NCBI GenBank assembly: GCA_026400275.1
Contig: JAPLPK010000191.1
Coordinates: 1 to 64,000 of the forward strand
DNA: 64,000 nt
Source: Burkholderiales bacterium
Lineage (GTDB): Bacteria; Pseudomonadota; Gammaproteobacteria; Burkholderiales; Burkholderiaceae_C
Reading direction: 5' to 3'
Positions 1-64,000 of the stretch are shown one piece after another (positions within the stretch are counted from its first letter, which is position 1; each line of letters starts with the position of its first letter). A program made the position numbers and the translations under genes. The notes under the pieces were generated by a model. The model ran no database searches and was not told the DNA's origin. It saw only the letters and a list, made by a program, of their open reading frames with translations.

Positions 1-21
1 CGCTCACCAAGAACTGTAGAC

Positions 22-690
22 TTGCGCCCCATGCCAGCCCCCGCCTACGCCCGTTGCGACATCCGCAGTTACAGCGGTGAACACATGGCGCACGCGCACG
101 ACTACGCCCAGGTCATGTTTGCCGTGCAAGGCCGCATGGAGTTGGAAATTGGTGGCCAGGCCAGCTTTGCCGACACGGCCTGTGGCGTGGTGATTCCGGC
201 CGGGGTGGCCCATGGTTTTCTGGCCAGCGCCAATGCCCGCATGTGGGTGGCCGATGTGCCAGCCCATGCCGGCTTGGAGCGCATGCGGCGCTTTGCCGTT
301 CCCGCTACGCTGGGCAGCATAGACACGGTGGCCGACCAGCTCACCGCCATACTGCAAGCCCCCAAGGTGCTGCAGCGCCGCAGCCTGCGCCTGCTGGAGC
401 TGGACCAGGCGCTGGACGCTGCCCTGCACGAAAACTGGACGACGGCGCGCATGGCGGCCCTGTTCTTTCTGAGCCCGCAGCGCTTCCACGTCCGCCTGCT
501 GGAGCTGACCGGCACCACACCCCAGGCCTATTTACGCGCACGCCGCCTGCGCCAGGCCATGCAGTGGATACAGGCCGGCATGCCGCTGGAGACGGCGGCG
601 CTGCAGCTAGGCTACCGCACGGCCAGCGCCCTGGCCTACGCGCTGCGAAGAGACTACCGGGTGGGCGCCAAACAGCTGCGCAAGTCCTGA
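22..690 (+). CDS. AraC-family transcriptional regulator with N-terminal cupin
   Basis: 222 aa ORF; cupin-like [14 protein letters not shown] and C-terminal HTH ([39 protein letters not shown]). Confidence 0.85.
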
Positions 691-752
691 AATGGCCCCG
701 AGAACAAGAGTTTCTCGATAGTCACGCATCGGCACTGCCCCAGCATGGGGGC

Positions 753-1652
753 ATGCAAAACAAATCTCTCTCCGGCACGTTGATGGTCCTGGGCGCCGCC
801 GTCTTGTGGGGTACCACCGGCACCACCCAAAGCCTGGTCCCCACGCATCTCTCGGCCTACTGGATAGGCGCTTTGCGCCTGGTGGTGGCAGCGGCGTTCT
901 TCAGCGTCATCACCTTGGCCACGTTGTCCCGCACGCAGCTGCGCCTGGGCTTGCGCGCCCTGCCCGGCTGGAGCGTGCTGCTGGCCGGTGCCAGCGTAGC
1001 GGGCTACAACCTGGCTTTCTTTGCCGGCGTCAAGGCCACGGGCGTGGCCATAGGCACGGCTATTGCCCTGGGTAGTGGCCCGCTGTGGGCCGGCCTGCTG
1101 CAATGGCTGCTAACACGCCAGCTGCCAGCAGGGAGCTGGTGGCTGGGCACGCTGTTGGCGGTGGGCGGCGGCAGCCTGATGGTGCTGTCTGGCGCGTCCT
1201 CCAGTGGTGCGGCAGCCAGCCTGCAAGGCATCGCCCTGTGCCTGTTGGCCGGCCTGAGCTACGCCGTATACGCGCTGCTGAACCAGCGCCTGGTGCACGC
1301 GACCTCACCCACCATGGCGACGCTGGCTGCGTTCGGCACAGCCGCTGCGCTAGCAGTGCCCGTGGCCTGGGCCATCTCGGGCAGTGTGACACCCGGCCCG
1401 CGCGACTGGGCCGTGGTGGGCTATCTGGGGGTGGTAGCCACTAGCATGGCCTACCTGCTGTTCAGCCACGCGCTGCGCTGGATCAGCAGCGCCACCGCCG
1501 TCACCCTGGCGCTGGCCGAGCCGCTGGTGGCGTTCTGCCTGGCCCTGCTGGTGCTGCACGAGGCGGCCAGCACCGGCGCCTTCATCGGCCTGGGCCTGGT
1601 GCTGGCAGGGCTGGCCGTGGTGGTGCTGGCTGAGGTGCGGCGCAAGGCCTGA
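753..1652 (+). CDS. EamA/DMT-family transporter
   Basis: 300 aa from ATG 753 inside the longer ORF; multiple TM segments and two EamA repeats. Confidence 0.85.
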   Translation: MQNKSLSGTLMVLGAAVLWGTTGTTQSLVPTHLSAYWIGALRLVVAAAFFSVITLATLSRTQLRLGLRALPGWSVLLAGASVAGYNLAFFAGVKATGVAIGTAIALGSGPLWAGLLQWLLTRQLPAGSWWLGTLLAVGGGSLMVLSGASSSGAAASLQGIALCLLAGLSYAVYALLNQRLVHATSPTMATLAAFGTAAALAVPVAWAISGSVTPGPRDWAVVGYLGVVATSMAYLLFSHALRWISSATAVTLALAEPLVAFCLALLVLHEAASTGAFIGLGLVLAGLAVVVLAEVRRKA

Positions 1653-1668
1653 GCGGGCTCAGGCGCGA

Positions 1669-3258
1669 TCAAGCACGCTGGGGCGCCAGCGTCTTGGCGT
1701 ACAGCGAGGCACCGGTCAGGTCCTTCAGCGTCACCGTCATGACCTTGGTCTTGGCGTCGATGTCCACCTGGCCGAAGAACTGGTAACCAGCCGAGGGGGC
1801 GGTGTTCTGCTCCGGCGGAGCCTTTTGGTAGACAACTTGCATGCCGAAGGTGTCATCCACCTTGTTCGGGCCAAAGCTGCCCGAGTTCAGCGGGCCGGAG
1901 ACGAATTCCCAGAACGGCGCAAAGTCGTTGAACTGGGCCTTGGCCGGGTCGAAGTAATGCGCGGCGGTGTAGTGCACATCGGCGGTCAGCCACACCACGT
2001 TGTGGATGCCGGCGCGCTTGATCTCGCGTAGCAGGCGGGCGATCTCGATCTCCCGGCCGCGTGGGGCCCCGTTGTCGCCGTTGGCAATGGCTTCCCATTT
2101 GTCGCGGCCTTCGGCGTCCTTGCCGTCTGGCACCTGCAGGCCGATGGGCATGTCGGCGGCGATCACCTTCCAGGTGGCCTTGCTGCGCTTCAGGCCGTCC
2201 AGCAGCCAGTCCACCTGGGGGCGGCCCATGAAGGCGCTCTCGGGCGTTTCGCTGGTTTGCAGGTTGGCGCTGTTGGGGCCACGGTAGCTGCGCATGTCCA
2301 CCACGAACATGTCCAGCAACGGACCCTGGGGCAGGTGGCGGTAGACGCGCTGGCTTTCCACATCGGCGGTGCGGCGCAGCGGCGCGTATTCCAGGAAGGC
2401 CTTGGCACCGCGTGCCGTCAGCAGGGGCACATTCTTCTCGGTGTAGCGCGGATCTCCGCTGACGTCTTTGGAGTCCGACCAGTTGTTGGTGACCTCGTGG
2501 TCGTCCCACTGCCAGATCTGCGGCACGTCGGCAGCCATGCGGCGGATGTTGGCGTCCATCAGGTTGTAGCGGTGGCGACCACGGTATTCGTTCAGCGTCT
2601 CGGCCACCTTACTGACCTCTTCGGTCACGATGTTGTTCCAGATGCTGCCGTCGGGCAGCTTGACCTGGGCGCTGATGGGGCCGTCGGCGTAAATGGTGTC
2701 GCCGCTGTGCAGGAAGAAGTCGGGGTTCACCTTGCGCATCTGGTCGTAGATGGACATACCGCCCCAGGCCTCGTTGATGCCCCAGCCCTGGCCGGCGGTG
2801 TCGCCGCTCCAGGTGAAGCGCACGTCGCGCACAGCGCGGCTACCGGCCGCTGCCGGCAGCCGCAGGTGGCCGGCCATGGGCTCGGACATCACGCGTTCGT
2901 TGTGCAGGTCTTGCAGGATCACGCGGTAGAAAATTTCCTGGCCGGCAGGCAGGCCTGCCAGGTCCAGGCGGCCGGTGAAGTCGCTGTCGTCCATCAAATA
3001 CGGGCCGCGCACGCGGGTGCTGTTGGCAAAGCTGGCGGTGGTAGACCAGTCCACCCACAGGCGGGCCGGGCGGTCGCTGCGCGTCCAGACGATGGCGCCG
3101 TCGGCCTTGGGGTCGCCGCTTTGGATGCCATGGGCCATCTGCGGGCGCATGGCATCGCGGGTGATGACGGCGGGGGCGGACTGGGCCCAGCTACGCAGCG
3201 GCAAGGCGGTGGCACCGGCAACAGCGGTGGTGGCGTTCAAAAACAGGCGGCGATCCAT
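1669..3258 (-). CDS. phoD: Alkaline phosphatase D (PhoD-like metallophosphatase) with Tat-like signal
   Basis: 530 aa from MDRRLFLNATTAVAG; HGIQSGDPKADGAIVWTRSDRPA, HSGDTIYADGP, WQWDDHEVTNNW motifs. Confidence 0.9.
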   Translation of the reverse strand: MDRRLFLNATTAVAGATALPLRSWAQSAPAVITRDAMRPQMAHGIQSGDPKADGAIVWTRSDRPARLWVDWSTTASFANSTRVRGPYLMDDSDFTGRLDLAGLPAGQEIFYRVILQDLHNERVMSEPMAGHLRLPAAAGSRAVRDVRFTWSGDTAGQGWGINEAWGGMSIYDQMRKVNPDFFLHSGDTIYADGPISAQVKLPDGSIWNNIVTEEVSKVAETLNEYRGRHRYNLMDANIRRMAADVPQIWQWDDHEVTNNWSDSKDVSGDPRYTEKNVPLLTARGAKAFLEYAPLRRTADVESQRVYRHLPQGPLLDMFVVDMRSYRGPNSANLQTSETPESAFMGRPQVDWLLDGLKRSKATWKVIAADMPIGLQVPDGKDAEGRDKWEAIANGDNGAPRGREIEIARLLREIKRAGIHNVVWLTADVHYTAAHYFDPAKAQFNDFAPFWEFVSGPLNSGSFGPNKVDDTFGMQVVYQKAPPEQNTAPSAGYQFFGQVDIDAKTKVMTVTLKDLTGASLYAKTLAPQRA

Positions 3259-3573
3259 GCAACTCTCCAATCGTGGGTAATCGATACAAGCAGTACAAGC
3301 CCGCATTCTTGAAAACCCAAATGTCAACCGTATGACCCCGGCATAACCAAGCCGCCGCGCCAACGTTTCAGGCCCATTCTCGCCACTGCCTTTATTCGAC
3401 AAGCGTGAGCAGCTACTGAATGCATAGCAAAAAGAGTATCAAAGTAGAGGATGACAGACACAAAACTTCACACAAACAGGTGAGCGTGCGACAGAATGTG
3501 GCAGCTATTTGTCGCCAAGTAGCCGATAGAAACCTGAGACCCAGGGTGTAACCCCATATTTGAAAGCGCGTCT

Positions 3574-5541
3574 ATGACCTTTGCAGCAGCCTCCCCCCAT
3601 CAATCGGTCGCGCGCAAGCTGGCGCTTGTGTCCCTGGCCGGGCTTGCCATCGTGCTGCTAGCCGTCAGCATCACCATTGGTTGGCTTGAGCACAACAGCA
3701 CCCAGGCGCTGATGGTCAAGTCGGTGGAGGAGAAGGTGCAAAGCGTAGCCGCTGTGGCCGATGCCTATGACCAGATCAACCGCAGCACGGTGCAGAACGA
3801 CTTCGACAGCTTCCGCCAAAAGTTCGACCCGGCACTTGTGCTGGATGAAACCACGGGCGATCTGAGCAATGCAGGCACCGTGCTGAACAATGACTTCACG
3901 CTGGTGGACCAGTTCAGCAAGGACCACGGGGGCGTCGCCACGGTGTTTGCCAAGAAGGGCGAAGACTTCCTGCGCGTTACCACCTCGCTGAAGAAGCAGG
4001 ACGGCACACGCGCCATGGGCACCCTGCTAGACCGAAACCACCCGGCCTACAAGCTGGTCACGGCCGGCCAGGGCTACACCGGCCCGGCCGTGCTGTTCGG
4101 CAAGCCCTATATGACGCACTACGAGCCTGTCAAAAATGCGGCCGGCGCCATCACGGGCATTCTGTTTGTCGGCAGCGACATTTCGCTGCAGCAGACCGCG
4201 TTGGAAAAGCAGGTGGCTGCTTCCCACTTCTTCGCCACCGGAGGCATTTACTACATAGATGCCAAGAACGCCCTGGCAGACGCGGTGTTCATCGCCCACC
4301 CCAGCGCCAAAGGCAAGAAGGTGCTGGAGGCCTATCCGCAGGCCGAGAAGTTCCTGCAAGAGCTGTCTACCGCGCCCGACGGCTATGTGCGCAATGCCTC
4401 CCCGCTGTTGGGTGAGCAGAAGGACAACCGCTGGGCCTTGATGCGCAAGACGCAGTCCGGCAAGGGCTGGCTGGTGGCCGAGGTGTCCGAAAAGGAATCC
4501 ATGGCCGAATACTGGCGCAATATGGGCGTGATCTGGGGCCTGCTGGCCGCCACCACGCTGCTGCTAGGCGCGGGCCTGTATCTGCTGGTGCGCCGCAACG
4601 TCAGCCAGCCGCTGGAGGAGCTTACCCGTGCCGTCACAACCGTAGCCCATGGCGACCTGACGCAAACCTTCGTGACAAAGCGCAAGGACGAAATCGGCGC
4701 CCTGGTCAATGAAGTCGAGGGCATGCGCCAACGCTATCTGCAGGCCTTGTCGCAGGTGCGCTCTTCGGTGGACAGCATCAACAACGCCAGCAGCGAGATT
4801 GCCACCGGCAACCAGGACCTGAGCAGCCGCACCGAACAGGCTGCCAGCAGCCTGCAGACCACCGCCTCCAGCATGGAAGAGTTGACATCCACCGTTCGGC
4901 AGTCAGCCGATGCCGCGCAGCAGGCCAATAAACTGGCCGCGTCCGCTGCCGCCGTGGCCGCACGCGGTGGCTCGGTGGTGGGCGAGGTGGTGGCCACCAT
5001 GCACGACATCAACCAAGGCTCCAAGAAAATTGCCGACATCATCGGAGTGATCGACGGCATTGCCTTCCAGACCAATATCCTGGCGCTGAACGCCGCCGTG
5101 GAAGCCGCCCGCGCCGGGGAGCAAGGCCGTGGCTTTGCCGTGGTGGCCAGCGAGGTGCGCAACCTGGCTGGGCGCAGCGCCGACGCGGCCAAGGAGATCA
5201 AGCAACTGATAGGCGCGTCCGTCACGAAGATCGAATCCGGCGCTCAGCTGGTGCAGGACGCGGGCAGCACCATGGACGAAATCGTGCGCTCGGTGCAACG
5301 TGTCAGCGACATCATTGGCGAAATCACCTCTGCGTCCTCGGAGCAGTCGGGCGGCATTGCCGAGGTGAATACCGCCGTCAGCCAGCTGGACCAGATGACG
5401 CAGCAAAACGCCGCACTGGTGGAACAATCTGCCGCCGCAGCCGAAAGCCTACGCGACCAGGCCGAGCGCCTGGCCCAGGCCGTGGCAGTGTTCAAGCTGG
5501 CCGGCGCGGGCGCCAGCCTGCCACGGCTGACGCACGGCTGA
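3574..5541 (+). CDS. Methyl-accepting chemotaxis protein with Cache sensor
   Basis: N-terminal TM, periplasmic Cache3/Cache2-like domain, HAMP, and MCP hairpin signature [44 protein letters not shown]. Confidence 0.95.
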
Positions 5542-5556
5542 TCCGAACCGGATCAG
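5538..5556. terminator. Hairpin between convergent MCP and cardiolipin synthase genes
   Basis: CTGATCCG-aac-CGGATCAG perfect 8-bp stem at the stop codon; no T-tract. Confidence 0.4.
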
Positions 5557-5570
5557 TAGCGTTAGTAGCT

Positions 5571-6788
5571 TTAGTAGCGCTTGCCGCTGACGCGCAGCAT
5601 CAAGCGCATCACCAGCATGGCCACATATTCCATGGCGCGCTGGCGTACAGGCCGGCTGGCGTACTGGGCCGGATCCATGGGCCGGCCCTCTTCCTCCATC
5701 GCGCGGTGCAGCCGCCCGTGCAGGCTGGCCGCGAAGCTGCTGTCTGAGACCACCACATTCGCCTCGCGGGCCAGCAGCAAACTCAGCGGGTCCAGGTTGG
5801 ACGAACCCACGGTGGCCCAGTGGCCGTCAATGACAGCCACCTTGGCATGCAAAAAGCTGGGCGCGTACTCGAATATCTCGACCCCCGCCCCCAGCAGCAC
5901 GCCGTACACCGGCCGGGCTGCGTAGTACTGCATAAAGTATTCATAGCGCCCTTGCAGCAGCAAACGCACGCGCCCGCCGCGCTGGGCCGCCGCTACCAGG
6001 GCCTTGCGCAACCGGAAACCGGGCACAAAGTAGGCGTTGGCAATGATGATCTCGTGCTGCGCACCGGCGATGGCGCGCAGATAGGCAGCCTCGATGCGCA
6101 TGCGGCTGCGCAGGTTATCGCGCAAAACGAGTGCAGCGCTTGTAGTACCTGCGCTAGTAGCTACGAAATCAGTAGCAACAGGAACGGGCCACGATTTGGG
6201 CGACAGCAAGATGTTGACCGCGTCGTGCAAGTCATGCTGGCGCAAATCGCGCACGGCCTGCAGGCGCTGCCACAGCACGTCCATGGTGGCGGCAATCTGC
6301 GCCACCAGCGGGCCCGTTACCTGCACGGCAAAGTCGAAACGCGGCGCATCCAGCACGCCGTAGCTGGGGTCGTGGAAGTCGTCCAGGATGTTGATGCCGC
6401 CGCAAAAAGCCAGCGTGCCGTCCACCACGCACAGCTTGCGGTGCAGGCGCCGCCAGCGCGTGGGCAACAGCAGGCCCCAGAGCTTGACCGGCGAAAACAC
6501 CCGCCAGCGCACGCCGGCCAGCTCCAGCCGCATGCGCCATTCAGCAGACGGCTCGTCCGTACCCAGACCGTCCACCACCACCTGGGTACGCACGCCGCGC
6601 TGAGCTGCACGCACCAGGGCCTCCCCCACCTGAGCACCCGCACCGGTGAAGTCGAAAATATAGGTCTCTAGCTGTACTGTGTGGCGGGCAGCATCCATAG
6701 CGCTGACCAAGGCGGGGAAGAATTCCCTACTACCCTCCAACAATGCCAGCTGGTGACCGCCGCGCAAATGGGCTGCTTGGCGTGGCAT
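5571..6788 (-). CDS. clsB: Cardiolipin synthase B / phospholipase D family
   Basis: Two HxK(x)4D motifs (HRKLCVVDG, HAKVAVIDG); 406 aa from MPRQAAHLRGG. Confidence 0.85.
   Translation of the reverse strand: MPRQAAHLRGGHQLALLEGSREFFPALVSAMDAARHTVQLETYIFDFTGAGAQVGEALVRAAQRGVRTQVVVDGLGTDEPSAEWRMRLELAGVRWRVFSPVKLWGLLLPTRWRRLHRKLCVVDGTLAFCGGINILDDFHDPSYGVLDAPRFDFAVQVTGPLVAQIAATMDVLWQRLQAVRDLRQHDLHDAVNILLSPKSWPVPVATDFVATSAGTTSAALVLRDNLRSRMRIEAAYLRAIAGAQHEIIIANAYFVPGFRLRKALVAAAQRGGRVRLLLQGRYEYFMQYYAARPVYGVLLGAGVEIFEYAPSFLHAKVAVIDGHWATVGSSNLDPLSLLLAREANVVVSDSSFAASLHGRLHRAMEEEGRPMDPAQYASRPVRQRAMEYVAMLVMRLMLRVSGKRY
6132..6177 (+). repeat. Dispersed hairpin repeat copy R1, inside the clsB coding sequence (antisense to the gene)
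   Basis: gcagcgcttgtagtacctgcgctagtagctacgaaatcagtagca aligns to the CTAGCGCAGGTAnnACCTGCGCAAGCAGCTAt..ATAGCA consensus. Confidence 0.65.
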
Positions 6789-6789
6789 G

Positions 6790-7518
6790 TCACATCCTGA
6801 ATTCGGCCAGCAGGGGCAAGTGGTCGGACATGCGCCACCAAATCCGCCCGCGCGGCACTTCCAGGCCCAGCGGCTGCATGCCGCGCGCATACACATAGTC
6901 CAGCTGCGCCAGGGGCAGGCGCGAGGGATAGGTGCGCACGCCCGACTTGTCGAAGCAGTGCATCTGGATGCGGTTCAGCGCCATGCGCATCTGGTTGCCC
7001 CAGTCGTTGAAGTCGCCGGCCACCACCAACCGCACATCCGGAGGAATCTCGCGGGCGATATAGGCCGCCAGCTGCTGCACCTGGCGCGCCCGGCTGGCCG
7101 GAATCAGCCCCAGGTGCACCACGATCACATGCACTGGTACGTCTTCCACCACCACATGCACATGCAGCAGGCCACGTTGCTCGAAGCGGTGGTCGGAGAT
7201 GTCCTCATGCTTGTGCCAGACCACCGGCCAGCGCGACAGCAGCGCGTTGCCGTGCTCGCCGTGGCGGGTGAAGGCATTGGTCTGGTAGACGGCCTCATAG
7301 CCCTCGGGGGCCAGAAAGTCGGCCTGCGGCATGTCGGGCCAGCGGGTGAAGTAGTCCTGCTCGCTGCGGTTGAGCTTGCGCACCTCCTGCAAACAGACGA
7401 TGTCGGCGTCCAGCTGCTCCACCGCATGGCCCAGGTTGTGGATCTCCAGCCGACGTGCCGGCCCCAGCCCCTGCACGCCCTTATGGATGTTGTAAGTTGC
7501 AACGCGTAAGACGGTCAT
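6790..7518 (-). CDS. Endonuclease/exonuclease/phosphatase family protein
   Basis: VATYNIHKGVQG...DIVCLQEV...VAGDFNDWG...SDHLPLLAEF EEP motifs. Confidence 0.9.
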   Translation of the reverse strand: MTVLRVATYNIHKGVQGLGPARRLEIHNLGHAVEQLDADIVCLQEVRKLNRSEQDYFTRWPDMPQADFLAPEGYEAVYQTNAFTRHGEHGNALLSRWPVVWHKHEDISDHRFEQRGLLHVHVVVEDVPVHVIVVHLGLIPASRARQVQQLAAYIAREIPPDVRLVVAGDFNDWGNQMRMALNRIQMHCFDKSGVRTYPSRLPLAQLDYVYARGMQPLGLEVPRGRIWWRMSDHLPLLAEFRM

Positions 7519-7979
7519 GGCATGAATCGGGGCAACATCAGGATGGCCTCTGCGTTAGAAGGTGAATAACAGGCTTGCGCTGCTGCATGGTACGGCAACC
7601 ATTGATAGGCCGTGTGCTCCCGCGCGTGGAGCTGCACTGCGGTACCCGCTGGCACCTGCAGGCTGAAGAGTCGCTCGCGGTTCAGCAGCACGCCGGGCGC
7701 ATAACGGTGCCGCCATTGGGGGTAGATGGGGTAGACGTTTTCCAGCTGCCAGTCGCGCAAACCCGCCGCCAGCAGACTCCCGGCGCCGCAGCGTATGCCG
7801 GTTTCCTCGGCTACTTCCCGCGCGGCCGTGAGGGCAAAGTCCTCGTCCCAGTGGTCTTTGCTACCGGTGACGGACTGCCAGAATTCGTCCGCATCCGCAC
7901 GGCGTATCAGCAGCACGTCCAGGGCTGGCGTATGGATCACCACCAGCACGGATTCGGGGATTTTGAAAGCAACAGCCAT
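7515..7979 (-). CDS. nudB: Dihydroneopterin triphosphate diphosphatase (Nudix)
   Basis: Nudix box AAREVAEETGI; ADEFWQSVTGS and ENVYPIYPQWRHRYAPG typical of NudB. Confidence 0.85.
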   Translation of the reverse strand: MAVAFKIPESVLVVIHTPALDVLLIRRADADEFWQSVTGSKDHWDEDFALTAAREVAEETGIRCGAGSLLAAGLRDWQLENVYPIYPQWRHRYAPGVLLNRERLFSLQVPAGTAVQLHAREHTAYQWLPYHAAAQACYSPSNAEAILMLPRFMP

Positions 7980-8061
7980 GGTGGCATGTTAATCAGCTAC
8001 TGCCATAAAGGTCATGCGCCAACACACATAGTGTCAAACCACCGGGAGCCTAGAATCAAGC

Positions 8062-8093
8062 ACCGGGCCCAAGCTATTGCCGCCCGGTTTTTT
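8062..8093 (+). terminator. Intrinsic terminator-like hairpin upstream of guaC (possible attenuator)
   Basis: ACCGGGC-ccaagctattgcc-GCCCGGT followed by TTTTT. Confidence 0.6.
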
Positions 8094-8172
8094 GTGGGCT
8101 GTGCAACGCAGCCCCTGCAGCCGGCTCCAGTCCAAGCGCTCCACCTTCTCACCTCAAGAAAGCTGGAACCCC

Positions 8173-9141
8173 ATGGAAATCTTCGACTACGACAACATCC
8201 TTCTGCTGCCCCGCCAATGCCGGGTAGAAAGCCGCGCCGAGTGCGACACCAGCGTCACGCTGGGCGGGCGCAGCTTCCGCATCCCGGTGGTGCCGGCGAA
8301 TATGAAAACCGTGGTGAACGCCCCGCTGTGTGTCTGGCTGGCCCAGCACGGCTACTTCTACGTGATGCACCGCTTCGACCTGGACAATGTGCAGTTTGTG
8401 CGGGACATGCATGCGCGTGGCGCCTTCGCATCGATCTCGCTGGGTGTGAAAGCGCCGGACTATGCGACGGTGGACCAGCTCGCCGCCGACGGCCTGGTGC
8501 CCGAGTACATCACCATCGACATTGCCCATGGCCATGCCGATACGGTGCAAAAGATGATTGCCTACCTGAAGCAAAAGCTGCCCGCGTCCTTCATCATCGC
8601 CGGCAACGTAGGCACACCCGAAGCCGTGATCGACCTGGAAAGCTGGGGCGCTGACGCCACCAAGGTAGGCATAGGCCCGGGCAAGGTCTGCATCACCCGG
8701 CTGAAGACCGGCTTTGGCACCGGCGGCTGGCAGCTGTCAGCCCTGAAATGGTGTGCCCGTGTGGCCACCAAGCCCATCATTGCCGACGGCGGCATCCGCG
8801 AACATGGCGACATCGCAAAATCCATCCGCTTCGGCGCTAGCATGGTCATGGTGGGCTCGATGCTGGCCGGCCATGAGGAGTCTCCCGGCCAGACGGTGGA
8901 GGTGGACGGCAAGCTTTTCAAAGAGTATTACGGCTCGGCCAGCGACCACAACAAGGGCGAGTACAAACACGTGGAAGGCAAGCGCATCCTGGAGCCCATC
9001 AAGGGCCCGCTGGCCAACACGCTGGTGGAGATGCAGCAGGACATCCAAAGCTCCATCAGCTATTCCGGCGGCCACAAGCTGATGGATATCCGCAAAGTAA
9101 ACTACGTGGTGCTGGGCGGCGACAACGGCCTGATCATGTAA
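8173..9141 (+). CDS. guaC: GMP reductase
   Basis: 323 aa from [34 protein letters not shown] and [20 protein letters not shown]-type GuaC signature. Confidence 0.93.
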
Positions 9142-9144
9142 GTT

Positions 9145-10083
9145 CTACAGCCGTGCGGCCAGGAAGGCATCCAGCGCCGCGCGGTCTGGTCCGTTGACCA
9201 CGCCGCCGGTGCGCTGCACCTTCAACGCTGCGGCCGCCGCAGCGAAGCGCAAAGCCTGGCGGTCGCCCTGCCCTTGCGCCAAGGCCACGGCCAGGGCGGC
9301 ATGGAACACATCGCCGGCGCCATTGGTGTCCACTGCCTTCACTTCAAAAGCATCCAGGCTGTGCAGCCTGCCGTCACCCGCCCGCATCCAGCGCACGCCA
9401 CGCGGCCCAAGCGTCACCACCGCCACCTGCGTACCCGCATCCAGCGCCTGTTGTAACGCGGCAGCCAACGGCACATCGGGCGCAAACGCCACCAGGCCCG
9501 ACTCGGAGAACACCGACCAGTCGGCCAAGGCACTCAGGACCCGCAAATCCTCCTGCGGTGACAAGTCGCCGTCCAGCATGCTAAGCACACCCTGTGATTT
9601 GGCCCACTGCAGCGCCACCAGGGCACCCGGCATCCAGCGCGGGTCTACCGCCACCATATCGGAACCTTGCAGCTGGGCCACATCCAAAGGCGCCGCTAGC
9701 CGCAAGGCATCGCCACGGCAATTGAAAATCTGGCGCTCGCCATGCGCGTCAATCACCACCGCCGAGATGGACGAGGTGGCATTGGGTACCCGTTGCAAGC
9801 CGGAGCAATCCACCCCCAGGCTGTGCACACGTTGGGCCAAAAAACGCCCCGCATCGTCATCTCCCACGGCGCCAAATAGACGTACCCGAGCGCCCAGACG
9901 CGCTGCGGCAATCGAGGCATTCGCAGCCATGCCACCCGACACCAGGCGGTAGGACTGTGCGGGCGTCTTGGTGGGTTGCGTAGGAAACTGGTCGATGTCA
10001 AAACAATGGTCAAGGGCCGCATGCCCCACGGTACTGATACGTGGCCCCGCCGCAGCGGAGCCGCCTTTCTGCAACTCACCCAT
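9145..10083 (-). CDS. PfkB-family sugar kinase
   Basis: SGGMAANASIAAARLGA and DTNGAGDVFHAALAVALAQG PfkB motifs. Confidence 0.9.
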   Translation of the reverse strand: MGELQKGGSAAAGPRISTVGHAALDHCFDIDQFPTQPTKTPAQSYRLVSGGMAANASIAAARLGARVRLFGAVGDDDAGRFLAQRVHSLGVDCSGLQRVPNATSSISAVVIDAHGERQIFNCRGDALRLAAPLDVAQLQGSDMVAVDPRWMPGALVALQWAKSQGVLSMLDGDLSPQEDLRVLSALADWSVFSESGLVAFAPDVPLAAALQQALDAGTQVAVVTLGPRGVRWMRAGDGRLHSLDAFEVKAVDTNGAGDVFHAALAVALAQGQGDRQALRFAAAAAALKVQRTGGVVNGPDRAALDAFLAARL

Positions 10084-10314
10084 AACATCCCTCGTTGATT
10101 CACCGGCTGTTGGCACGCCGTGCGGCCAAGCACTTTGCGGGCATTGTGTCGCAAGAGACTGCGGAAACCTCGGCACTCGCTGGTACTTGCATCGTGGGCC
10201 TGTGCAAATAGGTCAAAAAAATATCAAGGGGCTTTAAAAAGCCAGAAATACTGTGCATAATAGAGGGCTTGCCGCAAGCGAATATTAATTGCTTCCAGGC
10301 ACCAGTTTTAAAGT

Positions 10315-10390
10315 GGGTTCTTAGCTCAGTTGGTAGAGCAGCGGACTCTTAATCCGTAGGTCGACAGTTCGAATCTGTCAGGACCCACCA
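10315..10390 (+). tRNA. tRNA-Lys (anticodon CTT)
   Basis: 76-nt cloverleaf GGGTTCTTAGCTCAGTTGGTAGAGCAGCGGACTCTTAATCCGTAGGTCGACAGTTCGAATCTGTCAGGACCCACCA, encoded CCA, anticodon loop CTCTTAA. Confidence 0.97.
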
Positions 10391-10414
10391 CTTTCAAGCC
10401 TTATGGGCACTGCA

Positions 10415-10452
10415 AAGCCTGCTATTTAACCGATAGTAGGCTTTTCTTTTTT
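10415..10452 (+). terminator. Rho-independent terminator of tRNA-Lys
   Basis: AAGCCTGCTAT-ttaaccg-ATAGTAGGCTT followed by TTCTTTTTT. Confidence 0.85.
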
Positions 10453-10496
10453 CCGATCCCCGGAGAAATTGGCAGGCAACCTATAAGCAGCGCGTC

Positions 10497-10835
10497 CTAT
10501 TTCTCCTGACGCTGTTCATCCGCCAGTCCCAGCTGCGCCATCGAAGTGCGAATCAACTGCACATCCCCTATCCCGATTGCCACCTCTTCGCATTGGCTGA
10601 AACAGGGCTGCTGACGCAAGCGCGCAAGCCGACGACACACTTCGATCAGGTCAATGATCTTCTCCACCACATAGTTGTCGCACACTGGCTGACCAGGGCC
10701 GGCACTCGCACTCGCCAAGCGGTTGCGCAGCGCCTGCAGCTTCCCGATCTCTTCAGTTCTTTTGACCTCAGGCAGGCTGCGAAAGCGTGACCAAAAGTCC
10801 TCGACATCCCGAACGGCTTGCTCTCCATATTTCAT
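10497..10835 (-). CDS. Hypothetical protein
   Basis: 112 aa ORF between tRNA-Lys and the CoA-transferase; no recognised family. Confidence 0.55.
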   Translation of the reverse strand: MKYGEQAVRDVEDFWSRFRSLPEVKRTEEIGKLQALRNRLASASAGPGQPVCDNYVVEKIIDLIEVCRRLARLRQQPCFSQCEEVAIGIGDVQLIRTSMAQLGLADEQRQEK

Positions 10836-11015
10836 GATGGCTCCTATGGAACAGGTCCATCATGCGCCCGAAGGCTGGGAAAACAGTGCGAACTATTTGG
10901 CAAATTCATAGAACCTGAGCATGCGCCAACACGGCCCCTTTGAGCCCTAAAACAAGCCGGCCGCCTTTCCGCAACAGCACACAGGCCCACCCAACCAAGT
11001 CGTGTTGAAAACAAA

Positions 11016-11074
11016 ATAAAAAAGCCTCTAGCGCAGGTGGAATATGCACTGAAAGCTTTCATTTTTATAGCACT
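11016..11074 (+). repeat. Dispersed hairpin repeat copy R2 (diverged)
   Basis: aaaaaagcctctagcgcaggtggaatatgcactgaaagctttcatttttatagca. Confidence 0.6.
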
Positions 11075-11105
11075 ACAAGCAGGTCTCTGGACCGCTGCAC
11101 GCAAG

Positions 11106-12680
11106 CTATTCGGCGTGCGCAGCCTTCTGCGCCATGGCTTGGGCCAAGCCGCCCCACACGGCGCTGAACAGCCCCGAGTCCATGGTCTTGACCTTCTTCA
11201 TGATGGGCTTGAAGCCCATGTGCGCCAGCACGTCGCGCTCCAGGTCGATGCCGGGGGCAATCTCGGTCAGCTCCAGGCCGTCAGTGGTCAACTCGAACAC
11301 GGCACGCTCGGTAACAAACAACACTTCCTGTTTTCGCAGCGCCGCATCGTGGCCGTTGAAGGTGATCTGTTCGACCTTCTCGATGAACTTGCGCGACTTG
11401 CCTTCTTTGACGATGCTGAGTTGGCCGTCGGCTACCTTGACCTCCAGGCCGCCAGCGGTGAAGGTGCCACAAAACACGAGCTTCTTGGTCGAACGAGTGA
11501 TGTTGACAAAGCCGCCGCAGCCGACCGGGCGGCCGTTGAACTTGCTGACATTCACATTGCCCCAGTTGTCAGCCTGGGCCAGGCCCAGGAAGCTGGCATC
11601 CAGGCCGCCGCCGTCATAGAAGTCAAACTGCAGGGACTGTTCGATGATGGCGTCGGCGTTGTAGGCCACGCCAAAGTCGCCCAGCTGCGCCGGGATACCG
11701 CCGGTGATGCCGCTCTCGATACTCAGCGTTAATTGGTCGGACACGCCCTCTTCCGCTGCCACCGATGGCACGCCAGCGGGAATGCCAATGCCCAGGTTGG
11801 TGATGGCGCCCGGGGTCAGCTCCATCGCCGTGCGGCGGGCGATGACCTTGCGCTCGTCCAGCGCCATCGGTTCCAGCGAATTGACGGGCACCCGCACATC
11901 GCCGCTGAATGCGGGGTTGAACTGGGTGGCGATCGTCTGCATGTGGTTCTCGGGCTTGCTGATCACCACGTAGTCCACCGACACGCCAGGGATCTTCACG
12001 GCCTTGGGGTGCAGTGTGCCGGCCTTGACGATGCGCTCCACCTGCACGATGACAATGCCGCCGCAGGCCTTGGCTGCGTGGGCGATGTTGATCTGCTCCA
12101 GCAGCATGCCTTCCTTGTCCAGCGTGATGTTGCCGTTCTCGTCGGCCAGCGTGCCGCGGATGATGGCCACGTCGATCTTGGGCGTGGGGTAGAACAGCCA
12201 TTCTTCGTCGTTGAATTCGACCAGCTTGACCAGGTCTTCGGTGGACTTGCTGTTGAGCTTGCCGCCTTCGATGCGCGGATCGACGAAGGTGCCGAGCCCC
12301 ACCTTGGTCAGCAGGCCGGGGCTGCGGCTAGCGATCTGGCGCGTCAGGTGCGACAGGCTGCCCTGCGGAAAGTTGTAGGCCTCGACCTGGCCTTCGAACA
12401 CCATCTTCATCATCTGAGGCCCGGTCTGCCCAAAGTGGCCGGCCACGGTGCGCTTGACCATGCCGGGGTGCGCAAAGTGGACCATGCCCGCGTCCTTGCT
12501 GTTGCCAATCGCGCCGCAAGCCCAGGTCGTCACGTTGCGCGGGTGGCCGGTGTCCAGAAAAGTCTGCTCCACGCCCTTGAGCACTTCTTCGGGCAGACTG
12601 GTGACGGCCAGGCCGCCGAGGAAGATGGTGGCATCGTCTTGAATGAGGGCGCCAGCTTGGGCGGCAGTAATGATTTGCAT
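11106..12680 (-). CDS. Acyl-CoA:acetate/3-ketoacid CoA-transferase family
   Basis: 525 aa from MQIITAAQAGALIQDDATIFLGG; fused alpha/beta CoA-transferase with GIGIPAGVPSVAAEEG and SIESGITGGIP motifs. Confidence 0.85.
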   Translation of the reverse strand: MQIITAAQAGALIQDDATIFLGGLAVTSLPEEVLKGVEQTFLDTGHPRNVTTWACGAIGNSKDAGMVHFAHPGMVKRTVAGHFGQTGPQMMKMVFEGQVEAYNFPQGSLSHLTRQIASRSPGLLTKVGLGTFVDPRIEGGKLNSKSTEDLVKLVEFNDEEWLFYPTPKIDVAIIRGTLADENGNITLDKEGMLLEQINIAHAAKACGGIVIVQVERIVKAGTLHPKAVKIPGVSVDYVVISKPENHMQTIATQFNPAFSGDVRVPVNSLEPMALDERKVIARRTAMELTPGAITNLGIGIPAGVPSVAAEEGVSDQLTLSIESGITGGIPAQLGDFGVAYNADAIIEQSLQFDFYDGGGLDASFLGLAQADNWGNVNVSKFNGRPVGCGGFVNITRSTKKLVFCGTFTAGGLEVKVADGQLSIVKEGKSRKFIEKVEQITFNGHDAALRKQEVLFVTERAVFELTTDGLELTEIAPGIDLERDVLAHMGFKPIMKKVKTMDSGLFSAVWGGLAQAMAQKAAHAE

Positions 12681-12696
12681 GGTGTGTTTCTGTACT

Positions 12697-13899
12697 TTAT
12701 TGGCTGCTGTCGGTGACTCGCAGGATGGTGGCGTAGCCGCTGTCGCCGGCGGCACAGCCGGTGAACATGCCGGTGCCGCCGCCGCGCAGAACCAGTTCTT
12801 CGATCAGCTCGATGATGGCGCGCAGGCCCGTAGGCGCTTGCGGGTGGCCCCAGATGATGGAGCTGCCATAGTTGTTCATCTTTTCCCAGGCAAAACCGGT
12901 GTCACGCGCCAGGGCAATGTCGTTGACTGCAAATGGGTTGTGGGTCTTGATGGCGTCAATGTCCTTGATGGACAGGCCCGCATGGTTCAAAGCATTGAAG
13001 GCAGCGGGCGATGGCGCCATGGGCATATAGCCGGGCTCCACACGGGCCATGCCGAAGCCCAGGATTTCGATCTCGATATGCGGGTTGACAGATGCCGCAC
13101 GGGCCAGGTCGCGGGTGGTAACAATGGCGCCGGCATTGCCATCGGCCGGGTGGGTCTGGCCGCCGTAGGTCACGGTGCCACCCTCTTTCACCGGCTTGAG
13201 TTTGGCCAGGCCTTCGGCAGTGGTGGGGAAGATGCCTTCGTCAGCACTGAGCACGCCCGTCTGCTTGCGGAATTTGGAGTCGCTCAGAGGCACATCGGCC
13301 ATGTAGCGCTTCTGAAAAGCACGGTCATCGGCCAGCGCCTGCTGGTACTGCGTGTAGCGGTGCAGCTTCAGGTCGTGCTGCTCGGCAGTGCTGATGCCGT
13401 AGCGTGCAGCCACGTTTTCACCGGTCTGCAGCATGGGGTTCTTGGCGTAGGGGTCATGGCCCATGTTGTCGGGCACCCAGTGTTCGCTGATGCCATAGCC
13501 GCCGGTGCCGCTGGAGTCGGGGTAGTAGACCACCGGCCCGTTGGACTGGCGGTCGGCCATCACCAGCAACGCGCTGGTCGCCGTGCCGCAGACCACCTCT
13601 TGCGCGGCCATCTGCAGAGCCCGAACGCTGGTGGCGCAGGCCTGCTGGATGGTGGGGCCAGCCACGCGGTCTATACCCATCAGGCCCGTGACCCAGGGCA
13701 GGCCGTAGAAGCTGCCTTTTTGCGGATTGGTCAGGCCCAAAATGGCCAGGTCGATCTGCGCCATGTCGTAGCCGCGTGCGGCCAGCGCCTGCTTGCCGGT
13801 GTGGGCCGCTAGCGGCAAGGCATTCAGATTGGCCAGCGCACCTTGCCATTTGGCAAAGGGGCTTGACCAGTAAATTCCATAGGGAATATAGGCTTGCAT
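12697..13899 (-). CDS. Thiolase-family protein
   Basis: QACATSVRALQMAAQEV nucleophile Cys region, KTHNPFAVNDIALA, C-terminal CAAGDSGYATIL. Confidence 0.85.
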   Translation of the reverse strand: MQAYIPYGIYWSSPFAKWQGALANLNALPLAAHTGKQALAARGYDMAQIDLAILGLTNPQKGSFYGLPWVTGLMGIDRVAGPTIQQACATSVRALQMAAQEVVCGTATSALLVMADRQSNGPVVYYPDSSGTGGYGISEHWVPDNMGHDPYAKNPMLQTGENVAARYGISTAEQHDLKLHRYTQYQQALADDRAFQKRYMADVPLSDSKFRKQTGVLSADEGIFPTTAEGLAKLKPVKEGGTVTYGGQTHPADGNAGAIVTTRDLARAASVNPHIEIEILGFGMARVEPGYMPMAPSPAAFNALNHAGLSIKDIDAIKTHNPFAVNDIALARDTGFAWEKMNNYGSSIIWGHPQAPTGLRAIIELIEELVLRGGGTGMFTGCAAGDSGYATILRVTDSSQ

Positions 13900-13924
13900 G
13901 GGAGGTTTTCTGGTTTTGAGAACA

Positions 13925-13959
13925 GGTCAATTTAGTTATTTATCATAACCAAATTGACC
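13925..13959. promoter_or_regulatory. Palindromic operator-like site upstream of the thiolase/CoA-transferase operon
   Basis: GGTCAATTTAGTTAT-ttatc-ATAACCAAATTGACC, 15-bp arms with one mismatch. Confidence 0.65.
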
Positions 13960-14103
13960 ACCAGAACACCTAGGGAAAACACTGGCCCAACCGGGCTGAT
14001 CCACAGGCCCAGGTCAGCAGATACGCGCCAAGCTCGCCCACCGTGCGCGCAAGCACGAGCTGGTATGAGGCAGTCGTGGCGTGGGTGCAGATCCGAATTT
14101 ATA

Positions 14104-14160
14104 GAAAACAGGCCTCTGGCGCAGGTAAATCCTGCGCAAGCAGCTCTCAAAAATATAGCA
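14104..14160 (+). repeat. Dispersed hairpin repeat copy R3, upstream of hsdM
   Basis: aaaacaggcctctggcgcaggtaaatcctgcgcaagcagctctcaaaaatatagca. Confidence 0.85.
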
Positions 14161-14209
14161 AGCATATGGGCTATGCTCACCCGGCCTTTTACCTACCCTG
14201 AATAGACCC

Positions 14210-15760
14210 ATGCTCACCGGCGACCTCAAAAGCAAAATCGACCAGATCTGGAACGCCTTCTGGTCCGGCGGCATCGCCAACCCCATCGAAGTCATCGAGC
14301 AAATCACCTACCTGCTCTTCCTGCGCCGCCTGGATGACCTGCACACCCTGGAAGAAAACAAGGCCACCCGCCTCAAGAAACCCCTGGAGCGCCGCATCTT
14401 CCCCGAGGGCAGCGACCCACGCGGCCGCGCGTTTGACACCCTGCGCTGGAGCCGCTTCAAGAACGAGGCCCCCAGCGAGATGTTCACCATCCTGGGCGAA
14501 CACGTCTTCCCCTTCCTGCGCACGCTGGGCTCGGACGATTCGACCTACGCCCACCACATGAAGGACGCCCGCTTCACCATCCCCACGCCCGCCCTGCTGG
14601 CCAAGGTGGTGGACCTGCTGGACGCCGTGCCCATGGACAACCGCGACACCAAGGGCGACCTGTACGAATACATGCTGGGCAAAATCGCCAGCGCCGGGCA
14701 GAACGGCCAGTTCCGCACCCCGCGCCACATCATCCAGCTCATGGTGGAAATGACCGCGCCCACGCCCACCGACACCATTTGCGACCCGGCCAGCGGCACC
14801 TGCGGCTTCCTGGTGGCGGCGGGCGAATACCTGCGCGAGCAGCACGCCAGCCTGTTCCACGACGCCAAGCTGAACCAGCACTTCAACCATGGCATGTTCC
14901 ATGGCTACGACTTCGACAACACCATGCTGCGCATCGGCAGCATGAACATGATGCTGCACGGCGTGGACAACCCCGCCATCACCTACCGCGACTCGCTGGG
15001 CCAGGAGCACGGCGCAGAAGAAGGCCGCTACAGCCTGGTGCTGGCCAACCCGCCCTTCGCCGGCAGCCTGGACTACGAGAACGTCGCCAAAGACCTGCTG
15101 CAAACGGTGAAGACCAAAAAGACCGAGCTGCTCTTCCTGGCCCTGTTCCTGCGCCTGCTCAAGCCCGGTGGCCGGGCGGCGGTGATCGTGCCCGACGGCG
15201 TGCTCTTTGGCAGCAGCAAGGCCCACAAAGAGCTGCGCCGCATGCTGGTGGAAGAGCAAAAGCTCGACGGCATCGTCAGCCTGCCCGGCGGCGTGTTCAA
15301 GCCCTACGCGGGCGTCAGCACCGCCATATTGTTCTTCACCAAAACCAACAGCGGCGGCACCGACAAGGTTTGGTTCTACGACATGCAGGCCGACGGCTAC
15401 AGCCTGGACGACAAGCGCCAGCCCCTGCTGCCTGAAGACAAATTAGGCCTGCAGCGCAATCAGCACCTGCGCAAGCAGCTATCAAATGAAGAGCACGCCA
15501 AAAACAACCTGCCCGACCTGCTGGCGCGCTGGAGCACCCGCAACGAGCCCCAAGCCGACCGCCCCCGCACCGCCCAAAGTTTCCATGTGCCCAAACACGA
15601 GATCGCCGCCAACGGCTATGACCTGAGCATCAACCGCTACAAGGAAGTGGTGCATGCGGCTGTAGCACACCGTGCGCCGCAGGAGATATTGGCGGAGCTG
15701 GCGAAGCTGGAGGACGAAATTGCGGTGGGGATGAAGGTGTTGGAGGGGATGTTGAAGTGA
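14210..15760 (+). CDS. hsdM: Type I restriction-modification system M subunit
   Basis: FRTPRHIIQLMVEM, DPASGTCGFLVAA, LANPPFAGS N6-adenine methyltransferase motifs. Confidence 0.96.
   Translation: MLTGDLKSKIDQIWNAFWSGGIANPIEVIEQITYLLFLRRLDDLHTLEENKATRLKKPLERRIFPEGSDPRGRAFDTLRWSRFKNEAPSEMFTILGEHVFPFLRTLGSDDSTYAHHMKDARFTIPTPALLAKVVDLLDAVPMDNRDTKGDLYEYMLGKIASAGQNGQFRTPRHIIQLMVEMTAPTPTDTICDPASGTCGFLVAAGEYLREQHASLFHDAKLNQHFNHGMFHGYDFDNTMLRIGSMNMMLHGVDNPAITYRDSLGQEHGAEEGRYSLVLANPPFAGSLDYENVAKDLLQTVKTKKTELLFLALFLRLLKPGGRAAVIVPDGVLFGSSKAHKELRRMLVEEQKLDGIVSLPGGVFKPYAGVSTAILFFTKTNSGGTDKVWFYDMQADGYSLDDKRQPLLPEDKLGLQRNQHLRKQLSNEEHAKNNLPDLLARWSTRNEPQADRPRTAQSFHVPKHEIAANGYDLSINRYKEVVHAAVAHRAPQEILAELAKLEDEIAVGMKVLEGMLK
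15440..15494 (+). repeat. Dispersed hairpin repeat copy R4, inside the hsdM coding sequence
   Basis: aaattaggcctgcagcgcaatcagcacctgcgcaagcagctatcaaatgaagagca; encodes LGLQRNQHLRKQLSNEEH. Confidence 0.8.
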
Positions 15761-16803
15761 GCGCCATCTCCACGCGCGCCTTGGGTGAGTTTGTGCAGAT
15801 ACGGACAGGAAAACTTGATGCGAACGCAAGTTCTGAGGATGGTGAATACCCATTCTTCACTTGCGCAAAGGAGCCTCTGCGAATTTCAACGTTCAGCTAT
15901 GACTGTGACTGCGTGCTAGTCGCTGGAAACGGTGATCTCAACGTGAAGCACTATCGCGGCAAGTTTGACGCTTATCAGCGAACCTACATAGTGGAGCCGC
16001 TCAATTCGTCGGTGTTGAACACTCGTTTTCTCTTTCATTTCCTCGATAAGTACGTTGAAAAGCTCAGGCACCTGAGCATCGGCGGAGTGATCAAGTACAT
16101 AAAGATTGGCAACCTGACCGAAGCGCCTCTGCCGGTCCTGCCAATAGACGAGCAACGCCGCATCGCCGCCATCCTGGACCAGGCCGAAAGCCTCCGAACC
16201 CAACGCCGCCAAGCACTGGCCCACCTCGACACCCTCACCCAGTCCCTCTTTTTCGATATGTTTGGCGACCCGGCTACTTCTCCAAAATATTCGACTGGGA
16301 CAATTCGTCGATTTGTTGAAGCGAATAGTGGCAAGTCGGCCAAATTTGTCCTATCAGAGTCACCGACAGATATTCCAATCTATGGCGGCAACGGTATTAA
16401 CGGCTGTGCAACTGCAGCGCTATATGAGCAACCTGTTCTGGTATTTGGGCGCGTCGGACAGCAATGCGGCAATGCATTCCTCACACAAGGTCCGTCATGG
16501 GTTACGGATAACGCAATAGTCGTCCGAATTGCAGACACTTCACAACTCATTGCAAAGTATGTGTTGCATGCTTTTCAAGGTTCAGAGTTTTCCAGTCGCG
16601 TCAAACATCTTGATTTGCCATTTATCAATCAAGGGATGATTTTGGACAACCCAATTCCACTCCCCCCGCTCCCCCTCCAACAAACCTTCGCCACCCGCAT
16701 CCAAGCCATCGAAGCCCTCAAAGCCACCCACCGCGCCGCCCTGGACCAGCTAGACGCCCTGTTCGCCTCGCTACAGCAGCGGGCGTTTGCGGGGGAGTTG
16801 TAG
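15757..16803 (+). CDS. hsdS: Type I restriction-modification system specificity subunit S
   Basis: GTG start overlapping the hsdM stop; two variable target-recognition regions separated by LPIDEQRRIAAILDQAESLRTQRRQALAHLDTLTQSLFFDMFGD. Confidence 0.93.
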   Translation: MSAISTRALGEFVQIRTGKLDANASSEDGEYPFFTCAKEPLRISTFSYDCDCVLVAGNGDLNVKHYRGKFDAYQRTYIVEPLNSSVLNTRFLFHFLDKYVEKLRHLSIGGVIKYIKIGNLTEAPLPVLPIDEQRRIAAILDQAESLRTQRRQALAHLDTLTQSLFFDMFGDPATSPKYSTGTIRRFVEANSGKSAKFVLSESPTDIPIYGGNGINGCATAALYEQPVLVFGRVGQQCGNAFLTQGPSWVTDNAIVVRIADTSQLIAKYVLHAFQGSEFSSRVKHLDLPFINQGMILDNPIPLPPLPLQQTFATRIQAIEALKATHRAALDQLDALFASLQQRAFAGEL

Positions 16804-16808
16804 TCCCG

Positions 16809-17516
16809 ATGCCGCCTACCGACCGCCATTTCGTTCTGGGCTATGACCCTGGCGGCAATGGCCGGCACGGATTGGCAGTTTTGCAGGTTCAGCAACAGCA
16901 GGGGCTTTGGGTGGCGTCGCACATCGTGGCGCTCAAGGCATTGCCCGACGTGCAGGCCGTCATTGCATGCGCAGAGGCCCGCATAGGCTCGGGTGCGCTG
17001 ATGGCTACGGGCATTGATACGCTCACTGCGTGGAGTGGCGGGCCCTCGGGTTGGCGGCAGGCTGACCTGTGGCTGCGCCAGCGCTACCCCGCCGTGAATA
17101 ACAGTGTGGCCAGCCCCAACTCGCTATTTGGCTCCATGAGCATTGGCGGCAGCTTGCTGTTGCATTGGCTCAGTCAGCGGCAAGACCACGGCGGCACGGT
17201 CACCGAGGCGCACCCCAAGGTTTGCTACTACGCCCTGCGCCAAGAACTGCACCCGTGGGCCAAGCACGCCAAGCCCGGCCAGCGCACCGAGGGCTGGCGC
17301 TGGCTATTGCAGGAGTTAGGGCTTGGTCTGCCCGACGAGGCACTTGCCGAGGACGCGGACCACGGCTTCGACGCCCTGATGGGTTGCCTAGCCGCACTGC
17401 GCGGGCTCAACGGCCAATGGACGCTCGATTTGCACGAGGCTGGGCGGGCTGCAGAAGTGCATCCGTTTGGGCGGACGCACTACTGGTGGCCGGACATGGG
17501 GCGTACTGGGGGATAG
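16809..17516 (+). CDS. DUF429-like / RNase H-fold protein of unknown function
   Basis: GYDPGGNGRHGLAVL, ATGIDTLTAW, EAHPKVCYYAL, DHGFDALMGCLAAL resemble actin/RNase H-fold DUF429 motifs. Confidence 0.55.
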   Translation: MPPTDRHFVLGYDPGGNGRHGLAVLQVQQQQGLWVASHIVALKALPDVQAVIACAEARIGSGALMATGIDTLTAWSGGPSGWRQADLWLRQRYPAVNNSVASPNSLFGSMSIGGSLLLHWLSQRQDHGGTVTEAHPKVCYYALRQELHPWAKHAKPGQRTEGWRWLLQELGLGLPDEALAEDADHGFDALMGCLAALRGLNGQWTLDLHEAGRAAEVHPFGRTHYWWPDMGRTGG

Positions 17517-17609
17517 TTCTCGTTTTGCCACAAAAACTGCATTTTTTCGTGGCAATAGAGCTGGTGTTTTTCCGAGAAATGATTCATTTTTCAGACAAAT
17601 AGAAAGCAA

Positions 17610-17645
17610 TTTTGTTAAAAATACCTACTTGTACTTTTAACAAAA
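17610..17645. promoter_or_regulatory. Inverted repeat upstream of abiEi (candidate AbiEi operator)
   Basis: TTTTGTTAAAA-N14-TTTTAACAAAA, 11-bp perfect arms, about 20 bp before the abiEi ATG. Confidence 0.6.
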
Positions 17646-17663
17646 AATACCCACAATAAGGCC

Positions 17664-18332
17664 ATGAGCCCCCAGCCAGCCTCAAAACCTACCCAAAAGC
17701 CTGCAAGTGCGTCCGCGCCTGCAGCCACCCTGGCGCGGCAGGTGGCGCAGCGGGTTGCACGTTGGGCGAAAAAAGAGCCCGCGCGGGTATTCACCCCGGC
17801 AGACTTTTTAGACCTGGGCACGCCTCACGCGGTAGGCATGGCGCTGTCGCGCATGGTGCGCGCCAACACATTGCGTCGCGTGGCGCGTGGCCTATATGAC
17901 GTGCCGCGCAGTCACCCGCTGCTGGGCGAGCTAAGCCCCTCAACCGACGCACTGGTGCAAGCGGTAGCCCGGCGCGATGGCGTAGTGGTGCAGCCGCTGG
18001 ATGTGGAGGCCACCAACCTACTGGGCTTGAGCGAGCAGGTGGTAGCCAAGCCGGTGTTTGAGACCAATGGCCCCAGCCGCACGCTGCGCGTGGGCGGGCA
18101 AGAGATTGAGTTCAGGCACCGCTCACCCCGGCGCGTAACCGCCGCTGCCGAATCTAGCAACTTGGTGTTTGCCGCGCTGCGCGGTCTGGGCAAAGCCCAC
18201 GTTACGCTGGAGCGGGTCGCGCACCTGCAGCAGATGCTGCCGCCCAAGCAACGCGCGCAGTTGCTGAAAGATTTGCCACTCGCACCGGTGTGGATGCACC
18301 CGTTCCTGCGCCACATTGCGGAGAAAAACTGA
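17664..18332 (+). CDS. abiEi: Type IV TA antitoxin AbiEi-like
   Basis: N-terminal wHTH (FTPADFLDLGTPHAVGMALSRMVRANTLRRVARGLYDVP); immediately upstream of and overlapping an AbiEii homologue. Confidence 0.85.
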   Translation: MSPQPASKPTQKPASASAPAATLARQVAQRVARWAKKEPARVFTPADFLDLGTPHAVGMALSRMVRANTLRRVARGLYDVPRSHPLLGELSPSTDALVQAVARRDGVVVQPLDVEATNLLGLSEQVVAKPVFETNGPSRTLRVGGQEIEFRHRSPRRVTAAAESSNLVFAALRGLGKAHVTLERVAHLQQMLPPKQRAQLLKDLPLAPVWMHPFLRHIAEKN

Positions 18333-19372
18333 TGCCCACAGCTACCCCCAGTTTTGCCCTGCAGAGCGTGCAGGAGCGCCGTTTGATCCTCACCGAAGCT
18401 GCGGCGCGCCTGCGCTTGGCTCCGCTGATTGTGGAGAAAGACTTTTGGGTGGGCTGGCTGCTGGGGCGCCTGTTTGCTATGCCAGCACTGACAGGGCAGG
18501 TGCAGTTCAAAGGCGGTACGTCGCTGTCTATGGTGTTTGGCGCTGTGCAGCGCTTTTCTGAAGACATTGACTTGGCTATCTTGCCCGCTGCGATGGGCTT
18601 TGAAGAGGGCTACTTCAACGACGCGCCATCTGCCAGCCAGCGCCGCAAGCGCATGGAAGCGCTGGCACAAGCCAGCGAGGCTTATGTGCAGCGCCTCCAG
18701 CCCGTTCTGGAGGCAGACATTGCATCCGTATTGGGCGCTAGCTCAAGTGGAGAAAGCTGGCTTAGCTATGAGATAGATAGCAATGCGGGTACGCCAAACC
18801 TGTGGTTTACTTACCCCAGCGTCACCCCACAAACCAGTGCTTACATTGCCAAGCGGGTAAAGCTGGAGTTTGGTTCGCTCACCAATCAGCAGCCCAGTGT
18901 GCAGGCCGTGGCGCGCACCATGCTTTCTGGCGTATTACCGGCGGGAGCCTTTGCCGACCTTGTTGCTCCGGTCGTGGCGCTGGATGTGGCCCGCACCTTT
19001 TGGGAAAAGGCGACCATCTTGCATGCCGAATACCACCGGCCAGAACACCTGCCAGTGCGTGACCGGTTTGCACGGCATTACTCCGATTTTTGTGCGCTGT
19101 GGCAGCAAGACCATGCCCGCACGGCTGGACTGGCCCGATTGGATTTATTGGCTGACGTAGCGCTGCACAAGAGCCGCTACTTTGCTTCCTCGTGGGCCAA
19201 TTACGACAGTGCCGTGCTTGGCACACTCAAACTGGTGCCGCCCGCGTACCGTTGGGATGCAATCAGCGAAGACTATGCGACGATGCTGCCCATGTTTTGG
19301 ACCGAACCGCCACCGTTTGCAACACTGATGCAGCGTCTGGCAGAGGCAGAAGCTGCTTTGAACGCGCAATAG
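18332..19372 (+). CDS. abiEii: Type IV TA toxin AbiEii-like nucleotidyltransferase
   Basis: 347 aa; KDFWVGWLLGRLF...LTGQVQFKGGTSLSMVFGAVQRFSEDIDLAI (GGTSLS...EDIDL); TGATG overlap with abiEi. Confidence 0.9.
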   Translation: MPTATPSFALQSVQERRLILTEAAARLRLAPLIVEKDFWVGWLLGRLFAMPALTGQVQFKGGTSLSMVFGAVQRFSEDIDLAILPAAMGFEEGYFNDAPSASQRRKRMEALAQASEAYVQRLQPVLEADIASVLGASSSGESWLSYEIDSNAGTPNLWFTYPSVTPQTSAYIAKRVKLEFGSLTNQQPSVQAVARTMLSGVLPAGAFADLVAPVVALDVARTFWEKATILHAEYHRPEHLPVRDRFARHYSDFCALWQQDHARTAGLARLDLLADVALHKSRYFASSWANYDSAVLGTLKLVPPAYRWDAISEDYATMLPMFWTEPPPFATLMQRLAEAEAALNAQ

Positions 19373-19408
19373 ACGCGGAGCAAGCAAAGGCAACAAACAG
19401 TAGGGAGT

Positions 19409-22400
19409 TTGATGGCGTCCAATTTTTCATTTCTGCAAGCCGAATGGCCCGCGCTGTATGCCGAGGCCACCAAGGCGGAGCAGGCCGCTTTGAGCGACCC
19501 GCGCACGGCCTGCTTCTACGCCCGGCGCACGCTGGAGTTGGCGGTGGTATGGCTGTTCCAGGCCGAGGGGGGCCAAAGCAACGGTGTTCGGGGCAAGCTG
19601 CAAATGCCCTACAAGCCCGACCTGTCGGCCTACCTGTTCGAGCCCAGTTTCAAGCTGCTGGTAGGCCCCGCGCTGCACGCCAAGATGGACGTGGTGCGCA
19701 AACAGGGCAACAACGCCGTGCACAGCGCGCGGCCTATCACCACGCAAGACGCCACCGCCGTGCTGCGCGAGCTGTTCCAGGTGGCGTTTTGGGTGGCGCG
19801 CAACTACGGGCGCAACGTGGCTGTGCGGCCCGACCCGGCGCTGCAGTTCCGTGCCGACCAGCTGCCCCGCCCAGCAGATGCCACGGCGGCCCAAGCCACC
19901 CAGGCCGCCCTGAAGCAGCTAGCCAGTGAGCTGGCGGCGCGTGATGCTGCACTGGCCGCAGCCCATCAAAAGACGGCCGCACTGGACGCCGAGCTGGCCC
20001 AGCTACGTGCCGAGGTAGCCGCAGCCAAAGCCGCGAACACGGTCACGCCCGACACGCACGATTACAACGAAGCCGAGACGCGCGACCTCTACATCGACCT
20101 GCTGCTCAAGGAAGCCGGTTGGAAGCTGGACCAAGCCCGCGACCGTGAATACGAAGTGCAAGGCATGCCGAACAACGAAGGCAAAGGCTTTGTGGACTAC
20201 GTGCTGTGGGGCGACGACGGCAAACCGCTGGCGGTGGTGGAGGCCAAGCGCACCCGACGCGATGCGCGCGTGGGCCAGCAGCAGGCCAAGCTGTATGCGG
20301 ATTGCCTGCACACCCAGTTCGGCCAGCGCCCGCTGATCTACACCACCAATGGCTACGAGCATTGGTTCTGGGACGACAGCACGTACCCGCCGCGCCCGGT
20401 GCAGGGCTTCCACAAAAAGGACGAACTGCAACTGCTGGTGCAGCGCCGCACCTCCAGCAAGCCGCTGGCGGGTGTGGCCATCAACCCCGCTATCGTGGAG
20501 CGGCACTACCAGTTGCGCGCCATTCGCCGCATTGGCGAAACCTTTGAGCGCGACCGCCAGCGCAAGGCCCTGGTGGTGATGGCCACAGGTGCGGGCAAGA
20601 CGCGCACCGTGATTGCGCTGGTAGACCTGCTGCAGCGGGCCAACTGGGCCAAGCGCATCTTGTTTCTGGCCGACCGCGTGGCGCTGGTGAACCAGGCGGC
20701 CAATGCCTTCAAGGCGCATTTGCCCGACGCGGCAGCGGTGAACCTGGTGAAAGACAAAGCCACCGAGGCACGCGTTTATGTAAGCACCTACCCAACGATG
20801 ATGGGGCTGATCAACGAGACTGACGACGGCTTACGCCGCTTTGGCGTGGGCCACTTTGACCTGATCATCGTGGACGAGGCACACCGCTCCATCTACCAAA
20901 AGTACAAAGCCATATTTGCCTACTTTGACGCGCTACTGGTGGGCCTGACGGCCACGCCCAAGGACGAGATAGACCGCAACACCTATGGCCTGTTTGGCCT
21001 GGAAGACGGCGTACCCACCGATGCCTACGGCCTGGAAGACGCGATTGACGAAGGCTACCTGGTGCCGCCACGCGCGGTGTCGGTGCCGCTGAAGTTTCAG
21101 CGCGAGGGCATCAAGTACGCCGAGCTGAGCGACGCCGAGCGCGAGCAGTGGGACGAACTGGACTGGGATGAAGACGGCCAAGCGCCGGACGAAGTGGGCG
21201 CCGAGGCGGTGAACAAATGGCTGTTCAACACGGACACGGTGGACAAAGTGCTGGAAACGCTGATGCGTAAAGGCCACTATGTAGCGGGCGGCGACCGGCT
21301 GGGCAAGACCATCGTCTTTGCCAAAAACAATGCGCACGCCAACTTCATTGCCGAGCGATTCAACGCCAACTACCCGCACTACGCGGGGCAGTTTGCCCGT
21401 GTCATCACCTACCAGACCGAGTACGCGCAGAGCCTGATCGACGACTTCAGCGTCACAGAGAAAGCGCCACACATTGCCATTTCAGTGGACATGCTGGACA
21501 CCGGCATTGACGTGCCCGAGGTGGTGAACCTGGTGTTCTTCAAGATCGTGCGCTCCAAGGCCAAGTTTTGGCAGATGCTGGGGCGCGGCACCCGCTTGTG
21601 CAAAGACTTGTTCGGCCCGGAGCAGGACAAGAAAGAGTTTTTGATCCTCGACTTCTGCCAAAACCTGGAGTTCTTTAGCCAGAACCTGGAAGGCAGCAAG
21701 GGCGTTGTGGCAGAACCCCTGAGCCAGCGCACTTTCAAGGCACGGCTAGAGCTGCTGGCTGTGCTGGATGCACAGCTGGCGCAAGGCGCAGACGGCGGGA
21801 TTGCGGCAGAGCCTGTGCCGGACTACGGCCAGACTGCAGCCACCCTGCGCGCAGACACCGCCAGCTATTTGCACGCCGTGGTGGCGGGCATGCGGCTGGA
21901 CAACTTTGTGGTGCGCCCACAGCGCCGCTGGGTGGAGCAATGGAGCCAAGCCACTGCCTGGCACACGGTGACGGGCGAACAGCTGGCAGAGCTGGCCCAG
22001 CATGTGTCTGGCCTGCCCAGCAGCGTGCGCGACGACGATGAAGAAGCCAAGCGCTTTGACCTGCTGATGCTGCGCACCCAGTTGGCTAGCGCGCATGGCG
22101 ACATAGGCTTTGCGCGCCTGCGCGATCAGGTACGGTCGCTGGCCGATGGCTTGAGCGAGCTGGGCAGCATCCCCGACGTGAAAAAGCACATGGTGCTGAT
22201 CGAGGCCGTGGCGGGCGAAGAGTGGTGGCAGGACGTGACCCTGCCCATGCTGGAGCAGGTGCGCAGGCATTTGCGCGGGCTCATCAAACTGCTGGCAAAA
22301 ACGCAGCGCAAGGTGGTGTACACCGACTTTGAAGACGTCGTGGGCGAGGCGACCGAAGTGGCTTTGCCGCTGGGCGGCAGCGCGGGAGACTTTGAGCGCT

Positions 22401-22861
22401 TTCGCCTCAAGGTGCGCGCCTTCTTGCGTGCGCATGAGAACCACATCACCCTGCACAAGCTGCGCCGCAACCAGCCGCTCACCGCCACCGACCTGGCCGA
22501 GCTGGAGCGCTTGCTGGTTGACAGCGGCACCGGCACCGCTGAGGACGTGGCCCGCGCCGGGCAGGAGGCACATGGGCTGGGACTGTTTGTGCGCGCACTG
22601 GTGGGGCTAGACCGCGAAGCCGCCACGCAGGCGCTGAACGGCTTTGTAGCGGGCAAGACGCTCAGCGCCAACCAGCTGGAGTTTGTGAACCTGGTCGTCA
22701 CCCACCTGACCGAGCGCGGGGTGATGGAGCCCGGCTTGCTGTACGAGCCACCCTTCACCAGCTACGCGCCCCAGGGGCCGGACGCTTTGTTCACGTCCGC
22801 CCAGGTGGACGAGCTTTTTGGGGTGCTAGACCACGTCAAGGCCACGGCGCTGGCAGCCTGA
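19409..22861 (+). CDS. hsdR: Type I restriction endonuclease R subunit with N-terminal DUF4145-like region
   Basis: MATGAGKTRTVIAL Walker A, IIVDEAHRSIYQKY DEAH box, VGLTATPKDEIDRNTYGLFG, AKRTRRDARVGQQQAKLYAD nuclease region. Confidence 0.95.
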   Translation: MMASNFSFLQAEWPALYAEATKAEQAALSDPRTACFYARRTLELAVVWLFQAEGGQSNGVRGKLQMPYKPDLSAYLFEPSFKLLVGPALHAKMDVVRKQGNNAVHSARPITTQDATAVLRELFQVAFWVARNYGRNVAVRPDPALQFRADQLPRPADATAAQATQAALKQLASELAARDAALAAAHQKTAALDAELAQLRAEVAAAKAANTVTPDTHDYNEAETRDLYIDLLLKEAGWKLDQARDREYEVQGMPNNEGKGFVDYVLWGDDGKPLAVVEAKRTRRDARVGQQQAKLYADCLHTQFGQRPLIYTTNGYEHWFWDDSTYPPRPVQGFHKKDELQLLVQRRTSSKPLAGVAINPAIVERHYQLRAIRRIGETFERDRQRKALVVMATGAGKTRTVIALVDLLQRANWAKRILFLADRVALVNQAANAFKAHLPDAAAVNLVKDKATEARVYVSTYPTMMGLINETDDGLRRFGVGHFDLIIVDEAHRSIYQKYKAIFAYFDALLVGLTATPKDEIDRNTYGLFGLEDGVPTDAYGLEDAIDEGYLVPPRAVSVPLKFQREGIKYAELSDAEREQWDELDWDEDGQAPDEVGAEAVNKWLFNTDTVDKVLETLMRKGHYVAGGDRLGKTIVFAKNNAHANFIAERFNANYPHYAGQFARVITYQTEYAQSLIDDFSVTEKAPHIAISVDMLDTGIDVPEVVNLVFFKIVRSKAKFWQMLGRGTRLCKDLFGPEQDKKEFLILDFCQNLEFFSQNLEGSKGVVAEPLSQRTFKARLELLAVLDAQLAQGADGGIAAEPVPDYGQTAATLRADTASYLHAVVAGMRLDNFVVRPQRRWVEQWSQATAWHTVTGEQLAELAQHVSGLPSSVRDDDEEAKRFDLLMLRTQLASAHGDIGFARLRDQVRSLADGLSELGSIPDVKKHMVLIEAVAGEEWWQDVTLPMLEQVRRHLRGLIKLLAKTQRKVVYTDFEDVVGEATEVALPLGGSAGDFERFRLKVRAFLRAHENHITLHKLRRNQPLTATDLAELERLLVDSGTGTAEDVARAGQEAHGLGLFVRALVGLDREAATQALNGFVAGKTLSANQLEFVNLVVTHLTERGVMEPGLLYEPPFTSYAPQGPDALFTSAQVDELFGVLDHVKATALAA

Positions 22862-22879
22862 GTTTCATATGCAAAAAGT

Positions 22880-23027
22880 CCTGATTAGCTAAATGCCTCA
22901 GATTGCAAGTACGCACATGAACGACCCCGTTCGCCCTGAGCCTGTCGAAGGGCTTGCTGATAGAGCCCTTCGACAGGCTCAGGGCGAACGGTTGTGGCGG
23001 TGTGTCTGAGGCAAGTAGCTAATCAGG
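22880..23027. mobile_element. MITE-like palindromic element, 148 bp, 23-bp TIRs, 8-bp target duplication CAAAAAGT
   Basis: CCTGATTAGCTAAATGCCTCAGA vs rc CCTGATTAGCTACTTGCCTCAGA (21/23); CAAAAAGT at 22872-22879 and 23028-23035. Confidence 0.75.
22927..22991. repeat. Perfect 28-bp inverted repeat (CCGTTCGCCCTGAGCCTGTCGAAGGGCT) with 9-nt loop, core of the MITE-like element
   Basis: Direct base pairing of arms 22927-22954 and 22964-22991. Confidence 0.95.
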
Positions 23028-23028
23028 C

Positions 23029-23083
23029 AAAAAGTGGCTCTAGCGCAGGTATTACCTGCGCAAGCAGCTACAAATTAAATAGC
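23029..23083 (+). repeat. Dispersed hairpin repeat copy R6, downstream of hsdR
   Basis: aaaaagtggctctagcgcaggtattacctgcgcaagcagctacaaattaaatagca. Confidence 0.9.
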
Positions 23084-23092
23084 ACCCAGTAT

Positions 23093-24328
23093 TCAAGCTT
23101 CGGGGTTCTCGATCAGCAGCGCCATGCCCTGCCCGCCGCCCACGCAGGCGCTGGAGATGCCGAAGCGTTTGCCGCGCTGGCGCAAGGCGCGGGCCAAGGT
23201 CACGGTCAGGCGCACGCCGGTGGCGGCCAGCGGGTGGCCTAGCGCGATGGCGCCGCCGTGCACATTCAGCTTGTCCAGGTTCAGGCCCAGCTCGCGGCCC
23301 ACGGCCAGGGTTTGTGCGCCCTGGGCCTCGTTGATCTCAAACAGGTCGATGTCGGCCAAGGTGAGGCCGCAGCGCTCCAGCAGCGCGCGGATGGCGGGGG
23401 CCGGGCCTATGCCCATGTACTCGGGCGCCACGCCTACTGCCGCCGCGCCGCGCAGGCGGGCCAGGGGCTTGAGGCCGTGCTTTTGCACATAGCCATCGCT
23501 GGCCACCAGCGCACCGGCCGCGCCGTCCACCAGGGCCGAGCTGTTACCGGCTGTCTGCACACCGCCGGGGTAGACCGTGCGCAAAGCAGCCAGTGCGTCC
23601 ACCGGCGATGGCCGGGGGTGGGTGTCGTGCGCCATCTGCACCACTTTGCGCGGCAGCTGGATGCCACGGTTGGCATAGCCTTGCAGGGCAAACACCTCGT
23701 TGGTTACGGGCACGATTTCCCCGGCATGGAAGTCTTTGGCGTGCAGAGCGCGGTCGAACGACTGGGCGGCAAAGGCATCCACATCGGCGCGGCTGATGTC
23801 GTACTGCACAGCCAGGTTCTCGGCGGTCTGGATCATGCTGACGGGGCCGGCGGTATCGACCAGCGCCTCCACCAGAAAGTCCTTGAACTCGACCGGCGCG
23901 CCCAGCCGGAAGCCGCTGCGGTGGGTGTAGGCAGCAATCGGGTTGCGCGTCATGGACTCGGTGCCCACCACCAGCGCCAGGTCGGCATAGCCCAGGGCGA
24001 TCTGGTCGGCCGCCTGGCGGAACAATTCAAAGCCGGTGCCGCAGATGCGCTGCACCAGGATGGAAGGCACGGTCAGCGGCACGCCGGCGTACAGGCCCAC
24101 ATGGCGCGGCAACACATAGGCGTCAAAGTCGGCCTGCGCCATCGAGCCCACCACCACCGACTCCACATCGGCTGCCGGCAGACCGCTGCGCTCCAGCACG
24201 GCACGCGCCACCTTGATGCCCATGTCGGTGGGCGACAGCGCGCCAAAGGCGCCGCAGTAGTCCACCAGCGGCGTGCGCACGCCGTCAACAAGCCAGGCAT
24301 TGTGGAAAGAAGAGGAAAAGTGTTTCAT
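23093..24328 (-). CDS. Acetyl-CoA C-acyltransferase (thiolase)
   Basis: 412 aa from MKHFSSSFHNAWLVDGVRTPLVDY; VNGGAIALGHPLAATG-type and SACVGGGQGMALLIE thiolase signatures. Confidence 0.9.
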   Translation of the reverse strand: MKHFSSSFHNAWLVDGVRTPLVDYCGAFGALSPTDMGIKVARAVLERSGLPAADVESVVVGSMAQADFDAYVLPRHVGLYAGVPLTVPSILVQRICGTGFELFRQAADQIALGYADLALVVGTESMTRNPIAAYTHRSGFRLGAPVEFKDFLVEALVDTAGPVSMIQTAENLAVQYDISRADVDAFAAQSFDRALHAKDFHAGEIVPVTNEVFALQGYANRGIQLPRKVVQMAHDTHPRPSPVDALAALRTVYPGGVQTAGNSSALVDGAAGALVASDGYVQKHGLKPLARLRGAAAVGVAPEYMGIGPAPAIRALLERCGLTLADIDLFEINEAQGAQTLAVGRELGLNLDKLNVHGGAIALGHPLAATGVRLTVTLARALRQRGKRFGISSACVGGGQGMALLIENPEA

Positions 24329-24495
24329 AGAAATCCGTGGATAGTTGGGACCGGCTGCGGCAGCTGGCACGCACCGCAAAACACACGCCACCATAGCTGA
24401 TGCAACGCTGCTTTTTGATTATTAAATATAACTTTATATGCACCCACCAAAGCTAGGGAAAGCACCTAGGATTCAAGTCTCTTTCAATCTTGTTT

Positions 24496-24514
24496 TAGTT
24501 ATTTTTAATAACTA
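24496..24514. promoter_or_regulatory. Palindromic operator-like site in the divergent thiolase/crotonase promoter
   Basis: TAGTTATT-ttt-AATAACTA perfect palindrome; resembles the 13925-13959 core. Confidence 0.55.
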
Positions 24515-24542
24515 TAGTTCGACAAACTAAACCTGTATTCCC

Positions 24543-25331
24543 ATGCGCACACCACACACCGACATCTCTCTGGAAATCCGTGGCGACAGCGAAGAAATCG
24601 CCGTCATCCGCCTGACCCGCCCCGCCAAGCGCAACGCGCTGAACGACGGCCTGATCCTGGCGCTGCGCGACATCATGGACGACCTGCCCGCCAGCGTGCG
24701 CGCTGCCGTGATCAGCGGCGAAGGCGACCACTTCTGCGCCGGCCTGGACCTGAGCGAGCTCAAGGAACGCGACGCCGGCCAGGGCCTGCACCATTCCCGC
24801 ATGTGGCATGCCGCGCTGGAGCGCGTGCAGTTCGGCCCGGTGCCGGTGGTGGCAGCACTGCACGGCGCGGTGGTCGGCGGCGGCCTGGAGTTGGCCAGTG
24901 CCTGCCATATCCGCGTGGCCGATGAATCCACTTTCTACGCACTGCCCGAAGGCTCGCGCGGCATCTTCGTGGGCGGCGGCGGCGCGGTGCGCATCCCCCG
25001 CCTTATCGGCACCGCCCGCATGATGGACATGATGATGACCGGCCGCGTCTACAACGCCGCAGATGGCGAGCGCGCGGGCTTCGCCCAGTACCTGGTACCC
25101 ACCGGCACCGCGTTCGACAAAGCGGTGGAGCTGGCCGGCCGTATTGCCCAAAACGCCCCGCTGACCAACTACGGCCTGATGCACGCCCTGCCGCGCATCG
25201 CCGAGCAACCCAGCGACCAAGGCCTGCTGACCGAATCCATGATGGCCGCGATTGCCCAGAGCGCGCCCGAGGCCAAGGAACGCGTGCGCGCCTTCCTGGA
25301 CGGCCGCGCCGCCAAGGTGAAAAAAGACTGA
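24543..25331 (+). CDS. Enoyl-CoA hydratase/crotonase family
   Basis: RLTRPAKRNALNDGL...SGEGDHFCAGLDLSEL...ALHGAVVGGGLELASACHIRVAD. Confidence 0.92.
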   Translation: MRTPHTDISLEIRGDSEEIAVIRLTRPAKRNALNDGLILALRDIMDDLPASVRAAVISGEGDHFCAGLDLSELKERDAGQGLHHSRMWHAALERVQFGPVPVVAALHGAVVGGGLELASACHIRVADESTFYALPEGSRGIFVGGGGAVRIPRLIGTARMMDMMMTGRVYNAADGERAGFAQYLVPTGTAFDKAVELAGRIAQNAPLTNYGLMHALPRIAEQPSDQGLLTESMMAAIAQSAPEAKERVRAFLDGRAAKVKKD

Positions 25332-25404
25332 GCCCACGCGCCCCCACCTAACCGTACGCGCCAGCCACACGACCAAGTTGCCCGCAGAGCACCGGAACCC
25401 AGAC

Positions 25405-27291
25405 ATGTCCGCCACCACCACATCCCCCCGCTTCCGCCCTTTGCAGTTTGGCGTCACCGAAGTCCGCACCTGCCAGGGCGAGCAGGGCTGCGTCTATGTG
25501 AAAGCCGCCCAGGAGCTGCAGCCCTACCCGACCCGGCTGACCGACCGCCTGGCCCACTGGGCCCAGACCCGGCCCGACCAGACCTGGATGGCCCAGCGTC
25601 ACAAGAACGCCGATGGCAGCCTGGGTGACTGGCAGCACATCAGCTACGCGCAAGCCTGGCAGTCGGCGCGCAACATCGCCCAGACCCTGCTGGGCATGGA
25701 TCTGGGGGCAGAGCGCCCGGTGGTCATCCTCAGCGAGAACGACCTGGACCACGCCCTGCTGTCGCTGGGTTGCCTGGTGGCAGGCATACCGCAGTGCACT
25801 GTGTCCGCCGCCTACTCCACCATCAGCCAGGACTTCGACAAGCTGCGCCATGTGCTGAGCACTCTGACCCCCGGCCTGGTGTTCGGCAGCGTGGGCAGCC
25901 GCTTTGCCCGCGCCATCCAGGCAACGGTGGCCAGCGACGTGCGGGTGGTGCTGGGTGCCGGCAGCATTGAAGGCCGCGACACCATCCCGTTCAGCCAGTT
26001 GCTGCACACGCCCGCCACCCCGGCAGTGGATGCTGCGCACGCCGCCATTGGCGGCGACAGCATCGCCAAGTTCATGTTCACCTCGGGCTCCACCAAGCTG
26101 CCCAAGGCGGTCATCATCACCTACCGCATGTGGAGCGCCAACCTGCAGCAGATGAACCAGGCCATGCCCGTGCTGGCCGAACCGCCGCTGGTGCTGGTCG
26201 ATTGGCTGCCCTGGAACCACACCTTTGGCGGCAACCACAACTTTGGCATCGTGCTCTACAACGGCGGCACGCTGTACCTGGACGAAGGCAAGCCCACGCC
26301 CAAGGGCATGGGCGAGACCATCCGCAATCTGCGCGAGATCGCGCCCACCGTGTACTTCAACGTGCCCACTGGCTTCGAGGTGATCGCCAACCTCATGAAG
26401 ACCGACGACCAGCTGCGCAAAAACATGCTGAGCCGGGTGAAGATGTTCTTCTTCGCCGCCGCAGCACTGTCGCAGCCGGTGTGGGATTCGCTGTTTGAAA
26501 GCGCCGAGCGCGAAGTCGGCGAGCGCATCGTGATGGGCACCGGCCTGGGCATGACCGAATGCACGCCCTACTCCCTGGGCGTGAACAGCCCCCACGTGCA
26601 AGCCGGCCACATCGGCGTGCCCGGGCCCGGCCTGGAGCTGAAACTGGCACCCGTGGACGGCAAGGTAGAAGTGCGCTACCGAGGCCCCAACGTCACCCCC
26701 GGCTACTGGCGCAACCCCGAGGCCACCCGCGAGAGCTTTGATTCCGAGGGCTTCTTCTGCTCGGGCGACGCGGTGCAGTGGATCGATGAAAACGACCTGC
26801 ACAAAGGCCTGAAGTTCGACGGCCGCATTGCCGAAGACTTCAAGCTCAGCACAGGCACCTTCGTCAGCGTGGGCCCCATGCGCGCCAAGATCATCGCTGC
26901 CGGCGCGCCCTATGTGCAGGATGCGGTGCTGACCGGCATCAACCTCAAGGAAGTGGGCGCCCTCATCATCCCCACCAACGCCTGCCGCAGCCTGAGCGGC
27001 CTGCCAGACGGCGCCAGCATGCAAGCGGTGCTGGAGAGTGCGCCGGTGCAGGCCCACTTCCAGCAGGTCATAGATAGGCTGGCAGCCGAAGCCACCGGCA
27101 GCGCCACCCGCATTGCCCGCGCCTACCTGCTGGCCGAGCCGCCTTCGCTGGACCAGGGCGAGATTACCGACAAAGGCTCCATCAACCAGCGCGCCGTGCT
27201 CAAGCACCGCGCCGCCCTGGTGGAAGCCATGCACAGCGGCAGCTTATCCAACATCCTCCAACCTATTGAACGCACTGGACACACAGCATGA
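25405..27291 (+). CDS. AMP-dependent acyl-CoA ligase, feruloyl-CoA synthase-like
   Basis: 629 aa; FTSGSTKLPKAVI AMP-binding motif, DWLPWNHTFGGNHNFGIVLYNGGTLYLDEGKP typical of feruloyl-CoA synthases. Confidence 0.88.
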   Translation: MSATTTSPRFRPLQFGVTEVRTCQGEQGCVYVKAAQELQPYPTRLTDRLAHWAQTRPDQTWMAQRHKNADGSLGDWQHISYAQAWQSARNIAQTLLGMDLGAERPVVILSENDLDHALLSLGCLVAGIPQCTVSAAYSTISQDFDKLRHVLSTLTPGLVFGSVGSRFARAIQATVASDVRVVLGAGSIEGRDTIPFSQLLHTPATPAVDAAHAAIGGDSIAKFMFTSGSTKLPKAVIITYRMWSANLQQMNQAMPVLAEPPLVLVDWLPWNHTFGGNHNFGIVLYNGGTLYLDEGKPTPKGMGETIRNLREIAPTVYFNVPTGFEVIANLMKTDDQLRKNMLSRVKMFFFAAAALSQPVWDSLFESAEREVGERIVMGTGLGMTECTPYSLGVNSPHVQAGHIGVPGPGLELKLAPVDGKVEVRYRGPNVTPGYWRNPEATRESFDSEGFFCSGDAVQWIDENDLHKGLKFDGRIAEDFKLSTGTFVSVGPMRAKIIAAGAPYVQDAVLTGINLKEVGALIIPTNACRSLSGLPDGASMQAVLESAPVQAHFQQVIDRLAAEATGSATRIARAYLLAEPPSLDQGEITDKGSINQRAVLKHRAALVEAMHSGSLSNILQPIERTGHTA

Positions 27292-28052
27292 ACATCCAAG
27301 GAACATCCGCACTTGTAACCGGCGCCGCCTCTGGCCTGGGCGAGGCCACCGCCCGCGAACTCGCCCGCCTGGGCGCCAAGGTAGCAGTACTGGACGTGAA
27401 CATCGCGCAGGCAGAAAGAGTAGCAGCCGACATCAGCGGCATCGCCTGCCAGTGCGACATCACCAGCCCCGACAGCGTCACCGCCGCCATCGAAAAAGCC
27501 GCCGCCGCCCACGGCCCGGCCCGCATCCTGATGAACGTAGCCGGCATCGGCGGCGCCAAGCGCGTGGTGCAAAAAGACGGCAGCGCCGCCCCGCTGGACG
27601 CGTTCAGCAAGGTCATCACCGTGAACCTGATCGGCAGCTACAACATGACCCGCCTGTTCGCCGCCGCCTGCGCCAAGCTGGAGCCGCTGGAAGACGGCGC
27701 GCGCGGCGTGATCATGTTCACCGCCTCGGTCGCCGCCTTTGACGGCCAGGTGGGCCAGCAGGCCTATAGCGCCTCCAAGGGCGGCCTGGTCGGCATGACG
27801 CTGCCCATGGCGCGCGACCTGGCGCAGCACGGCATCCGCGTGTGCACCGTGGCGCCCGGCCTGTTTGCCACGCCGCTGATGCAGGAGCTGCCCGAAGCCG
27901 TGCAGGCATCGCTGGCCGCCAGCATCCCCTTCCCGTCGCGCCTGGGCAAGCCATCCGAATTCGCCGAGTTGGCCGCCCACATCGTGACCAACCGCCACCT
28001 GAATGGCGAGGTGATCCGCCTGGACGGCGCGCTACGCATGGCACCGCGCTAA
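27288..28052 (+). CDS. SDR-family oxidoreductase (3-hydroxyacyl-CoA dehydrogenase-like)
   Basis: VTGAASGLGEATARELARLGAKV, YSASKGGLVGMTLPMARDLAQHGIRV. Confidence 0.9.
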   Translation: MNIQGTSALVTGAASGLGEATARELARLGAKVAVLDVNIAQAERVAADISGIACQCDITSPDSVTAAIEKAAAAHGPARILMNVAGIGGAKRVVQKDGSAAPLDAFSKVITVNLIGSYNMTRLFAAACAKLEPLEDGARGVIMFTASVAAFDGQVGQQAYSASKGGLVGMTLPMARDLAQHGIRVCTVAPGLFATPLMQELPEAVQASLAASIPFPSRLGKPSEFAELAAHIVTNRHLNGEVIRLDGALRMAPR

Positions 28053-28088
28053 GCGCTGCCAGCCCCCATAAAAACAAGGAGACACAAC

Positions 28089-29324
28089 ATGCCCAGCCCC
28101 CACCCCAGCACCAGCGCTGCCAGCAGCAGCAAGGTGCTCACCCTCTTCCTCTGCTTCGTCGTGGCCTTGCTTGAAGGGCTGGACCTGCAGTCCGCCGGCA
28201 TTGCCGCCTCCGGCATTGGTGCCGAGTTCAAACTGCTACCACCGCAAATGGGCGGCATGTTCAGCGCCGGCCTGGTCGGCTTGCTGCCCAGCGCGCTGTT
28301 TGGCGGCTGGCTGGCCGACCGCATTGGCCGCAAGAAGGTGCTGGTCGGCTCGGTGCTGCTGTTTGGCCTGTTTTCTCTGGCCACGGCCCATGTGTGGGAC
28401 TACCAGAGCCTGCTGGCCGCGCGCTTCATGACCGGCCTGGGCCTGGGTGCGGCGCTGCCCATCCTGATCGCCCTGTCTTCTGAGGCCGCCGATGAGCGCA
28501 ACCGCAGCGTGGCCGTGAGCGTGACCTATGCCGGCATCCCGCTGGGCGGCGCACTGGCCTCGGTGCTGGGGATGCTGAACGTGGGTGGCGGCTGGCGCGG
28601 CCTGTTCTACGTGGGCGGCGTGGTGCCGCTGCTGATTGCCTTTCTGCTGATCCTGCTGCTGCCCGAATCCAGCGCCTACCTGAGCCGCCAACAGGCTGCG
28701 GCCGCCACGGCGCGCCCGGTCTCCAGCGAAGGCCTGGCGGGCCTGTTCAAAGGCAGCATGTGGAAGTCCACCCTGCTGCTGTGGCTGGCCAGCTTCTTCG
28801 TGCTGACCGTGCTCTACATGCTGCTGAACTGGCTGCCCTCACTGCTGCAAGGCAAGGGCTTTAGCCGCGCCGATGCGGGCATGGTGCAGCTGCTGTTCAA
28901 CTTCGGTGGTGCGGCAGGCTCGCTGATGGTGGGCCGGCTGATGGACTCCAAGGGCCGCATGTTCACTGCCGTGTGCATCTACGTGGGCATGTTGTTGTCG
29001 CTGGCCGGGCTGGGCCTGTCGGACAGCTTCAGCATGATGTTGCTGGCCGGGCTGGGCGCAGGTTTCTGCGCGCTGGGCGGACAGCTGGTGCTGTATGCGA
29101 TGGCACCGGCGCTGTACCCTACCTCCATACGTGGCACGGGTGTGGGCGCCTCCATCACCGTAGGGCGGCTGGGTGCGATTGGCGGCCCGATGATCGCCGG
29201 GCAAATCCTTGCGGCCGGTATGGGCGTGGGCGGCGTAATGGCCGCCTCATCGCCCGGCATCGTGGTCGCAGCCGTGGCCGCCATGGCGCTGATGCGCGCC
29301 CAGCAGGCGCTGCGCAGCCACTAG
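28089..29324 (+). CDS. MFS transporter, aromatic-acid type
   Basis: 12 TM pattern; GGWLADRIGRKKVLV, LLEGLDLQSAGIAASGIGAEF. Confidence 0.88.
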   Translation: MPSPHPSTSAASSSKVLTLFLCFVVALLEGLDLQSAGIAASGIGAEFKLLPPQMGGMFSAGLVGLLPSALFGGWLADRIGRKKVLVGSVLLFGLFSLATAHVWDYQSLLAARFMTGLGLGAALPILIALSSEAADERNRSVAVSVTYAGIPLGGALASVLGMLNVGGGWRGLFYVGGVVPLLIAFLLILLLPESSAYLSRQQAAAATARPVSSEGLAGLFKGSMWKSTLLLWLASFFVLTVLYMLLNWLPSLLQGKGFSRADAGMVQLLFNFGGAAGSLMVGRLMDSKGRMFTAVCIYVGMLLSLAGLGLSDSFSMMLLAGLGAGFCALGGQLVLYAMAPALYPTSIRGTGVGASITVGRLGAIGGPMIAGQILAAGMGVGGVMAASSPGIVVAAVAAMALMRAQQALRSH

Positions 29325-29336
29325 ATATTTATATAT

Positions 29337-29392
29337 AAAAAATGCCCCTAGCGCAGGTAAAACCTACGCCAGTAGCTATCTAAAGAAGAGCA
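29337..29392 (+). repeat. Dispersed hairpin repeat copy R7
   Basis: aaaatgcccctagcgcaggtaaaacctacgccagtagctatctaaagaagagca, 13 nt after the MFS stop. Confidence 0.75.
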
Positions 29393-29396
29393 AACC

Positions 29397-31017
29397 ATGG
29401 CCGCATTGGGCGATATCGCTTTCCTGTTAACCGAGGTGCTGCAGGCACCGCAGCAATGGCAGGCCCTGCCAGCATTCGCCGATACCGATGCGGACCTGGC
29501 ACTGCAGGTACTGGAGGAAGCTGGCAAGTTCGTGGATCAGCAAGTCGCACCGCTGCAACGTGTAGGCGACGAGGTGGGCTGCCGCTTCCACGCCGGCCAG
29601 GTCAGCACGCCGCCCGGCTTCAAAGCGGCTTACCAGGCCTTCTGGCAAGCCGGCTGGCCGGCACTGTCCTGCGCCCCGGAAGACGGTGGCCAGGGCCAGC
29701 CCGCGGTGCTGGAATGCGTGCTGTATGAGATGCTGGCCGGCGCCAACCACGGCTGGACCATGGCGCCCGGCCTACTGCACGGCGCCTATGAGTGCCTGAA
29801 GCACCACGGCAGCGACACACTGAAAGCCCAGTACCTGGAAAAGATCGCCAGCGGCGAATGGCTGGCCACCATGTGCCTCACCGAAGCCCATGCCGGCAGC
29901 GACCTGGGCCTGGTACGCAGCAAGGGCGTACCAAATGCCAATGCCACGGACGGCAGCGTGCGCGTGAACGGCAGCAAGATCTTCATCTCTGGCGGCGAGC
30001 ATGACCTGAGCGACAACATCATCCACCTGGTGCTAGCCCGCCTGCCCGATGCGCCGGTCGGGCCCAAAGGCTTGTCGCTGTTCCTGGTGCCCAAAATACT
30101 GCCGGGCGGCGAGCGCAACGCCGTGGTCTGCGAGCGCATCGAGGAAAAAATGGGCCTGCACGGCAGCCCCACCTGCGTGATGCGCTTTGACGACGCGACC
30201 GGCTGGCTGGTGGGTGAACCGCACAAGGGCCTGAACGCGATGTTCGTGATGATGAACGCCGCCCGCCTGCACGTAGGTCTGCAAGGCCTGGGCCTGCTGG
30301 AGGCCGCCTGGCAAAAAGCCCACGCCTACGCGCAAGAGCGCCGGCAGATGCGCGCCCCGTTGGCCGCACAAGGCCCCAGCACCATCGCCGAGCACCCCGC
30401 CATCCGCCGCATTCTGGACACCCAGCGCGCATGGATAGACGGCGGCCGGGTCCTGGCCTACCACGCGGCCTTGCAGCTGGATGTGGCCAAGCACAGCCCA
30501 GACGCGGCCCGACGCGCCAGCGCCCAACGCTGGTGTTTTCAGCGACCAGGCCTTCCAGGGCGCCAGCGCCTGCCTGCAGGTGTTTGGCGGCCATGGTTAC
30601 GTTAGCGAATGGGGCATTGAGCAGATCGTGCGCGACTCGCGCGTGACCATGATCTACGAGGGCACCAACGAAATCCAGGCCATCGACCTGCTGGTGCGCA
30701 AGGTGCTGGCCGATGGCGGCGCCGGCATCAGCGCCCTGCTGGCCGAGCTGCCCGCCACAGCGCAACGTGACGCCCTGCTGCAAGCTACGGCCGACCTGGT
30801 CCACGCCGCCAAGGCCGCGCCCGAGCTGCCCTACTGGGTGGCCGACGACTATCTGCGCGCTGTGGCCCTGGTACTGCTGGACTGGGCCTGGGGCCGCATC
30901 CGCACAGCCCCAGCCGCTAGCGGTCCGCGCTGGAGCGCACCGGCCCAGGCTTTCCAGACCTGGGTGCTGCCCGAGTTCGATATGCGCCTGGCCATCATCC
31001 GCCAGCGGCTGGGCTAA
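29397..31017 (+). pseudogene. Acyl-CoA dehydrogenase, frameshifted with internal deletion
   Basis: N-terminal ORF 29397-30605 and C-terminal ORF 30481-31017 in another frame; homology switches frame at about 30533-30538 (SAQRW | FSDQAFQGASACLQVFGGHGYVSEWGIEQ). Confidence 0.75.
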
Positions 31018-31120
31018 CGCATACCGCACACCGGCGGTGCATTTGGCGCAGGCCCCTGCTTGTACATGGGTGGCCCGGCTTTTAAAATCAAGCCTCCTTT
31101 GCCCGCCGGAGCCCTGCCCC

Positions 31121-31420
31121 ATGAATGCCATCTCATCCATTTCACTGTCCGGCATGCAGGCTGCACAAACCCGGCTGGATGCGTCGGCCCACAACATCGC
31201 CAACCAGCAAACCGAGGGCTTCCAGCCCCTGGAAGTGCAGCAAAGCACCCAAGCAGACGGCGGCGTCAACAGCCAGGTGGAACGCAGCACCGGCGCCGGC
31301 CCCAGCCTGGAAGACGACGTGGTCGCCCAGCTGCAGGCCAAAAACAGCTTCCTGGCTAACCTGAACGTATTCAAAACCAACGACGGCATGCTGGGATCGC
31401 TGCTGAATATCCGCGCCTGA
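31121..31420 (+). CDS. Orphan flagellar rod/hook-like small protein
   Basis: MNAISSISLSGMQAAQTRLDASAHNIANQQTEGFQP resembles the N-terminal Flg_bb_rod motif. Confidence 0.65.
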   Translation: MNAISSISLSGMQAAQTRLDASAHNIANQQTEGFQPLEVQQSTQADGGVNSQVERSTGAGPSLEDDVVAQLQAKNSFLANLNVFKTNDGMLGSLLNIRA

Positions 31421-31489
31421 GAAACTGTTCAAGGTGTTTACGCTGTCCGCACACACAAAAAAACCCACGTCCGGGTAGTTTCTGGTGGC

Positions 31490-33295
31490 TTGCGGGGCAA
31501 GCCCGCTATACATTTAGATACATTTGCTGCCGAGCAGCAGCCTACCCCCAGTTCGCCTGCAAGGCAGACGCCAAGGAGCCTTGTGAACCAACGTGCGGAC
31601 GACCTATCCAGCTGCCAGGCCATGGTCATCGACAGCCATGCCACGTCTCGCTCTATCCTGGTGGCCCAGCTCAGGGACTTTGGCGTGGGCAAGGTGGTGC
31701 AGTGCATGTCTACCGCCCACGCTCGCCGTCTGCTGGAGCACGAACACTTTGACGTGGTGCTGTGCGAGCACCAGTTCGCGGGCAGTTCGTCCTCCGGCCA
31801 GGATTTGATAGACGACCTGCGCCGCAACCAGTGGTTACCCTTCTCCACCGTATTCATCATGGTCACGGGTGAAGCCACGTACACCAAGGTGGCCGAGGCC
31901 GCTGAGTCTGCACTCGATGGCTACTTGCTGAAACCCCACAGCGCCAACAGCCTGGGCGAGCGCTTGCACCAGGCGCGCGTACGCAAAATTGCGTTGAAAG
32001 CTATTTTTGAAGCCATAGACGAAGGGGAGTTTGACAAAGCCGCAGAGCTCTGTGTGAACCGCTTCAACGCCAAAGGCCCGTTCTGGCTCTACGCAGCCCG
32101 CGTGGGTGCCGAACTGCTGCTGCGCACCAACCAGTATGACCAGGCACAGACCCTGTACGAGGCCGTGATCGCCGCCAAGACCCTGCCCTGGGCCAAGCTG
32201 GGCGTGGCGCGTTCGCTGCTGGACTCCGGCCAGACCGCCAAGGCCACCAGCGCCATCGAAAGCCTGATCGGCGAAAACCCACAATACGCCGACGCCTACG
32301 ACATCCTCGGCCGCGCCCAGTTCGAGCAAGGCAAGTACGAGCAAGCCATGGGCTCCTACCAGATGGCGGTGGACATGGCGCCCGACTCCATCAGCCGCGC
32401 GCAGAACCTGGGCCTGATGATGTACTACGTCGGCGACCGCAAGCAGGCCGAGAAAATGCTGGACCGCACGGTGCGCCTGGGGCTGGACTCCAAGATGCTG
32501 GACTGCCAGACCCTGGTGCTTTTAGCGTTCATGCGCCTGGAGGCCAAAGACCGCAAAGGCCTGCAACGCTGCTACGACGATTTCAAGCGTGTTGTTGAAC
32601 GCAGCAGCGACGCTGCACGCAGCCAACGCCTGATGGGCATCATGCAGACCCTGCTAGCCATCTACGACCAGCAGGTAGCCCAGGCAGTGCAATCGGTGCG
32701 CGAGCTCATCCGTGGTGTCAACCAACAAGCGTTTGACTTCGAGTCCGCATGCAATCTGCTGGCCCTGCTGAGCGTGCTGGCGCAGCGCAGCATCCAGCTG
32801 GACGAAATCCACACCGTGATCGACGCGCTGGGCATGCGCTTCTCCACCACCCGGCCGCTGAGCGAGCTGCTGGCCGGCTCTTGCGCCGTCCATGAACCCT
32901 ATGCTGAGCGCATACGCGAATGCCAGCCGCAGATCGCCAAGATCGCCGAAAGCGCCATGGCCCTGAGCCTGCGTGGCGACCCGCGCGCTGCGGTGGACAA
33001 CCTGGTGCTGCACGGCACCAACACCCAGAATGCCAAGCTGATAGAGACCGCCTACCTGGTGCTGCAGCGCTATGAGGCCAAGATTGAGGGCCATGCCGGC
33101 CTGATGGCCGCCGTGCAGGACTTGCGTACGCGTTTCGCACCGGCCAATGCGCGCTCTGTACTGGGCGAGCCCAAACGCCAGGCCGGCGGACTGATACTGC
33201 GCACCGGCGGCGCAGCAGCACGTACATTACCGGGTTTGGCTCCGGCCGAACCCGCGCCCCAGCGCCACGCCTTTTTGCCCTCTGGCCCCAACTGA
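31490..33295 (+). CDS. Response-regulator receiver domain protein with TPR repeats
   Basis: AMVIDSHATSRSILVAQLRDFG...DVVLCEHQF...LKP receiver-like, followed by TPR-like helices; start uncertain. Confidence 0.75.
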   Translation: MRGKPAIHLDTFAAEQQPTPSSPARQTPRSLVNQRADDLSSCQAMVIDSHATSRSILVAQLRDFGVGKVVQCMSTAHARRLLEHEHFDVVLCEHQFAGSSSSGQDLIDDLRRNQWLPFSTVFIMVTGEATYTKVAEAAESALDGYLLKPHSANSLGERLHQARVRKIALKAIFEAIDEGEFDKAAELCVNRFNAKGPFWLYAARVGAELLLRTNQYDQAQTLYEAVIAAKTLPWAKLGVARSLLDSGQTAKATSAIESLIGENPQYADAYDILGRAQFEQGKYEQAMGSYQMAVDMAPDSISRAQNLGLMMYYVGDRKQAEKMLDRTVRLGLDSKMLDCQTLVLLAFMRLEAKDRKGLQRCYDDFKRVVERSSDAARSQRLMGIMQTLLAIYDQQVAQAVQSVRELIRGVNQQAFDFESACNLLALLSVLAQRSIQLDEIHTVIDALGMRFSTTRPLSELLAGSCAVHEPYAERIRECQPQIAKIAESAMALSLRGDPRAAVDNLVLHGTNTQNAKLIETAYLVLQRYEAKIEGHAGLMAAVQDLRTRFAPANARSVLGEPKRQAGGLILRTGGAAARTLPGLAPAEPAPQRHAFLPSGPN

Positions 33296-33301
33296 ATTCC
33301 C

Positions 33302-34132
33302 ATGTCCTGGCACGCCCAACTCGACCTGCATTACCAAAAAGAAGCTGCACGCAGCATTGCCCGCCACCTGCACAAAGGGCCGCTGCGCATTTTGCAAAGC
33401 CTGTACCCAGAGGGTGATGCGATCTGCCACAACGTACTGGTGCACCCACCCGGCGGCCTGGTCGGCGGTGACACGCTAGACATCACGGTGCGGGTGGACA
33501 GCGGCGCCCATGGCCTCATCACCACGCCCGGCGCAACCCGGTTTTACCGATCCGCCGGCGAAGCGGCACTGCAAAACACCCAGATCACGCTGGCCCCTGG
33601 GGCCCGAATGGAATGGCTGCCCAGCGAGGCGATTTGCTACAACCAGTGCCTGGCCGAAAACCGCCTGCGCTTCCAACTGGAGCCCGGCGCTGAGCTAATA
33701 GGCTGGGACGTTACCGCCTTCGGCCTGCCGCAGGCGCAGCAGCCGTTTGTGCAAGGCCGTTTTTGCCAGCACCTGGAGCTGCCCGGCGTATGGCTGGAGC
33801 GCGGCACCATAGACGCCAGCGACACCCGCCTGCTGGACAGCCCGCTGGGCCTGGCCGGCAACAAGTGCATGGCCTCGCTGTTCTTCCTGGCCGGCACCCG
33901 GCTGGACAATGCACGCCGCGCCGCCGCGCTGGACGTGGCCCGCCAAGTCATCGACAGCCACCCGCTGCGCGACAAAGCCGGCGCCACCAGCCCCGACGGC
34001 CAGGTCGTCATCGTCCGCTGCCTAGCCCCGCTGGTAGAACCCGCCATGGATTTGATGAAACAGGTCTGGGCCGCCTGGCGCGCCCACTTCTGGCAGCTAC
34101 CCGCCACCAAGCCACGCATCTGGGCGATGTAG
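33302..34132 (+). CDS. ureD: Urease accessory protein UreD
   Basis: LHPPGGLVGGDTLDITV, TPGATRFYRSAG, WLPSEAICYN. Confidence 0.92.
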   Translation: MSWHAQLDLHYQKEAARSIARHLHKGPLRILQSLYPEGDAICHNVLVHPPGGLVGGDTLDITVRVDSGAHGLITTPGATRFYRSAGEAALQNTQITLAPGARMEWLPSEAICYNQCLAENRLRFQLEPGAELIGWDVTAFGLPQAQQPFVQGRFCQHLELPGVWLERGTIDASDTRLLDSPLGLAGNKCMASLFFLAGTRLDNARRAAALDVARQVIDSHPLRDKAGATSPDGQVVIVRCLAPLVEPAMDLMKQVWAAWRAHFWQLPATKPRIWAM

Positions 34133-34134
34133 AA

Positions 34135-34191
34135 GAAATAGGCCGCTAGCGCATATAGAACCTGCGCAGGCAGCTATCAAAAATGTAGTAT
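34135..34191 (+). repeat. Dispersed hairpin repeat copy R8
   Basis: aaataggccgctagcgcatatagaacctgcgcaggcagctatcaaaaatgtagta, 2 nt after the ureD stop. Confidence 0.8.
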
Positions 34192-34199
34192 AGAGGTAT

Positions 34200-34380
34200 C
34201 AGACAAGCTCAGTGGGAAAACTGGCCATCCCGTCAACGACGAGACTGTCTGGCCCAGAAACACCGCGGAACTGGCTATGCCAGGCCGCAGGTGTTGCCCC
34301 CTGCATGTCACATCGGTTTTTCAAACCGATGTGAGGGGGGTTGGCGAAAACATGTGGCATCGGCTTTTCAACCCGATGCC
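34200..34380. ncRNA. Candidate structured RNA / multi-hairpin region, strand unresolved
   Basis: At least five helices: CAGACA/TGTCTG enclosing CGTCaacGACG; AACACCGCGGaaCTGGCtatGCCAGgCCGCaGGTGTT; CACATCGGTTT-ttc-AAACCGATGTG; GGCATCGG-N9-CCGATGCC. Confidence 0.45.
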
Positions 34381-34407
34381 GGGGAAGTGTGTAGCCTGGG
34401 GGTGTGC

Positions 34408-35502
34408 CTAAACTTGCCCTACTAGCATCTGCACAAACATCTGCAGCTTGGTATTGGTCTCGGCGCTCAGGGCCGTGAACTCCAGCCCGGCCAGCAACAG
34501 GCCGTCTTCGTGCTTGGTCTTCATCACACGGGCGTAGATGTCGGTGACCGGGTATTCCACCAGGGTCATGTCGAAGTTCAGCTTCACGTCAAAGCCGACT
34601 TCCAGCGGCAGGTCCAGCTCCAGCAGCACGCCGTGGTAGCCAATGTCCAGGATATGCGCGCGGATCGGGTGGGGCAGCACCGTGCTGCCTTCCAGCACCT
34701 GCAGGTCGCAGGGAATGCGCACCTCGGCGCGGTGGCTGCGGCGGAACTCCTGGCGTGGCACTTTGAGGTGCAGCGCGGGTATGGAGATCAACTCGCGCAC
34801 CTTCACCGGCACCAGCTTGCCGGCCACGAACACCTCCACCGGGTCGGTCACCACCACCGAGCCATCGCAGCGCTGGTAGGTGTTCTCGCTGATCAGCACC
34901 TGGCCGCGCAGGCTGAAGGATTCGATGCGCGACGCCAGGCTGACCTCGTTGCCAATCACCGTGTACTGCGAAAAAGCCTCTGAGCCAAAGCGCCCGGCCA
35001 TCACCGAGCCGGTGTTCAGGCCTATGCCCATGTACAGCTCGGGCATGCGGCCGCGCTGGTACTGGTCGTTCAGCAGGCGCATGGCGATCTGCATTTCCAC
35101 CGCGCAAGACAGGGCGCGCATCACATCGTCCGGGCGCTCCACCGGCGCGCCAAACAGCACCGTCATGGACTCACCGGTGAACTTGTCGATGGTGCCCTGG
35201 TAGCGGTAAATCACCTCGCTCATGCGCTCCAGGCACAGGTTGAGCATGGTCACGATGGTTCCCGCAGGCTGGGTGGCGGTCAGCGCGATAAAGCCGCGCA
35301 AATCCGCCACCAGTATGGTCACGTCGCGCTTGACCACCGCCAGCTCGGGCCCTGAGTCGGGGGCGCCCAAGGCACCGTCCACGATGGCCGACAACTCGGC
35401 CTGCAGCGCGGGCGACACAGCTGTGCCGGTTTCGCGCGCCACCAGTGCTTGCAAGCGGCGTTGTGTCTCCGTCCGGGTATCAGTTTTCATGCGATTGGAC
35501 AT
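34408..35502 (-). CDS. Class III adenylate/guanylate cyclase with C-terminal PilZ-like domain
   Basis: VTILVADLRGFIALT...FTGESMTVLFGAP...GIGLNTGSVMAGRFG...VIGNEVSLASRIE; C-terminal RRSHR ... DIGYHG. Confidence 0.88.
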   Translation of the reverse strand: MSNRMKTDTRTETQRRLQALVARETGTAVSPALQAELSAIVDGALGAPDSGPELAVVKRDVTILVADLRGFIALTATQPAGTIVTMLNLCLERMSEVIYRYQGTIDKFTGESMTVLFGAPVERPDDVMRALSCAVEMQIAMRLLNDQYQRGRMPELYMGIGLNTGSVMAGRFGSEAFSQYTVIGNEVSLASRIESFSLRGQVLISENTYQRCDGSVVVTDPVEVFVAGKLVPVKVRELISIPALHLKVPRQEFRRSHRAEVRIPCDLQVLEGSTVLPHPIRAHILDIGYHGVLLELDLPLEVGFDVKLNFDMTLVEYPVTDIYARVMKTKHEDGLLLAGLEFTALSAETNTKLQMFVQMLVGQV

Positions 35503-35592
35503 TCTGTAGTGGTTGCGCGGTATGCGCTGCCAACAGAATAGTGCCGCACCCGGTGGCGGTCAAGCTGCAAGACCCGCAGCCCGTGCGCCATG

Positions 35593-36804
35593 TCAATGGC
35601 CCAGCACCCCGTCAGCCTTGAACATGGCTTTGATGCCGCGCACCGCCTGGCGGATACGCGCCTCGTTCTCGATCAACGCAAAGCGCACATGCTCGTCGCC
35701 ATGGTCGCCAAAGCCTATGCCGGGTGATACCGAGACCTTGGCCTTGGCCAGCAGCTGCTTGGCAAACTCCAGCGAACCCAGAGCCCGGTAGGGCTCGGGA
35801 ATGCGCGCCCAGATGTACATGCTGGCCTTGGGGCATTCCACCTGCCAGCCGGCTTCCATCAGCCCTTTGTAGAGCACGTCGCGGCGGCTCTGGTAGGTGG
35901 CGGCGATCTCGCCCACACAGCTCTGGTCGCCCTCTAGCGCGGCGATGGCCGCCACTTGCAGCGGCGTGAAAGTGCCGTAGTCGTGGTAGCTCTTGATGCG
36001 CGCCAGGGCCGCCACCAGGTCGGGGTTGCCGACCATGAAGCCGACGCGCCAGCCGGCCATGTTGTAGCTCTTGGACAGAGTGAAGAACTCCACCGCGATA
36101 TCTTTCGCGCCCGGCACCTGCATGATGCTGGGCGCCTTCCAGCCGTCGAACACTATGTCGGCATAGGCCAGGTCATGCACCACGAAGATGTCGTGCTTTT
36201 TGGCCAGCGCAATCACCTTCTCGAAGAACGGCAGCTCCACGCACTGCGCCGTGGGGTTGCTGGGGAAGCCCAGCACCATCATCTTCGGCTTGGGGTAGCT
36301 GCCGCGAATGGCCTTCTCCAGCTCGGCGAAAAAGTCCACGCCCTCGGTCAGCGGCACGCTGCGGATGTCAGCGCCCGCTATCACCGCGCCGTAGATGTGG
36401 ATGGGGTAGCTCGGGTCGGGCACCAGCACGGTATCGCCCCGGTCCAGCGTGGCCAGCATCAGATGCGCCAGGCCTTCTTTCGAGCCTATGGTGACGATGG
36501 CCTCGCTGTCGGGGTCGATATCGACCTGGTAGCGCGTTTTGTACCAATGCGAAATAGCCCGGCGCAGACGCGGTATGCCCTTGCTGGCCGAATAGCCGTG
36601 GGTGTCCGGCCGCTGGGCCACCTCGGTGAGCTTGGCGACGATGTGCGCAGGCGTGGCCCCGTCGGGGTTGCCCATGCTCATGTCGATGATGTCCTCGCCA
36701 CGCCGGCGTGCAGCCAGCTTGAGTTCGGCCGTGATGTTGAAAACGTAGGGAGGCAGGCGGTCAATGCGCGCAAAGCGGCGCTTGCCTGCAGAAGATGCAG
36801 CCAT
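35593..36804 (-). CDS. PLP-dependent aminotransferase (alanine transaminase AlaC-like)
   Basis: [46 protein letters not shown]-Lys region. Confidence 0.9.
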
Positions 36805-36950
36805 GTTGATAAATCTCACGTAAGCGCCCGGAACCGTCCGAGCGACGTGGTCTGCCATGTGGGCAGACCCGTTTGAATGCTAGCAGAAAGCCTGGCCGCC
36901 CCAGACAAGCCAGCGCACGCAGAACTTGGCACGTAAACTGCATACATAAA

Positions 36951-36963
36951 CCTGTCTATACAG
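36951..36963. promoter_or_regulatory. HutC-like operator half-palindrome
   Basis: CCTGTCTATACAG. Confidence 0.45.
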
Positions 36964-37071
36964 ATTAAACAGACCTACTTTCTGAATTTTCACCAAATTT
37001 GTGCCTGATATGACCCGAATTCAACCGTCAAATCCAGCCTCACGCACCATTCAGGTGAAAATAATGGTTTA

Positions 37072-37085
37072 CCTGTATGTACAAG
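37072..37085. promoter_or_regulatory. HutC-like operator upstream of hutC
   Basis: CCTGTATGTACAAG. Confidence 0.55.
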
Positions 37086-37115
37086 TTGGCAAATAACGCC
37101 GACTATCGCACCACT

Positions 37116-37910
37116 ATGAGCACATCCACACCTTCCGTACGCCGCACATCCAGGCCCCGCGCGCATGTGGCGCAATCCCCGCTGGAGCCCGCCGTGGCCC
37201 GCTACCAGCAGGTCAAGGATTTCATTGCCAGCAAGATCCAGGACGGCACCTGGCGCGCTGGCGACCGCCTGCCCTCTGAAAGCGAATTGGTCACCCAGTT
37301 CGGCATTGCCCGCATGACCGTCAACCGCGCCCTGCGCGAGCTGGTAGAGCAAGGCCGCATAACCCGCACCGCCGGCGTAGGCAGTTTCGTGGCCGATGAA
37401 AAGCCCCAGGGCAATCTGCTGCAGATCGCCCGCCTGTCGGACGACATCCGCCGCCGTGGCCACGACTATCGCTGCCAGATCGTCACCGTGGAACGCATCG
37501 CCGCCCCGCTGGAAGTAGCGGCCGCGCTGGGCCTGCACACTGGGGAATCGGTGTTCCACGCGGTCTGCGTGCATCTGGAAGACGGCGTGGCCATCCAGCT
37601 GGAAGACCGCTTCGTGAACCCGCGCATGGTGCCCGAATTCATGGAGCAAGATTTCACACAAGAGCAGCCCTCCGACTTCCTGGTGCGCACCGTGTTGTTC
37701 GACCAGATGGAGCATGTGGTGGACGCCGTGCTGCCCACCCGCGAGCAGGCCGAGCTGCTGCAAATGGAGCCCAGCCAACCCTGCCTGCTGCTCACCCGAC
37801 GCACCTGGATGCGCGAAGTCCCCATCACCCTGGTGCGCTGCCTGCACCCCGGCGCGCGCTACCGCCTGGGCAGCCGCGTACGCACCGATGGCAATGCCGT
37901 GACCAGCTAA
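37116..37910 (+). CDS. hutC: Histidine utilisation repressor (GntR/HutC family)
   Basis: [44 protein letters not shown] wHTH plus UTRA domain; adjacent to hutH. Confidence 0.92.
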
Positions 37911-37950
37911 CTTTTACCCCTACACACCACCGCGCTTTCGCTTGCACCAA

Positions 37951-37964
37951 CTTGTCTATACAGG
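37951..37964. promoter_or_regulatory. HutC-like operator upstream of hutH
   Basis: CTTGTCTATACAGG. Confidence 0.55.
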
Positions 37965-37971
37965 ATTAGAA

Positions 37972-39507
37972 ATGTCCACACTCACACTCCATCCCGGCCA
38001 CGTCACTTTGGCCCAGCTGCGCAGCATCCACGCAGGCAATATCCAGCTCAAGCTAGCCCCAGAAGCCCACGCCGGCATGCTGGCCGCACAGGCCACGGTG
38101 CAACGCATCGTGGACCACGACCAGGTGGTCTATGGCATCAACACCGGCTTTGGCAAACTGGCCAGCACCAAAATCGCACCCGACCACCTGGCCGACCTGC
38201 AGCGCAACCTGGTGCTGTCGCACAGCGTGGGCACGGGCGAACACCTGGCAGCCCCCGTGGTGCGCCTGATCCTAGCCACCAAGGCGGTCAGCCTGGCACG
38301 CGGCCATTCCGGCATACGCCCCGCATTGGCCGAAGCCCTGCTGGCCCTGGTCAACGCCGGCATCACGCCTTGCATCCCGGCCAAGGGCTCGGTGGGCGCA
38401 TCCGGCGACCTGGCGCCGCTGGCGCACATGGCCTGCGTATTGATAGGCGAAGGCCATGCCACCAGCGCCAACGGCGAAGTGCTGTCCGGCGTGGAAGCCA
38501 TGGCCCGCATCGGCCTGAAGCCCTTTGTACTAGGCCCCAAGGAAGGCCTGGCGTTGCTGAACGGCACGCAGGCATCTACCGCGCTGGCGCTGCACGGCCT
38601 GTTTGGCGCAGAGAACGTGTTTGGCGCCGCCCTGCTGTCCGGCGCGCTGTCGCTGGAAGCGGTGCAAGGCTCGATCAAACCCTTCGATGCACGTATTCAC
38701 GCCGCACGCGGCCAGCCTGGCCAGATGGCGGTGGCAGGTGCGGTACGCGCCCTGCTGGACGGCAGCGAAATCGTGCCGTCCCACTCGAACTGCGGCCGCG
38801 TGCAAGACCCCTATTCGCTGCGCTGCATTCCGCAGGTCATGGGCGCCTGCCTGGACAACCTGACCCATGCCGCCAAGGTACTGCAGACCGAAGCGAATGC
38901 CGCGTCCGACAACCCATTGGTGTTTGACAACGGCGACGTGATCTCCGGCGGCAACTTCCACGCCGAACCCGTGGCCTTTGCCGCCGACATCATTGCCCTG
39001 GCGATCGCGGAAATCGGCGCTATTTCTGAGCGCCGCCTGGCACTGCTGCTGGACACCGGCCTGTCCGGCCTGCCGCCCTTCCTGGTGCGCGACGGCGGCC
39101 TGAACTCGGGCTTCATGATGGCCCAGGTCACAGCGGCTGCCGTCGCGTCCGAAAACAAATCCCTGGCCCACCCCGCCAGCGTGGACAGCCTGCCCACCTC
39201 GGCCAACCAGGAGGACCATGTGTCCATGGCCACCTTTGCCGCGCGCCGCCTGGGAGAGATGGTGAACAACACCGCCGTGGTCATTGGCATCGAGGCCATG
39301 GGCGCCGCCCAGGGCATTGAGCTGAAACGCAACCTGAAAAGCTCGCCCCTGGTGGAAGCCGCCTTTGGCGACATTCGCCAGCGCGTGGCCTTCCTGGACC
39401 AGGACCGCTTCCTGGCCAACGACATCGAAGCCATGCGCCTATGGGCCCACCGCAGCGACTGGCCAGCCGCCGTACTGAACATCTTGCCCAGCCACATCCC
39501 AGCCTAA
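37972..39507 (+). CDS. hutH: Histidine ammonia-lyase
   Basis: [19 protein letters not shown] signature; 512 aa. Confidence 0.95.
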
Positions 39508-39518
39508 GGAGAGCCTCA

Positions 39519-41213
<1,695 letters not shown>

Positions 41214-41218
41214 AGGAA

Positions 41219-41273
41219 ACGCTACGGTATTGATAGCTACTAGCGCAGGAAAAACCTGCGCTAGAGCCTGTTT
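41219..41273 (-). repeat. Dispersed hairpin repeat copy R9, inverted orientation
   Basis: rc: aacaggctctagcgcaggtttttcctgcgctagtagctatcaataccgtagc, 6 nt after the hutU stop. Confidence 0.8.
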
Positions 41274-41317
41274 CTCTCTGAGTCCCTCTTATCCCTCAAC
41301 CCTCTGAAAGTGAAACC

Positions 41318-42166
41318 ATGAAGACCTCGCAACTCCTCTCCGCCAGTCTGCTCGCCTTGGGCTTTCTGGCTTGTACGGCGCCGGCCCAGGCCAAAGACTG
41401 GAAGTCCGTCACCATCGCCACCGAAGGCGCGTACGAACCCTGGAACCTGACCCTGCCAGGCGGCAAGCTCGGCGGCTTCGAGGTCGACATGATGGAAGAC
41501 CTGTGCAAGCGCGCGCAGATCACCTGCAAGCTGGTCGTGCAGAACTGGGACGGCATGATCGCTGGCCTTAAAGCCGGCAAGTTCGACGTGATGATGGACT
41601 CCATCGTCATTACCGACGAGCGCAAGAAAGAGATCGCGTTCTCCGCCCCTTACGCGTCCACCTCGGCCAGCTTCGTCGCCGCCAGCGGCAAGCTGCTGCC
41701 CGAAGCCAAGGGCCCCGTCATGAAACTGGGCACCGACGCCAAGACCGTACGCGCCGCCATCGAACCGCTGCGCACTGCACTGAAGGGCAAGACTATCGGC
41801 ATCGCCTCTGGCACCGTCTACACCGCCTTCATGGATGCGCACTTTAAAGACATCGCCACCATCCGCGAATACAGCGCCTCGGCCGACACCATGCTGGACC
41901 TGAAGGCCGGCCGCATCGACGCCGCTTTTGACGACGTGACGCTGATCAATTCGATCCTGGAAAAGCCGGAAAACAAGGGCCTGGCCTACACCGGCCCGAA
42001 GATCGGCGGCCTGGTATTCGGCGAAGGCGAAGCTCTCGGCTTCCGCAAGGCCGATGGCGACCTGAAAGCCAAGTTCGACACCGCCATCAAGGCCGCGCTG
42101 GCCGACGGCACGGTGAAGAAGCTGTCGCTGAAGTGGTTCAAGACCGACCTGACTGGAACCCTGTAA
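41318..42166 (+). CDS. ABC transporter substrate-binding protein, amino acid (probable histidine)
   Basis: Signal peptide; VTIATEGAYEPWNLTLPGGKLGGFEVDMMEDL SBP_bac_3 signature. Confidence 0.92.
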   Translation: MKTSQLLSASLLALGFLACTAPAQAKDWKSVTIATEGAYEPWNLTLPGGKLGGFEVDMMEDLCKRAQITCKLVVQNWDGMIAGLKAGKFDVMMDSIVITDERKKEIAFSAPYASTSASFVAASGKLLPEAKGPVMKLGTDAKTVRAAIEPLRTALKGKTIGIASGTVYTAFMDAHFKDIATIREYSASADTMLDLKAGRIDAAFDDVTLINSILEKPENKGLAYTGPKIGGLVFGEGEALGFRKADGDLKAKFDTAIKAALADGTVKKLSLKWFKTDLTGTL

Positions 42167-42206
42167 ACACCGTAAAGCGGCATTTGGCATCTGCCAAGTG
42201 CAGCAT

Positions 42207-42258
42207 CCCGTTCAGGCTGAGCCTGTCGAAGCCCTTCGACAGGCTCAGGGCGAACGGG
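42207..42258. repeat. Inverted repeat related to the core of the MITE-like element
   Basis: CCCGTTCAGGCTGAGCCTGTCGAAGcCCTTCGACAGGCTCAGGGCGAACGGGG. Confidence 0.85.
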
Positions 42259-42310
42259 GCGAGATCCACCCGACCAACACCATGCGTGCTACAGCCCTGA
42301 CCGAAAGACC

Positions 42311-43039
42311 ATGATGGAACTCCTCACAATGCTAGGTTTCAGCGAGCAGGGCTGGGGCCCAGCCCTGCTGCTGGCCACCCTGTTGACGGTGGCCCTGACA
42401 CTGTGCGGCTTACTGGTGGGCTCGGTGTTCGGCGCGCTGGTGGCGGCTGCCAAGCTGTCGCCACGGCGCAGCCTGCGCTGGCTGGGTGAGCTGTACTCCA
42501 CGGTGTTCCGAGGCATCCCCGAGCTGCTGGTGATCTACCTTTTCTACTTCGGTGGCTCGACACTGATCACCGCCATCGGTCAGTGGTTTGGTGCCGAGGG
42601 CTTTATCGCCACACCGCCATTTCTGGTCGGCGCGCTGGCCGTCGGCATGATCTCGGGTTCGTACCAGGCCGAGGTCTACCGTGGTGCCTTCCTGGCCGTG
42701 GTGCCGGGTGAGCTGGAAGCCGCGCGCTCCATCGGCATGCCCACCATGATGCTGGCCCGGCGCATCCTGCTGCCACAAATATTCCGCCTGTCGCTGCCCG
42801 GCCTGGGCAATGTCTGGCAAATGAGCCTGAAGGATTCGGCCCTGATCTCCGTCACCGGCCTGGCCGAGTTGATGCGCAGCACGCAAATCGCCGCCGGCTC
42901 GACGCGCCAGTACTTCACTTTCTACATCGTCGGCGGCCTGATCTACCTGCTACTCACCGGCATGTCCAACCAGGTCTTCAGCCGCTCCGAACGCCATATG
43001 AATAAATCGCAACGCCGCAGCCTGGCGGGAGGCCACTGA
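42311..43039 (+). CDS. Amino acid ABC transporter permease (HisQ-like)
   Basis: YSTVFRGIPELLVIYLFYFGG; EAARSIGMPTMMLARRILLPQ EAA motif. Confidence 0.92.
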   Translation: MMELLTMLGFSEQGWGPALLLATLLTVALTLCGLLVGSVFGALVAAAKLSPRRSLRWLGELYSTVFRGIPELLVIYLFYFGGSTLITAIGQWFGAEGFIATPPFLVGALAVGMISGSYQAEVYRGAFLAVVPGELEAARSIGMPTMMLARRILLPQIFRLSLPGLGNVWQMSLKDSALISVTGLAELMRSTQIAAGSTRQYFTFYIVGGLIYLLLTGMSNQVFSRSERHMNKSQRRSLAGGH

Positions 43040-43040
43040 C

Positions 43041-43763
43041 ATGGACTTCGATTTCCTCCTCGACACCCTGGGCAAGTTGCTGGCCGCTGTACCGACCACG
43101 CTGGGCCTGTTCTTTCTATCGATGCTCTGCGGCGGACTGCTGTCGCTGCTGATCGTGGCCATGCGCGTCAGCCCGTATCCGGCGCTCAGCTGGTTTGCGC
43201 GTGGCTATGTGCTGGTGTTCCGTGGCTCGCCGCTGCTGATCCAGTTGTTCCTCATCTACTACGGCCTGGGCCAGTTCGAAATGGTGCGCGAAAGCTTCGC
43301 CTGGATCGTGCTGCGCTCGCCCTATTCCTGCGCGGTGCTGGCCCTGGCCCTGTGCACCGCCGGCTATACCGCCGAGATCCTGCGCGGCGGCCTGATCGCA
43401 GTACCGCAAGGCCAAATCGAAGCCGGCCTGGCCACCGGCATGTCGCGCTGGACGCTGCTGCAGCGGGTTATCGCCCCCATCGCACTGCGCCAGTGCCTAC
43501 CGGCCTACTCCACCGAGCTGGTGCTGCTGGTGAAGTCCACCGCACTGGCCAGCCTGGTGACGGTGTGGGACGTGACCGGTGTGGCCCAGCAGATCATCCA
43601 GCGCACCTACCGCACGATGGAGGTCTTCATCTGCGCCGCCGCAATTTACCTGGTGCTGAACTTCCTGCTGGTGCGCGCCGTGGCCATGCTCGAACACCGG
43701 CTGTCGCCACACCTGCGCAAGCGCCCCGCCACCGCTGTGAAACCCCACGCCCAAACCGTTTGA
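43041..43763 (+). CDS. Amino acid ABC transporter permease (HisM-like)
   Basis: [49 protein letters not shown] motif. Confidence 0.92.
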
Positions 43764-43770
43764 CCTGACC

Positions 43771-44577
43771 ATGACCACCACACCTGCGACCTTGGCGACC
43801 TTGGCCACTTTGTCAGTTAATGGCATCCACAAATCCTTTGGCAGCCACCATGTGTTGAAGGGCATCTCCATGACCGCCCAGAAGGGCGATGTGATCTCCA
43901 TCCTGGGTGCCAGCGGCTCGGGCAAGAGCACCTTTCTGCGCTGCATCAACCTGCTGGAAACGCCCGACCAGGGCAGCGTCTGCCTGGACGGTGAGACCCT
44001 GGAGATGCGCCAACGCAAGGACGGCCGCATGGAGCCGGTGCACCGCAAGCAGGTCGAGCGCATGCGCTCGCAGCTGGCCATGGTGTTCCAGAACTTCAAC
44101 CTCTGGTCGCACATGACGGTGCTGCAAAACCTGATCGAAGGCCCGATGCGGGTGCAGAAACGCGCGCGCGCCGAATGCGTGGAAGAGGCCGAGGCCTTGC
44201 TACAGCGCGTAGGCCTGTTCGAGCGGCGCGACTACTACCCGGCCCACCTGTCCGGCGGCCAGCAGCAGCGCGTGGCGATTGCCCGCGCGCTGGCCATGCG
44301 GCCGCAGGTGATGCTGTTCGACGAACCCACCTCTGCACTCGACCCCGAGCTGGTCGGCGAGGTGCTGAAGGTGATGCGATCACTGGCCGAAGAGGGCCGT
44401 ACCATGCTGGTAGTGACGCACGAAATGGGCTTTGCCCGCAATGTGTCCAACCGCGTGGTCTTCATGCACCAGGGCGTGGTGGATGTAGAAGGCGCGCCGG
44501 CCGACGTGTTTGGCGCCCACAGTTCCGAGCGCTTCCGCCAGTTCAATTCCGGCCACCAGGAACGTGCCGCGGCCTGA
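43771..44577 (+). CDS. Amino acid ABC transporter ATP-binding protein (HisP-like)
   Basis: [15 protein letters not shown] Walker [34 protein letters not shown]. Confidence 0.95.
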
Positions 44578-44596
44578 CCTCACCAGCACTCCATCA

Positions 44597-46105
44597 ATGA
44601 CCTCCCCTCTGAACACCATCACCCTCGGCGACTCTCCCTTGCGCTGGCGCGAACTGGTCGCCGTGGCCCGCGACGGCGCGCCGCTGGCGCTGTCGCCCAC
44701 CGCCTGGGCCCGCATCGCCAATGCCCGCGCCATCGTGGACCGCATCGTCGCCAGCGGTGAGCGTGCCTACGGCATCAGCACCGGCCTGGGCGCCCTGAGC
44801 AATGTGCTGCTGCACGGCGAGCAACTGGCCCAGCTGTCGCGCAACACCTTGCTCAGCCATGCTGTCGGCGTAGGCCCGCTGCTGACCGTGGCGCAGACAA
44901 GGGCCATCATGGTCGCGGCGCTAGCCAACTTTTCACAAGGATATTCCGGCCTGCAGCCTGAGGTCGTTGAAGGCCTGCTGGCACTGCTGAACTTTGGGAT
45001 CACCCCCTGCGTGCCATCCCAGGGCTCGGTGGGCTACCTCACACACATGGCGCACGTCAGCGTGGCGCTGATTGGTGTTGGCGAGGTCCAGTTCCAGGGC
45101 CGCACCCAGCCGGCCGCCGAGGCGCTGGCCGCCATCGGCCTGCAGCCGCTGGCGCTGGGCGCCAAGGACGGCCTGTGCCTGGTCAACGGCACGCCCTGCA
45201 TGACCGGCCTGGCAGCACTGGCGCTGGCCGATGTGGAGCGCCTGGCCGACTGGGCCGACGTGGTCGGCGCAATGAGCTTCGAGGCGCTGCGCGGGCAGAT
45301 TGCGGCCTTTGATGCCGACATCATCGCCCTCAAGCCGCACCCCGGTATGCAGCAAGTCGGACGCAACTTGCGCAGCCTGCTCGAAGGCAGCGAAGTCATC
45401 GCCAGCAGCCGGGGCATCCGGACCCAGGATGCCCTCAGCATCCGTTCGATGCCGCAGATCCACGGCGCCTGCCGCGACCAGATTGCCCACGCGGCACAAC
45501 AGATCGAAATCGAGCTGAATTCCGCCACCGACAACCCGCTGCTGCTCGGCACGCCCGAGGCCTACCGTGTCGTGTCACAAGCCAATCCGCACGGCGAATC
45601 GGTGGCTATGGCCGCCGACTTGCTGCGCATTGCCGTGGCCGAACTCGGCGGCGTAGCCGAACGCCGCATCGACCGGCTGGTAAACCCGCTGGTCAGCGGC
45701 CTGCCCGCGTTTCTGGTGGCCGAGCCGGGCGTGAATTCCGGCCTGATGATCACCCAGTACACCGCCGCGTCGCTGGCCGGCGAAAACCGCCGCCTGGCCC
45801 AGCCGGTGGTGGTAGACAACTTCATCACCTCGGGCAACCAGGAAGACCACCTGAGCCTGGGCACCAGCGCTGCACTGGACCTACACAAGTCCACCGAGAA
45901 CCTGACCCAGATCCTGGCCATCGAGTACCTGCTGGCCGCGCAGGCCTTCGAGTTCCTGAAGACGCAACGCTTCGGCCAAGGCACGGGCCAGGCATGGCGC
46001 AAGCTGCGCGAGCAAGTGCCCTCTTTTGATGCCGACCGCTTTCTCGCGCCCGACATCGCCCAAGCTGCCAAGCTACTGCGCCAGCCATCTGGACTGCTAC
46101 CGTGA
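44597..46105 (+). CDS. Second HAL/PAL-family lyase-like protein, MIO (Ala-Ser-Gly) triad absent
   Basis: 503 aa; YGISTGLGALSNVLL, NPLLLGTPEAY, SLAGENRRLAQPVVVDNFITSGNQEDHLSLG; but reads SQGSVGYLTHMAHVSVALIG where ASG is expected. Confidence 0.85.
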   Translation: MTSPLNTITLGDSPLRWRELVAVARDGAPLALSPTAWARIANARAIVDRIVASGERAYGISTGLGALSNVLLHGEQLAQLSRNTLLSHAVGVGPLLTVAQTRAIMVAALANFSQGYSGLQPEVVEGLLALLNFGITPCVPSQGSVGYLTHMAHVSVALIGVGEVQFQGRTQPAAEALAAIGLQPLALGAKDGLCLVNGTPCMTGLAALALADVERLADWADVVGAMSFEALRGQIAAFDADIIALKPHPGMQQVGRNLRSLLEGSEVIASSRGIRTQDALSIRSMPQIHGACRDQIAHAAQQIEIELNSATDNPLLLGTPEAYRVVSQANPHGESVAMAADLLRIAVAELGGVAERRIDRLVNPLVSGLPAFLVAEPGVNSGLMITQYTAASLAGENRRLAQPVVVDNFITSGNQEDHLSLGTSAALDLHKSTENLTQILAIEYLLAAQAFEFLKTQRFGQGTGQAWRKLREQVPSFDADRFLAPDIAQAAKLLRQPSGLLP

Positions 46106-46671
46106 TCCACCCCTTCGACACCGCCGCCCTGCCCGCCACGCCGTGGAAGAACGGCGGCGGCACTACGCGCGAGATCGTCTGCCAGCCCGCCGGAGCCGGC
46201 ATGGACAGTTTCGACTGGCGCATCAGCATCGCTAGCATCACGCAGGCCGGGCCGTTCTCGGCCTTCCCCGGTGTGGACCGGGTCATCATGCTGCTAGATG
46301 GCGCCGGTGTGCGCCTGCAGGCAGCGGGTATCGACCACGCGCTGGACACGCCGGGCCAACTGTTCGCGTTCTCTGGCGACCTGGCGCTGGACTGCGATCT
46401 GCTCGGCGGCACGTCCACCGACTTCAACGTGATGGCCCGGCGCAGCCGGCTGCGTGCCGAGGTCCAGGTGCTACACGCCGCCAGCCCCATCCCGGCCACC
46501 CCACGAGGCCTGGTGCTGGCCGTGCGCGGCACCTGGCATTTGCAAGCCGGAGCGCATGATCTCCACTGCACCAGCGGCAGCGGGCTGTGGTGGGATCTAC
46601 CGACCAACTGGCAGGCCACGCCGCTGGAAAACCAGGCGCAGCTGGTATGGGTGTGCCTGCATGATGTATAA
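46102..46671 (+). CDS. hutD: HutD family protein
   Basis: PWKNGGGTTREIVCQPAGAGMDSFDWRISIASI. Confidence 0.9.
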   Translation: MIHPFDTAALPATPWKNGGGTTREIVCQPAGAGMDSFDWRISIASITQAGPFSAFPGVDRVIMLLDGAGVRLQAAGIDHALDTPGQLFAFSGDLALDCDLLGGTSTDFNVMARRSRLRAEVQVLHAASPIPATPRGLVLAVRGTWHLQAGAHDLHCTSGSGLWWDLPTNWQATPLENQAQLVWVCLHDV

Positions 46672-46727
46672 GAAAAAGGCCTCTAGCGCAGGTAATACCT
46701 GCGCAAGCAGCTACAAATTAAATAGCA
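46671..46727 (+). repeat. Dispersed hairpin repeat copy R10
   Basis: gaaaaaggcctctagcgcaggtaatacctgcgcaagcagctacaaattaaatagcaa, starting at the hutD stop. Confidence 0.9.
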
Positions 46728-46734
46728 ATACCAC

Positions 46735-47958
46735 ATGACAATCCAACACCCCAGCGCTGACGGACTCTGGCACAACCTGCGCCTGGCAGATGGCGGCACG
46801 GCCAACGCCCTGGCGGTGCAGCACGGCCAGATCGCCTGGATGGGTGACGTGGCGGCTGTGCCCACAGCCTTCACCCGCCTGCCGCACATCGACGCCCAAG
46901 GCGCCCTGGCCACGCCCGGCCTGGTCGATTGCCACACGCATCTGGTCTATGGCGGTCAACGCGCGAACGAGTTTGCGATGCGTCTGGCGGGCGCCAGTTA
47001 CGAAGAAGTCGCCATAGCCGGCGGCGGCATTGTCTCGACGGTAAAAGCCACGCGCGCCGCCAGCGAAGAGGCGCTCTACGCCCAGGCGGCACCGCGCCTG
47101 CAGCAGTTGCTGGATGACGGCGTCTGCGCCATCGAAATCAAATCCGGCTACGGCCTAAGCCTGGAGCATGAGCGCAAACAGCTGCGCGTAGCCCGGCGGC
47201 TGGGCCAGGACTTTGGAGTGACGGTGCGCACCACCTTCCTCGGCGCGCACGCGCTGCCACCGGAGTATGCGGGCCGTAGCCAGGACTACATCGACCTGGT
47301 GTGCCACGAGATGCTGCCCGCGCTGCATGCCGAAGGCCTGGTGGATGCGGTCGATGTGTTCTGCGAGCGCATCGCGTTTTCGCTGGCCGAGACCGAGCAG
47401 GTTTTCAAAGCCGCGCAGGCGCTAGGTCTGCCGGTGAAGCTGCACGCCGAGCAGCTGTCCGACATGGGCGGCTCGGCGCTGGCGGCGCGTTATGGCGCGC
47501 TGTCGTGCGACCACATCGAGCATTTGTCGCAAGCTGGTATCGATGCGATGCGTGCTGCCGGTACGGTGGCCGTGCTGCTGCCCGGCGCCTACTACACGCT
47601 GCGCGATACGCATTTGCCGCCCATCGAAGCTCTGCGCGCCGCGGGCGTACCTATGGCCGTGTCTACCGACCACAACCCCGGCACCTCGCCGGCCTTGAGC
47701 CTGCTGCTGATGGCAAACATGGCGTGCACGCTGTTCCGGTTGACGGTGCCGGAGGCGCTGGCGGGCATCACCTCCCACGCCGCTCGCGCGCTGGGTTTGC
47801 AGGACACGCACGGCACGCTGGCTGTGGGGCGGGCGGCGGATTTTGTGCTGTGGGATTTGCTGGAACCCTCCGAACTGGTTTACTGGTTGGGGCAGCAGCC
47901 TGGGCGGACGATTGTTCGGCAGGGGCTTGTTGCTTTGGATGGTTTGGGGGTGCTGTGA
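46735..47958 (+). CDS. hutI: Imidazolonepropionase
   Basis: [54 protein letters not shown]. Confidence 0.95.
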
Positions 47959-47984
47959 GTTTGCTGGGCGTTAATTGGCCTCCC

Positions 47985-48519
47985 CGGCCGGGATATGCGC
48001 CCGGCGGCGCAGTAACGTTTCTTTTGCTTCGCCAAAAGAAAGTCACCAAAGAAAAGGCGAGCCGAAGTCGTCGCCCCCTGCGCTGCGCTCCGGGGTACGC
48101 TGCGTTGCTCGGTCTGGGCGGGGTCCCGCTCGAACTCGCTACGCTCAGACAATCGCGGGCCCTGATCCGCCCAGCCCTGCGCTACTCGCCGACGCCACAC
48201 GGCGTGGGAGCGGGAGCGGACATCCAGCCCGGCTGCGCCGGGCCGCCAGGCTCGCGCCCTAGGCGCGATGTGGCGCACAGCGCCACCGATTCCCGGGCCC
48301 CCTCTGTATGCGCCGAGGAGCGCAGCGGCAAGTGGATCAGGGCCCGCGATTGTTTGAGCCGAAGGCGAGTTCGAGCGGGATCCCACTTGGCGCGAGCACC
48401 GCAGGTTCCCCAGCACGGTAGTGCTGGGGCGCAGACAGTGGGGTGGCCTTTTCTTTGGTGACTTTCTTTTGGCCACGCAAAAGAAAGTTACTGCGCCGCC
48501 GGGCGCATATCCCGGCCGA
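47985..48519. repeat. Large palindromic element, copy 1 (about 535 bp, roughly 75-bp terminal inverted repeats)
   Basis: CGGCCGGGATATGCGCCCGGCGGCGCAGTAAC.TTTCTTTTGC..GCCAAAAGAAAGTCACCAAAGAAAAGGC present in inverted orientation at both ends. Confidence 0.85.
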
Positions 48520-48544
48520 CGATGCAAATAAACAAGCCCTAGCC

Positions 48545-49927
48545 ATGACAAACCAAATCTTCGCCCAAGACGCCCTACTCCCCACCGGCTGGGCCAGCAA
48601 CGTCCTGCTGGAATGGAACAGCCTGGGCGAACTCACCACCGTCACCCCCAACTCAGAACCTAACGGCGCCCCCACAGCCGCAGGGCCACTCACTCCCGGC
48701 CTGCCCAACCTGCACAGCCACGCCTTCCAACGCGCCATGGCCGGCCTCACTGAATTCCGGGGTGCCGCCCAAGACAGCTTCTGGAGCTGGCGCACGCTGA
48801 TGTACCAATTCGCCGCCCGCCTCACGCCCGAACAGGTCGAGGCTATCGCCACCTGGCTGTACATCGAAATGCTGGAGGCCGGCTACACCTCGGTCTGCGA
48901 ATTCCACTACCTGCACCACAGCGCCGACGGCACCCCCTATGCCGATGACGCCGAGCTGTCCAAAGCCCTGCTGCGCGCCGCACAGACGGCCGGCATCGCC
49001 ATCACCCTGCTGCCCGTGCTGTACCAGACCAGCGGCTTCGGCGGCACACCTCCGAACGACGGTCAAAAGCGCTTCATCCGCTCCACCGACTCCATGCTGC
49101 GCCTGCTGGAAACGCTCAAACCCCTGTGCGATGCCCAAGGCGCGCGCCTCGGTATGGCGCCGCATTCGCTGCGCGCCGTGCCGCCCGCCAGCCTGCGTGA
49201 TGCCGTAGCCGGCCTGCATGCCATCGACTCCAGCGCGCCGGTGCACATCCACATCGCTGAGCAAACCGCCGAGGTCGACGCCTGCCTGGCTTGGAGCGGC
49301 CAGCGCCCGGTCGCCTGGCTGCTGGACCACGCACCGGTGGACGCCCGCTGGTGCCTGGTCCACGCCACGCACATGGTTGACGCCGAATACCAGCGCGCAG
49401 CCGCCAGCGGCGCAGTCGCCGGCATCTGCCCCAGCACCGAGGCAAACCTGGGCGACGGCCTGTTCGACATGCCGCGCTGGCTAAGCCACGGCGGCGTCTG
49501 GGGCCTGGGCTCGGACAGCCATGCCTGCGTGAATGGGGCCGAAGAACTAATGCTGCTCGAATACGGCCAGCGCCTGCAGTTCCGCCAACGCAATGTGCTG
49601 GCCAGCCCGCAGCAGGCGCAAGTCGCCAGTGCGATGCTGCAGCAGGCAGTGCAAGGCGGTGCGCAAGCCTCTGGCCGCAACGCCAACGGTTTGGCCGTGG
49701 GCCAGCGCGCCGACTTCTGCGTGCTGGATGCGCAGCACCTGGCACTCAACGGCCTGCCAGCGCCCACCATGTTCTCGGCCCATGTATTCGGTAGCCACCG
49801 CACCTCCGCGCTGGATGCCGTCTGGGTCGCCGGTCAGCAGCGCACCGGCAGCGGCAGCTGTCATGCGTTGCGCGAGTCGGCTGCCGCTGCCTTCATCGCC
49901 GCCCGCACACAACTCACCCAGGTGTAA
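48545..49927 (+). CDS. hutF: Formimidoylglutamate deiminase
   Basis: PGLPNLHSHAFQRAMAGLTE, SFWSWRTLMYQFA, LGSDSHACVNGAEELMLLEYGQRL. Confidence 0.94.
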   Translation: MTNQIFAQDALLPTGWASNVLLEWNSLGELTTVTPNSEPNGAPTAAGPLTPGLPNLHSHAFQRAMAGLTEFRGAAQDSFWSWRTLMYQFAARLTPEQVEAIATWLYIEMLEAGYTSVCEFHYLHHSADGTPYADDAELSKALLRAAQTAGIAITLLPVLYQTSGFGGTPPNDGQKRFIRSTDSMLRLLETLKPLCDAQGARLGMAPHSLRAVPPASLRDAVAGLHAIDSSAPVHIHIAEQTAEVDACLAWSGQRPVAWLLDHAPVDARWCLVHATHMVDAEYQRAAASGAVAGICPSTEANLGDGLFDMPRWLSHGGVWGLGSDSHACVNGAEELMLLEYGQRLQFRQRNVLASPQQAQVASAMLQQAVQGGAQASGRNANGLAVGQRADFCVLDAQHLALNGLPAPTMFSAHVFGSHRTSALDAVWVAGQQRTGSGSCHALRESAAAAFIAARTQLTQV

Positions 49928-49930
49928 ACC

Positions 49931-50734
49931 ATGCAAGCCTTTCACTTCCACCAAGGCACACAACCGCTGCTGATCTCCATGCCCCATGTAGGCACCTACG
50001 TGCCGCCGGCCCTGGCCGCGCGCCTCACCGACGTGGCGCAACAGGTGCACGATACCGACTGGCACCTGGAGCGCCTCTACGACTTTGCCAAAGACCTGGG
50101 CGCATCGCTGCTGATCGCCACCCATTCACGCTATGTGATCGACCTGAACCGCGACCCTTCAGGCGCCAGTCTGTACCCAGGCCAGAGCGTCACCGGCCTG
50201 TGCCCGGTGGACGACTTTGACGACAAGCCCCTGTACCGCGACCCGCAGGATGTGCCCGGTGAAGCCGAGATCGCCGAGCGCCGCGACAGCATCTGGCAGC
50301 CCTACCACCAGCAACTGCAGGCCGAGTTGGCGCGGCTGAAGGCGTTACATGGAAAGGCCGTGCTGTGGGACGCACACTCCATCCGCTCGGTGCTGCCGCG
50401 CTTCTTTGAAGGCAAGCTGCCGGACCTGAACCTGGGCAGTGGCAACGGCTCTAGTTGCGACCCCGCCATGTCGGCCGAGTTGCTGGCGATTGCCGAGTCC
50501 GCACCCGACCACACTGCGGTGCTGAACGGCCGCTTCAAGGGCGGCTACATCACCCGCCAGTACGGCCGGCCGGCACAGAATATCCACGCCATCCAGCTGG
50601 AGATGACGCAATGCAGCTATATGCAGGAAGCCATGCCCTTTGATTACCTACCAGAGGTGGCTGCCCGCATCCAGCCACATTTGCGCCGCATGGTGCAAGC
50701 CGCACTGGCCTTCGCGCAGCGGAGTACAGGCTGA
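49931..50734 (+). CDS. hutG: N-formylglutamate deformylase
   Basis: PLLISMPHVGTYVP, YVIDLNRDPSGASLYPGQ, LWDAHSIRSVLPRFFEGKLPDLNLGS. Confidence 0.94.
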   Translation: MQAFHFHQGTQPLLISMPHVGTYVPPALAARLTDVAQQVHDTDWHLERLYDFAKDLGASLLIATHSRYVIDLNRDPSGASLYPGQSVTGLCPVDDFDDKPLYRDPQDVPGEAEIAERRDSIWQPYHQQLQAELARLKALHGKAVLWDAHSIRSVLPRFFEGKLPDLNLGSGNGSSCDPAMSAELLAIAESAPDHTAVLNGRFKGGYITRQYGRPAQNIHAIQLEMTQCSYMQEAMPFDYLPEVAARIQPHLRRMVQAALAFAQRSTG

Positions 50735-50749
50735 TCTTATGCGCCGTGG

Positions 50750-52225
50750 CTAAATGTTCGCCCAAGCGCTGACCACCTGGTTTCGACCCAAGCCCTTGGC
50801 TTGGTAGAGCAATTCGTCGGCTGCCGCAATCAGCTGCGGTGCTTTCATGGGCGGCACCAGCTCGGACACTCCGCAACTGACACTGACACACGAACCCGTC
50901 GAGGAATGCGCATGTGCAATGCCTAGCCGGCTTACCTCGGAGAGTATCTCTTTCGCCATATGGGCCGCAGCCTGCAGACCCGTATCGGGGAGGATGAAGG
51001 CAAACTCCTCGCCACCGTAACGCGCCACCAAGTCAGCCGGACGTTGCGAACAGGATTTCAGTACGCGCGCAATATGCTTCAGGCAGGCGTCGCCCGCCTG
51101 GTGTCCATAGTGGTCGTTGAAGCCCTTGAAATGGTCCACGTCGCAAAGGATCAGCGCCAATGGCCGATGGAAGCGGTTGGCAATAGCGATCTGCTCCGCC
51201 AGATATTCGTCAAAATACCGCCGGTTCGCCAGCCCCGTCAAACCGTCATGCCGCGCCAAATTGGCCAGAACCTTGTTTGCCTCACCGAGTTTGACCGAGA
51301 GCTGGAACAGCCGCTGGTACTGCTTGATATCTTCAACCAGTAAACCGATCAACAAAAAACTTGCGGCCAGCAGACCGTAGATCCGGCCCACGTACCAGCC
51401 CAGATCGTACCGGCCAGTATTAAAGAGTGCCGCCAACGCAATATCAAACAACCACACGCACATGACGACCAGCAGCCATACGTCCAGCACGGTGTGCGGC
51501 TTCGTCTTCCACACCGCCACCAAGGCGAGCAGGCTGAGAGCCCACACGCCAAATAGAAACATGCGCCCTATATCAGTGGTGCGGTTGCCATTGAGAAAAG
51601 TCGGAATATAGGCGTGGCCCTGCGTGGCGAAAATCCCAAACCCAGCCACCAGAGCAAGCACGCCCAGCGCGGCAACGGCAATCGCGATGGGCGGGCGATC
51701 CCGCATCAGCCGCTGCGGCCAACAGGGTTTAAAGGCCTTGCCCTTCAACAGCGCATAGCCAATGACGGCCAGTGGAAAGCCGGTATGCCAGAACATATAC
51801 ATCGCAGAAGAAGTCTGGGGACCAGCCCCGAAGAGACCGGTTGCCGATAAGAGACCTGGAAATATCGACAAGTACTCCACCGTAGCAAATGCAGTGAACA
51901 GGTAACCGCTGGCCAGCAGCAGCAAAGCCGGCGTGCGCACCACGCTGAACTGACCAAACAAAAGCACGGCGGTGATCAAATCGCAGACCACCAGCACCGA
52001 CACGTATATCGGGATAAAGGCAGGAATCTGCACCAGCTGCGTCCTGGCATACGGCAGGGCAGCCGCAAAAACCAGCAGAGAGATCACGACAGAAACAGCA
52101 GCGTGCCGAATCTCCCGGCGCCCGGCGGGCTCCGTGGAAAGCAAGCCTGCGGGCGGCTTGGCCGAGTCACAGTCAGTTTGCATCATGTTATTTGCGGGTG
52201 TTTGCACCATCCGCACAGCTTCCAC
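50750..52225 (-). CDS. Membrane-anchored diguanylate cyclase (MASE4-like + GGDEF)
   Basis: Multi-TM N-terminus; HDGLTGLANRRYFDEYL, ARYGGEEFAFILP active site. Confidence 0.9.
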   Translation of the reverse strand: MEAVRMVQTPANNMMQTDCDSAKPPAGLLSTEPAGRREIRHAAVSVVISLLVFAAALPYARTQLVQIPAFIPIYVSVLVVCDLITAVLLFGQFSVVRTPALLLLASGYLFTAFATVEYLSIFPGLLSATGLFGAGPQTSSAMYMFWHTGFPLAVIGYALLKGKAFKPCWPQRLMRDRPPIAIAVAALGVLALVAGFGIFATQGHAYIPTFLNGNRTTDIGRMFLFGVWALSLLALVAVWKTKPHTVLDVWLLVVMCVWLFDIALAALFNTGRYDLGWYVGRIYGLLAASFLLIGLLVEDIKQYQRLFQLSVKLGEANKVLANLARHDGLTGLANRRYFDEYLAEQIAIANRFHRPLALILCDVDHFKGFNDHYGHQAGDACLKHIARVLKSCSQRPADLVARYGGEEFAFILPDTGLQAAAHMAKEILSEVSRLGIAHAHSSTGSCVSVSCGVSELVPPMKAPQLIAAADELLYQAKGLGRNQVVSAWANI

Positions 52226-52476
52226 ATTGAAACGACTCGACGAAAGACAGTTGGCCCCTTATGAACATCTGCCCCACCGTGCGGTACCAGCCGAGCGCCA
52301 CCTCATTTGCACCCGGCCTGCACCACAGCTGATGAATCTTGCGCCTGCTACACCGCTTTGTACCTAGGGTGGACCCTCCCACACCTACCCGCAAAATCAT
52401 AGGCGCTGGCATTGCAAACGCCGCGCTGGCACCCAGCTAGCAGTTTCCGCACCGATTTGTTGCCAACCCGATTTCT

Positions 52477-53310
52477 ATGGACACCCCCACCGCCACCTTC
52501 ATCGCCCTGCTGATCCTGAGCCTGGTGTGCGCCCTGGGCTGGCTGCTGCCGCGATGGTGGGTGGCGCGGCGCAGGCGCAAGCTGCAGCAGCAGGCCTTCC
52601 CTACCGCCTGGCGTAACATACTGCGGCGCCGGGTGCCGCTGTTTCGCCGTTTGCCTGCCGATTTGCAACTGCAACTGAAGAAACACATGCAGATCTTCAT
52701 AGCCGAAAAGGCCTTCATAGGCTGCGCCGGCCTGGAGGTGACGGAGGAAATGCGCGTGGTCATTGCCGCCCAGGCCTGTCTGCTGGTGCTGAACCGGTCC
52801 ATCGACCGCTACGCCAATTTGCGGCAAATCCTGGTCTACCCCGGCGCCTTCGCGGTGGACCGCGCCACCTCTGACGGAACTGGCGTGCTGCAGGAGCAGC
52901 GCCATGCGCTGGCCGGCGAATCATGGTCGCAGGGCCAGGTTATCCTGTCCTGGCAGGACAGCCTGGAAGGCGCAGCCACGGCAGACGACGGGCGCAACGT
53001 GGTGATCCATGAATTTGCCCACCAGCTGGACCAGGAAACCGGCCACGCCAATGGCGCGCCCCGGCGCATGCCGGGCACCGACGCGCAGCGCTGGTCAGAG
53101 GTATTCCACGCCGCCTACGCCAAGCTGCGCCGCGAGGCCCATGTGGGCGAACCCGGCCTGCTGAACCACTATGGCGCGCAAGACCCGGCGGAGTTCTTCG
53201 CCGTGGTGTCAGAGGTGTTTTTTGAACAAGGCGCTGCGCTGGCCGAATACGACCCGGCGCTGTACCGGGAGCTGCAAGGCTACTACCGCCTGGATACGGC
53301 GGCCTGGTAG
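52477..53310 (+). CDS. mtfA: MtfA/M90 zinc-dependent peptidase
   Basis: NVVIHEFAHQLDQETGHANGAP HEFAH motif. Confidence 0.9.
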   Translation: MDTPTATFIALLILSLVCALGWLLPRWWVARRRRKLQQQAFPTAWRNILRRRVPLFRRLPADLQLQLKKHMQIFIAEKAFIGCAGLEVTEEMRVVIAAQACLLVLNRSIDRYANLRQILVYPGAFAVDRATSDGTGVLQEQRHALAGESWSQGQVILSWQDSLEGAATADDGRNVVIHEFAHQLDQETGHANGAPRRMPGTDAQRWSEVFHAAYAKLRREAHVGEPGLLNHYGAQDPAEFFAVVSEVFFEQGAALAEYDPALYRELQGYYRLDTAAW

Positions 53311-53326
53311 CAGGGAAGTCTTTATA

Positions 53327-53382
53327 TAAAAACAGGCTCTAGCCAACTATTTACCTGCGCAAGCAGCTATCACTTATGTAGC
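53327..53382 (+). repeat. Dispersed hairpin repeat copy R11
   Basis: aaaacaggctctagccaactatttacctgcgcaagcagctatcacttatgtagca. Confidence 0.75.
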
Positions 53383-53391
53383 AGATAGCCC

Positions 53392-53495
53392 ATTCCATTT
53401 CCAGATCAATACGAGATTAGGCGCGAAGCCGCAGACAGTGGTTTGCCACGGCAAGGCGAAGCAACGACATATTCGGATTGATCTGGAAATGGAAT
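53392..53495. repeat. 104-bp element with 23-bp terminal inverted repeats
   Basis: ATTCCATTTCCAGATCAATACGA / rc ATTCCATTTCCAGATCAATCCGA (22/23). Confidence 0.8.
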
Positions 53496-53770
53496 CACGC
53501 GCTGAGGTTGATGATCAAGCCCTTGGTCTGGCTGGAGCGGCGCAGTTGCTGCGAGTAGGTGGCGTCCATTTGCTTGCTGCGGGCGTTCAGGTCGTTGGCC
53601 GTGTCCTGGCTGGTGCGGGCCGAGCGGTCGGCCTGGTCGGCGGCGGCGCGCAAATCATCCGCCCGGCTCTGGGCGGCATCCGCATCGCGCCGCGCCTGTG
53701 CAACCTGCGCCTTGTCGGGGCCGGTTTGCACCTGCGGAATCGACAGACTGGTGCCAACGATGGCGACCAT
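53495..53770 (-). CDS. Hypothetical coiled-coil protein
   Basis: 91 aa, Ala/Asp/Arg-rich heptad-like helix. Confidence 0.55.
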   Translation of the reverse strand: MVAIVGTSLSIPQVQTGPDKAQVAQARRDADAAQSRADDLRAAADQADRSARTSQDTANDLNARSKQMDATYSQQLRRSSQTKGLIINLSA

Positions 53771-53777
53771 GGCCGAC

Positions 53778-53990
53778 TCAGGCAGTAGTGTTGACGATGC
53801 GGCCTGTGGTCTGGCCCTGGCTGTTCACCACAGGCGGCGGCTTGGCTGGTGGGTTTTGGTCCTGCGCGGCCTTGCTGACCTCAGGGTCATCGCGCTGGGC
53901 GGCGCGGCGTTGCGCGTTGCGGGTTTCCGACGCGATGTTGGTGGGCTGGGTAGGCTGAACGGGTTGCCGATAGACCGATGAAACATCCAT
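53778..53990 (-). CDS. Hypothetical protein
   Basis: 70 aa, Pro/Gln/Asn-rich, directly upstream of and co-directional with the previous ORF. Confidence 0.5.
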   Translation of the reverse strand: MDVSSVYRQPVQPTQPTNIASETRNAQRRAAQRDDPEVSKAAQDQNPPAKPPPVVNSQGQTTGRIVNTTA

Positions 53991-54057
53991 GTCTGGCTCC
54001 TGGAGTGGATCGGCTGATTTTACGAGTGCGGGCCAGCACTTGCAATCAAGCTACGGC

Positions 54058-54924
54058 TCAGCTCCAGATACGGTAAACCCAGAAGCTCTCGTCGTCCTGC
54101 ACCCGCTGGCGCAAGGCCTCAGGGCTCAGGCCGGTGACGCGACGCGTCTCACGGCACAAATGGGACTGGTCGGCGTAACCTGCATCGGCCGCCAGGTCGG
54201 CCCATACGACGTTGCCCGCATCCTCCGCCTGCCGCACCTGGAAGAACGCAGCTTCTGCCCGGCTGCGCCCCTGCAACGCTCGCAGGGACTGGCCGGTCCA
54301 GGCCTTCACCCGGCGCTCGGCCTGGCGCAAGCTCTGGCCCGCGCCGGATGCCAGGGCGCGCACCGCCAGCGTTTCGGCCCAGTCCTGGAAGCTACGCACC
54401 GGCACCGCGCCCTGGGTGCGCGCCTGCTGCCAGCGCGGCAGCAAAAACGCCTCGATGACACGCACCCGCTCCGCGTCGTCCGGCGCCTGCAGCGCGGCCT
54501 GGGCCATCTGGCACCAGCTGGCGTCCAGCACCTGGTGCAAAGGGCTTTGCCGGTCCACCTGGGCGGCTACATCCACGCCGGTCATGGCGTACAGGGCGTC
54601 GGGCAGCATGAGCAGCATGAAACCCTGGGCCGGGCCTGGGTTGTATGAAACAGAGGGCCGGGTGTGCGGGCCAAAAAACGAGATGGGCGGCAGGCGCTGC
54701 GGCACGGCATCGCGGCCATCGCCCGGCATCACATCGGCCACACCGTGCGTAAACCAGGAGATGCCGCACAGCGGGCTGGCGGGGAAATGGTTGTAGCGTT
54801 CCTGCGGCAGCAGGTCCACGCCCAGCGTGCTGCGCGAGATATAGGCCCGCACGCAGGCGCCCAGGCCCATGCCGGGGGCAATCAGGTGGGCGATAGCGCC
54901 CTTGGGCGAAGTGTGGGACAGCAT
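54058..54924 (-). CDS. AraC-family transcriptional regulator
   Basis: C-terminal HTH DLAADAGYADQSHLCRETRRVTGLSPEALRQRVQ. Confidence 0.88.
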   Translation of the reverse strand: MLSHTSPKGAIAHLIAPGMGLGACVRAYISRSTLGVDLLPQERYNHFPASPLCGISWFTHGVADVMPGDGRDAVPQRLPPISFFGPHTRPSVSYNPGPAQGFMLLMLPDALYAMTGVDVAAQVDRQSPLHQVLDASWCQMAQAALQAPDDAERVRVIEAFLLPRWQQARTQGAVPVRSFQDWAETLAVRALASGAGQSLRQAERRVKAWTGQSLRALQGRSRAEAAFFQVRQAEDAGNVVWADLAADAGYADQSHLCRETRRVTGLSPEALRQRVQDDESFWVYRIWS

Positions 54925-54998
54925 GGTGAAAGTGTAGCCAGCCGGGCTTGTCGCAATCGTTCAATACACGCCGGCCAAGCAGGCGCACAGTAGCCACC

Positions 54999-56390
54999 AT
55001 GCCCCCACACAACACAACAGTCCCCCCTGGCCCGGTCAGCCGCTTTTTCGGCTTCCCGCTGCTGGGCCAAATGCGCCGCGACTACCTGGGTACGGCGCGG
55101 CATATGCACAGCCATTACGGTGATGCGGTGCACGCGCGCATCGGCCCGGAGCACACCTTCGAGTTCTTCCGCCCCGACTGGGTGCGCGAGGTGCTGGTGG
55201 AGCAGGCGCGCAACTTCATCCGCTGGGAGCGCGGCACGGCGGTCTTCGCCAAGGTGCACGGCCAGAGCGTGCTGGTGACCGAGGGCGATACCTGGCAGCG
55301 CCAGCGCCGCATGCTGCAGCCCGGCTTTGGCCCCAAGCGCATGGCCGGCTACGCGCAGCGCATGGTGGCCGCCGCCGCCCAGGCACTGGACGCCTTGCCG
55401 CCCCAGCCCACGCAGACGCTGAACTTCGAACACATGGTGACCCAGCTGACCATGGACGTGGTGCTGCGCACCCTGTTCAGCCAGCAGATCAGCGACAGCA
55501 ACCGCGCCGAAGCGCTGGCGGCCGAACAGGCGGTGCAGGTGATCAGCCGCGCCGGCATGGAGGAATTCTTCTGGCCCTTCAGCCTGCCCGACTGGATGCC
55601 GCACAAGTGGAGCGTTCGCAGTGCCAAGCACATGCTGGACGGCCTGGTGCGCCGCCACATCCGGCAACGCCGCCAAGCCACCGGCTCAGAGCAAAGCGAC
55701 CTGCTGGCCATGCTGATGGCCGTGCGTGATGACAGCGACGACAGCGGCGATGGCGGCGCGCTGAGCGACGAGGAGGTGCGCGACCAGTGCATGACCATCT
55801 TCCTGGCCGGCCACGAGACCACCGCTGCCGCCCTCACCTGGTGGGGCTACACCATGGCCGCCCACCCCGACTTTGCCCAGCGCGCCCAGGACGAGGTAGA
55901 CCAGATACTGGGCCAGCGCCCGCCCCGCTATGAAGACCTGCCCCAGCTGCCCTACCTGGCCCAGACCCTGAAGGAAACCATGCGCCTGTACCCACCGGCA
56001 CCCTCGCTGATCAGCCGGCGCGCGCTGCGCCCCGTGCAGATCGGCCCCTGGCAGCTACCCCAAGGTGCACTGGTGCGCGTCACGCCGTGGGTGCTGCAGC
56101 ACGATGCGCGCTGGTTCCCCGAGCCCGAGCGCTTCGACCCCGAGCGTTTTTCCAGCGCCGGCCAGGCCGCGCAGGAACGTGGCAGCTACCTGCCCTTTGG
56201 CGCTGGGCCACGGGTGTGCATAGGCAATCTGTTTGCGACGACCGAGATGACGCTGATCGCCGCCATGGTGCTGCAGCGCTTCCGCCTGGCACCGGGCAGC
56301 GCTGCGCCGCCCCAGCCGGTGCTGAACGTCACGCTGCGCCCAACGGGCGGCATGCCGCTGCAGCTGACGCGCCGCCAAAACCTGGCATAA
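54999..56390 (+). CDS. Cytochrome P450
   Basis: FLAGHETTAAALTWWGY I-helix, ETMRLYPPAP ExxR, FGAGPRVCIGNLFATTEM heme-Cys. Confidence 0.97.
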   Translation: MPPHNTTVPPGPVSRFFGFPLLGQMRRDYLGTARHMHSHYGDAVHARIGPEHTFEFFRPDWVREVLVEQARNFIRWERGTAVFAKVHGQSVLVTEGDTWQRQRRMLQPGFGPKRMAGYAQRMVAAAAQALDALPPQPTQTLNFEHMVTQLTMDVVLRTLFSQQISDSNRAEALAAEQAVQVISRAGMEEFFWPFSLPDWMPHKWSVRSAKHMLDGLVRRHIRQRRQATGSEQSDLLAMLMAVRDDSDDSGDGGALSDEEVRDQCMTIFLAGHETTAAALTWWGYTMAAHPDFAQRAQDEVDQILGQRPPRYEDLPQLPYLAQTLKETMRLYPPAPSLISRRALRPVQIGPWQLPQGALVRVTPWVLQHDARWFPEPERFDPERFSSAGQAAQERGSYLPFGAGPRVCIGNLFATTEMTLIAAMVLQRFRLAPGSAAPPQPVLNVTLRPTGGMPLQLTRRQNLA

Positions 56391-56444
56391 AAAGTGCCAC
56401 TGGCGCAGATAGAACCTGCGCCAGCAGCTACCAAAAGAGGAGCA
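56388..56444 (+). repeat. Dispersed hairpin repeat copy R12
   Basis: taaaaagtgccactggcgcagatagaacctgcgccagcagctaccaaaagaggagca, abutting the P450 stop. Confidence 0.75.
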
Positions 56445-56503
56445 CGCATAAAGAGGTGAAGCACAGGCCCCACAATAGCTGCCTTTTCACTTGTTTCCGT
56501 TAC

Positions 56504-57400
56504 ATGTCTACACAACTAACCCTGCGTCGCTTTTTACTGGCTCTGGCCATCGTCGCGGTGTGGGGTAGCAATTTCGCCATCATCAAGATTGCGCTGGCGC
56601 ACTTCACGCCGCTCTGGCTAGCCACCTGGCGCTTCGCCCTGGTGCTGCTGCCGGCGGTGTTCTTCCTGCCGCGCCCGGCCGTGCCCTGGCGCAACCTGGC
56701 GGCCTATGGTTTCCTGATTGGCGTGGGCCAGTTCGGGCTCATCTACTGGGCCATGCAGGGCCACATCTCGCCGGGACTCGCATCCCTGGTGGTACAGACC
56801 CAGGTGTTCTTCACCATTGCCCTGGCCATGCGCACCACCAAGGAACGCATGCAGGCCTACCAGTGGTGCGGCCTGCTGCTGGCGGCCAGCGGCATCGTGG
56901 TCATCATGCTGCACACAGACGGCAGCACCACGCCGCTGGGCCTGGCTGTGGTGCTGCTGGCGGCGCTGTCCTGGGGTGGCGGCAACACGGCATCGCGCCA
57001 GGCTGGCAAGGTCAACATGCTGGCCTATGTGGTGTGGTCCAGCCTGTTTGCCGTACCGCCGCTGCTGGCATTGGCGTGGGTGTTTGAAGGCAGTGCCGCG
57101 CTACTGACCAGTCTGCACACCGCCGACCTCGCCACCTGGGTCGCCGTCGTGTGGCAGGCCTGGGGCAACAGCCTGTTTGGCTACGCCATGTGGGCCTGGC
57201 TGCTGGCACGCCACCCTGCGGCCACCATCTCGCCCCTGGCCCTGCTGGTGCCGGTGTTTGGCATGGGCACCTCGGCCTGGTGGCTGGGCGAACCCCTGCC
57301 GGCCTGGAAGCTGATGGCCGCGGGCCTGGTGATGCTGGGACTGGTGATCAACCTGCTGTGGCCGCGCTGGCGGCAGTCGCACACACCACAGCGAAATTGA
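56504..57400 (+). CDS. EamA/DMT-family transporter
   Basis: 299 aa; two EamA repeats, VAVWGSNFAIIKIALAHFTPLWLATWRF. Confidence 0.9.
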   Translation: MSTQLTLRRFLLALAIVAVWGSNFAIIKIALAHFTPLWLATWRFALVLLPAVFFLPRPAVPWRNLAAYGFLIGVGQFGLIYWAMQGHISPGLASLVVQTQVFFTIALAMRTTKERMQAYQWCGLLLAASGIVVIMLHTDGSTTPLGLAVVLLAALSWGGGNTASRQAGKVNMLAYVVWSSLFAVPPLLALAWVFEGSAALLTSLHTADLATWVAVVWQAWGNSLFGYAMWAWLLARHPAATISPLALLVPVFGMGTSAWWLGEPLPAWKLMAAGLVMLGLVINLLWPRWRQSHTPQRN

Positions 57401-57542
57401 AGCCTGTAGGCCTAAGAACGTGTTCAAAGGCAGGCCTGCCTTAAACGACATCGTTCGTCGCATTTCGTCGCATTTCGTCGCACTTAATTACGCACCGCGC
57501 TCCTAACATGGAAATGAATAAATACCTTGTTAGGAACGAACA

Positions 57543-58931
57543 GTGGACACATCAATATTTCTCCCAACCAATGCCAGGCAGCTCAAGTTTGCCGGCACAT
57601 TGCTGGGCTTGGCAATGGGTCTAGCAGCCTGTGGTGGCGGCAGCAGCGGTAGCAGCAGCGATAGTGGTGGAGGTAGCACCACGTCCACCGTCAGCATTGG
57701 TGGCACTGTCAGCGGACTGACCGGCACCGGGCTTGTGTTGCAGAACAATTCTGGAGACAACCTGTCCATCTCCGACAACGGTAGCTTCACGATGGCCACA
57801 GCATTGGCCAATGGCGCCAGTTACAACGTCACCGTGAGCAGCCAACCCAGCTTGCCCAGCCAGACCTGCACCGTCACAAACGGCTCGGGGACTGCTAGTG
57901 CAGCAGTCACCAATGTAGTCGTCAGCTGTGCGACACCTCCAGTACGCTTTGCCTACGCGGCAAATAGTGGTACGGACGATGTCTCAGCCTACACCGTCGA
58001 TGCCAGTACCGGCGCCCTGACTGCCGTAGGCCAGTACGCTACCGGCACCACTCCCGATTCGATCGTTGTAGACCCTCAGGGCAAATTTGCCTATGTGGCG
58101 AACTTCTCCGGGAATAGCTTGTCCGCATACACCATCGACGGCAGCACGGGAGCCCTGAGCTCGCTAGCTACCTATACGATCACGGGCTTGTTGCCTTCGA
58201 TAACCATCAGCCCCAATGGCAAATTTGCATACGCCGTCATCTCCAGCGCGGGTCAAGTTGCCATGTACACCCGTGATACCAGTACCGGCTTGCTCTCTGC
58301 AAACGGACTGGCAGCAACCGGTGTCGACCCGCGGTCTGTAGTTGTGGACCCTTCAAGCAAGTTTGCGTATGTCGCCAATTATGACAATGGCAACGGCAGC
58401 ACGGTTTCAGCATATGCCTTGGATAGCAGCTCGGGTACGCTGACCCTTGTTGGAACCTATGCCACAGGCGCTGGCCCGCGCTCTATCGCCATAGATCCCA
58501 CAGGCAAGTTCGCCTATGTGACGAACTACGGAGCTGGCAATGGCAGCACGGTATCGGCCTACTCCATCAACACCAACACCGGCGCACTAACCACAGTAGG
58601 CACTTACGCCACAGGAACCGCGCCCCGCTCTATCGCTGTGGAGCCACGTGGCAAATTCGCCTATGTGACCAACCTCATCGACAACACCGTGACGACCTTC
58701 AGCATCCAAGCCAGCACGGGAGCGCTGACCCCGGTGGGGACAGCAGTCGCTACTGGCGCTGGTCCGTTCTCCGTTACAGCAGACCCCACGGGCAAGTTTG
58801 TCTATGTGGCCAACTTCACAGATGGCAGCGTATGGTGCTACACCGTTAACAGCACCAGCGGTGCACTGACCAGGGCGGGCACCAGCTTCACCGCACACAC
58901 CGGCACTACGGCGGTAATCACGACCCAGTAA
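57543..58931 (+). CDS. Seven-bladed beta-propeller lipoprotein (lactonase/YVTN-like)
   Basis: GTG start; lipobox-like LAAC followed by a Gly/Ser linker; seven repeats of F(A/V)Y(V/A)...(A/T)YxxDxxTGxL. Confidence 0.85.
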   Translation: MDTSIFLPTNARQLKFAGTLLGLAMGLAACGGGSSGSSSDSGGGSTTSTVSIGGTVSGLTGTGLVLQNNSGDNLSISDNGSFTMATALANGASYNVTVSSQPSLPSQTCTVTNGSGTASAAVTNVVVSCATPPVRFAYAANSGTDDVSAYTVDASTGALTAVGQYATGTTPDSIVVDPQGKFAYVANFSGNSLSAYTIDGSTGALSSLATYTITGLLPSITISPNGKFAYAVISSAGQVAMYTRDTSTGLLSANGLAATGVDPRSVVVDPSSKFAYVANYDNGNGSTVSAYALDSSSGTLTLVGTYATGAGPRSIAIDPTGKFAYVTNYGAGNGSTVSAYSINTNTGALTTVGTYATGTAPRSIAVEPRGKFAYVTNLIDNTVTTFSIQASTGALTPVGTAVATGAGPFSVTADPTGKFVYVANFTDGSVWCYTVNSTSGALTRAGTSFTAHTGTTAVITTQ

Positions 58932-59066
58932 ACCTAGCGCCTAGAAGGCATTCGCCTATCAATGGACAACCAGGGCTTGGGTACAGCGTGCTGTACCCAA
59001 GCCCCGCGCTGGCAGACATTTGCACCGGCGATTGCCCCATAAACCACTGCCACATGGCAGCAAACG

Positions 59067-59157
59067 ACTCACCCTGTACCTCTGCATCATCGTGGCCCTG
59101 GTCGAAGGCCTGACCTGCAGACCGCCGGCATTGCCGCACCCGGCATCGGTGCCGAAA
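59067..59157 (+). pseudogene. Relic of an aromatic-acid MFS transporter N-terminus
   Basis: ctgtacctctgcatcatcgtggccctggtcgaaggcctgacctgcagaccgccggcattgccgcacccggcatcggtgccgaa parallels 28140-28230 with a 1-nt loss. Confidence 0.7.
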
Positions 59158-59181
59158 TAAATAGCAACCCAGTCCTGTGGT

Positions 59182-60531
59182 TCAAGCCGGCTTGGGGCCG
59201 TCTTTCACCGCATTGGCATCTGCCCAGGCCCAGGCTTGGCTGGAGAGTTCCAGCACCCGTTCCAAACTGCTGAAGCCGTCGGCCACCACACTGGCATCAC
59301 TGACAGTCTGGTTCTCCACCTGCGCGGCGGTATGCAGATAAACGTGCCACGGCCCTGTCTGGCCCAGCAGGGCCTGCTCGGCCTCAGGTGGCAGGCTGAG
59401 TGTGGCCACCACTTCCTCAGGGGCGATCTTCAAAATCAGGCCCAGCATGGACGCCAGCCCCAGGGTGAAAAAGCGGCCCGGCTCGGCCTCGCCGCGTTCG
59501 ATGGCCAGCAACTCCACCAGCCGGGAACGGCACAGTGCAACTTCTTGCAAGGCCGAGGCCATCTTGCGGCTACCGGCAAACTTCATCAGCATCAACGACA
59601 GCCAGCGGTGCAGTTCGTTGCGGCCCAGCATCTGCACCGCCTGGTCCACGCTGGCGATACCACCCAAATGCGCAAAGCTGGCGCTGTTCATGCGCTGCAG
59701 CAGGCGGTAGGTCAGGCTCACATCACCCTTGATGGCCGCCACGATCACCGACGTATCGGCTCCGGCAGAGAGCTGGCTCAGCAGCTGGGACAAACGCCCC
59801 ACTTCTGGTGCCAGGACTGCCGCCTTGGGCTTGGCTACGGGTGCCGCAGTGCGCATGGCACCGCTGGCAAACTGCGCGCCGTCCTGCAGCACCATTTCCA
59901 TGTGCTCGACCTGGTCCAGATCGGTGACGATGGCTGGTATCTTGGGTGCCGTGCTGGTTTGGGTTTTCAGCTGCTCCAGCAAGGCGTCCACACCGGCTTC
60001 GCCGGGCCGCAACAGCCAGAAGTCCGGGGCCACGCCCATGTCCAGGCTACTGCTCCAGGCCAGGCGAGCCCCGGCCGAGCGGAAAGCCGCCACCGTGTCA
60101 CGCAAGGCCTGCTGCGCCTCAGGTGCCAGCGGCTGCGCCGTATCGGCCTCAACGCCGACCACCAAACCAGCATCATCCTTGGGTACCACGGCCTGTGCCA
60201 GCCATGCCGCTGGCAGCCGGGCAAAACCAATGCGGCCCTGCATGGCCACCAGCCGCGCCGACACCAGCACTACCGCCACCTGGGCGGTTTGTGCAGCAAC
60301 ATCGCCACTGGCGCCCAGGCTACGCTGCACAGCAGCGTCGACACGGAATTCAAAACCGGCCACATCACCGTTGGCAGAAACCAGAGGCCGGCGGGCCACT
60401 GCCGACACCGGACGTGGCGACACGGGCGGCTTGGTCACCGCGACCGACGCTGGGGCGGACTGCGGCGGAGCGGCAGGTTCGGGAGCGTTCTGACCAAACT
60501 TGGGAATCAGGCGTTTAAAAAAGGAAGTCAT
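59182..60531 (-). CDS. HDOD-domain protein with degenerate EAL-like N-terminus (YuxH type)
   Basis: RLSQLLSQLSAGADTSVIVAAIKGDVSLTYRLLQRMNSASFAHLGGIASVDQAVQMLGRNELHRWLSLML. Confidence 0.85.
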   Translation of the reverse strand: MTSFFKRLIPKFGQNAPEPAAPPQSAPASVAVTKPPVSPRPVSAVARRPLVSANGDVAGFEFRVDAAVQRSLGASGDVAAQTAQVAVVLVSARLVAMQGRIGFARLPAAWLAQAVVPKDDAGLVVGVEADTAQPLAPEAQQALRDTVAAFRSAGARLAWSSSLDMGVAPDFWLLRPGEAGVDALLEQLKTQTSTAPKIPAIVTDLDQVEHMEMVLQDGAQFASGAMRTAAPVAKPKAAVLAPEVGRLSQLLSQLSAGADTSVIVAAIKGDVSLTYRLLQRMNSASFAHLGGIASVDQAVQMLGRNELHRWLSLMLMKFAGSRKMASALQEVALCRSRLVELLAIERGEAEPGRFFTLGLASMLGLILKIAPEEVVATLSLPPEAEQALLGQTGPWHVYLHTAAQVENQTVSDASVVADGFSSLERVLELSSQAWAWADANAVKDGPKPA

Positions 60532-60633
60532 GGCGGGTACGGCAAAAATACGTGGTACCTGACTCTAAGGCCTTCCTCTAAAGATTTCAGACCTTTATGG
60601 GCCTTTTATCGGATCACCCGGATACAGCGGACA

Positions 60634-61326
60634 TCAAATCGCCACCAGATTACGCACCCCGTTGGCTTCCATGTCCTTGCCCAGGCCGCGCGCGATGAAC
60701 TCGCCACGCTCCATCACGAGGTAGTCGTCGGCCAACTCCTGCGCGAAGTCGTAGTACTGCTCGACCAGCAATATCGCCATGTCGCCCCGGTCGGCCAGCA
60801 TACGGATCACGCGGCCAATGTCCTTGATGATCGACGGCTGTATGCCTTCCGTGGGCTCATCCAGGATCAACAACTTGGGGCCTGCGGCCAGCGCGCGGGC
60901 AATGGCCAGCTGCTGCTGCTGCCCACCAGACAGGTCACCGCCACGTCGGTGGAGCATCTGCTTGAGCACCGGAAACAGGGTGAACAGCTCAGGCGGAATC
61001 GGCGTGCTGGCGCTTTTGTAGGCCAGGCCCATGCGCAGGTTTTCTTCCACCGTCAGCCGGGCGAAGATTTCGCGGCCCTGCGGCACAAAGCCGACACCTG
61101 CGCGGGCCCGCTCATACGGCGTGTAACCCTGGATGGCCTTGCCGTCCAACTCAATGCTGCCGGTCTTGATAGGCACCAAGCCCATCAGCGACTTCAGCAA
61201 GGTGGTCTTGCCCACGCCGTTGCGGCCCAGCAGCACGGTGACCTTGCCTTTGGTGCATTGCAGACTCACATCGCGCAGGATGTGGGAGCCGCCGTAGTAT
61301 TGGTTGATGTTTTTGACGTTGAGCAT
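60634..61326 (-). CDS. urtE: Urea ABC transporter ATP-binding subunit UrtE
   Basis: 231 aa; LGRNGVGKTTLLKSLMGL, LSGGQQQQLAIARALAAGPKLLILDEPTEGIQPSI; adjacent to urtD. Confidence 0.92.
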   Translation of the reverse strand: MLNVKNINQYYGGSHILRDVSLQCTKGKVTVLLGRNGVGKTTLLKSLMGLVPIKTGSIELDGKAIQGYTPYERARAGVGFVPQGREIFARLTVEENLRMGLAYKSASTPIPPELFTLFPVLKQMLHRRGGDLSGGQQQQLAIARALAAGPKLLILDEPTEGIQPSIIKDIGRVIRMLADRGDMAILLVEQYYDFAQELADDYLVMERGEFIARGLGKDMEANGVRNLVAI

Positions 61327-61385
61327 GGTGGTCACTTTCCGCATTTGACGTAAGCCTTGTCTGGACGATGGAGGTCGTCAACTGG

Positions 61386-61742
61386 CATGCTGGGCTCGCG
61401 CCCTAGGCGCGATGTGGCGCTGCGCGCCACCGATCCCGATCCCCGGGGTCCCCCTCTAGATGCGCCGAGGAGCGCAGCTTCAGGCGGATAAGGGCTGGCG
61501 TTGTTTGAGCGCAGCGAGTTTAGCCAGACCCCGCCTGAAGCGAGCACCGCAGGTTTCCCAGTGCGATAGCACTGGGACGCAGGTAGTGGGGGCGCCTTTC
61601 TTTTGGTGACTTTTGGTGTTCGCGTAACTTTGCTGCGCAAAGTGAGCGAACTCCGCGTGCAAAGCACGCCTTTTGCGCAAAAGAAAACCCGCTCGCGGGT
61701 TTCTATAAAAGTTACTGCGCCGCCGGGCGCACATCCCGGCCG
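61386..61742. repeat. Large palindromic element, copy 2 (truncated/variant)
   Basis: Shares GGCTCGCGCCCTAGGCGCGATGTGGCGC, ATGCGCCGAGGAGCGCAGC, GCGAGCACCGCAGGTT and GTTACTGCGCCGCCGGGCGCAnATCCCGGCCG with 47985-48519. Confidence 0.85.
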
Positions 61743-61866
61743 GGGATGCAAGTTAACGTCAACCCGCCAATCGGGGTCAGAGCCCAAATGCGAGACACAG
61801 CACGCTCGATCCGCATGCACACGGCGTGCAATTGGGATCTGCCCCCCATTGGCTAGAAGCGCAGCT

Positions 61867-62745
61867 CTATCGACCAAGATAAACCTCAATCACACGCTCA
61901 TCCGCCTGCACCTGGTCCAGCGTGCCCTGTGCCAGCACCGAGCCATCGCACAGCACGGTGACAATCTCTGAGATGGTCTTGATAAAGCCCATGTCGTGCT
62001 CCACCACCATCAGCGAATGCTTGCCCTTCAGCGTCAGGAACAGCTCGGCGGTGCGGGCAGTTTCCTCGTCGGTCATGCCGGCTACCGGCTCGTCCAGCAG
62101 CAGCAGCTTGGGGTCTTGCATCAGCAGCATGCCGATCTCCAGCCACTGCTTTTGCCCGTGGCTGAGGTTGCCGGCCTGGCGCGTCACGCTGTCGGCCAGG
62201 TGGATGGTCACCAGCATCTCGGCCAGCTTGTCGCTCTGCGCCGAGTCCAGCTTGTGCAGCATGGACGACTTGACGCTCTTGTTCATCTTCAGCGCCAGCT
62301 CCAGATTCTCGAAAACGCTGAGCTTTTCGAACACCGTAGGCTTCTGAAACTTGCGGCCTATACCCAGCTGGGCGATCTCGGGCTCATTGTGGCGCAGCAG
62401 ATCAATAGTGCTGCCGAAGAAGACCTTGCCGGTATTTGGACGCGTCTTGCCGGTGATGATGTCCATCATCGTCGTCTTGCCAGCGCCGTTGGGGCCGATG
62501 ATGCAGCGCAGCTCGCCGGGCGCGATGTCCAACGACAAGCCGTTGATCGCCTTGAAGCCGTCAAAGCTCACGTGAACATCTTCCAGGTACAGGATGCGCC
62601 CATGGGCAATGTCCACCTCGCCAGGCGTGTGGATGCGCGAGAAGCCGGCTTCGCGGCCACCGGACTCGGTCTGACCCGTCTTGTGCTTTGCCCGCTCTTT
62701 CTTTTCCAGGCGTTCTGTGCCTTCTTCCATCAGATCGGGCGTCAT
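61867..62745 (-). CDS. urtD: Urea ABC transporter ATP-binding subunit UrtD
   Basis: IGPNGAGKTTMMDIITGKTRP, IGRKFQKPTVFEKLSVFENLELAL, LSHGQKQWLEIGMLLMQDPKLLLLDEPVAGMTD. Confidence 0.93.
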   Translation of the reverse strand: MTPDLMEEGTERLEKKERAKHKTGQTESGGREAGFSRIHTPGEVDIAHGRILYLEDVHVSFDGFKAINGLSLDIAPGELRCIIGPNGAGKTTMMDIITGKTRPNTGKVFFGSTIDLLRHNEPEIAQLGIGRKFQKPTVFEKLSVFENLELALKMNKSVKSSMLHKLDSAQSDKLAEMLVTIHLADSVTRQAGNLSHGQKQWLEIGMLLMQDPKLLLLDEPVAGMTDEETARTAELFLTLKGKHSLMVVEHDMGFIKTISEIVTVLCDGSVLAQGTLDQVQADERVIEVYLGR

Positions 62746-63837
62746 GCCTTGGCTCCCTTCAACTTCTTCACCAAACCAACCACGCCATCGGGCAGGAACA
62801 ATGTCACCGCAATAAACAAGGCACCCAAAAAGTACAACCAGAACTCGGGGTAGGCCACGGTCAACCAGCTCTTGGCACCGTTGACGATGAAGGCGCCGAG
62901 GATGGGGCCGATCAGCGTCGCCCGGCCACCGACTGCGGCCCACACAGCGATCTCGATCGAGTTCGCGGGGCTCATTTCCGACTTGCGTCACATACAAGGC
63001 CCCGGCCACGCCGCACATTACGGCAGAAATCACCCAGATGCTCAGCTTGTAGCCCAGCGGCGAATAGCCCGAGAACATGACACGCGTTTCCGCATCGCGG
63101 ATGGCCTGCAACACCCGGCCGTACTTGCTGCCGACCAACCACTTGGCGAACAGGAAGAAGCCCAGCAAGGTCAAGCCGGTGAGCACAAACAAGGTCATGC
63201 GCATCGATGTCGTGGCCATCGGGATGCCCAGGATGCGCTTGAAGTCGGTAAAGCCATTGTTGCCGCCAAAGCCGGTTTCGTTACGGAAGAACAGCAGCAT
63301 GGTGGCAAAGGTCATCGCCTGGGTGATGATGGAGAAATACACCCCCTTGATGCGCGAGCGGAAGGCGAAGAAGCCAAAGATGCCCGCCACCACCGCCGGC
63401 GCCACCACGACCAGGAATAGCGTGGCGCCGAAGCTGCCGCTTAAGCTCCAGTGCCAGGGCAAAGCCTTCCAGTCCAGGAACACCATGAAGTCGGGCAGAT
63501 CGCTTTTGTAGTTGCCGTCGCGGCCGATCTGGCGCATCAAATACATGCCCATGGCATAGCCGCCGAGCGCGAAGAACAGGCCGTGGCCCAGGCTCAAGAT
63601 GCCGGTATAGCCCCAGATCAAATCCATGGCCAGCGCTGCAATGGCGTAGCACATGATCTTGCCGACCAGCGCAATGGCGTAGTCGCTCAGATGCCAGATG
63701 CTGTCGGCGGGAATCAGTAGGTTCAACACTGGTGCCACAGCGCAGACCAGGATCAGCGCGACGATGAAGCTGCTCCAGCCGGAACGGGTCAGCAGCGGGC
63801 CTTTGACAGGCAAAATTACTTTCGAGGTAGTGCTCAT
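62742..63837 (-). pseudogene. urtC: Urea ABC transporter permease UrtC, frameshifted near 62976-62985
   Basis: Homology runs in the frame of ORF 61867..63837 to ALYVTQVG, then continues in ORF 62742..62975 (MSPANSIEIAVWAAVGGRATLIGPILGAF...). Confidence 0.8.
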
Positions 63838-63841
63838 AATC

Positions 63842-64000
63842 TCACGCCTCCGCAGAGCGGCCCTTCATCGCAAAAATACCTTGTGGACGCTTCTGGATGA
63901 AGATGATGATCAGCACCAGCACCGCGATCTTCGCCAGCACGGCGCCGGTCAATCCCTCCAGCAGCTTGTTCAAGATGCCCAGGCCCAGCGCGGCGTACAC
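63842..64000 (-). CDS. urtB: Urea ABC transporter permease UrtB, C-terminal part, truncated by window end
   Basis: Reverse translation VYAALGLGILNKLLEGLTGAVLAKIAVLVLIIIFIQKRPQGIFAMKGRSAEA*. Confidence 0.88.
   Translation of the reverse strand: MYAALGLGILNKLLEGLTGAVLAKIAVLVLIIIFIQKRPQGIFAMKGRSAEA

Follow-up and report, generated by a model that had tools for sequence, protein, structure and literature searches.

The structured DNA at 34200–34380 of the window (the whole stretch of 64 000 nucleotides analysed here) belongs to a dispersed, mobile palindromic element that occurs in 88 full-length copies in its own genome. The element folds into three stems, and it nearly always lies directly behind stop codons with a fixed polarity. 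It is very probably, if not provenly, the uncharacterized Beta-proteobacterial repeat element (BRE; Hot et al., 2011), as matched by published description rather than by sequence. We consider it reasonably probable that it is a non-autonomous REP-like mobile palindrome, very probably BRE, that acts stop-proximally in the manner of a ribosome termination structure (RTS) or REP.

The region between the genes (34133–34407) is bordered by ureD and a nucleotide cyclase–PilZ gene, which converge on it as the first-pass annotation had described (Table 1). All of the hairpin pairings named there are found in the sequence, and its description of the region as highly structured is borne out by folding: the reverse strand of 34187–34410 folds to −91.6 kcal/mol, compared with −70.3 ± 4.7 kcal/mol for 200 dinucleotide shuffles (z = −4.52, with none of the 200 as good). 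The 96-nt copy L028 gives a z of −2.0. The lack of a T-tract that had been observed is borne out: the window element has no T-tract or U-tract terminator on either strand. A sigma-70-like promoter was not found in it. The annotation recognized no known RNA family, and Rfam agrees, with no family at the gathering score in the element and a tRNA as the sole match in the window; family membership is ruled out on this score. At E ≤ 0.5, nothing relevant was returned for four other element loci.

The borders given in the annotation had to be redrawn, as the repeated unit spans 34252–34404 rather than 34200–34380. The junction that it proposed (CAGACA at 34200–34205 with TGTCTG at 34246–34251, with inner GGGA/TCCC and CGTC-aac-GACG) is present as a pairing but, with its span of 34200–34251, falls in a locus-specific tail, and was therefore ruled out as a part of the family. 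The two hairpins that it took to be related tandem units both exist, but are the expanded P2 tip and the expanded P3 of one element. The mRNA-sense strand of the window copy is the minus strand, which reads CACCCCCAGGCT..., and the model match is drawn on the plus strand, where it ends in the terminal GGGGGTG; CACCCCC begins 3 nt beyond the point where the cyclase–PilZ gene stops. If transcribed, the window element would mostly be the start of the 3′UTR of the neighbouring gene, here on the minus strand. A second dispersed palindrome family, of the GCTAGCGC..GCAGCTATCAAAA type, adjoins the element and is also seen beside several other loci.

Table 1. Features of the ureD/cyclase–PilZ locus in window coordinates
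Feature	Coordinates	Strand	Evidence
ureD, urease accessory protein	33302–34132	+	Pfam PF01774, 1.6e-47
Short pre-existing palindrome GCTAGCGC...GCTATCAAAA, another dispersed family	34140–34186		In empty sites too
Variable tail with CAGACA..TGTCTG junction	34187–34251		Missing from the empty sites of three congeners; differs in occupied G004
Dispersed palindromic element copy (BRE-like)	34252–34404	−	Covariance model R1, 81.6 bits, full length
P1, covarying stem	34259–34295		9/15 pairs with two-sided changes (88 copies), 99.1% paired
P2, CCCCC/GGGGG stem; long apical hairpin here (TCACATCGGTTT/AAACCGATGTGA, 34308–34334, inside CCCCCT/AGGGGG)	34297–34340		Pairing in sequence and covariance model
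P3, GGC/GCC stem; expanded here by hairpin GGCATCGGCTT/AACCCGATGCC (34356–34380)	34343–34396		Pairing in sequence
Terminal GGGGGTG (CACCCCC on the mRNA strand)	34398–34404		Information content of the end
Nucleotide cyclase–PilZ gene, stop codon abutted by the element	34408–35502	−	Pfam PF00211 and PF07238

A first DNA search of the window's own genome found about 40 further places with the P1 hairpin (with 40 of 202 candidates scored). Covariance model R1, which was built from 39 copies, retrieves the 88 full-length copies with scores from 117.6 down to 58.8 bits and lengths of 79–153 nt (median 96). The window copy is the longest, and only it and L012 (151 nt) combine an expanded P2 tip with an expanded P3; the long apical P2 hairpin is present in about 15 of the 88 copies and the long P3 in six. 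On the drawn strand, the element consists of CCAG, P1, P2 (CCCCC/GGGGG), P3 (GGC/GCC), the tip of which is very variable between copies, and the terminal GGGGGTG. Its ends, as defined by information content, are GGCW-CACCCCC and CTGGAAGGG. P1 contains 6 bp, one unpaired base, 4 bp, a 2/1 internal loop, 5 bp and a 3-nt loop, and its unpaired features recur in another Burkholderiales family as AT/T and a one-base bulge.

Collection of homologues and a search for covariation, which the annotation had suggested as a check, yielded strong two-sided changes across the 88 genomic copies. Pairing is seen in 98.5% of cells, and two-sided changes affect 15 of the 26 pairs (281 cells, which are not independent events since the copies are related). 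The covariation score is 0.323, compared with 0.128 for shuffled controls and at most 0.093 for slid controls. Wobble states are rare, with 11 G–T and 13 A–C among 2251 cells, 2207 of which are Watson–Crick, and show no strand bias. Stems that are kept only as the RNA of one strand are normally expected to have more G–U on that strand. With G–U nearly absent and unbiased between strands, it may be as DNA that the palindrome is maintained, and there is no sign of selection on the RNA of one strand. The proposal of a novel noncoding RNA thus survives in part: the region is structured, covaries and has no Rfam match, yet as one of 88 dispersed mobile palindromes it is not an RNA gene standing on its own, and a promoter was not found in the window copy. 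The annotation had named a match to a known mobile palindrome with no RNA function as one of the outcomes that would speak against an RNA; the element is a dispersed mobile palindrome, very probably BRE by description, but its structure covaries.

The position of the element relative to genes follows a rule. In 62 of the 65 scorable copies (those with a called stop on the CACCCCC side), the distance from the CACCCCC end to the stop codon is −2 to +12 nt, compared with 13.9 copies expected from uniform placement in the same intergenic space; at the P1 end of the own-genome copies there is no stop-codon preference. The same holds in independent named genera, where the stop codon is at most 12 nt from the CACCCCC end in 54 of 62 copies (those in which a long open frame terminates no more than 60 nt from that end) and the other end is flat; gene calls in these genera and in the own genome are simple open-frame calls. 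Beyond the GGGGGTG end, a start codon follows at 5–23 nt in seven to nine own-genome copies, and in the copies closest to it (5–15 nt) GGGGGTG is the only Shine–Dalgarno-like sequence there. Neighbouring genes are co-directional at 57 of 87 copies and convergent at 15.

At L044:991–1088 and L041:956–1050 the stop codon is supplied by the element (AAA-GGC-TAA from GGCTAACCCCC), and an open reading frame of 232 aa runs at its 3′ end into the copy at L049:5447–5541, its C-terminal residues seemingly being element-derived.

Comparison of related species indicates that sites change rapidly. Two species have the element at the ureD/cyclase–PilZ site and three do not: among the four congeners with conserved gene order there, a copy is present in G004, and in G002, G003 and G007 the genes are separated by just a short spacer that holds the older GCTATCAAAA palindrome. 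When 38 stop-proximal gene ends of the own genome were used as probes, orthologous gene ends were occupied in six of 36 cases in G007 and two of 35 in G003. In the alignments, the inserted DNA follows the stop codon and precedes the next gene, also at sites where the two genes had nearly touched, and the congeners contain from 14 to over 100 copies. Since most sites differ between species, the element appears to move or turn over fast; and because most copies are young but almost all of them conform to the position rule, we infer targeted insertion or fast selection rather than slow purging. At L144 (G003:C1:2369166–2369766), a stop codon is directly followed by a third long hairpin repeat (CCCTCACCCTAACCCTCTCCC...); at this site the window genome has a BRE-like element.

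No long target-site duplication was found, as the gene end of a locus resembles its own downstream tail no more closely than the tails of other loci. A clear 24-nt imperfect flanking direct repeat, stop codon included, is present at one copy only (L090:1001–1079) and is perhaps a target duplication, or chance. No transposase was found beside the element copies examined. The genome has a single Y1 (IS200-like) transposase gene (L049:3322–4041, minus strand), with the nearest copy 1.4 kb away and none on its other side within the 8-kb stretch, and nearly all relatives likewise have a single Y1_Tnp gene whatever their copy number. A RAYT link was ruled out on these grounds, the gene being unflanked by copies and present regardless of their number. 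The element is presumably mobilized in trans by an enzyme.

The element extends well beyond this genus, with matches to covariance model R1 in several families of the order. A DNA pattern scan found it in Bordetella, Achromobacter, Pigmentiphaga, Polaromonas, Variovorax, Curvibacter, Hydrogenophaga, Rubrivivax and others, and whole genomes contain 23 copies in Bordetella sp. BOR01, 27 in Achromobacter agilis, 90 in Curvibacter delicatus and at least 144 in Variovorax sp. CF313. Matches in plasmid records were limited to six, all partial, from Variovorax and a single Comamonadaceae strain. Copies of 84–85 nt lie behind genes in two Bordetella records, and family f4 (G122/G261) has copies of 75–85 nt, mostly as tandem pairs to quadruples.

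In the mechanism that we favour, the element would insert, or be retained, immediately after a stop codon that its CACCCCC end faces, and would become the first ∼100–150 nt of the 3′UTR of the gene, as a series of three stems that begins no more than 12 nt beyond the stop. Placed there, it would prevent ribosomes that have terminated from sliding on into the following gene, could slow terminating ribosomes and may protect the 3′ end of the upstream mRNA. Related effects are known for other structures at gene ends: E. coli REPs less than 16 nt from the stop codon reduce translation and deletion of REPs from 3′UTRs shortens mRNA half-life (as reported in PMC12306157), and re-initiation is under the control of stable structures whose centre lies about 5 nt past the stop codon (Chemla et al., 2020; PMC7518266). 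By analogy, an effect of the element on translation or mRNA decay may be expected. Two questions become open to test: how repeats reach their place after stop codons, and whether a single mobile element adjusts translation termination and mRNA decay in scores of genes at once.

We also considered a more elaborate arrangement, a portable ribosome-gated switch carried on the stop-targeting mobile DNA palindrome, with two C5 tracts, CACCCCC next to the stop and that of P2, as competing partners of a single G5 tract. A terminating ribosome would cover the CACCCCC by the stop, forcing P2, and in an idle message the first C5 (CACCCCC) would pair and close the whole element. The lengths of the P2 run and the terminal run covary outside the own genome (odds ratio of 18 over all sets; 8/10 versus 4/17 within genera, p = 0.007), but the own genome shows no such covariation, and where it is seen it may be due to common descent. 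We regard the switch as improbable.

The element could instead be selfish mobile DNA only, a palindrome recognized as a single strand by machinery that prefers gene ends, with no effect at the RNA level; its position would then reflect target choice plus the removal of harmful insertions, and its stems would be recognition sites. The scarcity of G–U and its lack of strand bias, the fast turnover of sites and the fixed unpaired bases of P1 (the 2/1 loop and the one-base bulge), which are shared by the own and other families and resemble those of protein-recognized DNA hairpins, agree with this account. However, uniform insertion and purging would not yield a 0–12 nt window with fixed polarity, given that tens of nt of intergenic space are available, and neither a mobilizing enzyme nor a duplication was found. 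We hold this account to be somewhat unlikely. An independent small noncoding RNA with its own promoter recalls the bprJ small RNAs of B. pertussis, which were detected by Northern blot and overlap a BRE copy (published section of PMC3110155). Here, however, the copies adjoin dozens of different genes, the window copy has neither a promoter nor a terminator and its site is empty in three congeners, which makes such an RNA very unlikely. Least credible is an intrinsic bidirectional terminator for convergent genes: strong hairpins do lie between such genes at the window locus, but the GC stem is followed by a U-tract on neither strand, and most copies have co-directional neighbours.

The reading of the element as a stop-proximal mobile palindrome can be set beside four known systems. 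REPs (the GTAG and CGTC superfamilies; PMC3733652) are likewise dispersed extragenic palindromes, many of them behind genes, but are 20–40 bp long with a GTAG or CGTC tag, whereas the element has 79–153 nt and three stems, and by information content an unpaired tag of either kind was not found at either end; it also departs from the REP/RAYT arrangement in that the Y1 transposase of its own genome is unflanked by copies. Like an RTS (PMC7518266), the element places a stable mRNA structure directly behind the stop, as judged from its predicted fold, but an RTS is a general statistical feature of genes and the element is a mobile repeat of fixed sequence and polarity. Bor-1 (Cozzuto et al., 2008; PMC2267715), compared through its published description, is a structured intergenic Bordetella repeat of 93–117 nt. 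BRE is the closest: the published section (PMC3110155) describes an intergenic repeat that has 75–91 bp and forms tandem arrays in Bordetella, and that is found in Bordetella, Polaromonas and other Comamonadaceae. The taxa agree with those of the homologues found here, and the 84–85-nt copies behind Bordetella genes and the mostly tandem 75–85-nt copies of family f4 are broadly in keeping with the rest of that description. The neighbouring genes are co-directional or convergent at all 13 published loci (our reading of Table 3 in PMC3110155), as a stop-anchored element requires. The window genome differs in having dispersed single copies that are often longer, and that section gives neither stop-codon anchoring nor a stem architecture. 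A repeat that was noticed in Bordetella in 2011, and for which no function was given, very probably emerges here as a structured, fast-moving gene-end element of fixed polarity that reaches at least 144 copies per genome across Burkholderiales.
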